From: Acidobacteriota bacterium
GTDB taxonomy: Bacteria > Acidobacteriota > Terriglobia > Bryobacterales > Bryobacteraceae
DNA: 39,866 nucleotides
Assembly: GCA_947470805.1 (NCBI GenBank)
Contig: CANIVU010000085.1
Location: 1 to 39,866, forward strand
Direction: 5' to 3'
In this document: one piece after another, positions 1 to 39,866 of the stretch
Numbering within the stretch: the first letter of the stretch is position 1
How the letters are laid out: the number at the start of each line of letters is the position of its first letter
The notes under the pieces: generated by a model
What the model was told of the DNA's origin: nothing
What the model saw: the letters and a program-made list of their open reading frames with translations, nothing else
Database searches by the model: none
Made by a program: the position numbers and the translations under genes

Positions 1-94
1 CGCGGCCGGCGGACTTCACAGGACCATCGAGGCGGCTCAAGCGCTGCCCCATGATCTTGCGTTTATTCATGGGTGGCCATTTGTACTCAGGCAT
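1..94 (-). CDS. Molybdopterin-binding oxidoreductase subunit (xanthine dehydrogenase/CoxL family), 5' end only
   Basis: Only the first 31 codons lie in the window; the gene runs off the left edge. The protein begins MPEYKWPPMNKRK and continues to a GQRLSRLDGPVKSAGR segment, which matches the conserved start of the large molybdenum-cofactor subunit of xanthine dehydrogenase/aldehyde oxidase-type enzymes, where an RxDGxxKxxGxA motif opens the first domain. Its ATG overlaps the end of the upstream [2Fe-2S] subunit gene by 8 nt (ATGCCTGA), so the two are translationally coupled and should form one complex. The substrate cannot be read from this fragment. The assignment rests on this short motif plus the neighbour. 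Confidence 0.72.
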   Translation of the reverse strand, partial: MPEYKWPPMNKRKIMGQRLSRLDGPVKSAGR

Positions 95-719
95 TGGAAC
101 CTCCCTTGTAAGTTTTTGCTGCTTCGAGGACGGCTTTGCGGACACCGACGTAGGTACCGCAGCGGCAGATGTTGCCAGCGAGGCCTTTTTCCACCTGTTC
201 ATAGGTGGGGTTGGGGTTCTTGTCGAGGAATCCCTTGGCGGCCATCACGAAGCCGGGGGTGCAGTAACCGCACTGCTGGGCGTCATTGTTCACGAAGGCG
301 GCGGAGACGGGGTGGAGCTGGCCTTCGGGGGCCAGACCTTCGATGGTTTGGATGTTTTTGCCGACGGCGTCGACGGCGAGCATGGTGCAGCCGTAGACGA
401 TCTTGCCGTTCACGCTGACGGTGCAAGCGCCGCAGGTACCACGATCACAGACGCGTTTGGCGCCGGTCATGTCCATGCGGTTGCGTAGGGCGTCGAGCAG
501 AGTGGTGCGGGGTTCGACCTTAACGGAACGCTTTTTGCCGTTGATATCGAGAGAGATCTCGACTTCACCGGACATTACTTTAGGGGCGGCCTGGGCATCG
601 GCTTCGGGCGCGAGAACACCCACGCCGACGGCACCTGTGCCGACGCCGCCGAGCCAAGAGCGGCGGGAGAAGCCGGACTGGGCTTGCTTGTCCTTTTCGG
701 AGTCGTTATTTGAACTCAC
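87..719 (-). CDS. Tat-exported [2Fe-2S] subunit of a molybdenum hydroxylase (CoxS/XdhC-like small subunit)
   Basis: This is the electron-transfer subunit of a xanthine dehydrogenase-family enzyme, passing electrons from the molybdenum centre through two [2Fe-2S] clusters. From the GTG at 719 the protein is 210 residues. A Tat signal comes first (SRRSWLGG followed by a Gly/Val-rich segment ending near ADAQA), then a ferredoxin domain with Cys91, 96, 99 and 111 (CDRGTCGAC plus a later Cys), then a helical domain with Cys150/153 (CGYCTPG) and Cys185/187 (CRCGTY). All eight cluster ligands are present. The start is chosen because AGAAAGGA lies about 10 nt before it; an in-frame GTG at 749 would add ten residues but has a poor ribosome site. 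It precedes and overlaps the large subunit. The Tat signal indicates a periplasmic enzyme, probably a member of the IorA/aldehyde dehydrogenase type. Confidence 0.9.
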   Translation of the reverse strand: MSSNNDSEKDKQAQSGFSRRSWLGGVGTGAVGVGVLAPEADAQAAPKVMSGEVEISLDINGKKRSVKVEPRTTLLDALRNRMDMTGAKRVCDRGTCGACTVSVNGKIVYGCTMLAVDAVGKNIQTIEGLAPEGQLHPVSAAFVNNDAQQCGYCTPGFVMAAKGFLDKNPNPTYEQVEKGLAGNICRCGTYVGVRKAVLEAAKTYKGGSNA

Positions 720-749
720 CGGGACACCATCCTTTCTGATCTTTTTCAC

Positions 750-1010
750 CTGTTGCAGGTTTTTGGTAGAAACGCTGTTCTAGTTTAATACAGGGCGAGG
801 GTTGGTTTCGCTCTGGTTACCGGTTGGGGGGCTATTTTTGGGGTGGTTGGGGTGGCTCCGTTCCTTCTGTACCTTTTGCGGGTGGTATCGGGTTTGGGTC
901 GGGGATCCGCCGTCGCCCGGTGGGCTATGGCGGACAAGCAGTTGTGTTTGCTTCTGCTCCTTCTGACAGTGTTGTCCTGACAGTGTTGTCCCTTTTGTCC
1001 CAACTGCCCT
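750..1010. other. Intergenic stretch with degenerate repeat pieces, no gene
   Basis: No convincing gene is seen. The stretch holds one truncated, diverged copy of the repeat found downstream (about 876-906, TTGCGGGTGGTATCGGGTTT) and a 14-bp direct duplication, TGACAGTGTTGTCC, near 963-991. Long open frames on the minus strand exist only because the repeat lacks stops; they are low-complexity, Pro/Arg/Thr-rich and match no family. Confidence 0.6.
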
Positions 1011-1365
1011 TCTGCGGGTGGTGTCGGGTTTGGGCCGGGGACAGCGCTGCTGTTTGGCGTTGGCTGAACTGGTTGGGGGTTCTGCCCGGACTGTCCCCTG
1101 ATGTTTCTGTCGTTCTCCCTTTCTGGTCCTTCTGGCCTTTCTGCGGGTGGTGTCGGGTTTGGGCCGGGGACAGCCCTGCTGTTTGGCGTTGGCCGAACCT
1201 GGTTGGGGGTTCTGCCCGGACTGTCCCCTGATGTTTCTGTCGTTCTCCCTTTCTGGTCCTTCTGGCCCTTCTGCGGGTGGTGTCGGGTTTGGGTCGGGGA
1301 CAGCCCTGCTGTTTGGCGTTGGCCGAACCTGGTTGGGGGTTCTGCCCGGACTGTCCCCTGATGTT
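1011..1365. repeat. Three tandem copies of a ~130-bp palindrome-bearing (REP-like) repeat
   Basis: The units start at 1011, 1140 and 1270 (periods 129 and 130 bp) and are nearly identical; the first differs by a single-base deletion and a few substitutions. Each unit contains inverted ends GGGGACAG and CTGTCCCC enclosing about 47 bp: 1037-1044/1091-1098, 1166-1173/1221-1228 and 1296-1303/1351-1358. The inverted repeat extends imperfectly inward (GGGGACAGCCCTGC against GGGGACAGTCCGGGC). The last unit breaks off after CCCCTGATGTTT. The array lies between the convergent 3' end of the terminase-like unit and the 5' end of the [2Fe-2S] gene. A diverged single copy lies at 21055-21152. The form resembles REP/RAYT-type elements, but no transposase is nearby. 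Confidence 0.85.
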
Positions 1366-1423
1366 TGGTGCTTCCTTCTTCCTGCTTCCTTCTCTCTCTC
1401 TTCCTCCCGCTCACTTCCTCTCT

Positions 1424-2047
1424 TCACTCCGGTTTACGGAGTAGGAGGTTGGGTTGGCGCTTGGTGGCGGCCCAGAGAGCGAGGGCGATGGCTATCGCCA
1501 TGTCGTCGTGCTTGGTTTGGCCGCCGGCGGAGTCGATGTGCATCAGCTCCTCCTTTAACTCGTCGCGGAGCGGGAGGTCGGAGGGGAAGATCAGCTTCCG
1601 GGTTTCCAGAGCCAGGCGGAGCAGGGTGACCAGCTCGCGACGAGGCACCGAGTAGAGACCGCCGCCGAGACGGCTGCCCATGCCGGCGCCGGTGATGATG
1701 GCCGGCAGGATCGAGCACGGCATCTTTTCTTTGCGGATCATGTCGATGACGGGCAGGCCGGGGCCGCCGCCGTCGATGGCGAGTGTCGTGTTGATCTGGC
1801 GGCCGAAGTGGCCCGGGGGCGGGGTGACAATCGCCGTCCGGACCAGTTTTGGAATCTCAGTATAAGCGGTGCCGAGAGGGAAGCGGTGGAGACCGCGGAG
1901 CCGGAAGTTCTTGGTCTTGATGAACTCCCAGGAGACCGGGTCACGCTGGTTGGAGGTTACCTCGACGAGGTCGAGGAGGGCGATGGCGGAATGGTCATTC
2001 CGCTGGCCGAGATCCAAACCGGAGAAGTTGTATTCGATGCGTTCCAT
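1424..2047 (-). CDS. Stand-alone terminase-type nuclease domain (RNase H fold, TerL C-terminal half)
   Basis: This 207-residue protein corresponds to the C-terminal nuclease half of a phage large terminase (Terminase_6C/GpA-like RNase H fold). The expected acidic residues are present: Asp12 in SGLDLGQRNDHSAIAL, Asp92 in LAIDGGGPG and the pair Asp181/Asp182 in KHDDMAIAIALA. It starts right at the nuclease core, so it has no ATPase part of its own. The ATG at 2047 follows AGGGA by about 11 nt and comes 13 nt after the stop of the ATPase gene, in a different frame. In phages the two domains are normally one polypeptide; here the break falls at the domain boundary and both halves keep their motifs, which suggests two cooperating proteins rather than a dead gene. 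No portal, capsid or tail genes are nearby. The cellular role is unknown. Confidence 0.8.
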   Translation of the reverse strand: MERIEYNFSGLDLGQRNDHSAIALLDLVEVTSNQRDPVSWEFIKTKNFRLRGLHRFPLGTAYTEIPKLVRTAIVTPPPGHFGRQINTTLAIDGGGPGLPVIDMIRKEKMPCSILPAIITGAGMGSRLGGGLYSVPRRELVTLLRLALETRKLIFPSDLPLRDELKEELMHIDSAGGQTKHDDMAIAIALALWAATKRQPNLLLRKPE

Positions 2048-2060
2048 AGATGGTTGATCC

Positions 2061-3623
2061 CTATTGCTTGGGTAGAGTGACGGCCGGGACGTCGCCGCGG
2101 AAGGCGTCGTCGACGACGCTTTCCGGGACGCCGACGGTGGCGATGGCGGTGAAGTCGCACATGTACTCGCGGTTGAAGACCGCTTCGCCTTTGGCGGCGC
2201 GTTCGGCGGCGAGGAATTCGGGCGAGATGCGGGGGCACTCGGGGGCGGTGACCTTGAATCGGCGCCAGTCGGGGCCGTTGCCGCGCCAGATTTTGTAGAA
2301 CTCGCCGGTGGTGTCGTTGGCGCTGGAGAGGAGCCAGAGCTGGCCGTTGGTGGTGGCGAGCATGGGCGAGAGCGCGTTGTGCATTTCGGTTTCGACGAAG
2401 GCGGCTTCGTCGATGATGATGACGTCGACGGCGGCGAAGCAGCGGACGGTGTCGGGGGACTGGGGGATCGCGAGGACGCGGCTTTCGTTGGGCAGAACGA
2501 TGGCGCCGCGGTTGATACCGTCGCCTTTGCAGCGGGCGCCGAGGAGCTTTTCGGCGTGACGGCGGATGACGCGGAGGAGTTCGGCGGCCTGTTTGTAAGA
2601 GGCCGAGGCGATCAAAATGAATGCGCCGGGTTTGGCGGCGGCGAGGTGGAGGGCCTTGACGGCGGCCACGCTCGATTTGCCCCACTGGCGGGTGCAGCAG
2701 AGGATGAGCCGCGGGGTGTGGGTATTGAGAATTTCGGTCTGGATGGGGTCGGCCTGGAAGCCGAGGGCCTGGGCGGCCCAGGTGGCAACGGGCATGCCGT
2801 CGGGGGGCGCCTGTTTGAGGGCGCGGGCGGGGGTGGGATTGGGCGGAGTGGTGGTGGGGGCGGTGGGGGCGACCTCGTCGGCGACGAGCCGGAAGGGGGG
2901 TGCGGACGGAGCCTGGGTGTTGGAGATGGCGCCGGGGGACGGGGCGGCGAGCGGGTTGGGGCTGTCCAGACAGACTTTGGGCGCGGACGGAGTGCGGTCC
3001 GTGGTGGTGGGCCGCGGGTCGTGAGGGAGCTCGGTGTCGGGGATCATGGCGGGGCTCGAGTTGCGGAACGCGGGCCCGGATGCAGCCGGGGCGCTGGGAA
3101 TGGCGCAATTGCCCTCGGCGGTGAACGGGCCGGGGTTGTTGCGGCGGACTTTGGGTGCGGACTGGTTGCGATCCGCGATGGTGGTGGGCGGATCGAGGAA
3201 CGCGGGCCCGGCGATGTTGCTGGCGGCGGGCTGAGGTCGCGATGCGCCGGTGGCGGCGCGCGGGCCGAGGCTGTTGTGACGGACTTTGGGTGCGGGCAGA
3301 GTGCCGTCCGCGCTGGTGGGTCTCGGGGCGGGGAACGCGGGCCCCGCGATGGTGCTGGCCGCAGGCTGGGATGGCGTCGCGCCGGTGGCGTCGAGCGGTC
3401 CGGGGCTGCTTTGGCGGACTTTGGGTGCGGACGGAGTGCGGTCCTTGGTGGTGGTCCGCTGGTCGCGGAACGCCGGGCCGGTCTTGGTTCTGGCAGCAGG
3501 CTGGGATGGCGTCGCGACGGTGGGCCGGTCGGACGGCGGCGGCACTGCGGCCACCGCCGTGGCGGGTCTGTTGTGTTTGCCGGGCGACTGGGTGCGCAGG
3601 CCGGCGTTGGAATTGGCTTCCAT
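2061..3623 (-). CDS. Stand-alone terminase-type ATPase with repetitive Pro/Ala-rich N-terminus (TerL N-terminal half)
   Basis: The 520-residue protein has two parts. Residues 1 to about 270 are Pro/Ala/Thr-rich, apparently disordered, and carry four degenerate repeats around an (S/P)APKVR core (near 66, 111, 156 and 214). Residues about 275-500 are a terminase-type P-loop ATPase: Walker A RQWGKS (312-317, the Arg-first form typical of terminases), Walker B IIIDEAAF (402-409) and the coupling motif LLSSAND (431-437). The protein stops at VTLPKQ, just where the nuclease domain of a complete large terminase would begin; that domain is encoded by the next gene. The ATG at 3623 follows GAGGA by about 9 nt. 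It probably belongs to one transcript with the NGAKSRGP gene upstream (gap 83 nt) and the nuclease downstream (gap 13 nt). It could be a domesticated DNA-translocating motor; the substrate is unknown. Confidence 0.82.
   Translation of the reverse strand: MEANSNAGLRTQSPGKHNRPATAVAAVPPPSDRPTVATPSQPAARTKTGPAFRDQRTTTKDRTPSAPKVRQSSPGPLDATGATPSQPAASTIAGPAFPAPRPTSADGTLPAPKVRHNSLGPRAATGASRPQPAASNIAGPAFLDPPTTIADRNQSAPKVRRNNPGPFTAEGNCAIPSAPAASGPAFRNSSPAMIPDTELPHDPRPTTTDRTPSAPKVCLDSPNPLAAPSPGAISNTQAPSAPPFRLVADEVAPTAPTTTPPNPTPARALKQAPPDGMPVATWAAQALGFQADPIQTEILNTHTPRLILCCTRQWGKSSVAAVKALHLAAAKPGAFILIASASYKQAAELLRVIRRHAEKLLGARCKGDGINRGAIVLPNESRVLAIPQSPDTVRCFAAVDVIIIDEAAFVETEMHNALSPMLATTNGQLWLLSSANDTTGEFYKIWRGNGPDWRRFKVTAPECPRISPEFLAAERAAKGEAVFNREYMCDFTAIATVGVPESVVDDAFRGDVPAVTLPKQ
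2970..3490 (-). repeat. In-gene tandem repeat (135-bp units) encoding the disordered N-terminus of the terminase-like ATPase
   Basis: The motif GACTTTGGG(T/C)GCGG recurs at 2973, 3147, 3282 and 3417 on the plus strand. The spacings are 174, 135 and 135 bp, all multiples of three. Each unit encodes about 45 residues (58 in the longest) built around APKVR, then SPGP and an AxxxxGPAF segment. In-frame spacing and conserved core residues show the repeat is maintained as protein. Unit number could vary between strains through slippage. Confidence 0.75.
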
Positions 3624-3706
3624 GTTGCGTGTCCTCGTTGGGTTATCCCTTTGGGTTACTGTTGGTTTTTGCCTCTGTTTGTTGGGGTTATGGTGGGTTT
3701 TTGCAC

Positions 3707-4249
3707 CTAACTCCCAGAGCTTAAGTCGTTTGTTTCCAATGACTCTTGGGTTATTTCCACCGTATGGACCATTTGGAGCCTGCGGAGTTCGCCGGCGATG
3801 CGGCTGCGATCGGCGATCAGGGCGCTGACGCGGCGTTGGATCAGCGTCTGCGGACCTTGCGGTTTGCTGCCGTCCAGCTCGGCGTGGCTGACGGCATTGA
3901 CACTGCGGATGGGTTGTGTCGCCCCCTGGCGCATTTCTTCGATGGCTTTGTTGCCCTGGACGGTGGCGCTGAGACGGAGACGGTTAATGCGCCAGGAACA
4001 GTCGACGATCTCTTCGACCAGCTGGGCCTCGAACACCGTTCGCGGACGGTATTGCGCGAAAGCGGCGTCGCGCAGGTGATTGAATGCTTCGGCGGATTCA
4101 ATCGACAGTACAGACGCACTGGTCCTGTAGAGTCCATGAGTGGTGTTGGCATCGGCGATGCGCATGCGGCCGTCTTCGGTCTTCGGGCCGCGGGATTTGG
4201 CCCCGTTGCGGCGGGCCTGTTCGGAACGTGTTAACTTTTCGGTACTCAT
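3707..4249 (-). CDS. Unnamed 'NGAKSRGP' family protein, first gene of the terminase-like unit
   Basis: This 180-residue protein is not a family I can name. Its N-terminus carries ARRNGAKSRGPKTEDGRMR followed by N-x3-HGLYR, a basic Gly-rich signature also seen in the protein at 36477-36950 (SRRNGAKSKGPVTPQGKLR). A second shared block is YRPRTVFEAQLVEEI followed by WRINRLRL, and the C-terminal third is a charged, probably helical or coiled-coil region (IQRRVSALIADRSRIAGELR). It has no signal peptide or membrane segment, so it is cytoplasmic. The basic N-terminus would suit DNA or RNA contact. Its position directly before a terminase-type ATPase and nuclease is where a phage small terminase subunit would sit, but I see no HTH, so that role is only inferred. 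The ATG at 4249 lies about 13 nt after AGGAG, rather far. Confidence 0.7.
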   Translation of the reverse strand: MSTEKLTRSEQARRNGAKSRGPKTEDGRMRIADANTTHGLYRTSASVLSIESAEAFNHLRDAAFAQYRPRTVFEAQLVEEIVDCSWRINRLRLSATVQGNKAIEEMRQGATQPIRSVNAVSHAELDGSKPQGPQTLIQRRVSALIADRSRIAGELRRLQMVHTVEITQESLETNDLSSGS

Positions 4250-4530
4250 TTGCGGAAAAATGCTCCTATCCCAGTCCTACCAGCGCGCAAAGCGAAACCG
4301 CGTCCAAGACAAATTTGGAAATGGGTATAAGTTGTTGCAGCGGATGGAGTTGTTGATTTGAAAATAAATCGACTTCCCTTGTGACTGACTTTTCCACAGG
4401 GGGTGTTTTTGTCGTTTTTCGGGGTCTCCCCCCCCTTGACCGGGGGGTATTGGATTCAATAGGATTGACCAACTAAGCCACGGTAGTCGCCAGATGGAGG
4501 AATCTTCACTGGCAGGCAAAAGGAGGGTCT
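4250..4530. other. Divergent intergenic region, AT-rich on the terminase side
   Basis: This spacer of 281 bp separates the minus-strand terminase-like unit from receptor 1. The part from about 4310 to 4410 is clearly AT-richer than its surroundings (for instance GATTTGAAAATAAATCGACT) and probably holds the promoter of the minus-strand unit, although I cannot fix its boxes. A run of C then G around TTGACC (about 4428-4447) could form a short hairpin. No short gene is evident. Confidence 0.5.
4436..4465 (+). promoter_or_regulatory. Candidate sigma-70 promoter for Oar-like receptor 1
   Basis: TTGACC at 4436-4441 and TAGGAT at 4460-4465 are separated by 18 bp and lie about 65 bp before the ATG at 4531. 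The gene also has a strong ribosome site, AAAAGGAGGG at 4518-4527. The spacer contains a run of six G, which is atypical, so this remains a candidate only. Confidence 0.33.
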
Positions 4531-7500
4531 ATGTCCCGTTTCCTGATGGCAAGTTTGCTTGCTATCTCTGTTGCTGCAACGTATGCGCAAACCACCGGGT
4601 CGGCAACGATTGTCGGCACGGTATCTGATAACACTGGCGCGGTGATTCCGGCAGCCAAAATCACCATCGTGAGTCCGTCGATGGGTTTCAACTTTGAGGC
4701 GACGACGAATGCGGATGGGTACTACTTTGTGCCGTATCTGCGTCCGGGCGCGTACAACATGACCGTTGAGTCACAGGGATTTAAGAAGTACGTCCGGACC
4801 GGGATTGAGCTGCGCACGAACGAGCAGCCGAGGTTGGATGTGATTTTAGACGTCGGCAGTGTGGCCGATTCGGTGGAAGTGCAGGCGTCGGCACCGTTGC
4901 TGGAGACGGAGACGACGATCAGCGGCGGCATCATGGAAGGCAAGACGATCGTGAAGATTCCGATCATGCAGAAGCTAACCTTCCGCATTCTGCCGTACTT
5001 GCCGAATACGCAGGTGATTAACGGCCTGCATTTGAACGGGCAGCGGGAACGGGCGATGGGCTACAGCCTGGACGGGCTGGGGGCGAAGGAGCCTGTGACG
5101 GGCGCGGTGGGGTCGACGAATCGCGTGATTACGTCGAGCATTGACGCGGTGTCGGAAGTGAAAGCTTATACGACGGGCATGCCGGCGGAGTTCGGGCATA
5201 CGGCCGGCGGCGGATTGTCGGTGGTGTTCCGCAGCGGCGGGAACCAGTTCCACGGGAGCGCGGAGGACCGCTACATCAACAACACGTTGCTGCACCGGGA
5301 CTATTTCGACGTGATTCGGCCTCCGACGGTGAAATATCACGAACTATCACTGGTGATGAGCGGGCCGTTGTCGATTCCGAAGCTGTATAACGGCAAGGAC
5401 AAGACGTTCTGGCTGTTTGGCTGGGCGCGGCACCACGAGAACGCCTCGGAGACCTTTAACGGCGATGTGCCGACTCCGGGGATGTTGAACGGCGATTTCA
5501 ACTTTTTGAACGCGACGGGGCAGCAGGTGGGCAACATCATCTACGACCCGACGACGATCCGGCAGAACGCGGCCGGGACGTGGGTGGCCGATCCGTTTAC
5601 GGGGAACGTGATTCCGAAGAGCCGGTTTGACCCGGTGGCGAATGCGTTTCTGGCGAAGGGGCCGTTTACGGCGCAGAACAAGGCGCCGGGGTTTGTGGAC
5701 CGGTTGGGCGCGCACCAGAACCTGTTGGAGCCGACGGTGTATCAGTCGTTCCGGACGCGGTGGGATGTGAAGATCGACCATTCGTTCAGCAACAACCACA
5801 AGATTTTCGGGCGATATTCGCAGGGGCACCACACGGCGTTCCGCGACCGGTGGGTGAACGAGGCGGCGTGGAAGCTGATCGATCCGAACGCGATTCCGTT
5901 CCCGATCGACCAGCCGAATGTGGTGATTTCCGATACGTACACGATTTCGCCGACGTTGATCAGCGAACTGCGAGTGGGTTGGAACCGGCGGAAGACGACG
6001 AAGAATCCCGAGGCGTCGAATGGCGATTGGGCGAAGCAGTTGGGGATTCCGGGCGTGAGCGGGGAGAGCTTCCCGTTCTTCGCGACGTCGCAGAACGCGC
6101 CGTATTACCGGACGGGCCCGGGCGGCATTTCTTCGGAAGTTTGGGAAGACATGCGCGTGCAGGAGAACCTGACGAAGGTATTGGGCAAGCACACGATCAA
6201 GGGTGGCGTGGAGATCATGAAGACGCGCTACAACATTCTGTCGGAGGCGCTGCCTTCGGGGCGGTATCTGATGGGCGGGACGACGCTGCCGTTCGCGCCG
6301 GCGGGGACGTCGGGCAACGATTTCGCGGACCTGTTGCTGGGGCATGTGACGCAGGCGCAGTTCACGGCGTCGCTGGCGACGTGGCTGCCGCGGTGGTGGA
6401 GTAACTCGGCTTATATCCAGGACGACTTTAAGCCGATCCGGAATTTGACGATTAATTACGGCGTGCGGTGGAGTTATGAATCGCCGTTTTCGACCAAGTA
6501 CGGGCAGCAGTCGCAGTTCGATCCGACCGGGACTGACCCGTTGACGGGGCGGAAGGGCGCGATTGTGCACAGAGCGGGCGGGTTATCGAATAAGAAGTAC
6601 GGTAACTTCCAGCCGCGTGTTGGTTTTGCCTATAACTTCCGGCCGAAGCTGGTGTTCCGTGGTAATTTCGGGTTGATTTCGCAGGATTTGTTCATGACGC
6701 AGTTGAGCCAGAACTTTGAAGAGTATTTGGCGTCGGCGGCGGTGCAGGCGCCTGTGGGTGATCCGCGGCCGGCGTTCAAGCTGTCGCAAGGGCCGGGGAG
6801 CGTGAAGTTCAACGTGGCCGCCGACGGGAGCGCGCCGTTTGTGGGGACCAATTACTCGAGCCGCAACGCTTCGTGGATTGATCCGAACATCCGGATGCCG
6901 TATATCATGAACTGGTCGGGCGGGTTTCAGTATGAGATCCGGAACAACCTGCTGATTGAATTGATGTACCAGGGTTCGTCGGGTGTGGGGCTGTTGAATA
7001 ACTGGGATATTAACGCGATTCCGTTGAATATCGCCAGCGATTACGCCACGTTGGATAACATCCGGCGGAATGCGCAGAACTTCAAGCCGTATCCGCAGTT
7101 CGGGCAGGTGCAGTTGTATTCGAACTTCGGGCATAACAGCTACCACAGCGGGACGGTGCGCATGGAGCGCCGTTACCAGGGCGGGCTGTTTATGAACGGG
7201 TTTTATACGTGGTCGAAGAACCTGACGGAGAGCGACGCGGACGGGAACGCGACGGGGATCACTTACTATAACCGGCGGTTGGAGAAGGCACGTAGTAACT
7301 TCGACATTTCGCACCGGTTTGTGGGGACTTTTGTGTATGAGTTGCCGTACGGGAAGGGCCGGAAGTGGGCGGCGAGCGGCGTGAAGGATAAGGTGATGGG
7401 CGGCTGGGAGATTATGTTCTCGCAGACGTTGCAGACGGGGCCGCCATTGACGGTGACGTTCGCGGGCGCGCCGGCGACGGCTGCCGGGGCGAACGCGTCG

Positions 7501-7926
7501 GTGTGGTTGCCGGGGCAGTTGCGTCCGAACCAGATTCTGCCGAACGATCAGGCGGTGGTGCAGGATTGGACGATTGGCCCGAACCGGCTGCCGACTGCGG
7601 CGCAGAATCCGTATTTGAATCCGGCGGCGTTTGCGTATCCGGCTCCTTTTACGGCGGGTACGTTGGGACGGAATACGTTAACTGGGCCCGGGATTGTGTG
7701 GGCGCAGGCTTCGTTGTCGAAGACGTGGAAGTTTAAGGAGAATCTGCGGTTTACGGCTCGTTGGGATTGTAACAATCCTTATAAGCACATTAACTTGTCG
7801 GATCCGAACCGGGTGTATAACTCGGCGAATATTGCCACGTTTGGGAAGTTTACCGGGGCTCGCGGGAGTTTCAGCGATGTGGGCGGCCGGTTGAATAACT
7901 TGTTGGTTGGGCGGTTTGAGTGGTAG
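4531..7926 (+). CDS. Oar-like TonB-dependent outer membrane receptor 1 (carboxypeptidase-regulatory domain plus beta-barrel)
   Basis: This 1131-residue outer membrane protein has a Sec signal peptide (about 1-20, ending ATYAQ). A carboxypeptidase-regulatory-like Ig domain follows at about 25-105 (TIVGTVSDNTGAVIPAAKI, then TNADGYYFVPYLRPGAYNM), next a plug-like region at about 115-240 with FGHTAGGGLSVVFRSGGNQF, and then a long beta-barrel ending in the aromatic residue W, as expected for BAM-dependent insertion. Proteins of this type import or handle large substrates with TonB energy; the ligand is not predictable. The plug motif usually reading LPLxGRN is altered here (VKIPIMQKLTFRIL), marking it as the most divergent of the four receptors. 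The start is secured by a strong AAAAGGAGGG site. The gene stands alone and ends in a strong terminator. Confidence 0.92.
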   Translation: MSRFLMASLLAISVAATYAQTTGSATIVGTVSDNTGAVIPAAKITIVSPSMGFNFEATTNADGYYFVPYLRPGAYNMTVESQGFKKYVRTGIELRTNEQPRLDVILDVGSVADSVEVQASAPLLETETTISGGIMEGKTIVKIPIMQKLTFRILPYLPNTQVINGLHLNGQRERAMGYSLDGLGAKEPVTGAVGSTNRVITSSIDAVSEVKAYTTGMPAEFGHTAGGGLSVVFRSGGNQFHGSAEDRYINNTLLHRDYFDVIRPPTVKYHELSLVMSGPLSIPKLYNGKDKTFWLFGWARHHENASETFNGDVPTPGMLNGDFNFLNATGQQVGNIIYDPTTIRQNAAGTWVADPFTGNVIPKSRFDPVANAFLAKGPFTAQNKAPGFVDRLGAHQNLLEPTVYQSFRTRWDVKIDHSFSNNHKIFGRYSQGHHTAFRDRWVNEAAWKLIDPNAIPFPIDQPNVVISDTYTISPTLISELRVGWNRRKTTKNPEASNGDWAKQLGIPGVSGESFPFFATSQNAPYYRTGPGGISSEVWEDMRVQENLTKVLGKHTIKGGVEIMKTRYNILSEALPSGRYLMGGTTLPFAPAGTSGNDFADLLLGHVTQAQFTASLATWLPRWWSNSAYIQDDFKPIRNLTINYGVRWSYESPFSTKYGQQSQFDPTGTDPLTGRKGAIVHRAGGLSNKKYGNFQPRVGFAYNFRPKLVFRGNFGLISQDLFMTQLSQNFEEYLASAAVQAPVGDPRPAFKLSQGPGSVKFNVAADGSAPFVGTNYSSRNASWIDPNIRMPYIMNWSGGFQYEIRNNLLIELMYQGSSGVGLLNNWDINAIPLNIASDYATLDNIRRNAQNFKPYPQFGQVQLYSNFGHNSYHSGTVRMERRYQGGLFMNGFYTWSKNLTESDADGNATGITYYNRRLEKARSNFDISHRFVGTFVYELPYGKGRKWAASGVKDKVMGGWEIMFSQTLQTGPPLTVTFAGAPATAAGANASVWLPGQLRPNQILPNDQAVVQDWTIGPNRLPTAAQNPYLNPAAFAYPAPFTAGTLGRNTLTGPGIVWAQASLSKTWKFKENLRFTARWDCNNPYKHINLSDPNRVYNSANIATFGKFTGARGSFSDVGGRLNNLLVGRFEW

Positions 7927-7951
7927 TTGGGTAGTTTGGTTGTTGATGGGA

Positions 7952-7990
7952 ACGGGCTCTCTCGCTTGCGAGGGGGCCCGTTTTCGTTTC
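7952..7990 (+). terminator. Rho-independent terminator after receptor 1
   Basis: A 14-bp stem pairs ACGGGCTCTCTCGC with GCGAGGGGGCCCGT (two G-T wobbles) and runs straight into TTTTCGTTTCTT. It lies 26 nt after the receptor 1 stop codon. The stem is nearly perfect and GC-rich, so this is a confident call. Confidence 0.88.
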
Positions 7991-8136
7991 TTGGGGGATT
8001 TTCGAGGGCGCGCCGTGGGACGAGGCCCGCTTGGGGATCTTGGGTTCCGGACTGGCGCCAATCTTGATATTTTAAGAAGCGAAGTGATTTGCAGGACGTG
8101 TCAGTTTTCCGAACAGGCACGTTCAAGTGCTACTCC

Positions 8137-8385
8137 ATGATCATAGAAATCAACAAGCCAGAGTTGGAATCACTGCTATTGGACCGAATGGCACGGGGCG
8201 GATTTGTGAGCGTTGAGGACTTGTTGTTAGACGCGATGCGTTTAACGGATAATGATCGTGGCGGCGGTAACGCTGGTAAGGCGCCGAAAGTTCCGCTTGG
8301 TCAGTTTTTACTGGAGTCTCCATTGCGCGATTCCGGATTGGTATTGGAGCGCGAGCGGGAGTACCCGAAGCCGATTGACCTGTGA
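8137..8385 (+). CDS. VapB/ParD-like type II antitoxin
   Basis: This 82-residue protein opens MIIEINKPELESLLLDRM, then GGFVSVEDLLLDAM, the pattern of small antitoxins that start with a ribbon-helix-helix or similar fold. The tail LLESPLRDSGLVLERERE is typical of the toxin-wrapping C-terminus paired with FitB/VapC PIN toxins. It would bind its own operator and neutralise the PIN ribonuclease encoded next. The open frame extends upstream to 8089, but family likeness starts at the ATG at 8137. Its TGA overlaps the GTG start of the toxin gene (GTGA). The antitoxin looks intact although the toxin is broken. Confidence 0.75.
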   Translation: MIIEINKPELESLLLDRMARGGFVSVEDLLLDAMRLTDNDRGGGNAGKAPKVPLGQFLLESPLRDSGLVLEREREYPKPIDL

Positions 8386-8807
8386 ACGGGTACTTTATTG
8401 ATCCCAACGTCGTGTCGGAGTTTGTGCGTCCGCAGCCTGACCCGAGAGTGATTGGTTGGTTGAATCGTGCCGACCAGGAAGGTCTTTTAGTAGCGTCGTC
8501 ACGATCTGGGAGATTCGATTGGGTATTGGGAATCTGCCGATGGGTAGGCGACGTGTGGAGTTGGAATCCTGGTTTTCTACTGGTGTCCCTGATTGGTTTG
8601 GTGCTAACTTGCTCCCGATTACGCGGCCGATCGCGGACCGATGGGGGCCGGCTGAGTATTGGCGCGCGGCGGGGTGGCAGTGTGATTGCTGTTGCGGATG
8701 GGCTGATTGCGGCTACCGCGATTGAACATGAGTTGGTCGTCGTCACCCGGAACGTTAAGGATTTTGGCGTGTGTGGTGTGCCGATCATAAACCCGTGGGA
8801 GATTTAG
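8382..8807 (+). pseudogene. VapC/FitB-like PIN-domain toxin with two compensating frameshifts
   Basis: The N-terminus (NGYFIDPNVVSEFVRPQPDP) and C-terminus (VADGLIAATAIEHELVVVTR, then NVKDFGV) are those of a PIN ribonuclease and are in the same frame. The middle is not: family-like sequence (VVTIWEIRLGIGNLPMGRRR through ITRPIADRWG) is read in another frame from about 8490 to 8645. An apparent 1-nt loss near 8490 and a 1-nt gain in the G run near 8645 restore the frame, so the open frame spans the gene while about 52 central residues, including the conserved Glu region, become nonsense. The usual DTN motif also reads DPN. This is most simply an inactivated toxin; sequencing error at both points is the alternative. 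Confidence 0.78.
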
Positions 8808-8984
8808 CCGGGTCTCGCTCCGCGAGGTAGCGAGGCGGCTAGGTTAAGCATCTGGCTCAATCGCTCCGACTTCATGCTGGAGACCGCTTGCCGTTAGGCG
8901 GAGGCGCGGGCATGCTTGCAGAAACTTGCCAGTGTGTGTCCGCCGTGGGAGCGGTAGGCAGCAAGGAGGTGTTTGCCCCACGGG

Positions 8985-9462
8985 TACCGATTTCGGCGGA
9001 GCATGTTTTGGGTTTTTCGACTGCGGAGGGAATCTGACGCTGAATGAGTGGCAGCAGAAGCGGGCCTTTGCCAATCAACGTTCGGGGGCATCGGGGACGA
9101 ATGTCGTTTGTGTCGGGCACCGCGTTGTGGGTGCTGCTGCCTGGCGAGTGGAACGGCTCGTGGACTGGTGCGATCAAGCCGGTAAAGAGGAATATGCCGG
9201 AGCCGATTTCGGTCGTCGTGCTCGGGCGTCCGGCGGCTGATCGGAAGTGGCAGTGGCATCAGTTTTGGGGCGGCGCTACTGCGGGATGCCGTGTTGCGGA
9301 CTCTCCGTGCGGCGGGACGGCATTGGGATCCGGGCGATACAGATCAATGCGATCTCAGACGGGGCGATGCGGGTTTATGAGAAATATGGGTTTGGGGTTT
9401 CGCCGTTACAGCCGATGACGCTCATGGCGGCATTGCCGAACCTGGTGGCGGGGTCTGGGATT
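8985..9462 (+). pseudogene. Decayed GNAT acetyltransferase (toxin-type)
   Basis: Pieces of a GNAT-fold acetyltransferase appear in order but in several frames. They are FDCGGNLTLNEWQQKRAFAN (about 9016-9075), VVCVGHRVVG, then VKRNMPEPISVVVLGR and DRKWQ in a second frame, FGAALLRDAVLRTLRAA in a third, and DGIGIRAIQINAISDGAM with YEKYGFGVSPLQPMTLMA in a fourth stretch. The intact family (TacT-like toxins that acetylate aminoacyl-tRNA, and relatives) has exactly this order, with the acetyl-CoA loop near the RKWQGxxFG segment. At least three frameshifts make it a pseudogene. It lies directly after the broken VapC, and its end meets the 3' end of the NHL gene. The exact start is lost; the 8808-8985 stretch shows only a small hairpin (8814-8834). 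Confidence 0.75.
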
Positions 9463-12400
9463 CTACAGTTGCCAGCTACTGGCCTGTAGCCAGCCGGTAC
9501 CGGTGTTGGCGGCATCGGTGATCCATGTGTAGAGGTTTCTCGTTCCCGTCGAGTAGCTGCCTTGGCGCGTGAGGTTCAGATTGAGAATCAGGTCGGTTCC
9601 GCTGGCGGTGACTGACGATGGTGCGCCGTTGATCGTGCATTGACTGTTCTGGACGGTGCCGGCTGTACCGGGTATGAGGCCGGCGCTGATTGCGGTGAGC
9701 GCGTCGTTGTAAAGATAGACCGCGTTTGCGGCGCGGTCATAGAAACCGTGGCAGGTGCCTGCCGGGATGGACGGGTTCGCGTTGATGAGGAAGTAGATGC
9801 GGCTGATGTCGGTGGCGCCGTTGGGGTCGCGGGCCGTCACGGAGAAGGTCTGGGTTGCTGTGGTGGCGGTGGTTGGCGTGGCTGCGGCCAGCACCGGCGG
9901 TTGTTGGGGGCCGGTCGCCAGGTTCCAGGTGCTTGCCAGGAGCCAGCCGGTGCCGGTGTTGGCGGAATCGGTGATCCAGGCGTAGAGAGATTTTGTGCCG
10001 GTTGTGTAGGCGCCCTGGCGGGTGATGGTCAGGGTGAGCGTGAGGTCGTTGCCAACGGCGCTTACGGAAGAGGCCGCGCCGCTGATGGCGCATTGGCTGT
10101 TTTGACGGGTGCCCGCAGTTCCGGGCGTGAGTGCGGTTCCGGGTGTGGTTAGGGCATCGTCGTAGAGATAGAGTGCGTTGCTGGGACGGTCGTAGAATCC
10201 GTGGCAGGCGCCGGAGGGGATTGCCGTGTCGTTGTTGAGGAGGAAGTAGACCCGGTTAATGTCGTTAGCGCCGTTGGGGTCTCTGGCGGTGAAGACGAAC
10301 GATTGGGTGGCGGTGCTGGCCGTTGCGGGTGTGGCGGCGGCGAGGGTTGGCGGCTGTTGGAGCGGTGTTCCTATTATCCAGGCGGTGGCTTGTTGCCAAC
10401 CTGTTCCGGCGTTTGCGACGTCGGTGACCCAGAGATACAGGTTGCGGGTTCCCGTGGCGTAGCTGCCCTGGCGGGTGAGGTTCAAGTTGAGAGTCAGGTC
10501 TGTGCCGGAGGTGGTGACTGAAGTAGCGGCGGCGTTGATGGCGCACTGCCCATTTTGAATGCCGCCGGCTGTGCCTGGGGTGATTGGGCCGGAGACGGTG
10601 TTCAGTGCGTCGTTGTAGAGGAACAGGGAGTTCGTCGCCCGTTCGTAGAAGCCGTGACAGCCGTTGAGTGGGATTGCAGTACTGCTGTTGACGAGGAAGT
10701 AGATTCGGCTGAGGTCGGTGAAGCCGTTGGGGTCGCGGGCGGTGATGGTGAAGGTCTGTGCGGCCGTGGCGGTGGTGGCAGGGGATGCGGCGGCAAGGGA
10801 GGGCGGTTGCTGGTTTTGTGGTGTGATTGCCCAGGTGCTTGCTTGTATCCATCCGGTGCCGGTGTTGGCGTTGTCCGTCGCCCAGACGTAGAGATTTTTT
10901 GTGCCGGTTGCGTACGACCCTTGGCGGCTGAGATTGAGATTCAGAGTGAGGTCTGAACCGGCGGCGGTGACCGAGGTGCCGGCGCCTGCCACGCTGCACT
11001 GGGAGTTCTGGCGAGAGCTTGCCGCCCCAGGGAGGAGCGGTGAACCCGGGGTGGCGAGGGCGTCGTCATACAGGAAGATCGCATTGGCGGCGCGGTCGTA
11101 AAATCCATGGCAGCCGCCCGTATTGATCGAGGTGTCGTTGTTCAGGAGAAAGTAGATTCTGCTGATGTCGGCGAATCCGTTGTTGTCGCGGGCGGTGATG
11201 GAAAAGACCTGGGATTGTGCGGTTGCGTTGGCGGGTGAGGCCGCGGCTATTACGGGCGGTTGGGGGGCGGTGCCGCCGAGGGGCCACGTGCTGGCCGGGA
11301 TCCAGCCGGTGCCCATGTTGGCGGTGTCGGTGACCCACACATATAGATTCCGGGCACCGGTGGCGTATGCGCCTTGACGGGTCAGGTTGAGGTTGAGTGT
11401 CAGGTCTATGCCGGCGGTTGTTACGGAGGAGGCGGCGCCATTGACGCTGCATTGGCTGTTCTGGAGCGAACCGACTGCGCCGGGGGTGAGTGGTGGCCCT
11501 TGGGTGGTGAGGGTGTCATCGAACAGGAAGAGCGAATTTGAGGAGCGCTCGTAGAAGCCGTGACAGGTATTGAGAGGGATGGCTGTGTCGCTGTTGACGA
11601 GGAAGTAGATGCGGTTCAGATCTTCGTAGCCGTTTGCGTCGCGCGCGTTGAGAGTGAATGTTTGGGTCGTTGCCGTAGTATTTGGCGGCGTAGCGCTGGC
11701 CAGGGTTGGGGCCAAGAAGGGGGCCTGGGTTACGGTGAAGCGGGCGTTGCCTGTGTTGATGTTTCCGGTTCGCGTGATTCCGGTGAGGTTGGCGGTGTAG
11801 CTGTACGAGACTGTGTTGCCTGCGGCGGTGGCTGATAGCCAGGCGGCGTCGGTTGCAGGACTCACTGTGCATCCCACTCCGGTGGATACGGTGAAATTGG
11901 CAGCGCCGGCGGCTGCCGGCACGGTTACTCCTGGGGCCGATGTTTGGTAGGAGCAGGCGAACGCCGCGGTGACATTTCTTGGTGCGGACATTGTGATGGT
12001 GGCGGGGGCGGCGCCGGCGGTGTCTCCGGAAAAGGCTGTGAATGTGAAGCCACTGGCAGGGTTGGCCGTTACTTGGATCGAGGCGTTTTGCGGGTAAAAT
12101 CCATCGACGGACGATGGAGTGGCGGTGATGCTGCCGCCGGTGGCGGGCGTGACGGAGCGGGTGAGCAGGTACTGCGTGGCGTAGTTCGCCACGAAGGTGG
12201 AGGCAGAGGGACCTATTGTGACGCTGTGAGATTGCGCGCCGGAATCGGACCATGCGGCGAACCCGAGGCGGGACCCGGAGTTGGTCGGCTGGGTGGGTGG
12301 TGCGAAGAGCGAGATGGTGGAGCCTACTTCGAGTTGCAGGGTCGCAGGAGCTGTAATGTCGGTGCCGCCGATGGTGAGTGTTAGGCCGGAAGGTAGTGAG

Positions 12401-14031
12401 TCGAACGTGGTCGCAACGACGGCCGGGGCGATGACGCGGCGGATGCGGTGGTTGAAAGCGTCGGCGATGAAGACATCCCGGGCGCTGTTGACTGCAACGC
12501 CCCAGGGCCCATTCAGGTGGACGGCGGTGGCGTTGCCGCCGTCGCCGCTGAAGGCTGCTGTTCCGGTGCCGGCGTAGGTGGTGACGATGCCGGTTGCGGA
12601 CAGTTTCCGGATTCTGTGATTGCCGTAGTCGGCGATGTAGACGCTGTTTTGACTGTCGACGGTTACGCCGCTGGGGGATTGCAGTTGCGCGGCGGTTGCC
12701 GGGCCGCCATCGCCTGAAAAGCCAGCCGAGCCGGTTCCGGCGATTGTCGTGATGTTGGCGCCTGGGGTCAGCTTACGGATCCGTTGATTGTTGAAGTCCG
12801 CGACCAGGATGTTGCCCTCTGCGTCGAGCGCCAGAGCGCGGGGGGTGTTCAGTTGGGCCGTGGTTGCTTGTTGGTTGTCGCCGTTGAAACCAGCGACGCC
12901 CGTGCCGGCGATAGTGCTGATGAAGCCCGCGCCATCGAGCTTGCGGATGCGATGATTGCCGTATTCGGAGATGTAGAGATTGCCGGCGGCGTCGGCAGCG
13001 AGGCCGGAGGGAAAGTTAAGCTGCGCGGCGGTGGCGAACCCGCCGTCTCCGCTGAAGCCGGGTGTTCCGATGCCGGCGACGGTGACGATGATGCCGTTGG
13101 CGAAGACGCGGCGGATGCGGTGGTTGCCGGTATCGGCGATGTAGAAGCCGCCGGAGCCGTCCATGGCGATAGCGAGAGGGGATCGCAGTTGGGCTGTGGT
13201 GGCTTGTCCGTTGTCGCCGGTTGCGCCTGGTGTTCCTACGCCGGCGACGGTACGGATCGTGCCGTCTGGTGCGACCATGCGAATGCGATGATTTTCGGCG
13301 TCGGCAATGTAGACGCCGTTGGTGCCGTCGACGGTGACGCCTTGGGGCCCGTTTAGGGCGGCTGCGGTGGCGGGGCCGGTGTCGCCGGAGTAGGCGGGGG
13401 TGCCGTTTCCGGCGAAGGTGGTGATTTGGCGTGGAGCGTCGGTGGTTAGGGAGTGTGAAAGGGTGTAGTTGGCGGTGTACGTTCTGTCGCCTGTGTTTTG
13501 GCCGTTGCCGTTTGCGGCCACGCCCGCGACGTAGAAGCGCACAGGGCCGGCGTCGGTTGAGGGCGGTGTCCAGTCGAGTTCGATTGTGTTGGATGTTGTG
13601 GGGCGGGAATGTTCGAAGAATTCGAGTGGGTTCGATACGGAACAAGTACCCGCGGCGGCGCGTGCCCGGCCGTCCTGGCAAAGGATCAGTTGGTTAGTCT
13701 CAGCCGTTGCGAAGGTACCTGCCTGACCTCGTGTCTCGTTACTGGAGACGCGGGCGGAGAGCTGATAGCCGTAGGTTGAGGCGGACGGCGCGGTGACTAC
13801 GACTCGGATTCGTTGCTTTTGCCCCGGGGTGTAGGTGAGGCCATTCGGGAACTGCAGTTCTACCTTGCCGCCGCCGGCGTTGACAGCTGTGCCGGTGTGG
13901 CAGCCAGACTGCGCACAGGACGTCGCCGGGCCGCCCGGGCCGCCTTCGCTGTTGGGATCAGGGCCGGAGTCATAGGCCAACAATAGAAGGGGGACTACGG
14001 TTATGGCGATTGTGAGTACGGCGAGTCTCAT
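9463..14031 (-). CDS. Giant secreted NHL-repeat protein with choice-of-anchor V domain and five C-terminal CHGFY repeats
   Basis: This exported protein of 1522 residues has a well-defined modular order. A signal peptide (about 1-20) is followed by a choice-of-anchor V/Reeler-like domain (about 25-200) with the CX4CH motif Cys39-Cys44-His45 (CAQSGCHTG). Next come six 56-residue NHL repeats (about 205-545; each has TxAGxGxxGxxGD, then NHRIRK), predicted to form a beta-propeller. An InlB-like/bacterial repeat segment with GGSITATPSSVDGFYP and a BACON-like Ig segment (about 690-770) follow. Five copies of a ~150-residue domain complete the protein, each with CHGFYDR, NSQC and NLYxWxTDxxNxGTGW. 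The ATG at 14031 follows GGAG at 5-6 nt. It is probably cell-surface or extracellular, binding carbohydrate or protein. It is monocistronic. Confidence 0.88.
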   Translation of the reverse strand: MRLAVLTIAITVVPLLLLAYDSGPDPNSEGGPGGPATSCAQSGCHTGTAVNAGGGKVELQFPNGLTYTPGQKQRIRVVVTAPSASTYGYQLSARVSSNETRGQAGTFATAETNQLILCQDGRARAAAGTCSVSNPLEFFEHSRPTTSNTIELDWTPPSTDAGPVRFYVAGVAANGNGQNTGDRTYTANYTLSHSLTTDAPRQITTFAGNGTPAYSGDTGPATAAALNGPQGVTVDGTNGVYIADAENHRIRMVAPDGTIRTVAGVGTPGATGDNGQATTAQLRSPLAIAMDGSGGFYIADTGNHRIRRVFANGIIVTVAGIGTPGFSGDGGFATAAQLNFPSGLAADAAGNLYISEYGNHRIRKLDGAGFISTIAGTGVAGFNGDNQQATTAQLNTPRALALDAEGNILVADFNNQRIRKLTPGANITTIAGTGSAGFSGDGGPATAAQLQSPSGVTVDSQNSVYIADYGNHRIRKLSATGIVTTYAGTGTAAFSGDGGNATAVHLNGPWGVAVNSARDVFIADAFNHRIRRVIAPAVVATTFDSLPSGLTLTIGGTDITAPATLQLEVGSTISLFAPPTQPTNSGSRLGFAAWSDSGAQSHSVTIGPSASTFVANYATQYLLTRSVTPATGGSITATPSSVDGFYPQNASIQVTANPASGFTFTAFSGDTAGAAPATITMSAPRNVTAAFACSYQTSAPGVTVPAAAGAANFTVSTGVGCTVSPATDAAWLSATAAGNTVSYSYTANLTGITRTGNINTGNARFTVTQAPFLAPTLASATPPNTTATTQTFTLNARDANGYEDLNRIYFLVNSDTAIPLNTCHGFYERSSNSLFLFDDTLTTQGPPLTPGAVGSLQNSQCSVNGAASSVTTAGIDLTLNLNLTRQGAYATGARNLYVWVTDTANMGTGWIPASTWPLGGTAPQPPVIAAASPANATAQSQVFSITARDNNGFADISRIYFLLNNDTSINTGGCHGFYDRAANAIFLYDDALATPGSPLLPGAASSRQNSQCSVAGAGTSVTAAGSDLTLNLNLSRQGSYATGTKNLYVWATDNANTGTGWIQASTWAITPQNQQPPSLAAASPATTATAAQTFTITARDPNGFTDLSRIYFLVNSSTAIPLNGCHGFYERATNSLFLYNDALNTVSGPITPGTAGGIQNGQCAINAAATSVTTSGTDLTLNLNLTRQGSYATGTRNLYLWVTDVANAGTGWQQATAWIIGTPLQQPPTLAAATPATASTATQSFVFTARDPNGANDINRVYFLLNNDTAIPSGACHGFYDRPSNALYLYDDALTTPGTALTPGTAGTRQNSQCAISGAASSVSAVGNDLTLTLTITRQGAYTTGTKSLYAWITDSANTGTGWLLASTWNLATGPQQPPVLAAATPTTATTATQTFSVTARDPNGATDISRIYFLINANPSIPAGTCHGFYDRAANAVYLYNDALTAISAGLIPGTAGTVQNSQCTINGAPSSVTASGTDLILNLNLTRQGSYSTGTRNLYTWITDAANTGTGWLQASSWQL
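9466..11720 (-). repeat. Five ~450-bp tandem repeats encoding the CHGFY domains of the NHL protein
   Basis: The C-terminal half of the NHL gene is five direct repeats of about 450 bp; for example CAGCCGGT(G/A)CCGGTGTTGG recurs near 9491 and 9943. Copies differ enough to show they are not a recent amplification, but all keep two Cys (CHGF and NSQC), a Trp-rich end and an Asn-Asn/Ser-Asp pocket (LLNNDT or LVNSDT). The paired Cys suggests one disulfide per domain. Confidence 0.8.
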
Positions 14032-14353
14032 ATTACTCCGGTTCAGACGGCGGACGATGTTAGTAAGTACTCAGTATAGTTGCTTTTGCTGGCGGGCTTC
14101 CCGGTCGGCGAGGGCTTCTCTCACCGCGATCAGATCGTCGTCGGTCCCCTGGTCGAACGCACTCGCTCTTGGCTGGCCGTGCGCCGCCTCGACACGTTCG
14201 AACTCTGTCTGGCGATCTGGATCCAGAGGAATGCCGGCTGCTCGCTGCTGATCGCCAGCTTCTCGCGCTTCGGTGTGGGGTTCGGGCGGATGGCGTCCGG
14301 CCCTCCGGGCTGCCGGTTACTGCCTATATACTGATAGAGATTGCCTCTTTCAC
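14032..14353. other. Divergent intergenic region without a recognised gene
   Basis: This is 322 bp between the NHL gene (minus) and the methyltransferase-glycosyltransferase gene (plus). An open frame on the plus strand (14080-14334) and a stop-free minus frame covering the same bases (with EALADREARQQ) exist, but neither has a good ribosome site or a family match. TATATACT near 14324-14331 could be part of a -10 element for the plus-strand gene. Confidence 0.45.
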
Positions 14354-15792
14354 ATGAAATTCGTTGATACTTGGGCTCAAGAACACCAAACCGAACGCCT
14401 ACGGCATTGGGATGGGTTAGCGGATAACTTCGATGCCTGGCGAAGGAAGCGGGCTAATTATCAAGACCGGCTCTCGGAATATTACCGGTTTCTGATTCCG
14501 CCGAATATGAAAGTCCTTGAGATCGGCAGCGCCGGGGGCGATCTGTTGGCGGCGGTGCAGCCGGCGCGGGGCGTTGGGGTGGACTGGTCGGAGAAGATGG
14601 CCGGGGTGGCGCGCGGGCGGCATCCGAAGTTGGAGTTTGTGGTGGCGGATGCGCACGAGTTGGACCTGGGGGAGACGTTTGACTACATCATCTGCTCCGA
14701 CCTGCTGAACGACGTGTGGGATGCGCAGAAGATCCTGACGGCGATTGCGCGGCACTGCGGCCCCACGACGCGGGTGATCATCAACATCTTCAGCCACCTT
14801 TGGAGCACTCCGCGGAAAGTGGCGGGGGCGATTGGCTACGCGCCGCCGCACCAGACGCAGAACTGGTTGACGCCGGAGGATCTGGTTAATCTGTTGGCGC
14901 TGTCAGGGTTGGAATTGATTCGGCAAAGCGGCGAGGTGCTGTGCCCGTTCCCGATTCCTTTGTTGCGCGGATTTGCCGATCGGTATCTGGTGAAACTGTC
15001 TCCGTTCCGCCACGCGGCGATGACCAATGTCTTCATCGCCCGATTGCAGCCGGTGGCGCTGGAGGAGCGTAAGAAAGCCAAAGTGAGCGTGATTGTGGCG
15101 GCGCGCAACGAGGAAGGCAACATTGCGCAGATCCTGGAGCGGACCCCGCAGATGGGTGGGGGGACGGAGTTGATCTTCGTTGAGGGCAACTCGACGGATA
15201 AGACGTGGGAGGCGATCAACCGGGAGATTGCGGCGCACCCGGAAATTGAAGCGCGGGCGTACCAGCAGACGGGGAAGGGCAAGGGCGACGCGGTGCGGAA
15301 GGGGTACAGCGAGGCGACCGGGGACCTGTACATGATTCTGGATGCCGACCTGACGGTGCCGCCAGAGGACCTGCCGCGGTTTTTCGAGGCATGGGCGAGC
15401 GGGAAGGGCGACTTCATCAATGGCGTGCGGCTGGTGTACCCGATGCGTGACCAGGCGATGAAGTTTGCCAATCACGTGGCGAATAAGGGCTTTTCGTTGG
15501 GTTTTTCGTGGCTTCTGGGGCAGCCGATTAAAGATACGCTGTGCGGGAGAAGGTGTTGAGCGCGAAGCATTACGCGCTGTTGGCCGCCAATCGGGCGTAT
15601 TTTGGCGACTTTGATCCGTATGGCGATTTTGACCTGATTTTCGGCGCGGCGCGATTCAATTTGAAGATCGTGGACATCCCGATCCGGTACCGGGAGCGGA
15701 CGTACGGGGAGACCAATATCTCGCGGTGGTCGGGCGGGGTGACGCTGCTGCGGATGTTCTTTTTCGCGCTGCGCAGGCTGCGGTTCGCATGA
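14354..15792 (+). pseudogene. Methyltransferase-glycosyltransferase (GT2) fusion split by a single frameshift
   Basis: Residues about 20-225 form a class I SAM-dependent methyltransferase (VLEIGSAGGDLLAAVQPARG, VVADAHELDLG, FDYIICSDLL). Residues about 240 onward form a family-2 glycosyltransferase (VSVIVAARNEEGNIAQILER, EGNSTDKTWE, and the metal motif in YMILDADLTVPPEDL). The frame ends prematurely at 15559 with CGRRC. The expected continuation (KVLSAKHYALLAANRAYFGD to NISRWSGGVTLLRMF) is present intact in the next frame, ending at 15792. One missing base near 15548-15551 (GGGAGAAGGTG where GGGACGAAGGTG would read CGTKVL) explains it. The truncated 401-residue product would lack the GT2 C-terminus. 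Everything else is well preserved, so the shift is recent or a sequencing error. The ATG at 14354 is the first family-like start. It overlaps the next gene. Confidence 0.83.
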
Positions 15793-17408
15793 GAGGTGGG
15801 GCGCGGGCGGCGACGCTGGCGGCTGCGGTGCTGGCGCTGTTGGGCTTCTGGCTGGTGTGGCACTACGGGCACCGGGGCGTGATGGTCCTGGATCATTCGA
15901 TCGTCTTTGACGGCGGGTATCGCGTTTACCTGGGGCAGACCTACTACAAGGATTTCTATGCGGCCTACATGCCGGGGGCGCTGTGGGTGCAGGCGGCGGC
16001 GTTCCATCTGTTTGGGGTGAACTTTACGGCGATGGTGTTGCCGGCGGCGATATTGAATGCGATCGGTGTGGCGATGGCGGTTCGGATGGTGTGGGTGTTG
16101 TTGCCGGGCGCGTGGATGCCGCCGGCGGTGGCGGGGCTGTTGACGGCGGTATGGTTTCAGGCGCCGTATGGCGCGGTGATGCATGAGCAGTTGTCGTTTT
16201 TTGCCTGTCTGGTGGCGGTATTTGTGTTGGTGGAGGCGACGGTGGTGGGCGGGTGGCTGGTGCGGTGGAGCGGGGTGGGGCATGCGCTGGCGGGCGTGGC
16301 GGTGGTGGCGGCGGTGTTGTGCAAACAGAACGCGGGCGGGTTGACGGGGTTGTTGGCGGTGGGGTTGGTGGTGGCGGGCGCGGTGCCGCAGTGGCGATTG
16401 TTGCTGGTGCGGATGGCGTGGTTTGCCGTGGGGATTGTGGCGGGGTTGGCGCCATTTCTGGCGTGGGTGCGGTTCGTGTCCGACTGGGACAAGTTTGTGA
16501 TTCACGCGATTTTGACGCCGTTGTCGCTGGGGGGCGAGCGGGCGCCGCGGACGGCGTCGCGGTTGATTAAGATGCTGTCGACGTGGGATTGGGCGGCGTT
16601 TCCGGTGGGGGCGGTTTCGGGCGTGGTGTGGCTGGTGGCGGCGGTGGCGATTGCGTTCGCGATGCGGCGGCGTGAGGATATCGGGCTGCGGCTGGCGGGG
16701 GTGTTGGGGCCGGCGTTGCTGGTGTTCATGTCGATTTTTCGCCGGACGGCGTTGAACGATGAAGAGAACTGTCTGCCGTTTATCGGGCTGGCGTTGGGGC
16801 TGGCGGTGGGGATTGTGTCCTATTTGTTGCGGGGTAGCGAGGAGGCGGACCAGGATCGAAAGACCGTGGCGCGGGCGATGACGGTGCCGATGGCGATGCT
16901 GGTGGCGGGGTTGCTGATGTATGGGTATCAGAGCGTGGCGGTGCGGCGTGTGCATGAGTTCGACGCGGCGACACGATTTACAGAGCATTTGACGATTCCG
17001 GGGGCGGAGCGGGTGGTGTGGGGCGAACCGACGAAGTCGGGCAAGGCGGTGGTGACGCGGCAAGAGTTCGAAGCGCTGTATTCTTATCTGGCCTCTCGGA
17101 AGGGCAACTTTCTGATCTACGACGACGCCACGATTTTCTACGGCCTGTTGGGCCGGACGCCGCCACAGCCGGTGCTGTTCTTTCTGGCGGGGCATACGTT
17201 CCGGGTGGCGGATATACCGCGATTGGACGGTGAGATTCTGGATGGATTGCAGCGCAATGACGTGCGGACGATTGTGGTGGAGGATTCCTCTTTTATGGAG
17301 CAGACACCGCCGTTGGAGATCTTTCCGCGGGTGGGGGCGTGGTTCCATTCCGAGTTCAAAATGGTGCGGAAGATTGGGATGTATCAGTTGTGGGAGCGGG
17401 TAGGGTGA
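15789..17408 (+). CDS. Multi-pass membrane GT-C-like glycosyltransferase (PMT/ArnT-type), putative
   Basis: This is a 539-residue integral membrane protein. The N-terminus is a transmembrane helix (LAAAVLALLGFWLVWHYG), followed by a periplasmic loop with FDGGYRVYLGQTYYKDFYAA, the position where GT-C enzymes carry a catalytic Asp and a G-x-x-PYxD-like motif. About ten further hydrophobic helices follow (to about 390), then a soluble C-terminal domain (about 400-539). It would transfer a sugar from a polyprenyl-phosphate donor on the periplasmic side. The ATG at 15789 overlaps the stop of the methyltransferase-glycosyltransferase gene (ATGA), so both are coupled and probably act on one lipid-linked or surface glycan. 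Family assignment is by architecture, not by a strong signature. Confidence 0.62.
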   Translation: MRGGARAATLAAAVLALLGFWLVWHYGHRGVMVLDHSIVFDGGYRVYLGQTYYKDFYAAYMPGALWVQAAAFHLFGVNFTAMVLPAAILNAIGVAMAVRMVWVLLPGAWMPPAVAGLLTAVWFQAPYGAVMHEQLSFFACLVAVFVLVEATVVGGWLVRWSGVGHALAGVAVVAAVLCKQNAGGLTGLLAVGLVVAGAVPQWRLLLVRMAWFAVGIVAGLAPFLAWVRFVSDWDKFVIHAILTPLSLGGERAPRTASRLIKMLSTWDWAAFPVGAVSGVVWLVAAVAIAFAMRRREDIGLRLAGVLGPALLVFMSIFRRTALNDEENCLPFIGLALGLAVGIVSYLLRGSEEADQDRKTVARAMTVPMAMLVAGLLMYGYQSVAVRRVHEFDAATRFTEHLTIPGAERVVWGEPTKSGKAVVTRQEFEALYSYLASRKGNFLIYDDATIFYGLLGRTPPQPVLFFLAGHTFRVADIPRLDGEILDGLQRNDVRTIVVEDSSFMEQTPPLEIFPRVGAWFHSEFKMVRKIGMYQLWERVG

Positions 17409-17588
17409 CGAGGGTGCCGGTGCGGATTCGTCATCGAAGGAGATCATTTCGGCGTCTTCGCCGATCCTGAACTCCTGATTCTGGAGGACACCGAGAATAA
17501 CTCCGAGTCGGTGGTTCTGGCGGCGGGCTTTGGAATACTCGCGGCGCGCTGGGCGACAGGGGACAGTTTTGCATATACTGGCGTGACC

Positions 17589-20500
17589 ATGTCGTGCTTC
17601 CGACTACTTTTTCTGACGGGCCTGCTTTGCGGCTCCGCGCTTTTTTCTCAGACTGCTTCCATTACGGGACGGGTGGCCGATGCCACCGGTGCGGTGGCGC
17701 CGGGGGCCAAGGTCACGGCGACTTCGGCGGCCAGTGGGGCCGAGGTCAGCACGGAGACGAACGGCCAGGGACTGTATAACTTCCCGGCGTTGTTACCGGG
17801 TGTTTATTCGGTTGGCGTGAGTAAGTCCGGGTTCCAATCGATACGGCAGACGGATGTGCAGTTAGTGGTGCAGCAGGTGGCGCGGCTGGACTTTACGTTG
17901 CAGATTGGGCAGGTGAGCGACCGGATTGAGGTGCAGGCACAGAGTATCGTGCTGGACACGGATTCGTCGACGACGGGGCAGGTGGTGCAGAGTAAGCAGG
18001 TGACGGAGTTGCCGCTGCTGGGACGGAACACGTATGCGCTGGCGATGCTGGTGCCGGGGGTGAGGCCGTCGGCGGGCGTGAACCAGTTGGTGGTGGACCA
18101 GATCAGCACGGTTTCCTATGCGATTAACGGGCAGCGGGCAAGTGCGAACGAATTCCTGCTGGACGGGGCGCCGAACTCGGCGCCGTCGCAGAACCAGCCC
18201 GTGATTAACGCCAACCCGGACACGGTGCAGGAGTTCAAGGTGGAGACGAACGGGTTTGCGGCGGAGTACGGGCGGGCGGCGGGCGGGGTGTTTAACGTCG
18301 TTACTCGCGGGGGGACGAATAACTATCATTTTTCGCTCTATGAGTTTTTACGGAACGACAAATTGAATGCGAATGACTTCTTTGCCAACCAGAGCGGGCA
18401 GCAGCGGCCGCCGTTTAAGTTCAACCAGTTTGGCGGGACGATTGGCGGACCGGTGACGATTCCGAAAGTGTACGACGGGAAGAACAAAACGTTCTTTTTT
18501 GTTGGCGTGGAGTCCGTGCGGTTTGTGCAGGGGCTGACGTTCATTGGGACGACGCCGCGGGCGCCGGAGTTGAGCGGCGATTTTTCGAATATGCGAAACG
18601 CGGCTGGGGCGCTGTTTACGATTTATGACCCGTTAACGACGGTGACGGCGAACGGGGCGACGACGCGGACGCCGTTCGCGGGCGGGCGGATTCCGGCGAA
18701 CCGGATTGACCCGGTGGCGGCGAAGGTGTCGAAGTATTTTCCGGTACCGAACGCGGCGGGGTCGAATGCGTTCACGGGGGTGAATAACTACGCGCGGACG
18801 TCGGGGAATATTGTCAATAAAGATACGGTCAGTTATCGCGTTGATCATTACTTCAACGAGAAGAATCGGTTCTTTGCGCGGTATTCGGCGGATGATTCGC
18901 CGTTCATCCGAGCGGCTCCGTATGGGGCGGACAATCCGGCGTCGCCGGGGACGGGGCCGCAGACGTTCGGGCGGCGGAATTCGGTGGTTGAAGATACGCA
19001 TACGTTTAGCCCGAGCTTGCTGGGGACGGTGCGGTATTCGTATACGCGGCTATCGAATTTCCGGTCGGCGTTCAGCGAGCCGTTCGACATTGGGACGCTG
19101 GGGTTCCCGGCGGGTTTCGGGCCGCAGTTGGTGCCGCGGGCGTTCCCGAACTTCGGGTTGACGGGGTATAGCGCGAGCTCGTCGATCCCCAATATTATTA
19201 CGGGTGGGACGCTGGGGGCGACCGATGTGATCCGCCTGGGGAACGACACGCATGCGGTGCAGGCGAGCGTGAATAAAGTACTGACGCGGCATTCGCTGAA
19301 GGCTGGATTTGACTATCGCGCGGTGCGGTTCAACAACCTGCAGACTGGGGCGAACACGCCGGTGTTCACGTTCACGCAGGCGTTTACGCAAGGGCCGAAT
19401 CCGGCGGCATCGAGCGCGACGGCGGGGCATGCGCTGGCTTCGTTCTTGTTGGGTTATCCGGCAGCGGGGAGCGTGACGCCTTCGCCGGCGGTGGCGAACC
19501 AGACGAAGTATTTCGCCGGGTATTTACAGGATAGTTTTAAGGTTACTAGTAAGTTGACGTTGAACCTGGGTGTGCGATGGGAGATGGAGACGCCGCGGAC
19601 GGACCGGTTTGACCAGTTGACTAACTTCGACTATAACGCCAAGACGCCGTTGAACGTGCCGAGCCTGAATTTGAAGGGCGGGCTGACGTATGTGGGTGTG
19701 GGCGGGTTGCCGCGGACCAATACGAAGTATGACGGGAATAACTTCGCGCCGCGGTTCGGGTTTGCCTATCAGGCGGCGAAGAAGACGGTGATTCGCGGCG
19801 GGACGGGGTTGTTCTATTCGAGCATTACGGGGATCGGGAGCGGGCCGGGGGCGTTCGGGATTTCCGGATTCCAGACGACGACGGCGATGTTGACGAGCGT
19901 GGGGAACGCGGGGCTGGTGCCGTTGAACACGTTGAGCAATCCGTATCCGAGCGGGTTGTTGCAGGCGTCTGGGAGCAGCCAGGGGCTGGCGACGCTGTTG
20001 GGGCAGGGGATTACGTTTACCGATCGTGGGAACGTGACGCCGTATAGCGTGCAGTGGAATTTCAACATTCAGCGGGAACTGCCGGGGGCGGTGCTGCTGG
20101 AGGTGGGGTATCTGGGCAGCCACGGGTTGAAGATGCCGCAGAACCTGACGTTGAACCAGTTGCCGGATTCGGCGCTGGCGTTAGGAGATGGATTGCGGCA
20201 GTTGGTGCCGAATCCGTTTGCGGGACAGATTTCGTCGGGAATTCTGGCGGGGGCGACGGTGACGCGGGCGCAGCTTTTGCGGCCGTATCCGCAGTATGAC
20301 GGCGTGACGTCGGCGAATACGACGTGGGCGAGTTCGACGTATCACGCGATGACGGTGAAGGCGGAGAAGCGGTATTCAAAGGGACTGTCGGTGATGGGAT
20401 CTTACACGTATTCCAAGGCGATGGATAACGGGTTGGGGACGTTTGCCGGGGAATCGACGGGTGGGGTGGGTTTTCAGAACAACAATAACTTGCGGGCCGA

Positions 20501-21035
20501 GAAATCTGTTTCCGAGTTAGATCAGACGAACCGGATTGTGTTCAACACGGTGTATGAAGTACCGGCTTTTAAGAAGAACCGTTTGCTGGGCGGATGGCAG
20601 GTGGGTGTGATTTTCCTGGCGTATAGCGGGAATCCGTTGGGCGTGAGCAGTTCCGTGAACAATACATTTTCACAGGGCGGCGGGCAGCGGCCGAATTGGA
20701 CGGGTGTAAGTCCGCGGCTGGATAACCCGAGCTGGCAGCGGTGGTTTGATGTGACTCAGTTTACGAACCCGGCGCCGTACACGTTTGGGAATGCATCGCG
20801 GACTTATACGGGGCTACGGAGTGATCCGGCGCGGACGGTGGACGTTTCGCTGGTGAAGAATACGCGGTTGATGGAGAAGCTGAATTTGCAGTTCCGGGCG
20901 GAGTTCTTCAATTTGACCAATACGGTACGGTTTGCGCCGCCGAATGTTTCTTTGGGGAATGCGCAGTTTGGTGTTGTGAGCGCGATGGCGAATCAGCCGC
21001 GGGTGGTGCAGTTTGGGTTGAAGTTGGTGTATTAG
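17589..21035 (+). CDS. Oar-like TonB-dependent outer membrane receptor 2
   Basis: The protein has 1148 residues. The signal peptide (about 1-20, ends SALFSQ) leads into a carboxypeptidase-regulatory-like domain (about 22-105: ASITGRVADATGAVAPGAKV, then GLYNFPALLPGVYSVGVSKS). A plug region has the classic VTELPLLGRNTYALAMLVPG motif and VVDQ/FLLDGAPNSAPSQNQ, and FAAEYGRAAGGVFNVVTRGG precedes the barrel. The barrel ends in an aromatic residue (LKLVY), as BAM substrates do. This is the most canonical of the four receptors. The ATG at 17589 is chosen because the signal peptide begins there; the frame is open upstream to 17511 but that part resembles a decayed unrelated fragment. The ligand is unknown. 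A REP-like palindrome follows the stop. Confidence 0.92.
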   Translation: MSCFRLLFLTGLLCGSALFSQTASITGRVADATGAVAPGAKVTATSAASGAEVSTETNGQGLYNFPALLPGVYSVGVSKSGFQSIRQTDVQLVVQQVARLDFTLQIGQVSDRIEVQAQSIVLDTDSSTTGQVVQSKQVTELPLLGRNTYALAMLVPGVRPSAGVNQLVVDQISTVSYAINGQRASANEFLLDGAPNSAPSQNQPVINANPDTVQEFKVETNGFAAEYGRAAGGVFNVVTRGGTNNYHFSLYEFLRNDKLNANDFFANQSGQQRPPFKFNQFGGTIGGPVTIPKVYDGKNKTFFFVGVESVRFVQGLTFIGTTPRAPELSGDFSNMRNAAGALFTIYDPLTTVTANGATTRTPFAGGRIPANRIDPVAAKVSKYFPVPNAAGSNAFTGVNNYARTSGNIVNKDTVSYRVDHYFNEKNRFFARYSADDSPFIRAAPYGADNPASPGTGPQTFGRRNSVVEDTHTFSPSLLGTVRYSYTRLSNFRSAFSEPFDIGTLGFPAGFGPQLVPRAFPNFGLTGYSASSSIPNIITGGTLGATDVIRLGNDTHAVQASVNKVLTRHSLKAGFDYRAVRFNNLQTGANTPVFTFTQAFTQGPNPAASSATAGHALASFLLGYPAAGSVTPSPAVANQTKYFAGYLQDSFKVTSKLTLNLGVRWEMETPRTDRFDQLTNFDYNAKTPLNVPSLNLKGGLTYVGVGGLPRTNTKYDGNNFAPRFGFAYQAAKKTVIRGGTGLFYSSITGIGSGPGAFGISGFQTTTAMLTSVGNAGLVPLNTLSNPYPSGLLQASGSSQGLATLLGQGITFTDRGNVTPYSVQWNFNIQRELPGAVLLEVGYLGSHGLKMPQNLTLNQLPDSALALGDGLRQLVPNPFAGQISSGILAGATVTRAQLLRPYPQYDGVTSANTTWASSTYHAMTVKAEKRYSKGLSVMGSYTYSKAMDNGLGTFAGESTGGVGFQNNNNLRAEKSVSELDQTNRIVFNTVYEVPAFKKNRLLGGWQVGVIFLAYSGNPLGVSSSVNNTFSQGGGQRPNWTGVSPRLDNPSWQRWFDVTQFTNPAPYTFGNASRTYTGLRSDPARTVDVSLVKNTRLMEKLNLQFRAEFFNLTNTVRFAPPNVSLGNAQFGVVSAMANQPRVVQFGLKLVY

Positions 21036-21054
21036 GGAGGGGTTTCTGCTCTTC

Positions 21055-21152
21055 GGCCCTTCTGCGGGTAGTTTCGCGTCTCTGGGGGACACGCCTGTAG
21101 TTGGGTTATGGGCCGAATTGTGTCGGGGGTTTTGCCCGCCATGTCCCCCCGG
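21055..21152. repeat. Diverged single copy of the GGGGACAG palindromic repeat
   Basis: The sequence CTTCTGCGGGTAGTTTCGCG and the following GGGGGACA (21084-21091), GGGCCGAA, GGGGGTTTTGCCCG and TGTCCCCC (21142-21149) match the 1011-1365 unit in order and spacing: the inverted ends are 50 bp apart here and 47 bp apart there. It lies between convergent genes (receptor 2 and a sulfatase), the usual place for REP-type elements, and may end both transcripts. Confidence 0.7.
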
Positions 21153-21188
21153 GGTGAGGTTGCCAGCCACTCCCCTGGGGGCCTATCG

Positions 21189-22931
21189 CTATAGGGCCTG
21201 GTTGTAGGTGGGACGGCGCCCCATGGGGGCTTCCAGCAGCGGGAGGGCGCCGTTTTCCTTGGCTTCGGACCACCATAACTTCTTCAGTTCTTCGAGCTTT
21301 TCTGGGTATTTCGCGGCTACGTTGTCGGACTCTGAGAAGTCGACGTCGGTGTGGTAGAGCTCCCACTTATCGGCGTCGAAGTTGCCGCCGGGGGTGTGGA
21401 TGCCGACGGCTTTCCAGCCGTTGTGCCAGATGCCGCGGCTGCCCCAGAGTTCGTAGTATTGACGGTCGCGGGGGTGGGGCGCAGCGGGGTTGGTGAAGGT
21501 CGATTTGATGCTCTTGCCCTGCAGGGGCATTTGGCAGACTCCGGCGAAGACTTCCGGGGCGGGGATGCCGGTGATGTCGAGGACGGTGGGGGTGATGTCG
21601 ATGACGTCGACGAACTGTTTGCGGATGCCGGGTTGGGGGATGCCGGCGGGCCAGGAGCAGATGAACGGGGTTTGCACGCCGCCGGCGTAGGGCCAGAGTT
21701 TGTAGAACTTGAAGGGCGTGCAGGAGGCGGCGGCCCAGGAGCGCTGGTAGAGGGGCTGGGTGGTGGGCGTGCCGAGTTCGTCGAGGCGCTGGTGCATTTG
21801 GGCGATGGTCGTCGGGTCGCCGTAGGGGCGGAGGAAGCCGCCTTTGTTGCCGGCTTCGGGTGCGCCGCCGTTGTCGGACATTAGGAAAATGGCCGTGTTC
21901 TCGAAGAGATTGTTGTCTTTGAGGTATTTGACGACGCGGCCGATTTGCTCGTCGGTATGTTCGAGGAAGCCGGCGTAGGCGGCCATGAAGCGGGAGAAGA
22001 CGGCGCGGTCCTGTTCGGGAAGTCCGTCCCAGGCGGGGTCGCCGGGGTTACGCGGGGGGAGCTTGGTGTTGGCGGGGATGACGCCCAGGGCGAGCTGGCG
22101 TTTGTGGCGGTCCTCGCGGGTTTTGTCCCAGCCCTTTTCGAAGGTTTTGGCGTATTTGTCGGTGTAGGATTTGGGGACTTGGACGGGGGCGTGGGTGGCG
22201 CCGTAGGCGAGGTAGAGGAAGAAGGGTTTCTTGGCGTCGGCGGTGCGGTGGTCACTCAGCATTTTGAGCGACTGGCTGGTGATGTCGACGGAGAAGTGAT
22301 AGCCGGGGGTGGCGGGGGCGGGGATGGCGTGGTTGTCTTCGATGAGGTCGGGTTTGTACTGGTCGGTCCAGCCGGAGAGGAAGCCGTACCAGCGGTGAAA
22401 GCCTTTTTGGAGGGGCCAGTGGGTGCGGTCGCCCGAAGGTTTGCTGTCGGCGGTGGGGTTGAGGTGCCACTTGCCTGCGCCGTAGGTGGAGTAGCCGTTG
22501 GTGGAGAGGATTTGGGCGACGGTGGCGGCGGCTGGGGTGACGCGGCCGCGGGAGTGGGGGTAGCCCTGGTCGGGGCCGGCGAGTTCCTTCATGCCGACGG
22601 CGTGGCTGTTGCGGCCGGTGAGGAGGGCGGCGCGCGTGGGGGAGCAGATGGCCTTGGTGTGGAAGTTGTTATAGAGCAGGCCGGCGGCGGCGAGGGAGTC
22701 GATGTTGGGGGTGTCGACTTCGGAGCCGAAACAGTGGAGGTCGGAGAAGCCGGTGTCGTCCAGGAGGATGTATACGATGTTGGGGGAGGCGGGTTTGGGC
22801 TCGGGGAGGGGGGCGGGTTTGGAGTCCGCGGCGAAGCGGCCGATGGTGCCTTGGAACTGGATGGGGACGGGGGCGGGGCAGGCGAGGAGGAGGGTGGAGA
22901 AGAGTTGGCGGCGGGAGAGGCGGCTTGGCAT
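21189..22931 (-). CDS. Tat-exported sulfatase (arylsulfatase family) 1
   Basis: This 580-residue type I sulfatase hydrolyses sulfate esters in the periplasm. It starts with a Tat-like signal (MPSRLSRRQLFSTLLLACPA). The catalytic domain holds metal ligands Asp58-Asp59 (YILLDDTGFSD), the formylglycine motif Cys96-Ser-Pro-Thr-Arg100 followed by AALLTGR, the YGAGKWHL segment with its Lys/His, and FLMSDNGG. Cys96 must be converted to formylglycine by an FGE or anSME enzyme, which is not in this window. The ATG at 22931 is preferred over a TTG at 22967 because the Tat signal begins there. It lies directly downstream of the receptor 3 transcript, but a terminator separates them. Many Acidobacteria pair sulfatases with Oar-like receptors; the substrate could be a sulfated polysaccharide. 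Confidence 0.92.
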   Translation of the reverse strand: MPSRLSRRQLFSTLLLACPAPVPIQFQGTIGRFAADSKPAPLPEPKPASPNIVYILLDDTGFSDLHCFGSEVDTPNIDSLAAAGLLYNNFHTKAICSPTRAALLTGRNSHAVGMKELAGPDQGYPHSRGRVTPAAATVAQILSTNGYSTYGAGKWHLNPTADSKPSGDRTHWPLQKGFHRWYGFLSGWTDQYKPDLIEDNHAIPAPATPGYHFSVDITSQSLKMLSDHRTADAKKPFFLYLAYGATHAPVQVPKSYTDKYAKTFEKGWDKTREDRHKRQLALGVIPANTKLPPRNPGDPAWDGLPEQDRAVFSRFMAAYAGFLEHTDEQIGRVVKYLKDNNLFENTAIFLMSDNGGAPEAGNKGGFLRPYGDPTTIAQMHQRLDELGTPTTQPLYQRSWAAASCTPFKFYKLWPYAGGVQTPFICSWPAGIPQPGIRKQFVDVIDITPTVLDITGIPAPEVFAGVCQMPLQGKSIKSTFTNPAAPHPRDRQYYELWGSRGIWHNGWKAVGIHTPGGNFDADKWELYHTDVDFSESDNVAAKYPEKLEELKKLWWSEAKENGALPLLEAPMGRRPTYNQAL

Positions 22932-22970
22932 CCTGACTATCGTGTAACAGCGGGCGGGGGAATGCAATGG

Positions 22971-23000
22971 AAAGCCCGCGGCTTTGGGGCCGCGGGCTTT
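22971..23000 (-). terminator. Hairpin terminator after receptor 3 (also readable from the other strand)
   Basis: The arms AAAGCCCGCGGC and GCCGCGGGCTTT form a 12-bp stem with loop TTGGGG. It lies 20 nt beyond the receptor 3 stop codon and 40 nt before the sulfatase start. Read on the minus strand the stem ends in only three T, so termination is likely but the tail is short. Confidence 0.7.
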
Positions 23001-23020
23001 GTTAGTCGGTATTGGGTTTG

Positions 23021-26000
23021 TTAGAACCGGTAGCGGATGGCTAACTGGACTTGGCGGGCATCACCGGCGGCGGTGATGTTGCCGAAGGTGGAGGAGCCGA
23101 AGTTGGTTACGGGGTTGGCGAAGTTGACGGTGTTGAAGGCGTTGAAGGCCTCCAGCCGCAGGTCGATGGCGGAGCCTTCGGTGACGGCGAAGCGTTTCAC
23201 CAGGCTGAAGTTGACGTTGAAGAGCTTGGGCCCCAAGGCGACGTTGCGCTGGGAGTTGCCGGGGGTGTTGACGGGCTGGACGGCGAAGGCGGAGGCGCTG
23301 AGGAATTTCAGGCGGTCCGTCTTCGGGTCGATGCCGGAGTTCGCGATGCCGATGCGGTTGGGGCGGATGCCGCCGCCGTTGCGACCGAAGAACGTGTAGT
23401 TCTGGTTGGTGGCGGGGTTAACGCCGGTGCCGGCGAGGGTGACGTTGATTGGGAGGCCGGTGCGGGTGCTGACGATGTTCGAGATCTGCCAGCCGCCGAT
23501 GAGGGCGTCCGTTACTTTGTTCCAGTTATTGCCGAACTTATGGCCGCGGCCGATGGGGAGCGTGTAGACGTTGGTCCAGGTGAAGCGCTGGCGGGGCGTC
23601 TGGCTCTGAGGGCCGCGTTCGGCGGCTAAGTTATCCAGATACTGCGGCTGGGTGCCGGCATCGTAGGCGCCGGCTTCGTCGATGGCGCTGGCGTAGGTGT
23701 AACTTACCAGCGAGTAGAGACCCTTGGACATCTGCTTCTCGTATTTGAGCTGCAGGGAGTTGTACCAGGAGCGGGCGCGGGTGGCGCCCATGGTGATCTG
23801 GGTCCACTGGGGATAGGGACGGTTGGCGGGGACGGTGCCATCGACGCCCCAGGGGGTCTGGTTGAGCGCGTAAGTGAACTGGAGGTTCTTGCCGCGGTTG
23901 CCGACGTAGGCGACTTCGAAGGTCGAGTTCGCGGGCAGGAGGTACTGCAGTGCGACGTTGAACTGTTGGACGCGGGCGGCGTGGAAGTCCTTTTCACGGG
24001 CGCGGAGGGAGATGATGCTGGTGTTGATGTTGGTGAAGATGCCGTTGGGAACGGGATCGGAAAGCTTGAACGGCGGCGGGCCGGAGCCGACCTGGGCGAG
24101 GGTGACGGGGATCAACTGAGGCGGGTTGAGGGGCAGGTTGATGTCCGAACCGAAGATATCTTCGCCGGAGAAGAAGAATCCGTAGCCGCCGCGGAGGACC
24201 AGTTTCTGCGGTTTGATCTGCCATGCGGCACCGATGCGGGGACCAATATTCGAGTGATCAGGACTTACTAAGTAGTCTTTGTCACCAGTGGGGTAGACCA
24301 GCTTACCGGACTGGGGGTCGAAGTTAATGTTCTGGATTGGCTTCTTGCCGTAGTAGGGGGTGGTGTATTCGTAGCGGAGACCCATGTTGAGGGTGAGCGA
24401 CGGGTTGACCTTCCAATCGTCCTGGAAGTAGCCGGCGTAGGCCTTTTGCAGCTGTTCGACGTTGGTTTGGGTGTTGGCGTCGAATTGCTGGAGATAGCCA
24501 ACGAGGACGTCGGCCATGGCTTCTCCGGTGAAACGTCCGCCGAAGGAGTAGTTGGGGACGGTGCGGGTGAGGTCCTGGAAAAGGTTGTTCTTCTGGCGGG
24601 TTTCAAAGCCCATGCGCATGGTGTGGGCGCCGCGGATGACGGAGAGGGAGTTCAGGAACTGGAAGAGTTCCGGGGCCTGGAACTGTGGGCGGAAGTTACG
24701 GGTTCCGAGTGAGTTGTAGTTACTCACCGAGATTTGCGGGATGCCGCCGTTGCCTTTGGCGATGGCTTCCGGGGGGATGTTCTTGAAACCGAAGGCGGCG
24801 GCGCCGGGGCCGGTGATGCCGGGGTTCGTGAAAGTGGCGTATGTGCGGTTGTAGCCGAAGCGGAAGACGTTCACGACGGCCGGGGAGATGGTGCGGGTCC
24901 AGGTGGCGCCGTAGGAGTGGTTGGAGTTGAACTGGCCGCCCTGGTTGTTGGCACCATCGGCGGGGCCGTCGAAGAGGGCGTCGCGGTAGATGTCCTGGCG
25001 GAGGTAGCTCCAGCGGAGGGAGAAGATGTCCTTGGAGCTGAGGTTGTAATCGCTCTTAATGTCGCTCTTGTGGGTATCTTCTTTGCCGGCGCGGGAGACG
25101 CCGTAGTTATTGATGTTCTGGCCGCTGGCGGCGATGGAGCCGGTTTGGTTGGCTTTGGGATAGAGGTCGATGAGCTTTTTACCGAGGGCGTCGAAGCGGG
25201 AGGCGGGGATGGCGTTATTGGGATAGGGGACCTTGGTGTCCGGGTCCGTAACAGCGCGGTAGAAGACGCCGGATTTCTGGGCCTCGGTGGGGACGGTGAC
25301 GAGGAACGCGTTGGCGAAGGACTGTTTGAAGCCTTCGTAGTCGCCGAAGAAGAAGAGCTTGTTTTTGACGACGGGGCCGCCGATGGTGCCGCCGTATTGG
25401 TTCCAGGTGAGGTCGGGCTTGGCGGCGCCGATGAGGTTGTTGGTCCAGGGGGTGGCGGCGAGGGCGGTGTCCCGGTTGTAGTACCAGCCGGAGCCGTGGA
25501 GCTGGTTGGTGCCGCTTTTGATGACGACGTTGATGGCGGCTCCGGCGGAGCGGCCGAATTCGGCGGAGTAGGAATTTGTTTGGACTTTGAATTCGCTAAT
25601 GGCGTCGGGCGAGGGCTGGACGACCTGGGCGGAGAGGGCCTGGGCGTTGGTGGTGCCCTGGTTGTTGTCAACACCATCGATGATGAAGTTGTTCTGGGCC
25701 TGGTAGTTGCCATTGACGACGAACCAGCCGGGGCCGCGGGTGGTGGTGAGGACGGTGCTTTCGGTGGCGCCGGGGACGAGGAGGGCCAAGTCTGTGTAGC
25801 GGCGGGCGGCGAGGGGGAGTTCGACGGCGATGGAGCCGCGGATGACTTGGCCGAGGGAGCCCTGTTCGGACTGGACGATATCGGCCGAGGCGGAGACTTC
25901 GACCGATTCCGAGACGGAGGCGACCTGGAGATTGACGCGGACGAGTTTGCGTTCGTCAACTTCGAGTTGGAGGCCGGTGACGCGAGTTTGCTGGAAGCCG

Positions 26001-26236
26001 GGTTTGGTGACTTCGGCAGTGTAGGCGCCGCGGACGAGCGGGGAGAAGATGGCGTAGCCTTCTTCGTGGGTGTCGCGGAGTGTGACGACGCCGGTGGCGG
26101 TGTTGGTGAGTTTGACTTTGGCGTCGGCTACGGGGGACGCGGTGCTATCGCTGACGAAGATGCGAAGGGTGCCGGAATCGGTCTGCGCCAGCGCGAGAGC
26201 TGGCAGCAGAAGAAGTGATAGTAGGGCGTGTTTCAT
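23021..26236 (-). CDS. Oar-like TonB-dependent outer membrane receptor 3
   Basis: The protein has 1071 residues. A clean Sec signal (MKHALLSLLLLPALALAQ) is followed by a carboxypeptidase-regulatory-like domain (about 20-100: GTLRIFVSDSTASPVADAKV, YAIFSPLVRGAYTAEVTKPG). The plug region has VELPLAARRYTDLALLVPG, NFIIDGVDNNQGTTN, and SAEFGRSAGAAINVVIKSGT. The barrel ends in IRYRF with the expected terminal Phe. The start codon overlaps the stop of the PLC-like gene upstream (ATGA), so expression is coupled to that enzyme; this makes the receptor's ligand likely to be connected to a phosphodiester or related compound, though that is an inference. The terminator lies 20 nt after the stop. Confidence 0.92.
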   Translation of the reverse strand: MKHALLSLLLLPALALAQTDSGTLRIFVSDSTASPVADAKVKLTNTATGVVTLRDTHEEGYAIFSPLVRGAYTAEVTKPGFQQTRVTGLQLEVDERKLVRVNLQVASVSESVEVSASADIVQSEQGSLGQVIRGSIAVELPLAARRYTDLALLVPGATESTVLTTTRGPGWFVVNGNYQAQNNFIIDGVDNNQGTTNAQALSAQVVQPSPDAISEFKVQTNSYSAEFGRSAGAAINVVIKSGTNQLHGSGWYYNRDTALAATPWTNNLIGAAKPDLTWNQYGGTIGGPVVKNKLFFFGDYEGFKQSFANAFLVTVPTEAQKSGVFYRAVTDPDTKVPYPNNAIPASRFDALGKKLIDLYPKANQTGSIAASGQNINNYGVSRAGKEDTHKSDIKSDYNLSSKDIFSLRWSYLRQDIYRDALFDGPADGANNQGGQFNSNHSYGATWTRTISPAVVNVFRFGYNRTYATFTNPGITGPGAAAFGFKNIPPEAIAKGNGGIPQISVSNYNSLGTRNFRPQFQAPELFQFLNSLSVIRGAHTMRMGFETRQKNNLFQDLTRTVPNYSFGGRFTGEAMADVLVGYLQQFDANTQTNVEQLQKAYAGYFQDDWKVNPSLTLNMGLRYEYTTPYYGKKPIQNINFDPQSGKLVYPTGDKDYLVSPDHSNIGPRIGAAWQIKPQKLVLRGGYGFFFSGEDIFGSDINLPLNPPQLIPVTLAQVGSGPPPFKLSDPVPNGIFTNINTSIISLRAREKDFHAARVQQFNVALQYLLPANSTFEVAYVGNRGKNLQFTYALNQTPWGVDGTVPANRPYPQWTQITMGATRARSWYNSLQLKYEKQMSKGLYSLVSYTYASAIDEAGAYDAGTQPQYLDNLAAERGPQSQTPRQRFTWTNVYTLPIGRGHKFGNNWNKVTDALIGGWQISNIVSTRTGLPINVTLAGTGVNPATNQNYTFFGRNGGGIRPNRIGIANSGIDPKTDRLKFLSASAFAVQPVNTPGNSQRNVALGPKLFNVNFSLVKRFAVTEGSAIDLRLEAFNAFNTVNFANPVTNFGSSTFGNITAAGDARQVQLAIRYRF

Positions 26237-27180
26237 ATGGTTTTCAGAAGTTGAGCGAGGAGTTCGTACTGGTCGGTGGCGATGAGGTCGACACCGGCTT
26301 TGATGGCGGCTTTCCAGCGGGTTTCAGCCGCCTCCAGGGAGCCGAAGTTGTAGCCTTGGCCCCAGCCGTGGTTGTCTTCCGGGGCGAAGCCATCGATGGT
26401 GTAGAAGCGGATCCAGAAGCCCTTTTTGTGGGCGTGGGTGACGAGGGCGCGGAGGCGGGCGTCGTCTTCCGCGGTCCAGGGGCCGGCTTTGCGCTGGCCG
26501 CCTTCTTCGACGATGTACCAGGAGTTGTTCCACCAGCGGCGGTAGTTCGTGGGGGTGGCGGTGAGAATTTGTTCGGGGGGCGTTGCGGCGGAGTGGCGAC
26601 CGGGGGCGGAGTGGGCGGAGCCGAAGAGGCGAAGTGTGGCGCCGGTGGGGAGGGCGTGGAAGAAGACGGCTTCCTGGGCGTCGTTGTCTTCGGTGAGGAC
26701 GAGGAGGGGTTTTAGTTCCAGGGGCTGGAGGGTGTTGGGATCGGTGTTTTTGGTGGCGGTGGTGATCCAGGATTCGTATTCGCCGAGGAGTTTCCAGACG
26801 GCCTGGTGGAGTTCGGGGCGGTTGTCTTTGAAGTCGAAGTGGAGGGTGATGAGGGGCCAGGCGGCGCGGTTGTTTTCGCGGAGAGCCCTTTCGATGACGG
26901 GGCGGACGTGTTCGAAGAAGTAGTCGCGGAGGGAGGGTTCGTCGCCGGTGGTTTTGGGGGTGTGAGAGACGACGGGGCGGCCGAGGCCGGTGGCTTTATC
27001 GATGCCCCAGGCGAGGTCCTGCTCGATGCCAACGGGTGAGCCGGTGGCGACGGCGCGGGAGAGGCGATCAGCCCATTTTCCTTCGTAGGGGTAGCAGTTG
27101 TGAGCGTCGAGGAGGGGGCGGGGGAAGGGTTGGGCGGTGAGGACGCCGAGGAACAGCAAGAAGCAAGCCGACGTTCGCAT
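26233..27180 (-). CDS. Secreted PLC-like phosphodiesterase (GDPD/PI-PLC superfamily TIM barrel)
   Basis: This 315-residue exported enzyme has a signal peptide (about 1-17, ends VLTAQ). The barrel start LLDAHNCYPYEG places His27, and VGIEQDLAW gives Glu53 and Asp55, the positions of the general acid/base and metal ligands in glycerophosphodiester phosphodiesterases. LITLHFDFKDN (about 110-120) supplies His114, Asp116 and Lys118. It ends with FWIRFYTIDGF and AGVDLIATDQYELL, the characteristic last strands of the fold. It would cleave a phosphodiester such as a glycerophosphodiester or a teichoic- or lipid-derived headgroup. The following receptor gene overlaps it by 4 nt, so the two form one operon. 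It is divergent from the isomerase gene with 87 nt between starts. Confidence 0.75.
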   Translation of the reverse strand: MRTSACFLLFLGVLTAQPFPRPLLDAHNCYPYEGKWADRLSRAVATGSPVGIEQDLAWGIDKATGLGRPVVSHTPKTTGDEPSLRDYFFEHVRPVIERALRENNRAAWPLITLHFDFKDNRPELHQAVWKLLGEYESWITTATKNTDPNTLQPLELKPLLVLTEDNDAQEAVFFHALPTGATLRLFGSAHSAPGRHSAATPPEQILTATPTNYRRWWNNSWYIVEEGGQRKAGPWTAEDDARLRALVTHAHKKGFWIRFYTIDGFAPEDNHGWGQGYNFGSLEAAETRWKAAIKAGVDLIATDQYELLAQLLKTI

Positions 27181-27267
27181 GGAAACCGTAAGCTTAGCGG
27201 GGGATTGTTACAGCTGGATGATTAGCGGGTCAATATGGTGTTGCTGGTTCGCGGTAGGATTCGTACT

Positions 27268-28128
27268 ATGATTTCGCGGCGCGGATTTGTTGCGGGATTG
27301 CTGGCGGCGGGGGCCGGGTTGCGGCTGAGCGTGGTGACCGATGAGGTGGCGTTTAGCGAAGACCAGGGGTTTGCGTTTTGCAAGCAGTACGGGTTGCGGT
27401 TGATTGAACTGCGGAATGTGCCGGGGACGAAGCGGGGGTATTGGACTTTGGGGGCGGCGGAGCAGCGTGCGCTGGCGGGGCGGTTGCGCGGGGAGGGCGT
27501 GGGAGTGTCGTTTATCGATAGCGGATTGCTGGCAGCACCGCTGCCGGGGACCACGCCGGTGAAGACGCCGGGGGCGGCGGAGGCGGGTCGGTTTGTGGGA
27601 AGGATGGATGAGTTGGACCGGGTGTTGGAGTTGGCGGTGACGGTGGGGGCGCCGGCGGTGCGGTGTTTTGCGTTGCGGCGGGTGGCGGAGCCGGAGGCTT
27701 TGTTTGGGCGGATTGCGGATGTCATTACGCCGATGGCGGAGCGGGCGGGGAAGGCCGGGGTGACGCTGGCGCTGGAGAATGAATCGTCGTGTAATGTGGC
27801 GACGACGGCGGAGTTGGCGACGTTTGCGAAATTGGTGCCATCGCGGTGGTTCGGGTTGAATTGGGATCCGGGGAACGCGGCGCAAATGGAGCGGGCGTAT
27901 CCGGAGGCCTATGGGCTGTTGCCGATGGGGCGCGTGGTGAATGTGCAGGTGAAGGGGAAAGGGATCTTGCCGGGCGGGGCGGATCCGGTGGACTGGGCCG
28001 GGATTCTGCGGGCGTTGCGGCGGGACGGGTATCGGGGCGCGGTGGGGTTGGAGACGCATACGCCGGCGCGGCAGGCGGATTCACATCCCGCGATCCGGGA
28101 ATTGATTCGTTTGACGGCGGGCGGGTAG
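27268..28128 (+). CDS. Tat-exported sugar phosphate isomerase/epimerase-like TIM-barrel protein
   Basis: This 286-residue protein belongs to the xylose isomerase-like TIM-barrel family (AP_endonuc_2). The signal MISRRGFVAGLLAAGAGL is of the Tat type. The core shows LSVVTDEVAFSEDQGF, the barrel strand VTLALENESS with the metal-binding Glu, FGLNWDPGNA with the Asp-x-Gly-Asn pattern and GAVGLETH at the last strand. The ATG at 27268 is chosen for its signal peptide and AGGA about 8 nt upstream; the open frame starts 33 nt earlier. Such exported members are common in Acidobacteria and probably rearrange sugars or sugar acids in the periplasm. The MFS gene starts 27 nt later and is probably co-transcribed. 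Confidence 0.82.
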   Translation: MISRRGFVAGLLAAGAGLRLSVVTDEVAFSEDQGFAFCKQYGLRLIELRNVPGTKRGYWTLGAAEQRALAGRLRGEGVGVSFIDSGLLAAPLPGTTPVKTPGAAEAGRFVGRMDELDRVLELAVTVGAPAVRCFALRRVAEPEALFGRIADVITPMAERAGKAGVTLALENESSCNVATTAELATFAKLVPSRWFGLNWDPGNAAQMERAYPEAYGLLPMGRVVNVQVKGKGILPGGADPVDWAGILRALRRDGYRGAVGLETHTPARQADSHPAIRELIRLTAGG

Positions 28129-28155
28129 CGGGCGAGTTTGGCCGGGCGTCGGCCA

Positions 28156-29565
28156 ATGAGGGAACATAGGAGGGTGGAAGCATTACAAGTGGGAGCGGAG
28201 CGGGGGCTGAGCCCGCGGCGGCTGGTGACGTTGGGTTTGCTGATCGGATCCTTCATGGGGTCGATGGAAGCGACTGTAGTGGCGACGGCGATGCCGACGA
28301 TTGTGGGGCAGCTGGGCGGGCTGAATATTTACGGCTGGGCGTTTTCGATTTACGTGCTGGCGTCGAGCGCGGGGATCCCGGTGACGGGGAAGTTGAGCGA
28401 CATGTTCGGGCGGCGGATTGTGTATGCGTGGTCGATGGGGTTGTTCCTGGTGGCGAGTTTGTTGTGCGCGGTGGCGCCGACGATGCACTGGCTGATTATT
28501 TTTCGTGCGCTGCAGGGGCTGGGCGCGGCAGGGCTGTTGCCGCTGGCGATCATCATGATCGGAGATATGTTCACGTTCGAAGAGCGGGCGCGGGTGCAGG
28601 GATTGTTCAGCGGGGTGTGGGGCGTGTCGAGCATTGCGGGGCCGCTGTTTGGCGGGTTTCTGGTGGACAAGGTAGGCTGGCCGAGCGTGTTCTACATCAA
28701 CGTACCGTTCGGGCTGTTGTCGGCGTGGCTGGTGTGGCATTGGTGGGTGGATCAGCACGAGCTGGCGACGGGGAAACCGCATATCGACTATCCGGGGGCG
28801 ATCGCGGTGACGGCGTCGGCGATTGTGTTGCTGCTGGCGCTCGTGGATGTCGTGAGCGTGCAGGGGGCGGGGTTGTTGGCGCTGGCGGTGGGGTTGGCGT
28901 ATGTGGCGTACCGGATTGAGAATGCGAGTCCGGATCCGATCATTCCGATCGGGCTGTTTCATTGGAAGTTGTTCACGGTTTCGATTTTGCATTCGCTGGT
29001 GATCGGGTGGCTGTTAAACGGGGTGACGGCGTATGTGCCGTTGTTTGTGCAGGAGGTGCAGAAGGGGTCTGCGACGGAGGCGGGGGCGGCGTTGACGCCG
29101 TTATTGTTGAGCTGGGTGATCTCGAGCGCGATCTGCGCGAAGATGATGCTGAAGACAGGGTACCGGCCTCCGGCGATTGGCGGGATGATCGCGGTGATTG
29201 TGGGGAGTGGGATGCTGGTGTTGTTGGAGGCGGGGAGCCCGCGGGCGTTGTTGTTGGGGAGCATGTTGGTGATGGGCGCGGGGTTCGGGTTCACGGTGCC
29301 GGCGTTGTTGATTGCGGTGCAGACGACGGTGGACCGGCAGAATATGGGGGCGGCGACGTCGATGATTCAGTTTTCGCGGTCGATGGGGGGGAGTATTGGC
29401 GTGGGGGCGATGGGGGCGTTTTTGAACTGGCAGGTGGGGCGGACGCCGTTTGCGCTGGCGTTGCAGAGGACGTTTTGGGTGGCGGCGATTGTGACGGTGT
29501 TGGGGTTGGTGATTACGATGTCGGCGCCGGTGATTTCGGCGGAAGAGATGGGGCGGAAGCGGTAG
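28156..29565 (+). CDS. MFS transporter, DHA2 (EmrB/QacA-type) family
   Basis: This is a 469-residue inner membrane transporter of the major facilitator superfamily. Hydrophobic segments run from about residue 22 (LVTLGLLIGSFMGSMEATVV) to the C-terminus, and the motif A GKLSDMFGRRIV lies between helices 2 and 3. The TAMPTIV variant at the end of helix 1 is typical of proton-driven drug or metabolite exporters of the DHA2 group, which have 14 helices. The start is uncertain: the ATG at 28156 has no clear ribosome site, while GTG codons at 28174 and 28189 lie beside AGGAGG (28168-28173). It follows the isomerase gene by 27 nt. Substrate unknown. Confidence 0.85.
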   Translation: MREHRRVEALQVGAERGLSPRRLVTLGLLIGSFMGSMEATVVATAMPTIVGQLGGLNIYGWAFSIYVLASSAGIPVTGKLSDMFGRRIVYAWSMGLFLVASLLCAVAPTMHWLIIFRALQGLGAAGLLPLAIIMIGDMFTFEERARVQGLFSGVWGVSSIAGPLFGGFLVDKVGWPSVFYINVPFGLLSAWLVWHWWVDQHELATGKPHIDYPGAIAVTASAIVLLLALVDVVSVQGAGLLALAVGLAYVAYRIENASPDPIIPIGLFHWKLFTVSILHSLVIGWLLNGVTAYVPLFVQEVQKGSATEAGAALTPLLLSWVISSAICAKMMLKTGYRPPAIGGMIAVIVGSGMLVLLEAGSPRALLLGSMLVMGAGFGFTVPALLIAVQTTVDRQNMGAATSMIQFSRSMGGSIGVGAMGAFLNWQVGRTPFALALQRTFWVAAIVTVLGLVITMSAPVISAEEMGRKR

Positions 29566-29697
29566 TTGTTTCGTTGTGCCTGATCGCTGTCGCTCGCCGC
29601 ACCTGGCCTGGATGGCGCCCCCGATTCATGTTATTTTCGGAACTCGAACGGTGATGGGCCTTGTAACAATACGGCGGACGAGGGAGTCGATGAAACT

Positions 29698-30207
29698 ATG
29701 ATCGAACGCATCTGCGCGATTCTTCTGCTATGTGCCGCGCTGACGGCGCAAGACAAGCCTGCCGCACCCGCTGTTGCCACCCCTGGCAAGTTGGACGCAT
29801 TTGCGCCGCTGATCGGGCGCGACTGGACCGCGCCTCTGCCCAATGGCAAGCTGACCGACACCCAACGATTCGAGTGGGTGTACGGGAAGAAGTTCATCCG
29901 CAATACGCATGCGGTCAAGACGTTGAAGGGTGATGTTGTCTATGAAGGCGAGACGGTGTACGCGTGGGACGCCCGCGCCGGGCGCATCGTGTGGTGGTAT
30001 TGGAACGTCTCCGGTAGCTATCTGGAAGGGACCGCCTCCGTTGGTGCCGACGGCGCCATCACTACCGAGGGGCAGAACCACGGCAGTGCGAATCAACTGG
30101 ATCGCACGCGCTCCACGATTCGTATCATTCCTGATGGTTGGACCTTCACTCCCTCGTTTGCGAAAGACGGCGTTTGGACGAACGAGGTGATGCGGACGTA
30201 CCGTTAG
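29698..30207 (+). CDS. Secreted DUF1579-like lipocalin/calycin-fold hypothetical protein
   Basis: This 169-residue protein has a short signal peptide (MIERICAILLLCAALTAQ). The body opens LDAFAPLIGRDWTA and continues through GKKFIRNTHAV, YEGETVYAWDARAGRIVWWY and GSYLEGTASV, the alternating beta-strand pattern of DUF1579/nitrobindin-like proteins that are predicted to form a small barrel. The function of such proteins is unknown. GAGGGAG lies about 11 nt before the ATG. A three-codon frame ATGAAACTATGA at 29690-29701 sits between them and overlaps the start, possibly by chance. It is not obviously linked to the neighbours. Confidence 0.65.
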   Translation: MIERICAILLLCAALTAQDKPAAPAVATPGKLDAFAPLIGRDWTAPLPNGKLTDTQRFEWVYGKKFIRNTHAVKTLKGDVVYEGETVYAWDARAGRIVWWYWNVSGSYLEGTASVGADGAITTEGQNHGSANQLDRTRSTIRIIPDGWTFTPSFAKDGVWTNEVMRTYR

Positions 30208-30318
30208 CTTGGTTGCGGGGGCCGCGTGCGGTTGCTTCCACTTCCACATGGCTGGTAGAGTGCACCTGGGACGAACCACGCTATGGACATTGAAACGACA
30301 TTGAAGGCCGGAAGACAG

Positions 30319-31161
30319 ATGAACCGGCGGGCATTGCTGGCCGCCGCTGGGTGCGGTTTGGCTTGGGGCCAGCAGGCGCCGGCGAAATCGGGACACGCCA
30401 GTTCTGACCGGGTTGTGGAGCGACTGAAAGCCCGTCCCTCGTTCCAGATCTCCGTCGACGTGGGAACGTTAGATCTCGGTCTGGCGGTGGCCAACGCGGG
30501 GGTGTTGGGCGGCGTCGATATTATTGAGATGGGGACGCCTTTGCTGAAGACGCAGGGCGTGGCGAACGTCGTGCCCGCGTTCCGCAAACGGTTTCCCAGC
30601 GCACTCCTGCTGGCCGATATGAAGACCATGGACGGAGGCGGCGGCGAGGCTCGCAGTGTGTTCGCCGGAGGCGGCAATATTCTCGATTTTCTTGCCATGG
30701 CCGGGGTGGATACGGCCAAATCGATCTGCGCGGTGCGGGATGAGTTCCGGCGCGCCGGAGGGGACTTGCCGCGGCTGGTTTTTGCCGACATCATGGTGCC
30801 ACATCAAGGGCCGGCCAAGGTGGCGGGGGAGGTGGCGTTGCGGATGGTTGAGGCCGGTGTCGACGCCGTTGGCATCCATCTGCAATCGGACGCGCGGCGC
30901 GTGAACCCGAAGCTGATAGCCGATGATTATCTGGGTGACGTGGCGCGCGCCGTGCACGAAAAGATCGGCAAGGTGGTTCCCGTTCAGGTGGTCGGGGGGC
31001 TCAGTATCCCACAGGCGAAGAGACTGGCCAAGGCGGGTCTGCGCGCCTTTGTCATCAGCGGCAATCTGGGGTTGCCGGACAGCGCCGCGCGTTACAATCT
31101 CCCACCGGTGGAGATTCAGCGGTTGATCTCCAGTTTCATTACCGAGGTCTCCGGCGGCTGA
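30319..31161 (+). CDS. Exported HUMPS/orotidine-5'-phosphate decarboxylase-fold protein
   Basis: This 280-residue protein has an N-terminal export signal (MNRRALLAAAGCGLAWGQQ, Tat-like twin Arg) followed by a complete HUMPS-family (hexulose-6-phosphate synthase/keto-gulonate-6-phosphate decarboxylase) barrel. The diagnostic motif Asp100-Met-Lys102-Thr-Met-Asp105 (LLLADMKTMDGG) matches the family's A-D-x-K-T-x-D-x-G active site. VGIHLQSDAR and the final VPVQVVGGLSIPQAK and FVISGNL strands (phosphate loop) are also present. The ATG at 30319 is chosen because it begins the signal; a start at 30283 would add 12 residues. The family is normally cytoplasmic and acts on sugar phosphates, so export is odd. 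Neighbours do not show a pathway. Confidence 0.75.
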   Translation: MNRRALLAAAGCGLAWGQQAPAKSGHASSDRVVERLKARPSFQISVDVGTLDLGLAVANAGVLGGVDIIEMGTPLLKTQGVANVVPAFRKRFPSALLLADMKTMDGGGGEARSVFAGGGNILDFLAMAGVDTAKSICAVRDEFRRAGGDLPRLVFADIMVPHQGPAKVAGEVALRMVEAGVDAVGIHLQSDARRVNPKLIADDYLGDVARAVHEKIGKVVPVQVVGGLSIPQAKRLAKAGLRAFVISGNLGLPDSAARYNLPPVEIQRLISSFITEVSGG

Positions 31162-31189
31162 CAGCTGATGTAGCGGAACCGGAAGTAAC

Positions 31190-31219
31190 TTGACGGGCGG
31201 GTGTTCTTTTCGATAGAAC
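31190..31219 (+). promoter_or_regulatory. Weak candidate promoter for receptor 4
   Basis: TTGACG (31190-31195) and TAGAAC (31214-31219) have an 18-bp spacer, in the 71-bp gap before receptor 4. The likely transcription start would be only a few bases before the ATG at 31233, which lacks a clear ribosome site, so the message may be nearly leaderless. Confidence 0.28.
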
Positions 31220-31232
31220 GATTCCCACTCTT

Positions 31233-34200
31233 ATGAAGATACTTGCGCTGTTGCTCTGTCCGCTGGCGCTGTTGGCACAAACGGATCGCGGTTTATTGAC
31301 TGGTTCCGTAAGTGATTCCGGTGGCGCGCCGATTGTGGCGGCCACCGTGGTGGCGACTCATACGGAGACGCGGACGACGTTCCGCGGCGCGACGGGGGAG
31401 GCCGGGGAATTTAACATCCCTTCGCTGCCTGTAGGCGCCTACCGGGTGGTAGTGGAACATCCCGGGTTTAAGTCCTCCGTGCATTCAAACGTTCGGGTGG
31501 AGGCGGGGGCGTCGGCGCGCGTGGAGGCGAAGTTGGAAGTGGGCGAGGTGCGGCAGACGGTGGAGGTGCGCGAGAGCGGGGCGCAACTGCAGACTGATAA
31601 CGCGAAGATTCAGAACACGATGAGCGACCGCATGATTGAGGCGTTGCCGACCGTCATGTCCGATAACATGCGGAGCCCGTTTGACCTGGCGGCGATTACG
31701 GCGCAGGTGAATGGCGGCGATCAGGACTTCCGGATTGGCGGGGGGCAGGCGGGGGCGTTTGGCGTGCAGTTGGACGGGGCGTCGGCGGGGACGAACCGGG
31801 CAGGATCGACCTTGTGGGCGGCGGTGAATGCGCCGTCGCTCGACGCGATCACGGAGTTCGCGGTGGAGACGAACGGGTTCAAAGCGGAGTTCGGACGCGC
31901 CGGGGGCGGCCTGGTTAGTTTTGTCTCGAAGTCCGGCGGGCGGCAGTTTCATGGAACGCTGTTTGACTTTGTGCGCAACAACGCCTTCGACGCCCGCGGG
32001 TTCTTCAACAAGACGACGCCGGTGTACCGGCAGCACGATTTCGGGGCGACGGTGGGCGGACCGGTGTCGATCCCGAAGCTGTACAAGCAGCGCGATAAGA
32101 CCTTCTTCTTCTTTTCCTACGAAGGGTTCCGGAACCGGGTGGGCGGGAATACCAACGTGAGCGCGTTGCCGCCGGAGGAGTTCTATAAAGGCGACTTCCG
32201 CAACGCCGTGAGCCGGACGCGGAATCCGGACGGGAGTTACATCCGCTATAACGTATTTGACCCGTCGACGACGCGCTACGACGAGGCGGCGCGTAACTAC
32301 GTGCGCGATCTATTTCCGAATAACATCGTGCCGGCTGCGCGCTTCGACGCCATATCGCGGAAGCTGGTGGACCTGGCGGCGCCGCAGATGCGGCCGAACC
32401 GCACCGACGTGGTGCCGGGCACGCCGGAATACTGGCTGGAGAACTACTATCAGCAGGGGACGACGATCAATCCGAACGATAAGTGGAGCATTAAGGGCGA
32501 CCACATTCTGACCGATAAACATCGCCTGTCCGGTTACTTTGCCTATAACAAGCGGCAGGGGATTCCAGGGCCTTCCGGGCCTCCGGGTATTCCGGGGATT
32601 ATGAATCCTTACCAGCAGCTGACCGACACGTCGCCGGTGTGGCGCGGGAGCTGGGACTGGACCGTCTCGCCCAACATTCACAACCGTTTTTACTTTGGCA
32701 TTAACCAGTTCAAGGACTCCAATTTTCCGTTGACGGAAGGCGGGAAGTGGAAAGACAAGATCTGCATCGCCAACATGCCGGACTGCGACCGGAACCTGCC
32801 GATTATCAACCTGGGGGACTTCCCGGCGTGGGGCGGCAACGGATTCAACGGGAGTGAGAATCCGGTGTATTCGTTCAACGACGACTTGAGCTGGACGAAG
32901 GGGAAGCACATATTCAAGACCGGCTACCTGTTTGAATATGCGCCATATGTGGGGCTGGGGCAGCAGGCCGGCGCGGGGAACGTGACCTTTACAACGGCGA
33001 TGACGGCGCTGCCGGCGCAGGCGAACCGGAACCTGGGCGGAGGGCTGGCGTTTGCGAGTTTTCTGTTGGGCGAGGCCGGGGCGACGACGATCAATACGCC
33101 GCGGCGCGTGGGCATGTTGTGGCGCTACAACGCCATGTATTTCCAGGACGACTGGCGCGTGAATTCGCGGCTGACGGTGAACTTGGGGCTACGGTATGAG
33201 TTCAATCTGCCGGCGCTGAATGACGGCGACAAGTGCGCGGATTTTGACCCGACGCTGCGGAATCCGGGGGCGAACAACCTGCCGGGCGCGCTGGTGTTTT
33301 GCGGTGTTGGGGAAGGGCGGATTGGGCGCCGGACGATTCCGTCTGGCTGGTATGGGGGCTTGGGGCCAAGGCTGGGATTGTCGTACCGGATGGGGCCGAA
33401 GACGGTGCTGCGGATGTCGGGCGGGTCGAGCTTCGCGCCGGTGAAATCGGTGGGCGGGTCGGCACATTTCCAGGGATTTGCGCAGATTCTGACGTTCCCG
33501 GACCAGACGGGCGGGATTGATCGTGTGTTCAAGCTGGACCAGGGCGCGCCACCGTGGCCGAAGCCTCCGTTCATCGATCCGACGTTCGGGAACAACGCCG
33601 ATGTGGATTGGTGGCAAGGCAAGGAGGCCAACCGGCTGCCTCAGATGTGGTCCGGGTCCTTCACGATCCAGCGGGAAGTGTTGCCGCAGATGCTGCTGGA
33701 GGTGGGCTACAGCGCCATTATCGGCACGCATCTGATTGCGAATCTGTTGAACTACAACCAGGTGGATTTCGGGACGCTGCCGGCGAGCGCGAGTATGTTC
33801 ACCGCGTCGGGGCGCGCGCTGTTGAACACGACGTTCGGCAACGCCAACCGGCTAGTGCAGAACGCGGGTTTCACGAAGCCCTATTCGAGCTTCCCGGATA
33901 ACCTGACGCTGGCGCGGGCGTTGCGGCCGTATCCGCAGTACAACAACATCCTGACCGGCAGCGGCGGCGACCACAGCGGGCATTCCAGTTATCACTCGAT
34001 GATTTTGAAAGTGACGCGGCGGTATGCGACGAACCTGATGGTGGACGCCAGCTACGTGTTTTCGAAGATGTTCACCGATTCCGATTCGGCGTGGGGTTCG
34101 GGCGCGGCGATGGACCACTTCAACCGGCGGCTGGATAAGGCGCTCTCGAACGCCGACCGGACGCACGAGGCGAAGATCAACTACGTGTACGATCTGCCGA

Positions 34201-34766
34201 TCGGACCGGGGAAGCGGTGGCTGAAGCGCGGCTTTGTGTCGCAGGCGATTGGGGGGTGGCGGATCGGCGCGGTGCACCGGTATGCGTCGGGGACGCCGCT
34301 CGCGTTTTCCGGTCAGTTCGGCTTCCCGGTGGGCGGGAACCGGCCGACGATTTCGACCTATGACGGCTGGCGCGCGCCGGTGGCGGGGGAGAAGTTCGAC
34401 CCGTTTGTGGATCGCTATTTCCAGCCGGCGACGGTGGCGAATTGGAACGGGGATACGCCAACGGTGACCACGGCCGGGTTCTTCCCGATTCAGGTGCGGG
34501 ACCGGCTGGGGAACATGACGCGCAACAATCCCAAGATGCGGAATTTCCCTTTGTTTAATGAGAATATTTCGCTGGCGAAGACGTTCACGATGTCGCAGGA
34601 GCACCGGCGGACGTTGGACCTCCGATTTGAAGCGTTTAACTTGCTGAACCGGACGCAGTTTGCGACGCCGAACACGAACCTGTCCGACACGGCGAATTTT
34701 GGGCTGGTGCGGAACCAGGCGAATACGCCGCGGCGGATGCAGTTTGCGTTGAAGGTGAACTGGTGA
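31233..34766 (+). CDS. Oar-like TonB-dependent outer membrane receptor 4
   Basis: The protein has 1177 residues. The signal peptide MKILALLLCPLALLAQ is followed by a carboxypeptidase-regulatory-like domain (about 20-100: LLTGSVSDSGGAPIVAATVV, then EFNIPSLPVGAYRVVVEHPG). The plug (about 115-245) has VQLDGASAGTNRAGSTLW and KAEFGRAGGGLVSFVSKSGG. It ends in LKVNW, again an aromatic terminal residue. A collagen-like GIPGPSGPPGIPGIMN stretch lies in one extracellular-side loop (about 445-455). The loop at about 505-520 contains CIANMPDCDRN, a Cys pair that could form a disulfide. No start-proximal ribosome site is clear. It is convergent with the YwiC-like gene, with a 1-nt gap between stops. The ligand is unknown. 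Confidence 0.92.
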   Translation: MKILALLLCPLALLAQTDRGLLTGSVSDSGGAPIVAATVVATHTETRTTFRGATGEAGEFNIPSLPVGAYRVVVEHPGFKSSVHSNVRVEAGASARVEAKLEVGEVRQTVEVRESGAQLQTDNAKIQNTMSDRMIEALPTVMSDNMRSPFDLAAITAQVNGGDQDFRIGGGQAGAFGVQLDGASAGTNRAGSTLWAAVNAPSLDAITEFAVETNGFKAEFGRAGGGLVSFVSKSGGRQFHGTLFDFVRNNAFDARGFFNKTTPVYRQHDFGATVGGPVSIPKLYKQRDKTFFFFSYEGFRNRVGGNTNVSALPPEEFYKGDFRNAVSRTRNPDGSYIRYNVFDPSTTRYDEAARNYVRDLFPNNIVPAARFDAISRKLVDLAAPQMRPNRTDVVPGTPEYWLENYYQQGTTINPNDKWSIKGDHILTDKHRLSGYFAYNKRQGIPGPSGPPGIPGIMNPYQQLTDTSPVWRGSWDWTVSPNIHNRFYFGINQFKDSNFPLTEGGKWKDKICIANMPDCDRNLPIINLGDFPAWGGNGFNGSENPVYSFNDDLSWTKGKHIFKTGYLFEYAPYVGLGQQAGAGNVTFTTAMTALPAQANRNLGGGLAFASFLLGEAGATTINTPRRVGMLWRYNAMYFQDDWRVNSRLTVNLGLRYEFNLPALNDGDKCADFDPTLRNPGANNLPGALVFCGVGEGRIGRRTIPSGWYGGLGPRLGLSYRMGPKTVLRMSGGSSFAPVKSVGGSAHFQGFAQILTFPDQTGGIDRVFKLDQGAPPWPKPPFIDPTFGNNADVDWWQGKEANRLPQMWSGSFTIQREVLPQMLLEVGYSAIIGTHLIANLLNYNQVDFGTLPASASMFTASGRALLNTTFGNANRLVQNAGFTKPYSSFPDNLTLARALRPYPQYNNILTGSGGDHSGHSSYHSMILKVTRRYATNLMVDASYVFSKMFTDSDSAWGSGAAMDHFNRRLDKALSNADRTHEAKINYVYDLPIGPGKRWLKRGFVSQAIGGWRIGAVHRYASGTPLAFSGQFGFPVGGNRPTISTYDGWRAPVAGEKFDPFVDRYFQPATVANWNGDTPTVTTAGFFPIQVRDRLGNMTRNNPKMRNFPLFNENISLAKTFTMSQEHRRTLDLRFEAFNLLNRTQFATPNTNLSDTANFGLVRNQANTPRRMQFALKVNW

Positions 34767-34767
34767 G

Positions 34768-35547
34768 TTAGCGATTCCAGAAGGCCGCGACGGCGAGCAG
34801 GGAGTGCGTGATGGAGACGGCGAGCGCGCGCAGGCCGACGCGTTTGAGCGGCTCTTGCAGTGTGCCGGGATGGCGCAGGCGGAGGCGTTCCCAGATGTTG
34901 GCGGCGGCGGAGAAGAGTAGCGGCGCGGGAGCGACGAAGGCGACGGCTATTGAGAGAGCTGGCGTTGCGTAGGCGGTGAGCGGCGGCTTGCCGCCGGGGA
35001 CGCGTTTGAGCGCGAGGCGCGTGTGGACGGTAAGGATGGAGGACGCGCCGTGGAGCGTGAGCACGGCCCAGAGCGGCCAAGCCCAGGCGGGGATGGCGCC
35101 GGTGGAGGTGAGGATGGCGAGCAGGGCGGTGGTGCCGAGGCCGGCGGCGCTCAAGAGTTGAAGCCAGATGGAGCGTTGCTTGTTCTTGATGGTGAGCCAG
35201 ACGGCGAGGAGTGTCAGTAGGGCCGCCACGCCGGTCAGTGCGGCTAGTGCGGCGAGGGGCCGTTGGGCGATGAGGATGGCGAGGCAGAGCGCGGCGCCGA
35301 GGGCTTCGGCGATCAGCCAGCGGGCGGCGCCGGCGGATTGGGGATTGTAGTCGCGCCAGACGAAACGCTGGCGGGCGAGGACGATCAGAGTTTCGCGTAG
35401 CAGGAAGCCGAACAGGACCAGTCCGAGGGCGGGGAGGAGGAGCCAGTTCCATTCGCGGGCGAGGATGGCACCGGCGAAGAAGGGCTGGAGGAGCAGGCCC
35501 CAGGCGCCATGTTCGCGGGGGAGTGGTTTGGGTTCCGCGTGTGTCAT
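34768..35547 (-). CDS. YwiC-like multi-pass membrane protein
   Basis: This 259-residue inner membrane protein begins MTHAEPKPLPREHGAWGLLL, the PREHGAW signature that starts YwiC-like family members. About seven to eight hydrophobic segments follow, including LLQPFFAGAIL, LGLVLFGFLLRETLIVLA, LAILIAQRPLAALAALTGVA and ATPALSIAVAFVA. The family's function is unknown. The start at 35547 is used because the signature begins just after it; the frame is open further upstream into the divergent region but that part has no family character. It is divergent from the phosphodiester glycosidase gene, with 70 bp between starts, where both promoters must lie. Confidence 0.8.
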   Translation of the reverse strand: MTHAEPKPLPREHGAWGLLLQPFFAGAILAREWNWLLLPALGLVLFGFLLRETLIVLARQRFVWRDYNPQSAGAARWLIAEALGAALCLAILIAQRPLAALAALTGVAALLTLLAVWLTIKNKQRSIWLQLLSAAGLGTTALLAILTSTGAIPAWAWPLWAVLTLHGASSILTVHTRLALKRVPGGKPPLTAYATPALSIAVAFVAPAPLLFSAAANIWERLRLRHPGTLQEPLKRVGLRALAVSITHSLLAVAAFWNR

Positions 35548-35617
35548 GGCTTCATTGTGGCGAGTTGCGGGGGCGGTGTCGGTGATTGTGGTCACATTGA
35601 CGCTAGGATGGGTTTTC

Positions 35618-36439
35618 ATGGCTATCTGGGCTTGGTTGTGTTTTTCGTTGGCGCTGGCCGGGGCGGATGTTTCCACGTATCCATTCATTGGGGTGCGGCA
35701 CACGCACCGGGCGGAGGCGGGGCTGCACGTGGTGGAGATTCACCTGGACGCGCCGGGGCTGCGCTTTCAGCTGACGCAGCCGTCGGGCGGGCGGGAGACG
35801 GTGCGGCGGACGACGGTCGATTTCTGCCGGGAACTCGCGGCGCAGGTGTGCGTGAACGCGCACTTTTTCGAGCCGTTTCCGTCGGAGGAGATGGAGTCGT
35901 TTTTGATTGGGCTGGCGGCGGCGGACGGGCGGCGGTTCTCGGAGTTTGAAAAGCCTCGGCAGGCCTACGCGCTGGTGGAGAATGCGCCGGGGGTGCATGT
36001 ATCGGCGACGAATGAGGCGGGGCTGGTGGGGCCTGGCTTTGCGGGGCGTTTGTGGACGGTGGTGGCGGGCTCGGCCCAGGTGGTGACAGCGGGGAAGGTG
36101 ACCATTCCGGTGTACCGGTACGCGGCGCATCCGGAGGGCGTGTTGACGCCGGAGGGCAAGTATGGAAACGGGAGTTCGTGGTACGACGTGGCGACGTCGC
36201 GCACGTTGATCGGGCTGACGGAGGATCGGCGGCGAGTAGTGTTGGCGACAGTGGAGCGATCGACGGTGGGCGCGGTGGCGGCTGTGTTGGCGCGGGATTT
36301 CGGGGTGTGGGACGCGGTGAATTTGGACGGCGGCGGGTCGACAACGCTGGTGGTGGATGGGGAGATGGTGCAGGGGCCGAAGAGCGGGAAGGCGCGCGCG
36401 GTGGCGAGCAGTCTGGCGGTTTTTGCGCGGCGGCCGTGA
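35618..36439 (+). CDS. Secreted phosphodiester glycosidase (NAGPA domain)
   Basis: This 273-residue exported protein starts with a signal peptide (MAIWAWLCFSLALAGADV) and consists of a single NAGPA (phosphodiester glycosidase) domain. Family marks are VCVNAHFFEPF near residue 85 and DAVNLDGGGSTTLVVDGEMV near 235-255, the conserved N-L-D-G-G-G-S-T block. RTLIGLTEDRRRVVLATV precedes it. Members cleave GlcNAc-1-phosphodiesters, and bacterial ones act on exopolysaccharide or wall components in the periplasm or outside. The ATG at 35618 has AGGA about 9 nt before it; in-frame starts at 35546 and 35465 are less likely, since they overlap the divergent gene. Confidence 0.85.
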   Translation: MAIWAWLCFSLALAGADVSTYPFIGVRHTHRAEAGLHVVEIHLDAPGLRFQLTQPSGGRETVRRTTVDFCRELAAQVCVNAHFFEPFPSEEMESFLIGLAAADGRRFSEFEKPRQAYALVENAPGVHVSATNEAGLVGPGFAGRLWTVVAGSAQVVTAGKVTIPVYRYAAHPEGVLTPEGKYGNGSSWYDVATSRTLIGLTEDRRRVVLATVERSTVGAVAAVLARDFGVWDAVNLDGGGSTTLVVDGEMVQGPKSGKARAVASSLAVFARRP

Positions 36440-36462
36440 GCTGCTTGGGCGCACGGCCGCCG
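36428..36462. terminator. Possible bidirectional hairpin between convergent genes
   Basis: CGGCGGCCGTG and CACGGCCGCCG form an 11-bp perfect stem with a 13-nt loop. It covers the last codons of the phosphodiester glycosidase gene and lies just beyond the end of the NGAKSKGP gene on the other strand. There is no T run on either side, so factor-independent termination is uncertain. Confidence 0.45.
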
Positions 36463-36476
36463 GGTTGGGGTGATTG

Positions 36477-36950
36477 TCACGCGGCGCGTTGGCGGAGCTT
36501 CTTGTCGTTGAGCAGCATGTTCAGCAGGTGCGATTCGCGGCGGCTGAGCGTGTCGATGCGTTTGTAGAGCGACATGTCGATGACGCTTTCGCTGGCGTGA
36601 TCCTTGTCGATGCAGATTCGTTTGTATTCCAGTTCGGAGAGCTGGAAGCGGCGCAGGCAGAGCGGTTCGAGGTGCCAGCGGATGTGGGCCATTTCGCGGA
36701 CGAGGAAGGCTTCGTGCTCGTTTTCCGGGCGGAAGCAGTCGAGCATGCCGTCCAGGATCTGGTAGTAGCGCCGACGGGCGTGGCGGTCGGCGATGGCTTC
36801 GGCCGGGGGCACGAAGAATTTGAGGGTGGTAGCGTTGCGGCCGGTGACGAGGGCGTTCCGGCGGGAGCGCAATTTGCCTTGGGGCGTGACAGGCCCTTTC
36901 GATTTGGCGCCGTTGCGGCGTGAGATTTCGGCTCGTTGTTCACGGGTCAT
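36477..36950 (-). CDS. Second 'NGAKSxGP' family protein, stand-alone
   Basis: This 157-residue protein is related to the first gene of the terminase-like unit (3707-4249) but has no terminase genes next to it. The N-terminus is SRRNGAKSKGPVTPQGKLRS followed by RRNALVTGRNA; the central part FRPENEHEAFLVREMAHIRWH matches the YRP...E..LV.E....WR block of the other copy. The C-terminal third is charged and helical (YKRIDTLSRRESHLLNML). It has no signal peptide or membrane segment. The ATG at 36950 follows AAAGGA by about 9 nt. A strong hairpin lies 30 nt upstream in its leader. I cannot name the family or its function. Confidence 0.72.
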   Translation of the reverse strand: MTREQRAEISRRNGAKSKGPVTPQGKLRSRRNALVTGRNATTLKFFVPPAEAIADRHARRRYYQILDGMLDCFRPENEHEAFLVREMAHIRWHLEPLCLRRFQLSELEYKRICIDKDHASESVIDMSLYKRIDTLSRRESHLLNMLLNDKKLRQRAA

Positions 36951-36979
36951 GGGGCGATTCCTTTCGCTGGGAAATAGAA

Positions 36980-37022
36980 AAGGCCCTCCGGGGTGCGAGA
37001 GTGTCGCACGGCGGAAGGCCTT
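36980..37022 (-). promoter_or_regulatory. Strong leader hairpin upstream of the NGAKSKGP gene
   Basis: AAGGCC (36980-36985) pairs with GGCCTT (37017-37022), and the inner arms TCCG/CGGA and TGCGA/TCGCA close around the loop GAGTG. Read on the minus strand the stem is followed by TTTTCTATTTC, so it has the shape of an intrinsic terminator placed 30 nt before the start codon. It could end an upstream transcript, act as an attenuator for this gene, or be a relic of an element end. Confidence 0.6.
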
Positions 37023-37251
37023 CTACTTCTATTCTACCGGGCGCGCACCAAATGTTTTGGGGTGGCTGGTTTTCAAGTTATTGATTACAGGGGAGAAACT
37101 TTTTTTCGTTGGGCTGTGATGAGCATTCGCGGGTATCCGGAATTTTGTTGAAAGTACTCGATTCCCCGGGTTTTTGCCGGCGGTGAAACGCCGCCGTATT
37201 CAAGACGCATCCAAGGCACGGACAGCTCCAGGCGGAGCGTTTGCGGACGGA

Positions 37252-38862
37252 CTACCCTGGCTGCGCGTCCTGCGCGTACCAGTTGCGCGACGAACGTCTG
37301 GGAACGTATGCGGAACTGGGGAGGTCGTCCTCTGTCCGGACCGTCCATTTCAAGAGTTCGGCCAGAAGGCGACTTTGCTCGGCGGCGACCTCCGGAGTGC
37401 CGTACAGATTTTTCAGCTCGAAAGGGTCCGTGGCAAGGTCGTAGAGTTGGACCTCGCCCATCATGTCTGACGTCAGCTTGAAGTTACCCCACCGGACCAT
37501 TTTGAGGTTGCCGCTTTGGGTTACCGAGTTGAGTTCGTCGAATGTCGGGCGGGCGCCGGGAGCGCCGGACAACATGCCAGTCTTTGGTGGCACTGGGTCA
37601 CCGTTGCGGTAATGCAGCCCGCCAAACCCGACTTCCGCATAGACGCTGCGGAACTCCTCGCGCGGGTACTCCCGGCCCTGCAAGAGCGGCCACAGGCTGC
37701 GCCCCTGGACGCCGAACGGAATCGGCGCGCCGATCGCTTCGCAGAGGGTGGGCATGACATCGGCGAGGGAGACCAAGGCGTCTACGTTGGACACCGGTTT
37801 GATTCCGGGACCATACCAGATCATGGGAACCCGGGTGAGGACTTCCGGGATACCTACACCTTTGCGCATGAGACCGTAGTCCCCGACGAAGTCGCCGTGA
37901 TCGGAGACGAAGACGATGATGGTGTTTGCCAGCAGGCCGCGGGAATCCATGTGATCCATGAGGCGCGCCAGTTGATCGTCGATGAGTCGCAACATGCCGA
38001 GGTAGTTAGAGCGGAGGCGACGCCAGTTCTGGTCGAAACCGGGATAGGTGCGATCCTCCAGGCCGTGGAGCCACTCCCATTTGAATCCCTTCGCTTTGAG
38101 TGCTTCGGGGCCGACGGCGCGTTCGGAGAGCGATTCCGGCGGGAACATATCAAAGTACGGTTTGGGGACCTGATAGGGGTTATGAGGTTCGGGGAAACTG
38201 ACCCAAAGGGCGAAGGGTTTCTGGCTGGGGGTGTCGATGAACTCGATCGCGTCCGAAACGATGCGAAAGGGGTACTGCGTCTCCGGGGGGAAGGGCGTGG
38301 GGACTTCGGAGACGGCGTGGTTGAGTTGCTTCATCCACTCGGTGAACTCGACGGACTGTGCGGGAGCGGGTTCGGGCGTCCAGCCGCTGGCGTGGCTGTA
38401 GAGCCTGCAAAAATCGAGCCGCTCCGGTTTGAGGTGGCTATGGTTCTTGCCAGTGAGACCTGTCTTGTAGCCGGCTTGGCGCAGAACGTCGAAAATGTCC
38501 CGCTCGAAGCGGGCCTCGCCCGTGGCGGCGTTCTGACGGACGCGATGAGCGTGGGGCCACCTGCCGGTGAGCATGCTGACGCGGGCGGGGCCGCAGAGGG
38601 GGGCGGTGGTGTAGGCGCCGTCGCACGGGGCACCGCGCGCGGCAAGGCGGTCGAGCGCGGGCATGGTGTTCAGGGGGAACCCGGAGCGGCGGGTCAGTCC
38701 GACACGTTGCTGATCGGTCATGACGATCAGAATGTTGGGCTTTCCAGGCGGCTGCGCGGAGGCGGATTGGGGGGCGCCAAAGGCGGCGACGGAACTGCCG
38801 GAAATGCCGGCGAGGAACTCTCTTCGCCGCGGCGTGGAGTTTCGGGTGTTGGTGGTTGGCAT
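37252..38862 (-). CDS. Tat-exported sulfatase (arylsulfatase/choline-sulfatase-like) 2
   Basis: This 536-residue sulfatase begins with a Tat signal (PRRREFLAGISGSSVAAFGA) ending near ASAQ. Metal ligand Asp50 is in ILIVMTDQQR, the formylglycine motif is Cys90-Gly-Pro-Ala-Arg94 (LCGPARVSMLTGR), and further conserved parts are KTGLTGKNH and FVSDHGDFVGDYGLM. The Ala in C-x-P-x-R is allowed; the Cys is the residue oxidised to formylglycine. The HGDFVGDYGL block places it nearer to the DUF/choline-sulfatase-like branch than sulfatase 1, with which it shares little outside the motifs. It is monocistronic, with 174 nt to the divergent neighbour. No maturation enzyme is in the window. Confidence 0.9.
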   Translation of the reverse strand: MPTTNTRNSTPRRREFLAGISGSSVAAFGAPQSASAQPPGKPNILIVMTDQQRVGLTRRSGFPLNTMPALDRLAARGAPCDGAYTTAPLCGPARVSMLTGRWPHAHRVRQNAATGEARFERDIFDVLRQAGYKTGLTGKNHSHLKPERLDFCRLYSHASGWTPEPAPAQSVEFTEWMKQLNHAVSEVPTPFPPETQYPFRIVSDAIEFIDTPSQKPFALWVSFPEPHNPYQVPKPYFDMFPPESLSERAVGPEALKAKGFKWEWLHGLEDRTYPGFDQNWRRLRSNYLGMLRLIDDQLARLMDHMDSRGLLANTIIVFVSDHGDFVGDYGLMRKGVGIPEVLTRVPMIWYGPGIKPVSNVDALVSLADVMPTLCEAIGAPIPFGVQGRSLWPLLQGREYPREEFRSVYAEVGFGGLHYRNGDPVPPKTGMLSGAPGARPTFDELNSVTQSGNLKMVRWGNFKLTSDMMGEVQLYDLATDPFELKNLYGTPEVAAEQSRLLAELLKWTVRTEDDLPSSAYVPRRSSRNWYAQDAQPG

Positions 38863-39036
38863 CGGCAGTTGCGCGGCGTTCTGACTCTATCATGGCAATT
38901 TGCAGGATGTTCAGCCTGGCCGCTGCGAAGCCCGGTCCGCCGGATGGCGGTTGGTACGGGAAGCCGCGAGTGCTGGCCCGCCCGCCGTAGAGTGTCGCGC
39001 GAGTTTCTCCGTGGGGGCGTGCGATGCTAGGAATTC

Positions 39037-39573
39037 GTGCCCACCCCAGGAACCGATCTGCTTGCTCCTTTGCGCCGATTCTATGAAGCCGACGCGCTCA
39101 TCTCATTCGTGGGCGCCGAAACGCTGCCGGAGGGTGAACGCCGATTGCTGGTGCACGACGGCGATATGACGTCGCGGCTGGCGGCGCACCATGGGAGTGT
39201 CATGACTCTGGAGGCGCACGAGATGACGGTGGCCGATGGGTATCTGCATCGCGTATCGATTCTGCGGCGGCGCGATACGGGGGCGGCAGTGGAGTTCGGG
39301 GCGATCCGGATTGCGCTCGATGGGTTTGCGGCGGGGCCGCGCGGGCAGATTGAACGCGCGGAACTGCCGCTGGGCGCGGTGCTGGTGGAGAACGCGATTC
39401 CGTTTACCAGCCATCCGGGCGGGTTCTTTTCGATTGGCGCGACGGCGTATTTGACGGAGTATCTGGGGGCAGCGGCGGGGCAGGTCTTATACGGACGGTG
39501 TAACCAGTTGAAGCACGGCGATGGGCGATTGCTGGCCGATGTGGTGGAAATCCTGCCGCCTGTGTCAGCGTAG
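39037..39573 (+). CDS. Chorismate-lyase-like (DUF98/UTRA fold) small protein
   Basis: This 178-residue protein reads LLAPLRRFYEADALISFVGA, then RRLLVHDGDMTSRLAAHHGS, LHRVSILRRRDTGAAVEFGA and LDGF. The order LLxHxxxMTxxLxxHxG, then RxVxLxxxxxGxxxxxG is that of chorismate pyruvate-lyase-like (UbiC/DUF98) domains. The catalytic Glu could be the one in VEFG, but substrate specificity is not safe to claim. It starts with GTG at 39037, with AGGA 6 nt before it. It ends 6 nt before the formate-tetrahydrofolate ligase gene, so both are probably one transcript. The role of this pairing is not known. Confidence 0.6.
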   Translation: MPTPGTDLLAPLRRFYEADALISFVGAETLPEGERRLLVHDGDMTSRLAAHHGSVMTLEAHEMTVADGYLHRVSILRRRDTGAAVEFGAIRIALDGFAAGPRGQIERAELPLGAVLVENAIPFTSHPGGFFSIGATAYLTEYLGAAAGQVLYGRCNQLKHGDGRLLADVVEILPPVSA

Positions 39574-39579
39574 TAAGTA

Positions 39580-39866
39580 ATGAAACCGATTTCTGAAGTG
39601 GCCGCGGCGCTGGGAGTGCCGGCGGAATTCCTGCATCCGTACGGGGCGCACATGGCGAAGGTGCGGCTGGAGCTATTGGCGCAACTGCCGGCGCGTCGGG
39701 GCAAGCTGGTACTAGTGACGGCGGTGACGCCAACCGTGCACGGGGAAGGGAAGACGGTGACGACGATCGGCCTGGCGCAGGCGCTCTGCCGGCTGGGGCA
39801 TCGAGCGGTGGCGACGGTGCGGCAGCCATCGCTGGGGCCGGTGTTCGGCATGAAGGGCGGGGCGAC
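39580..39866 (+). CDS. fhs: Formate-tetrahydrofolate ligase, 5' part
   Basis: The first 95 codons are present and the gene leaves the window at the right edge. The protein reads [20 protein letters not shown], and then [20 protein letters not shown], the ATP-binding P-loop of formyltetrahydrofolate synthetase, with the following [15 protein letters not shown] segment that is nearly invariant in the family. The enzyme joins formate to tetrahydrofolate with ATP to give 10-formyl-THF for one-carbon metabolism. Residues H-G-E-G-K-T are the P-loop. The ATG at 39580 follows the previous stop by 6 nt with no strong ribosome site, pointing to coupled translation. Confidence 0.93.

Follow-up and report, generated by a model that had tools for sequence, protein, structure and literature searches.

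Terminases serve as hallmark genes of tailed phages. The locus described here lies in a 39,866-nucleotide stretch of acidobacterial DNA (the window, by which we mean the whole stretch analysed), and it raises the question of what a terminase-type ATPase and a terminase-type nuclease, accompanied by a third protein, may be doing in a chromosome with no virus genes seen around the copies examined. The reading that we prefer, at a probability of about 0.45, is that they form a terminase-based selfish element, free of any virus and dispersed in chromosomes, which would spread by cutting and recombination, with the third protein doing the targeting.

The three genes and their domains

The initial annotation had described three minus-strand genes and had taken the second and third for the two halves of a terminase motor. 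All three were found as open reading frames, each with an ATG of its own: N (3707..4249), the helical NGAKSRGP protein of 180 amino acids; A (2061..3623), of 520 amino acids; and R (1424..2047), of 207. The terminase identity of A and R was borne out as well. A matches Pfam Terminase_6N (PF03237) with an E-value of 9.7e-6 (25.8 bits, the cut-off being 22) and the TerL family phrog_7579 of the PHROGs with 5.7e-35, and a profile built from nine A paralogs finds T4 gp17 (3ezk) at E 1.5e-19. Both the Walker A motif (RQWGKS) and the Walker B motif (IIIDEAAF) are there, and R77, G80, K81, D170 and E171 of the core (residues 312, 315, 316, 405 and 406 of the protein) are unchanged in all nine aligned paralogs. 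Residues 1 to about 235 are Pro/Ala-rich and repetitive, a 135-bp repeat occurring three times at 3117-3523, so the ATPase core comprises only the last 285 residues or so (about 236-520). Judged by its sequence, A is a TerL-type ATPase.

R alone has no match in Pfam. Its predicted structure (pLDDT 86.5), compared with the PDB by Foldseek, has TerL nuclease domains or terminase complexes in places 1-9, among them those of G20c, SPP1 and herpesviruses and eight of them at E below 0.001, with RuvC coming next; its profile matches the TerL of G20c (5m1q) at E 2.3e-8. The acidic residues to which attention had been drawn in the window are intact in homologs, D92, D181 and D182 being invariant in 30 of 30 and D12 present in at least 90%. 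On three counts, namely its profile, the fold of its model and the conservation of its acidic residues, R is a TerL-type RNase H nuclease.

For N we can say less. Its model (pLDDT 81.5) has long helices at 72-109 and 133-161 and gives no significant match to the viral models of BFVD, and the TerS profile phrog_9231 is touched by two of 30 N homologs, with a best E-value of 0.005. The earlier suggestion that N takes the place of a small terminase is at most a possibility on these results; we treat N as a putative DNA-binding or motor-loading partner.

Arrangements of the genes in relatives

Thus the window holds, in two separate chains, a terminase-type Walker A/B ATPase (A) and a nuclease of RNase H fold whose three acidic positions are conserved (R). 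Elsewhere the arrangement varies. We sorted 104 A loci, a set from which 13 duplicate loci and L123 were excluded and for which L001-L023 and L132-L150 lay outside the scan, and 21 of them encode A and R as a single chain, typically of about 505 amino acids; Pfam recognised Terminase_6N in all four such chains tested (L089, L081, L084 and L302). N is fused to A or lies at most 400 bp upstream of it in 71 of the 78 loci with room to tell (contig ends cut another 26), so that, with N-A fusions also occurring, its role as a constant partner holds. R stands downstream of A or is fused to it in 54 of 98 loci (six being cut), and it is absent downstream in the other 44. The arrangements found were N alone, N+A, N-A, N+A+R, N-A+R and N+[A-R], and in G404, a genome with related ATPases, A is followed by two R-like genes, of which the first has two acidic positions altered, one from D to E and the other from D to N. 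The fusions of A with R and of N with A in relatives tie these parts together. The division into ATPase and nuclease genes is real in the window, and it is one variant among several arrangements.

A family within one group of Acidobacteriota

The host genome (8.7 Mb, 220 contigs) has 23-24 matches to A, 44-54 to N and, in a search with a single sequence, eight to R. Across the genus, A was matched in all 19 of the acidobacterial genomes searched, at 4-24 places each (E<=1e-3, a threshold at which some matches may be fragments or ordinary phage TerLs), and N at 2-58 places each (E<=1e-8), again in 19 of 19; in 16 of these genomes there are more matches to N than to A. The trio is therefore a family and not a one-off, and its recurrence in other genomes excludes chance. 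A search for it in Acidobacteriota, which the annotation had proposed, thus found it repeatedly, with no structural phage genes seen around the host-genome loci examined. Named relatives belong to Bryobacterales, to 'Ca. Sulfopaludibacter' and to other acidobacterial metagenome-assembled genomes. Of 396 genomes sampled across the phylum, with few candidates scored in each, six, the host included, matched A at E<=1e-40, and neither of the two other genomes of the host's family in the sample did. We found no description of this terminase family in the full text searched, which held mostly papers available without subscription; the available parts of two acidobacterial genome papers have none either (PMC5900883; PMC3174227, where the word terminase is absent).

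Relation to phages

If the genes were the remains of a prophage, a satellite or a gene-transfer agent, one would look for genes of the virion beside them. Sixteen other ORFs of the window were tested, wholly or partly, and none was a phage structural gene (Pfam was run on 10 and PHROGs on 10, seven of them shared, with three more in pooled scans); one of the 16 is a second, stand-alone N gene (36477..36950, minus strand; N profile E 5.5e-41). The PHROG matches in the window were one glycosyltransferase, two sulfatases and one unknown, and its content is one of TonB-type outer-membrane proteins, sulfatases and an NHL protein. Likewise, of the 51 PHROG families matched by 93 ORFs flanking 19 loci of the same genome, the 25 listed include no structural one, and the genes in these flanks are of ordinary kinds (sulfatases, ribosome recycling factor, SRP54, UvrD). 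Portal, capsid, protease and tail genes, as in a packaging module or gene-transfer agent, were thus not seen beside the trio, among the families listed for the 19 loci and in 13 window ORFs. To this extent the initial claim that the trio has no phage genes near it has stood up.

That A and R are true terminase domains does suit an origin as a phage remnant, and viral relatives of A exist. Among 50,697 phage records A had four matches, at 30-37% identity, the TerLs of Thermus and Meiothermus phages being 34-37% identical to it, and the two that were opened proved to be full-length TerLs next to head and portal-type genes; the best match in IMG/VR, at 38% identity, lies on a 4-kb contig that encodes a full-length TerL and then a portal-like protein. 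R and an N relative, in contrast, had no match in the phage records, and R had one weak relative among 238 IMG/VR candidates. A tree placed 47 module ATPases on one side of a branch with support of 82/73, which is not decisive, 13 distant rows and 33 of 36 IMG/VR rows having been dropped from it; in a larger tree, for which 178 rows had been thinned to 103, one broad clade takes in phage TerLs and module ATPases alike. With virion genes absent where they were looked for, and phage relatives of R and N lacking, we regard a prophage, satellite or gene-transfer-agent remnant as very improbable.

Edges and positions of the copies

Identity among the stand-alone N copies L045-L051 is 84-92% for about 800 bp, beyond which they are unrelated, save for repeats that some share. 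In three genomes, 20 edges belonging to N, N-A, A or R copies were placed where the alignments end. On their inner side, over 120 bp, identity was 0.72-0.98, and on their outer side 0.45-0.61; for 300 random pairs the median was 0.50, the 95% point 0.57 and the maximum 0.65, and two of the 20 outside values exceeded that 95% point. The dS, known for the pairs behind six of the 20 edges, was 0.13-0.53, with 0.13-0.2 for the closest copies. Since neutral flanks at such low dS should still align, the units appear to have moved, or to have been replaced, without their flanks. In the genome G003 three groups of copies lose their similarity at or near the stop codon of A, and contig ends cut eight of the 18 A matches, as expected of near-identical repeats. 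There is also a difference in position between species, an A copy adjoining a TonB gene in G003 while the TonB gene in the window has none. As similarity ends at its edges in close copies, we conclude from these alignments that the unit itself has dispersed, and like a transposon or insertion sequence it occurs in multiple copies with sharp edges.

The form of the ends is less clear. Neither inverted repeats at the termini nor duplicated target sites showed up in an alignment of seven solo-N copies, among the listed downstream ends, or at the one insert for which G003 has a counterpart. In that last case one N copy (L045) lies within a 4.15-kb insert that G003 lacks, the flanks being about 39 bp apart there; the insert is composite and carries other genes, and so is not a clean insertion of the unit. 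We count these observations, made at few sites, against a selfish element. Besides L045, candidate empty sites at L245, which is rearranged, and L048, which is not simple, were set aside. The right edge has no sequence common to the different types of unit, which, together with the R genes missing at 44 of 98 loci, we also enter on the opposing side.

Dispersed repeats, REP-like and other, lie beside many copies, and one locus (L103, in G014) combines the flanks of host loci L025 and L039, an apparent crossover or possibly an assembly join. Both would suit N, A and R being passengers, carried by an unrelated transposon or shifted when adjoining REP-like repeats recombine. We find this quite unlikely, as the repeats have no constant places at both edges and the edges instead track the ends of the genes themselves. 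A breakpoint at the 5' end of N was also considered. Among 51 usable pairs, from which known same-locus pairs had been removed beforehand by means of a list, a flank was kept in 12: downstream only in seven (six distinct), upstream only in two (one within a genome, the other being the other half of the L103 join) and on both sides in three (two distinct). Suggestive as this is, the numbers are small and recombination between repeated N genes accounts for the pattern, and we dropped the idea.

Some copies have kept part of their surroundings. Those of G013 and G015 are old and have kept their downstream neighbours; we compared six pairs over longer stretches, and four had upstream sequence in both genomes (only 1.3 kb in one). 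These four have several kb kept downstream (about 1 kb in one) and nothing directly upstream of N or A, and in one pair upstream similarity resumes 11-15 kb further out. In G005 the pair L282/L283 is similar over A alone, which suits gene conversion. We hold the old copies and this A-only block against spread as a selfish element, and they would suit a terminase family that the host has domesticated for a function in the cell, be it the processing of DNA breaks, the uptake of DNA, the regulated cutting of the genome, or defence. Such a family would have grown by duplication, gene conversion would keep its members alike, and its dispersal would be old and passive. Selection would agree too: in 39 comparisons, some made inside one genome and some across genomes and partly non-independent, the dN/dS of A, R and N was 0.02-0.47, with 34 at or below 0.16, so that the three genes are mostly under purifying selection. 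So would the presence of matches in every genus genome searched. On the other side, up to 58 N matches per genome, sharp edges and differences in position are more than a host function needs, and the absence of E<=1e-40 matches from the two other genomes of the family, and from nearly all of the phylum sample, is hard to square with it. As for the genome defence that had been proposed, nothing was found in its favour, PADLOC giving no match for five proteins. All in all, domestication seems to us rather unlikely.

Sequences upstream of N

Upstream of the first N gene, at the left edge of the unit, lies a box, CCCTGTGGAAAAGTCAGTCACAAG (4378..4401, minus strand), of which the host genome has 24 copies at up to three mismatches and none of the reversed control. 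Its 14-bp core, AAAAGTCAGTCACA, stands 133-196 bp before the N match, with at most two mismatches, in 28 of 42 host N genes (reversed control 0 of 42). Box-sharing N proteins of the host can be less than 35% identical, and the same box before N genes of such distant sequence argues once more against their being mere passengers. The exact box is found in three of the 19 genus genomes, at 27, 5 and 12 sites. In the host, 17 of the 27 exact sites precede N, eight precede other genes and two could not be told; a TPR gene is among the non-N genes, as is a TIR gene in the host, and six of the non-N sites in the host have an orthologous counterpart in G017. Given that it also precedes genes other than N, the box may serve regulation, recognition, or both. 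We no longer consider it a plain transposon end, because of the eight non-N sites. Boxes at conserved positions before unrelated genes look like a regulon, as a domesticated family might have, and as they would suit a promoter or operator equally well, we count those with G017 counterparts against the selfish reading.

In G005 the shared word is a different one: six of eight N genes have CGTTCACAA, as against three or four for shuffled sequences, and upstream words exceed shuffles in G000, in G005 and in a pool of several genomes; G015 shows no excess, G013 has none that is clear, and G003, with four genes, is too small for the test. Directly before the start of many N genes there is a strong hairpin, often followed by T. 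The leader of the second N gene in the window folds at -38.5 kcal/mol (z -4.94, within 36951-37040, directly upstream of the gene), and z lies below -2 in 30 of 57 non-redundant N leaders compared with nine of 60 other genes. Neither the first N gene of the window nor the 207-aa solo N copies have a strong hairpin of this kind, and Rfam gave no match in nine loci. The missing strong hairpins at these genes, and the want of a shared word in G015 and of a clear one in G013, are further observations that we score against a selfish element.

A possible mode of spread

In favour of a selfish element we count the number of copies and their range, the edges, the differences in position, the low dN/dS values, the upstream words of the host and of G005, and the leader hairpins. 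If the unit is indeed such an element, it might work as follows. N would bind a site in or near its own leader, i.e. a TCAGTCACA-type box, the hairpin, or both, and would load A; A would then translocate DNA and R would cut it. The break would be healed from or into another copy, and N-A(-R) units would in this way spread and homogenise, by homing-like recombination or by transposition. Stand-alone N copies would be non-autonomous relatives that use A and R in trans. A more specific version, which we offer tentatively as one possibility, is that a viral packaging motor outside viruses drives its own spread in chromosomes, N recognising a lineage-specific leader box, A and R cutting and moving DNA, and the N-only and N-A units being non-autonomous satellites of N-A-R. 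The annotation had spoken of a "domesticated or mobile" module, which is broadly right; a dispersed family of many copies is better supported by the evidence than a single domesticated module.

The family matters in several respects. Up to two dozen TerL-type matches in the chromosome of one genome are seemingly not markers of prophages, and terminase-based detection of viruses can thus mislead. Natural TerL pairs that are split or fused, and the N-A fusions, provide material for studying how motor and nuclease communicate. If the motor and nuclease do move the unit that encodes them, DNA would have a new means of spreading.

Comparison with known systems

Phage TerLs (T4 gp17, G20c, SPP1 G2P) share with this family the ATPase motifs, the RNase H-fold nuclease with its conserved acidic residues, the order of ATPase before nuclease and a small partner gene upstream. 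In contrast to them, the family is multi-copy and chromosomal, with no portal, capsid or tail seen beside it, is often split or lacks the nuclease, and has in N a partner without significant match to known TerS proteins.

Transposons of the Tn7, Mu and IS21 types combine an ATPase with an RNase H-fold transposase. The unit would resemble them in having an ATPase, an RNase H-fold nuclease and a DNA-binding partner, if N does bind DNA; it differs in that the domains are of TerL type and that neither inverted ends nor a target duplication were seen at the sites examined. RAYT/REPIN repeats consist of many short dispersed units with hairpins and have coding relatives, all of which have parallels here, whereas no HUH transposase was recognised in the terminase family and its hairpin lies in the leader of N.

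There is also an analogy with homing endonuclease genes and the islands that they form in phages, where, according to one account, stand-alone nuclease genes border exchanged DNA and spread selfishly through cutting and recombination (PMC10448857). The terminase family would be similar in its spread by cutting and recombination, and L103 is one apparent case of recombination between copies, if it is not an assembly join. What sets the family apart from the homing endonucleases described there is a nuclease of TerL type, accompanied by a translocase-type ATPase and a partner protein.

Sequences bordering the dispersed copies

Directly downstream of R, the TerL-type RNase H-fold nuclease gene of the window, lies a tandem repeat (1006-1366) made up of 2.8 copies of a 130-bp unit that contains the inverted stretches GGGGACAG...CTGTCCCC, and REP-like sequences resembling this repeat border many of the chromosomal copies of the family. 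Another sequence, GCGATCTTG..CCATCGTCGCC..CTCTTTGACA..AATA, recurs downstream of several N (helical NGAKSRGP protein), A (TerL-type ATPase) or R genes, at the downstream ends of loci L028, L031, L053, L059 and L062. In genome G014, comparison with L025 and L039 showed that locus L103 has its upstream flank from one host unit and its downstream flank from another, a combination that may stem either from crossing-over among the dispersed copies or from sequences wrongly joined during assembly.

The AAAASTCAGTCACA box, found upstream of many host N genes, also precedes genes other than N, which encode a TPR protein, a TIR protein and unknown proteins (L064 4953, L065 4276, L066 4958, L067 5048, L069 4650, L070 4150, L259 and L268). 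For six such non-N sites, genome G017 has a counterpart in the same position.

Gene content of the copies

When the genomes of the genus were searched with N and A, N matches outnumbered A matches in 16 of 19, with 58 versus 9 in G012. The window itself carries a second, stand-alone N gene (36477-36950), whose leader hairpin is strong and terminator-like.

In genome G404, A is followed by two R-like genes at both L305 (4221-5712) and L306 (4229-5601). The first of the two R-like genes has two acidic positions altered, by D-to-E and D-to-N changes, and in this resembles an inactive partner to an active nuclease.
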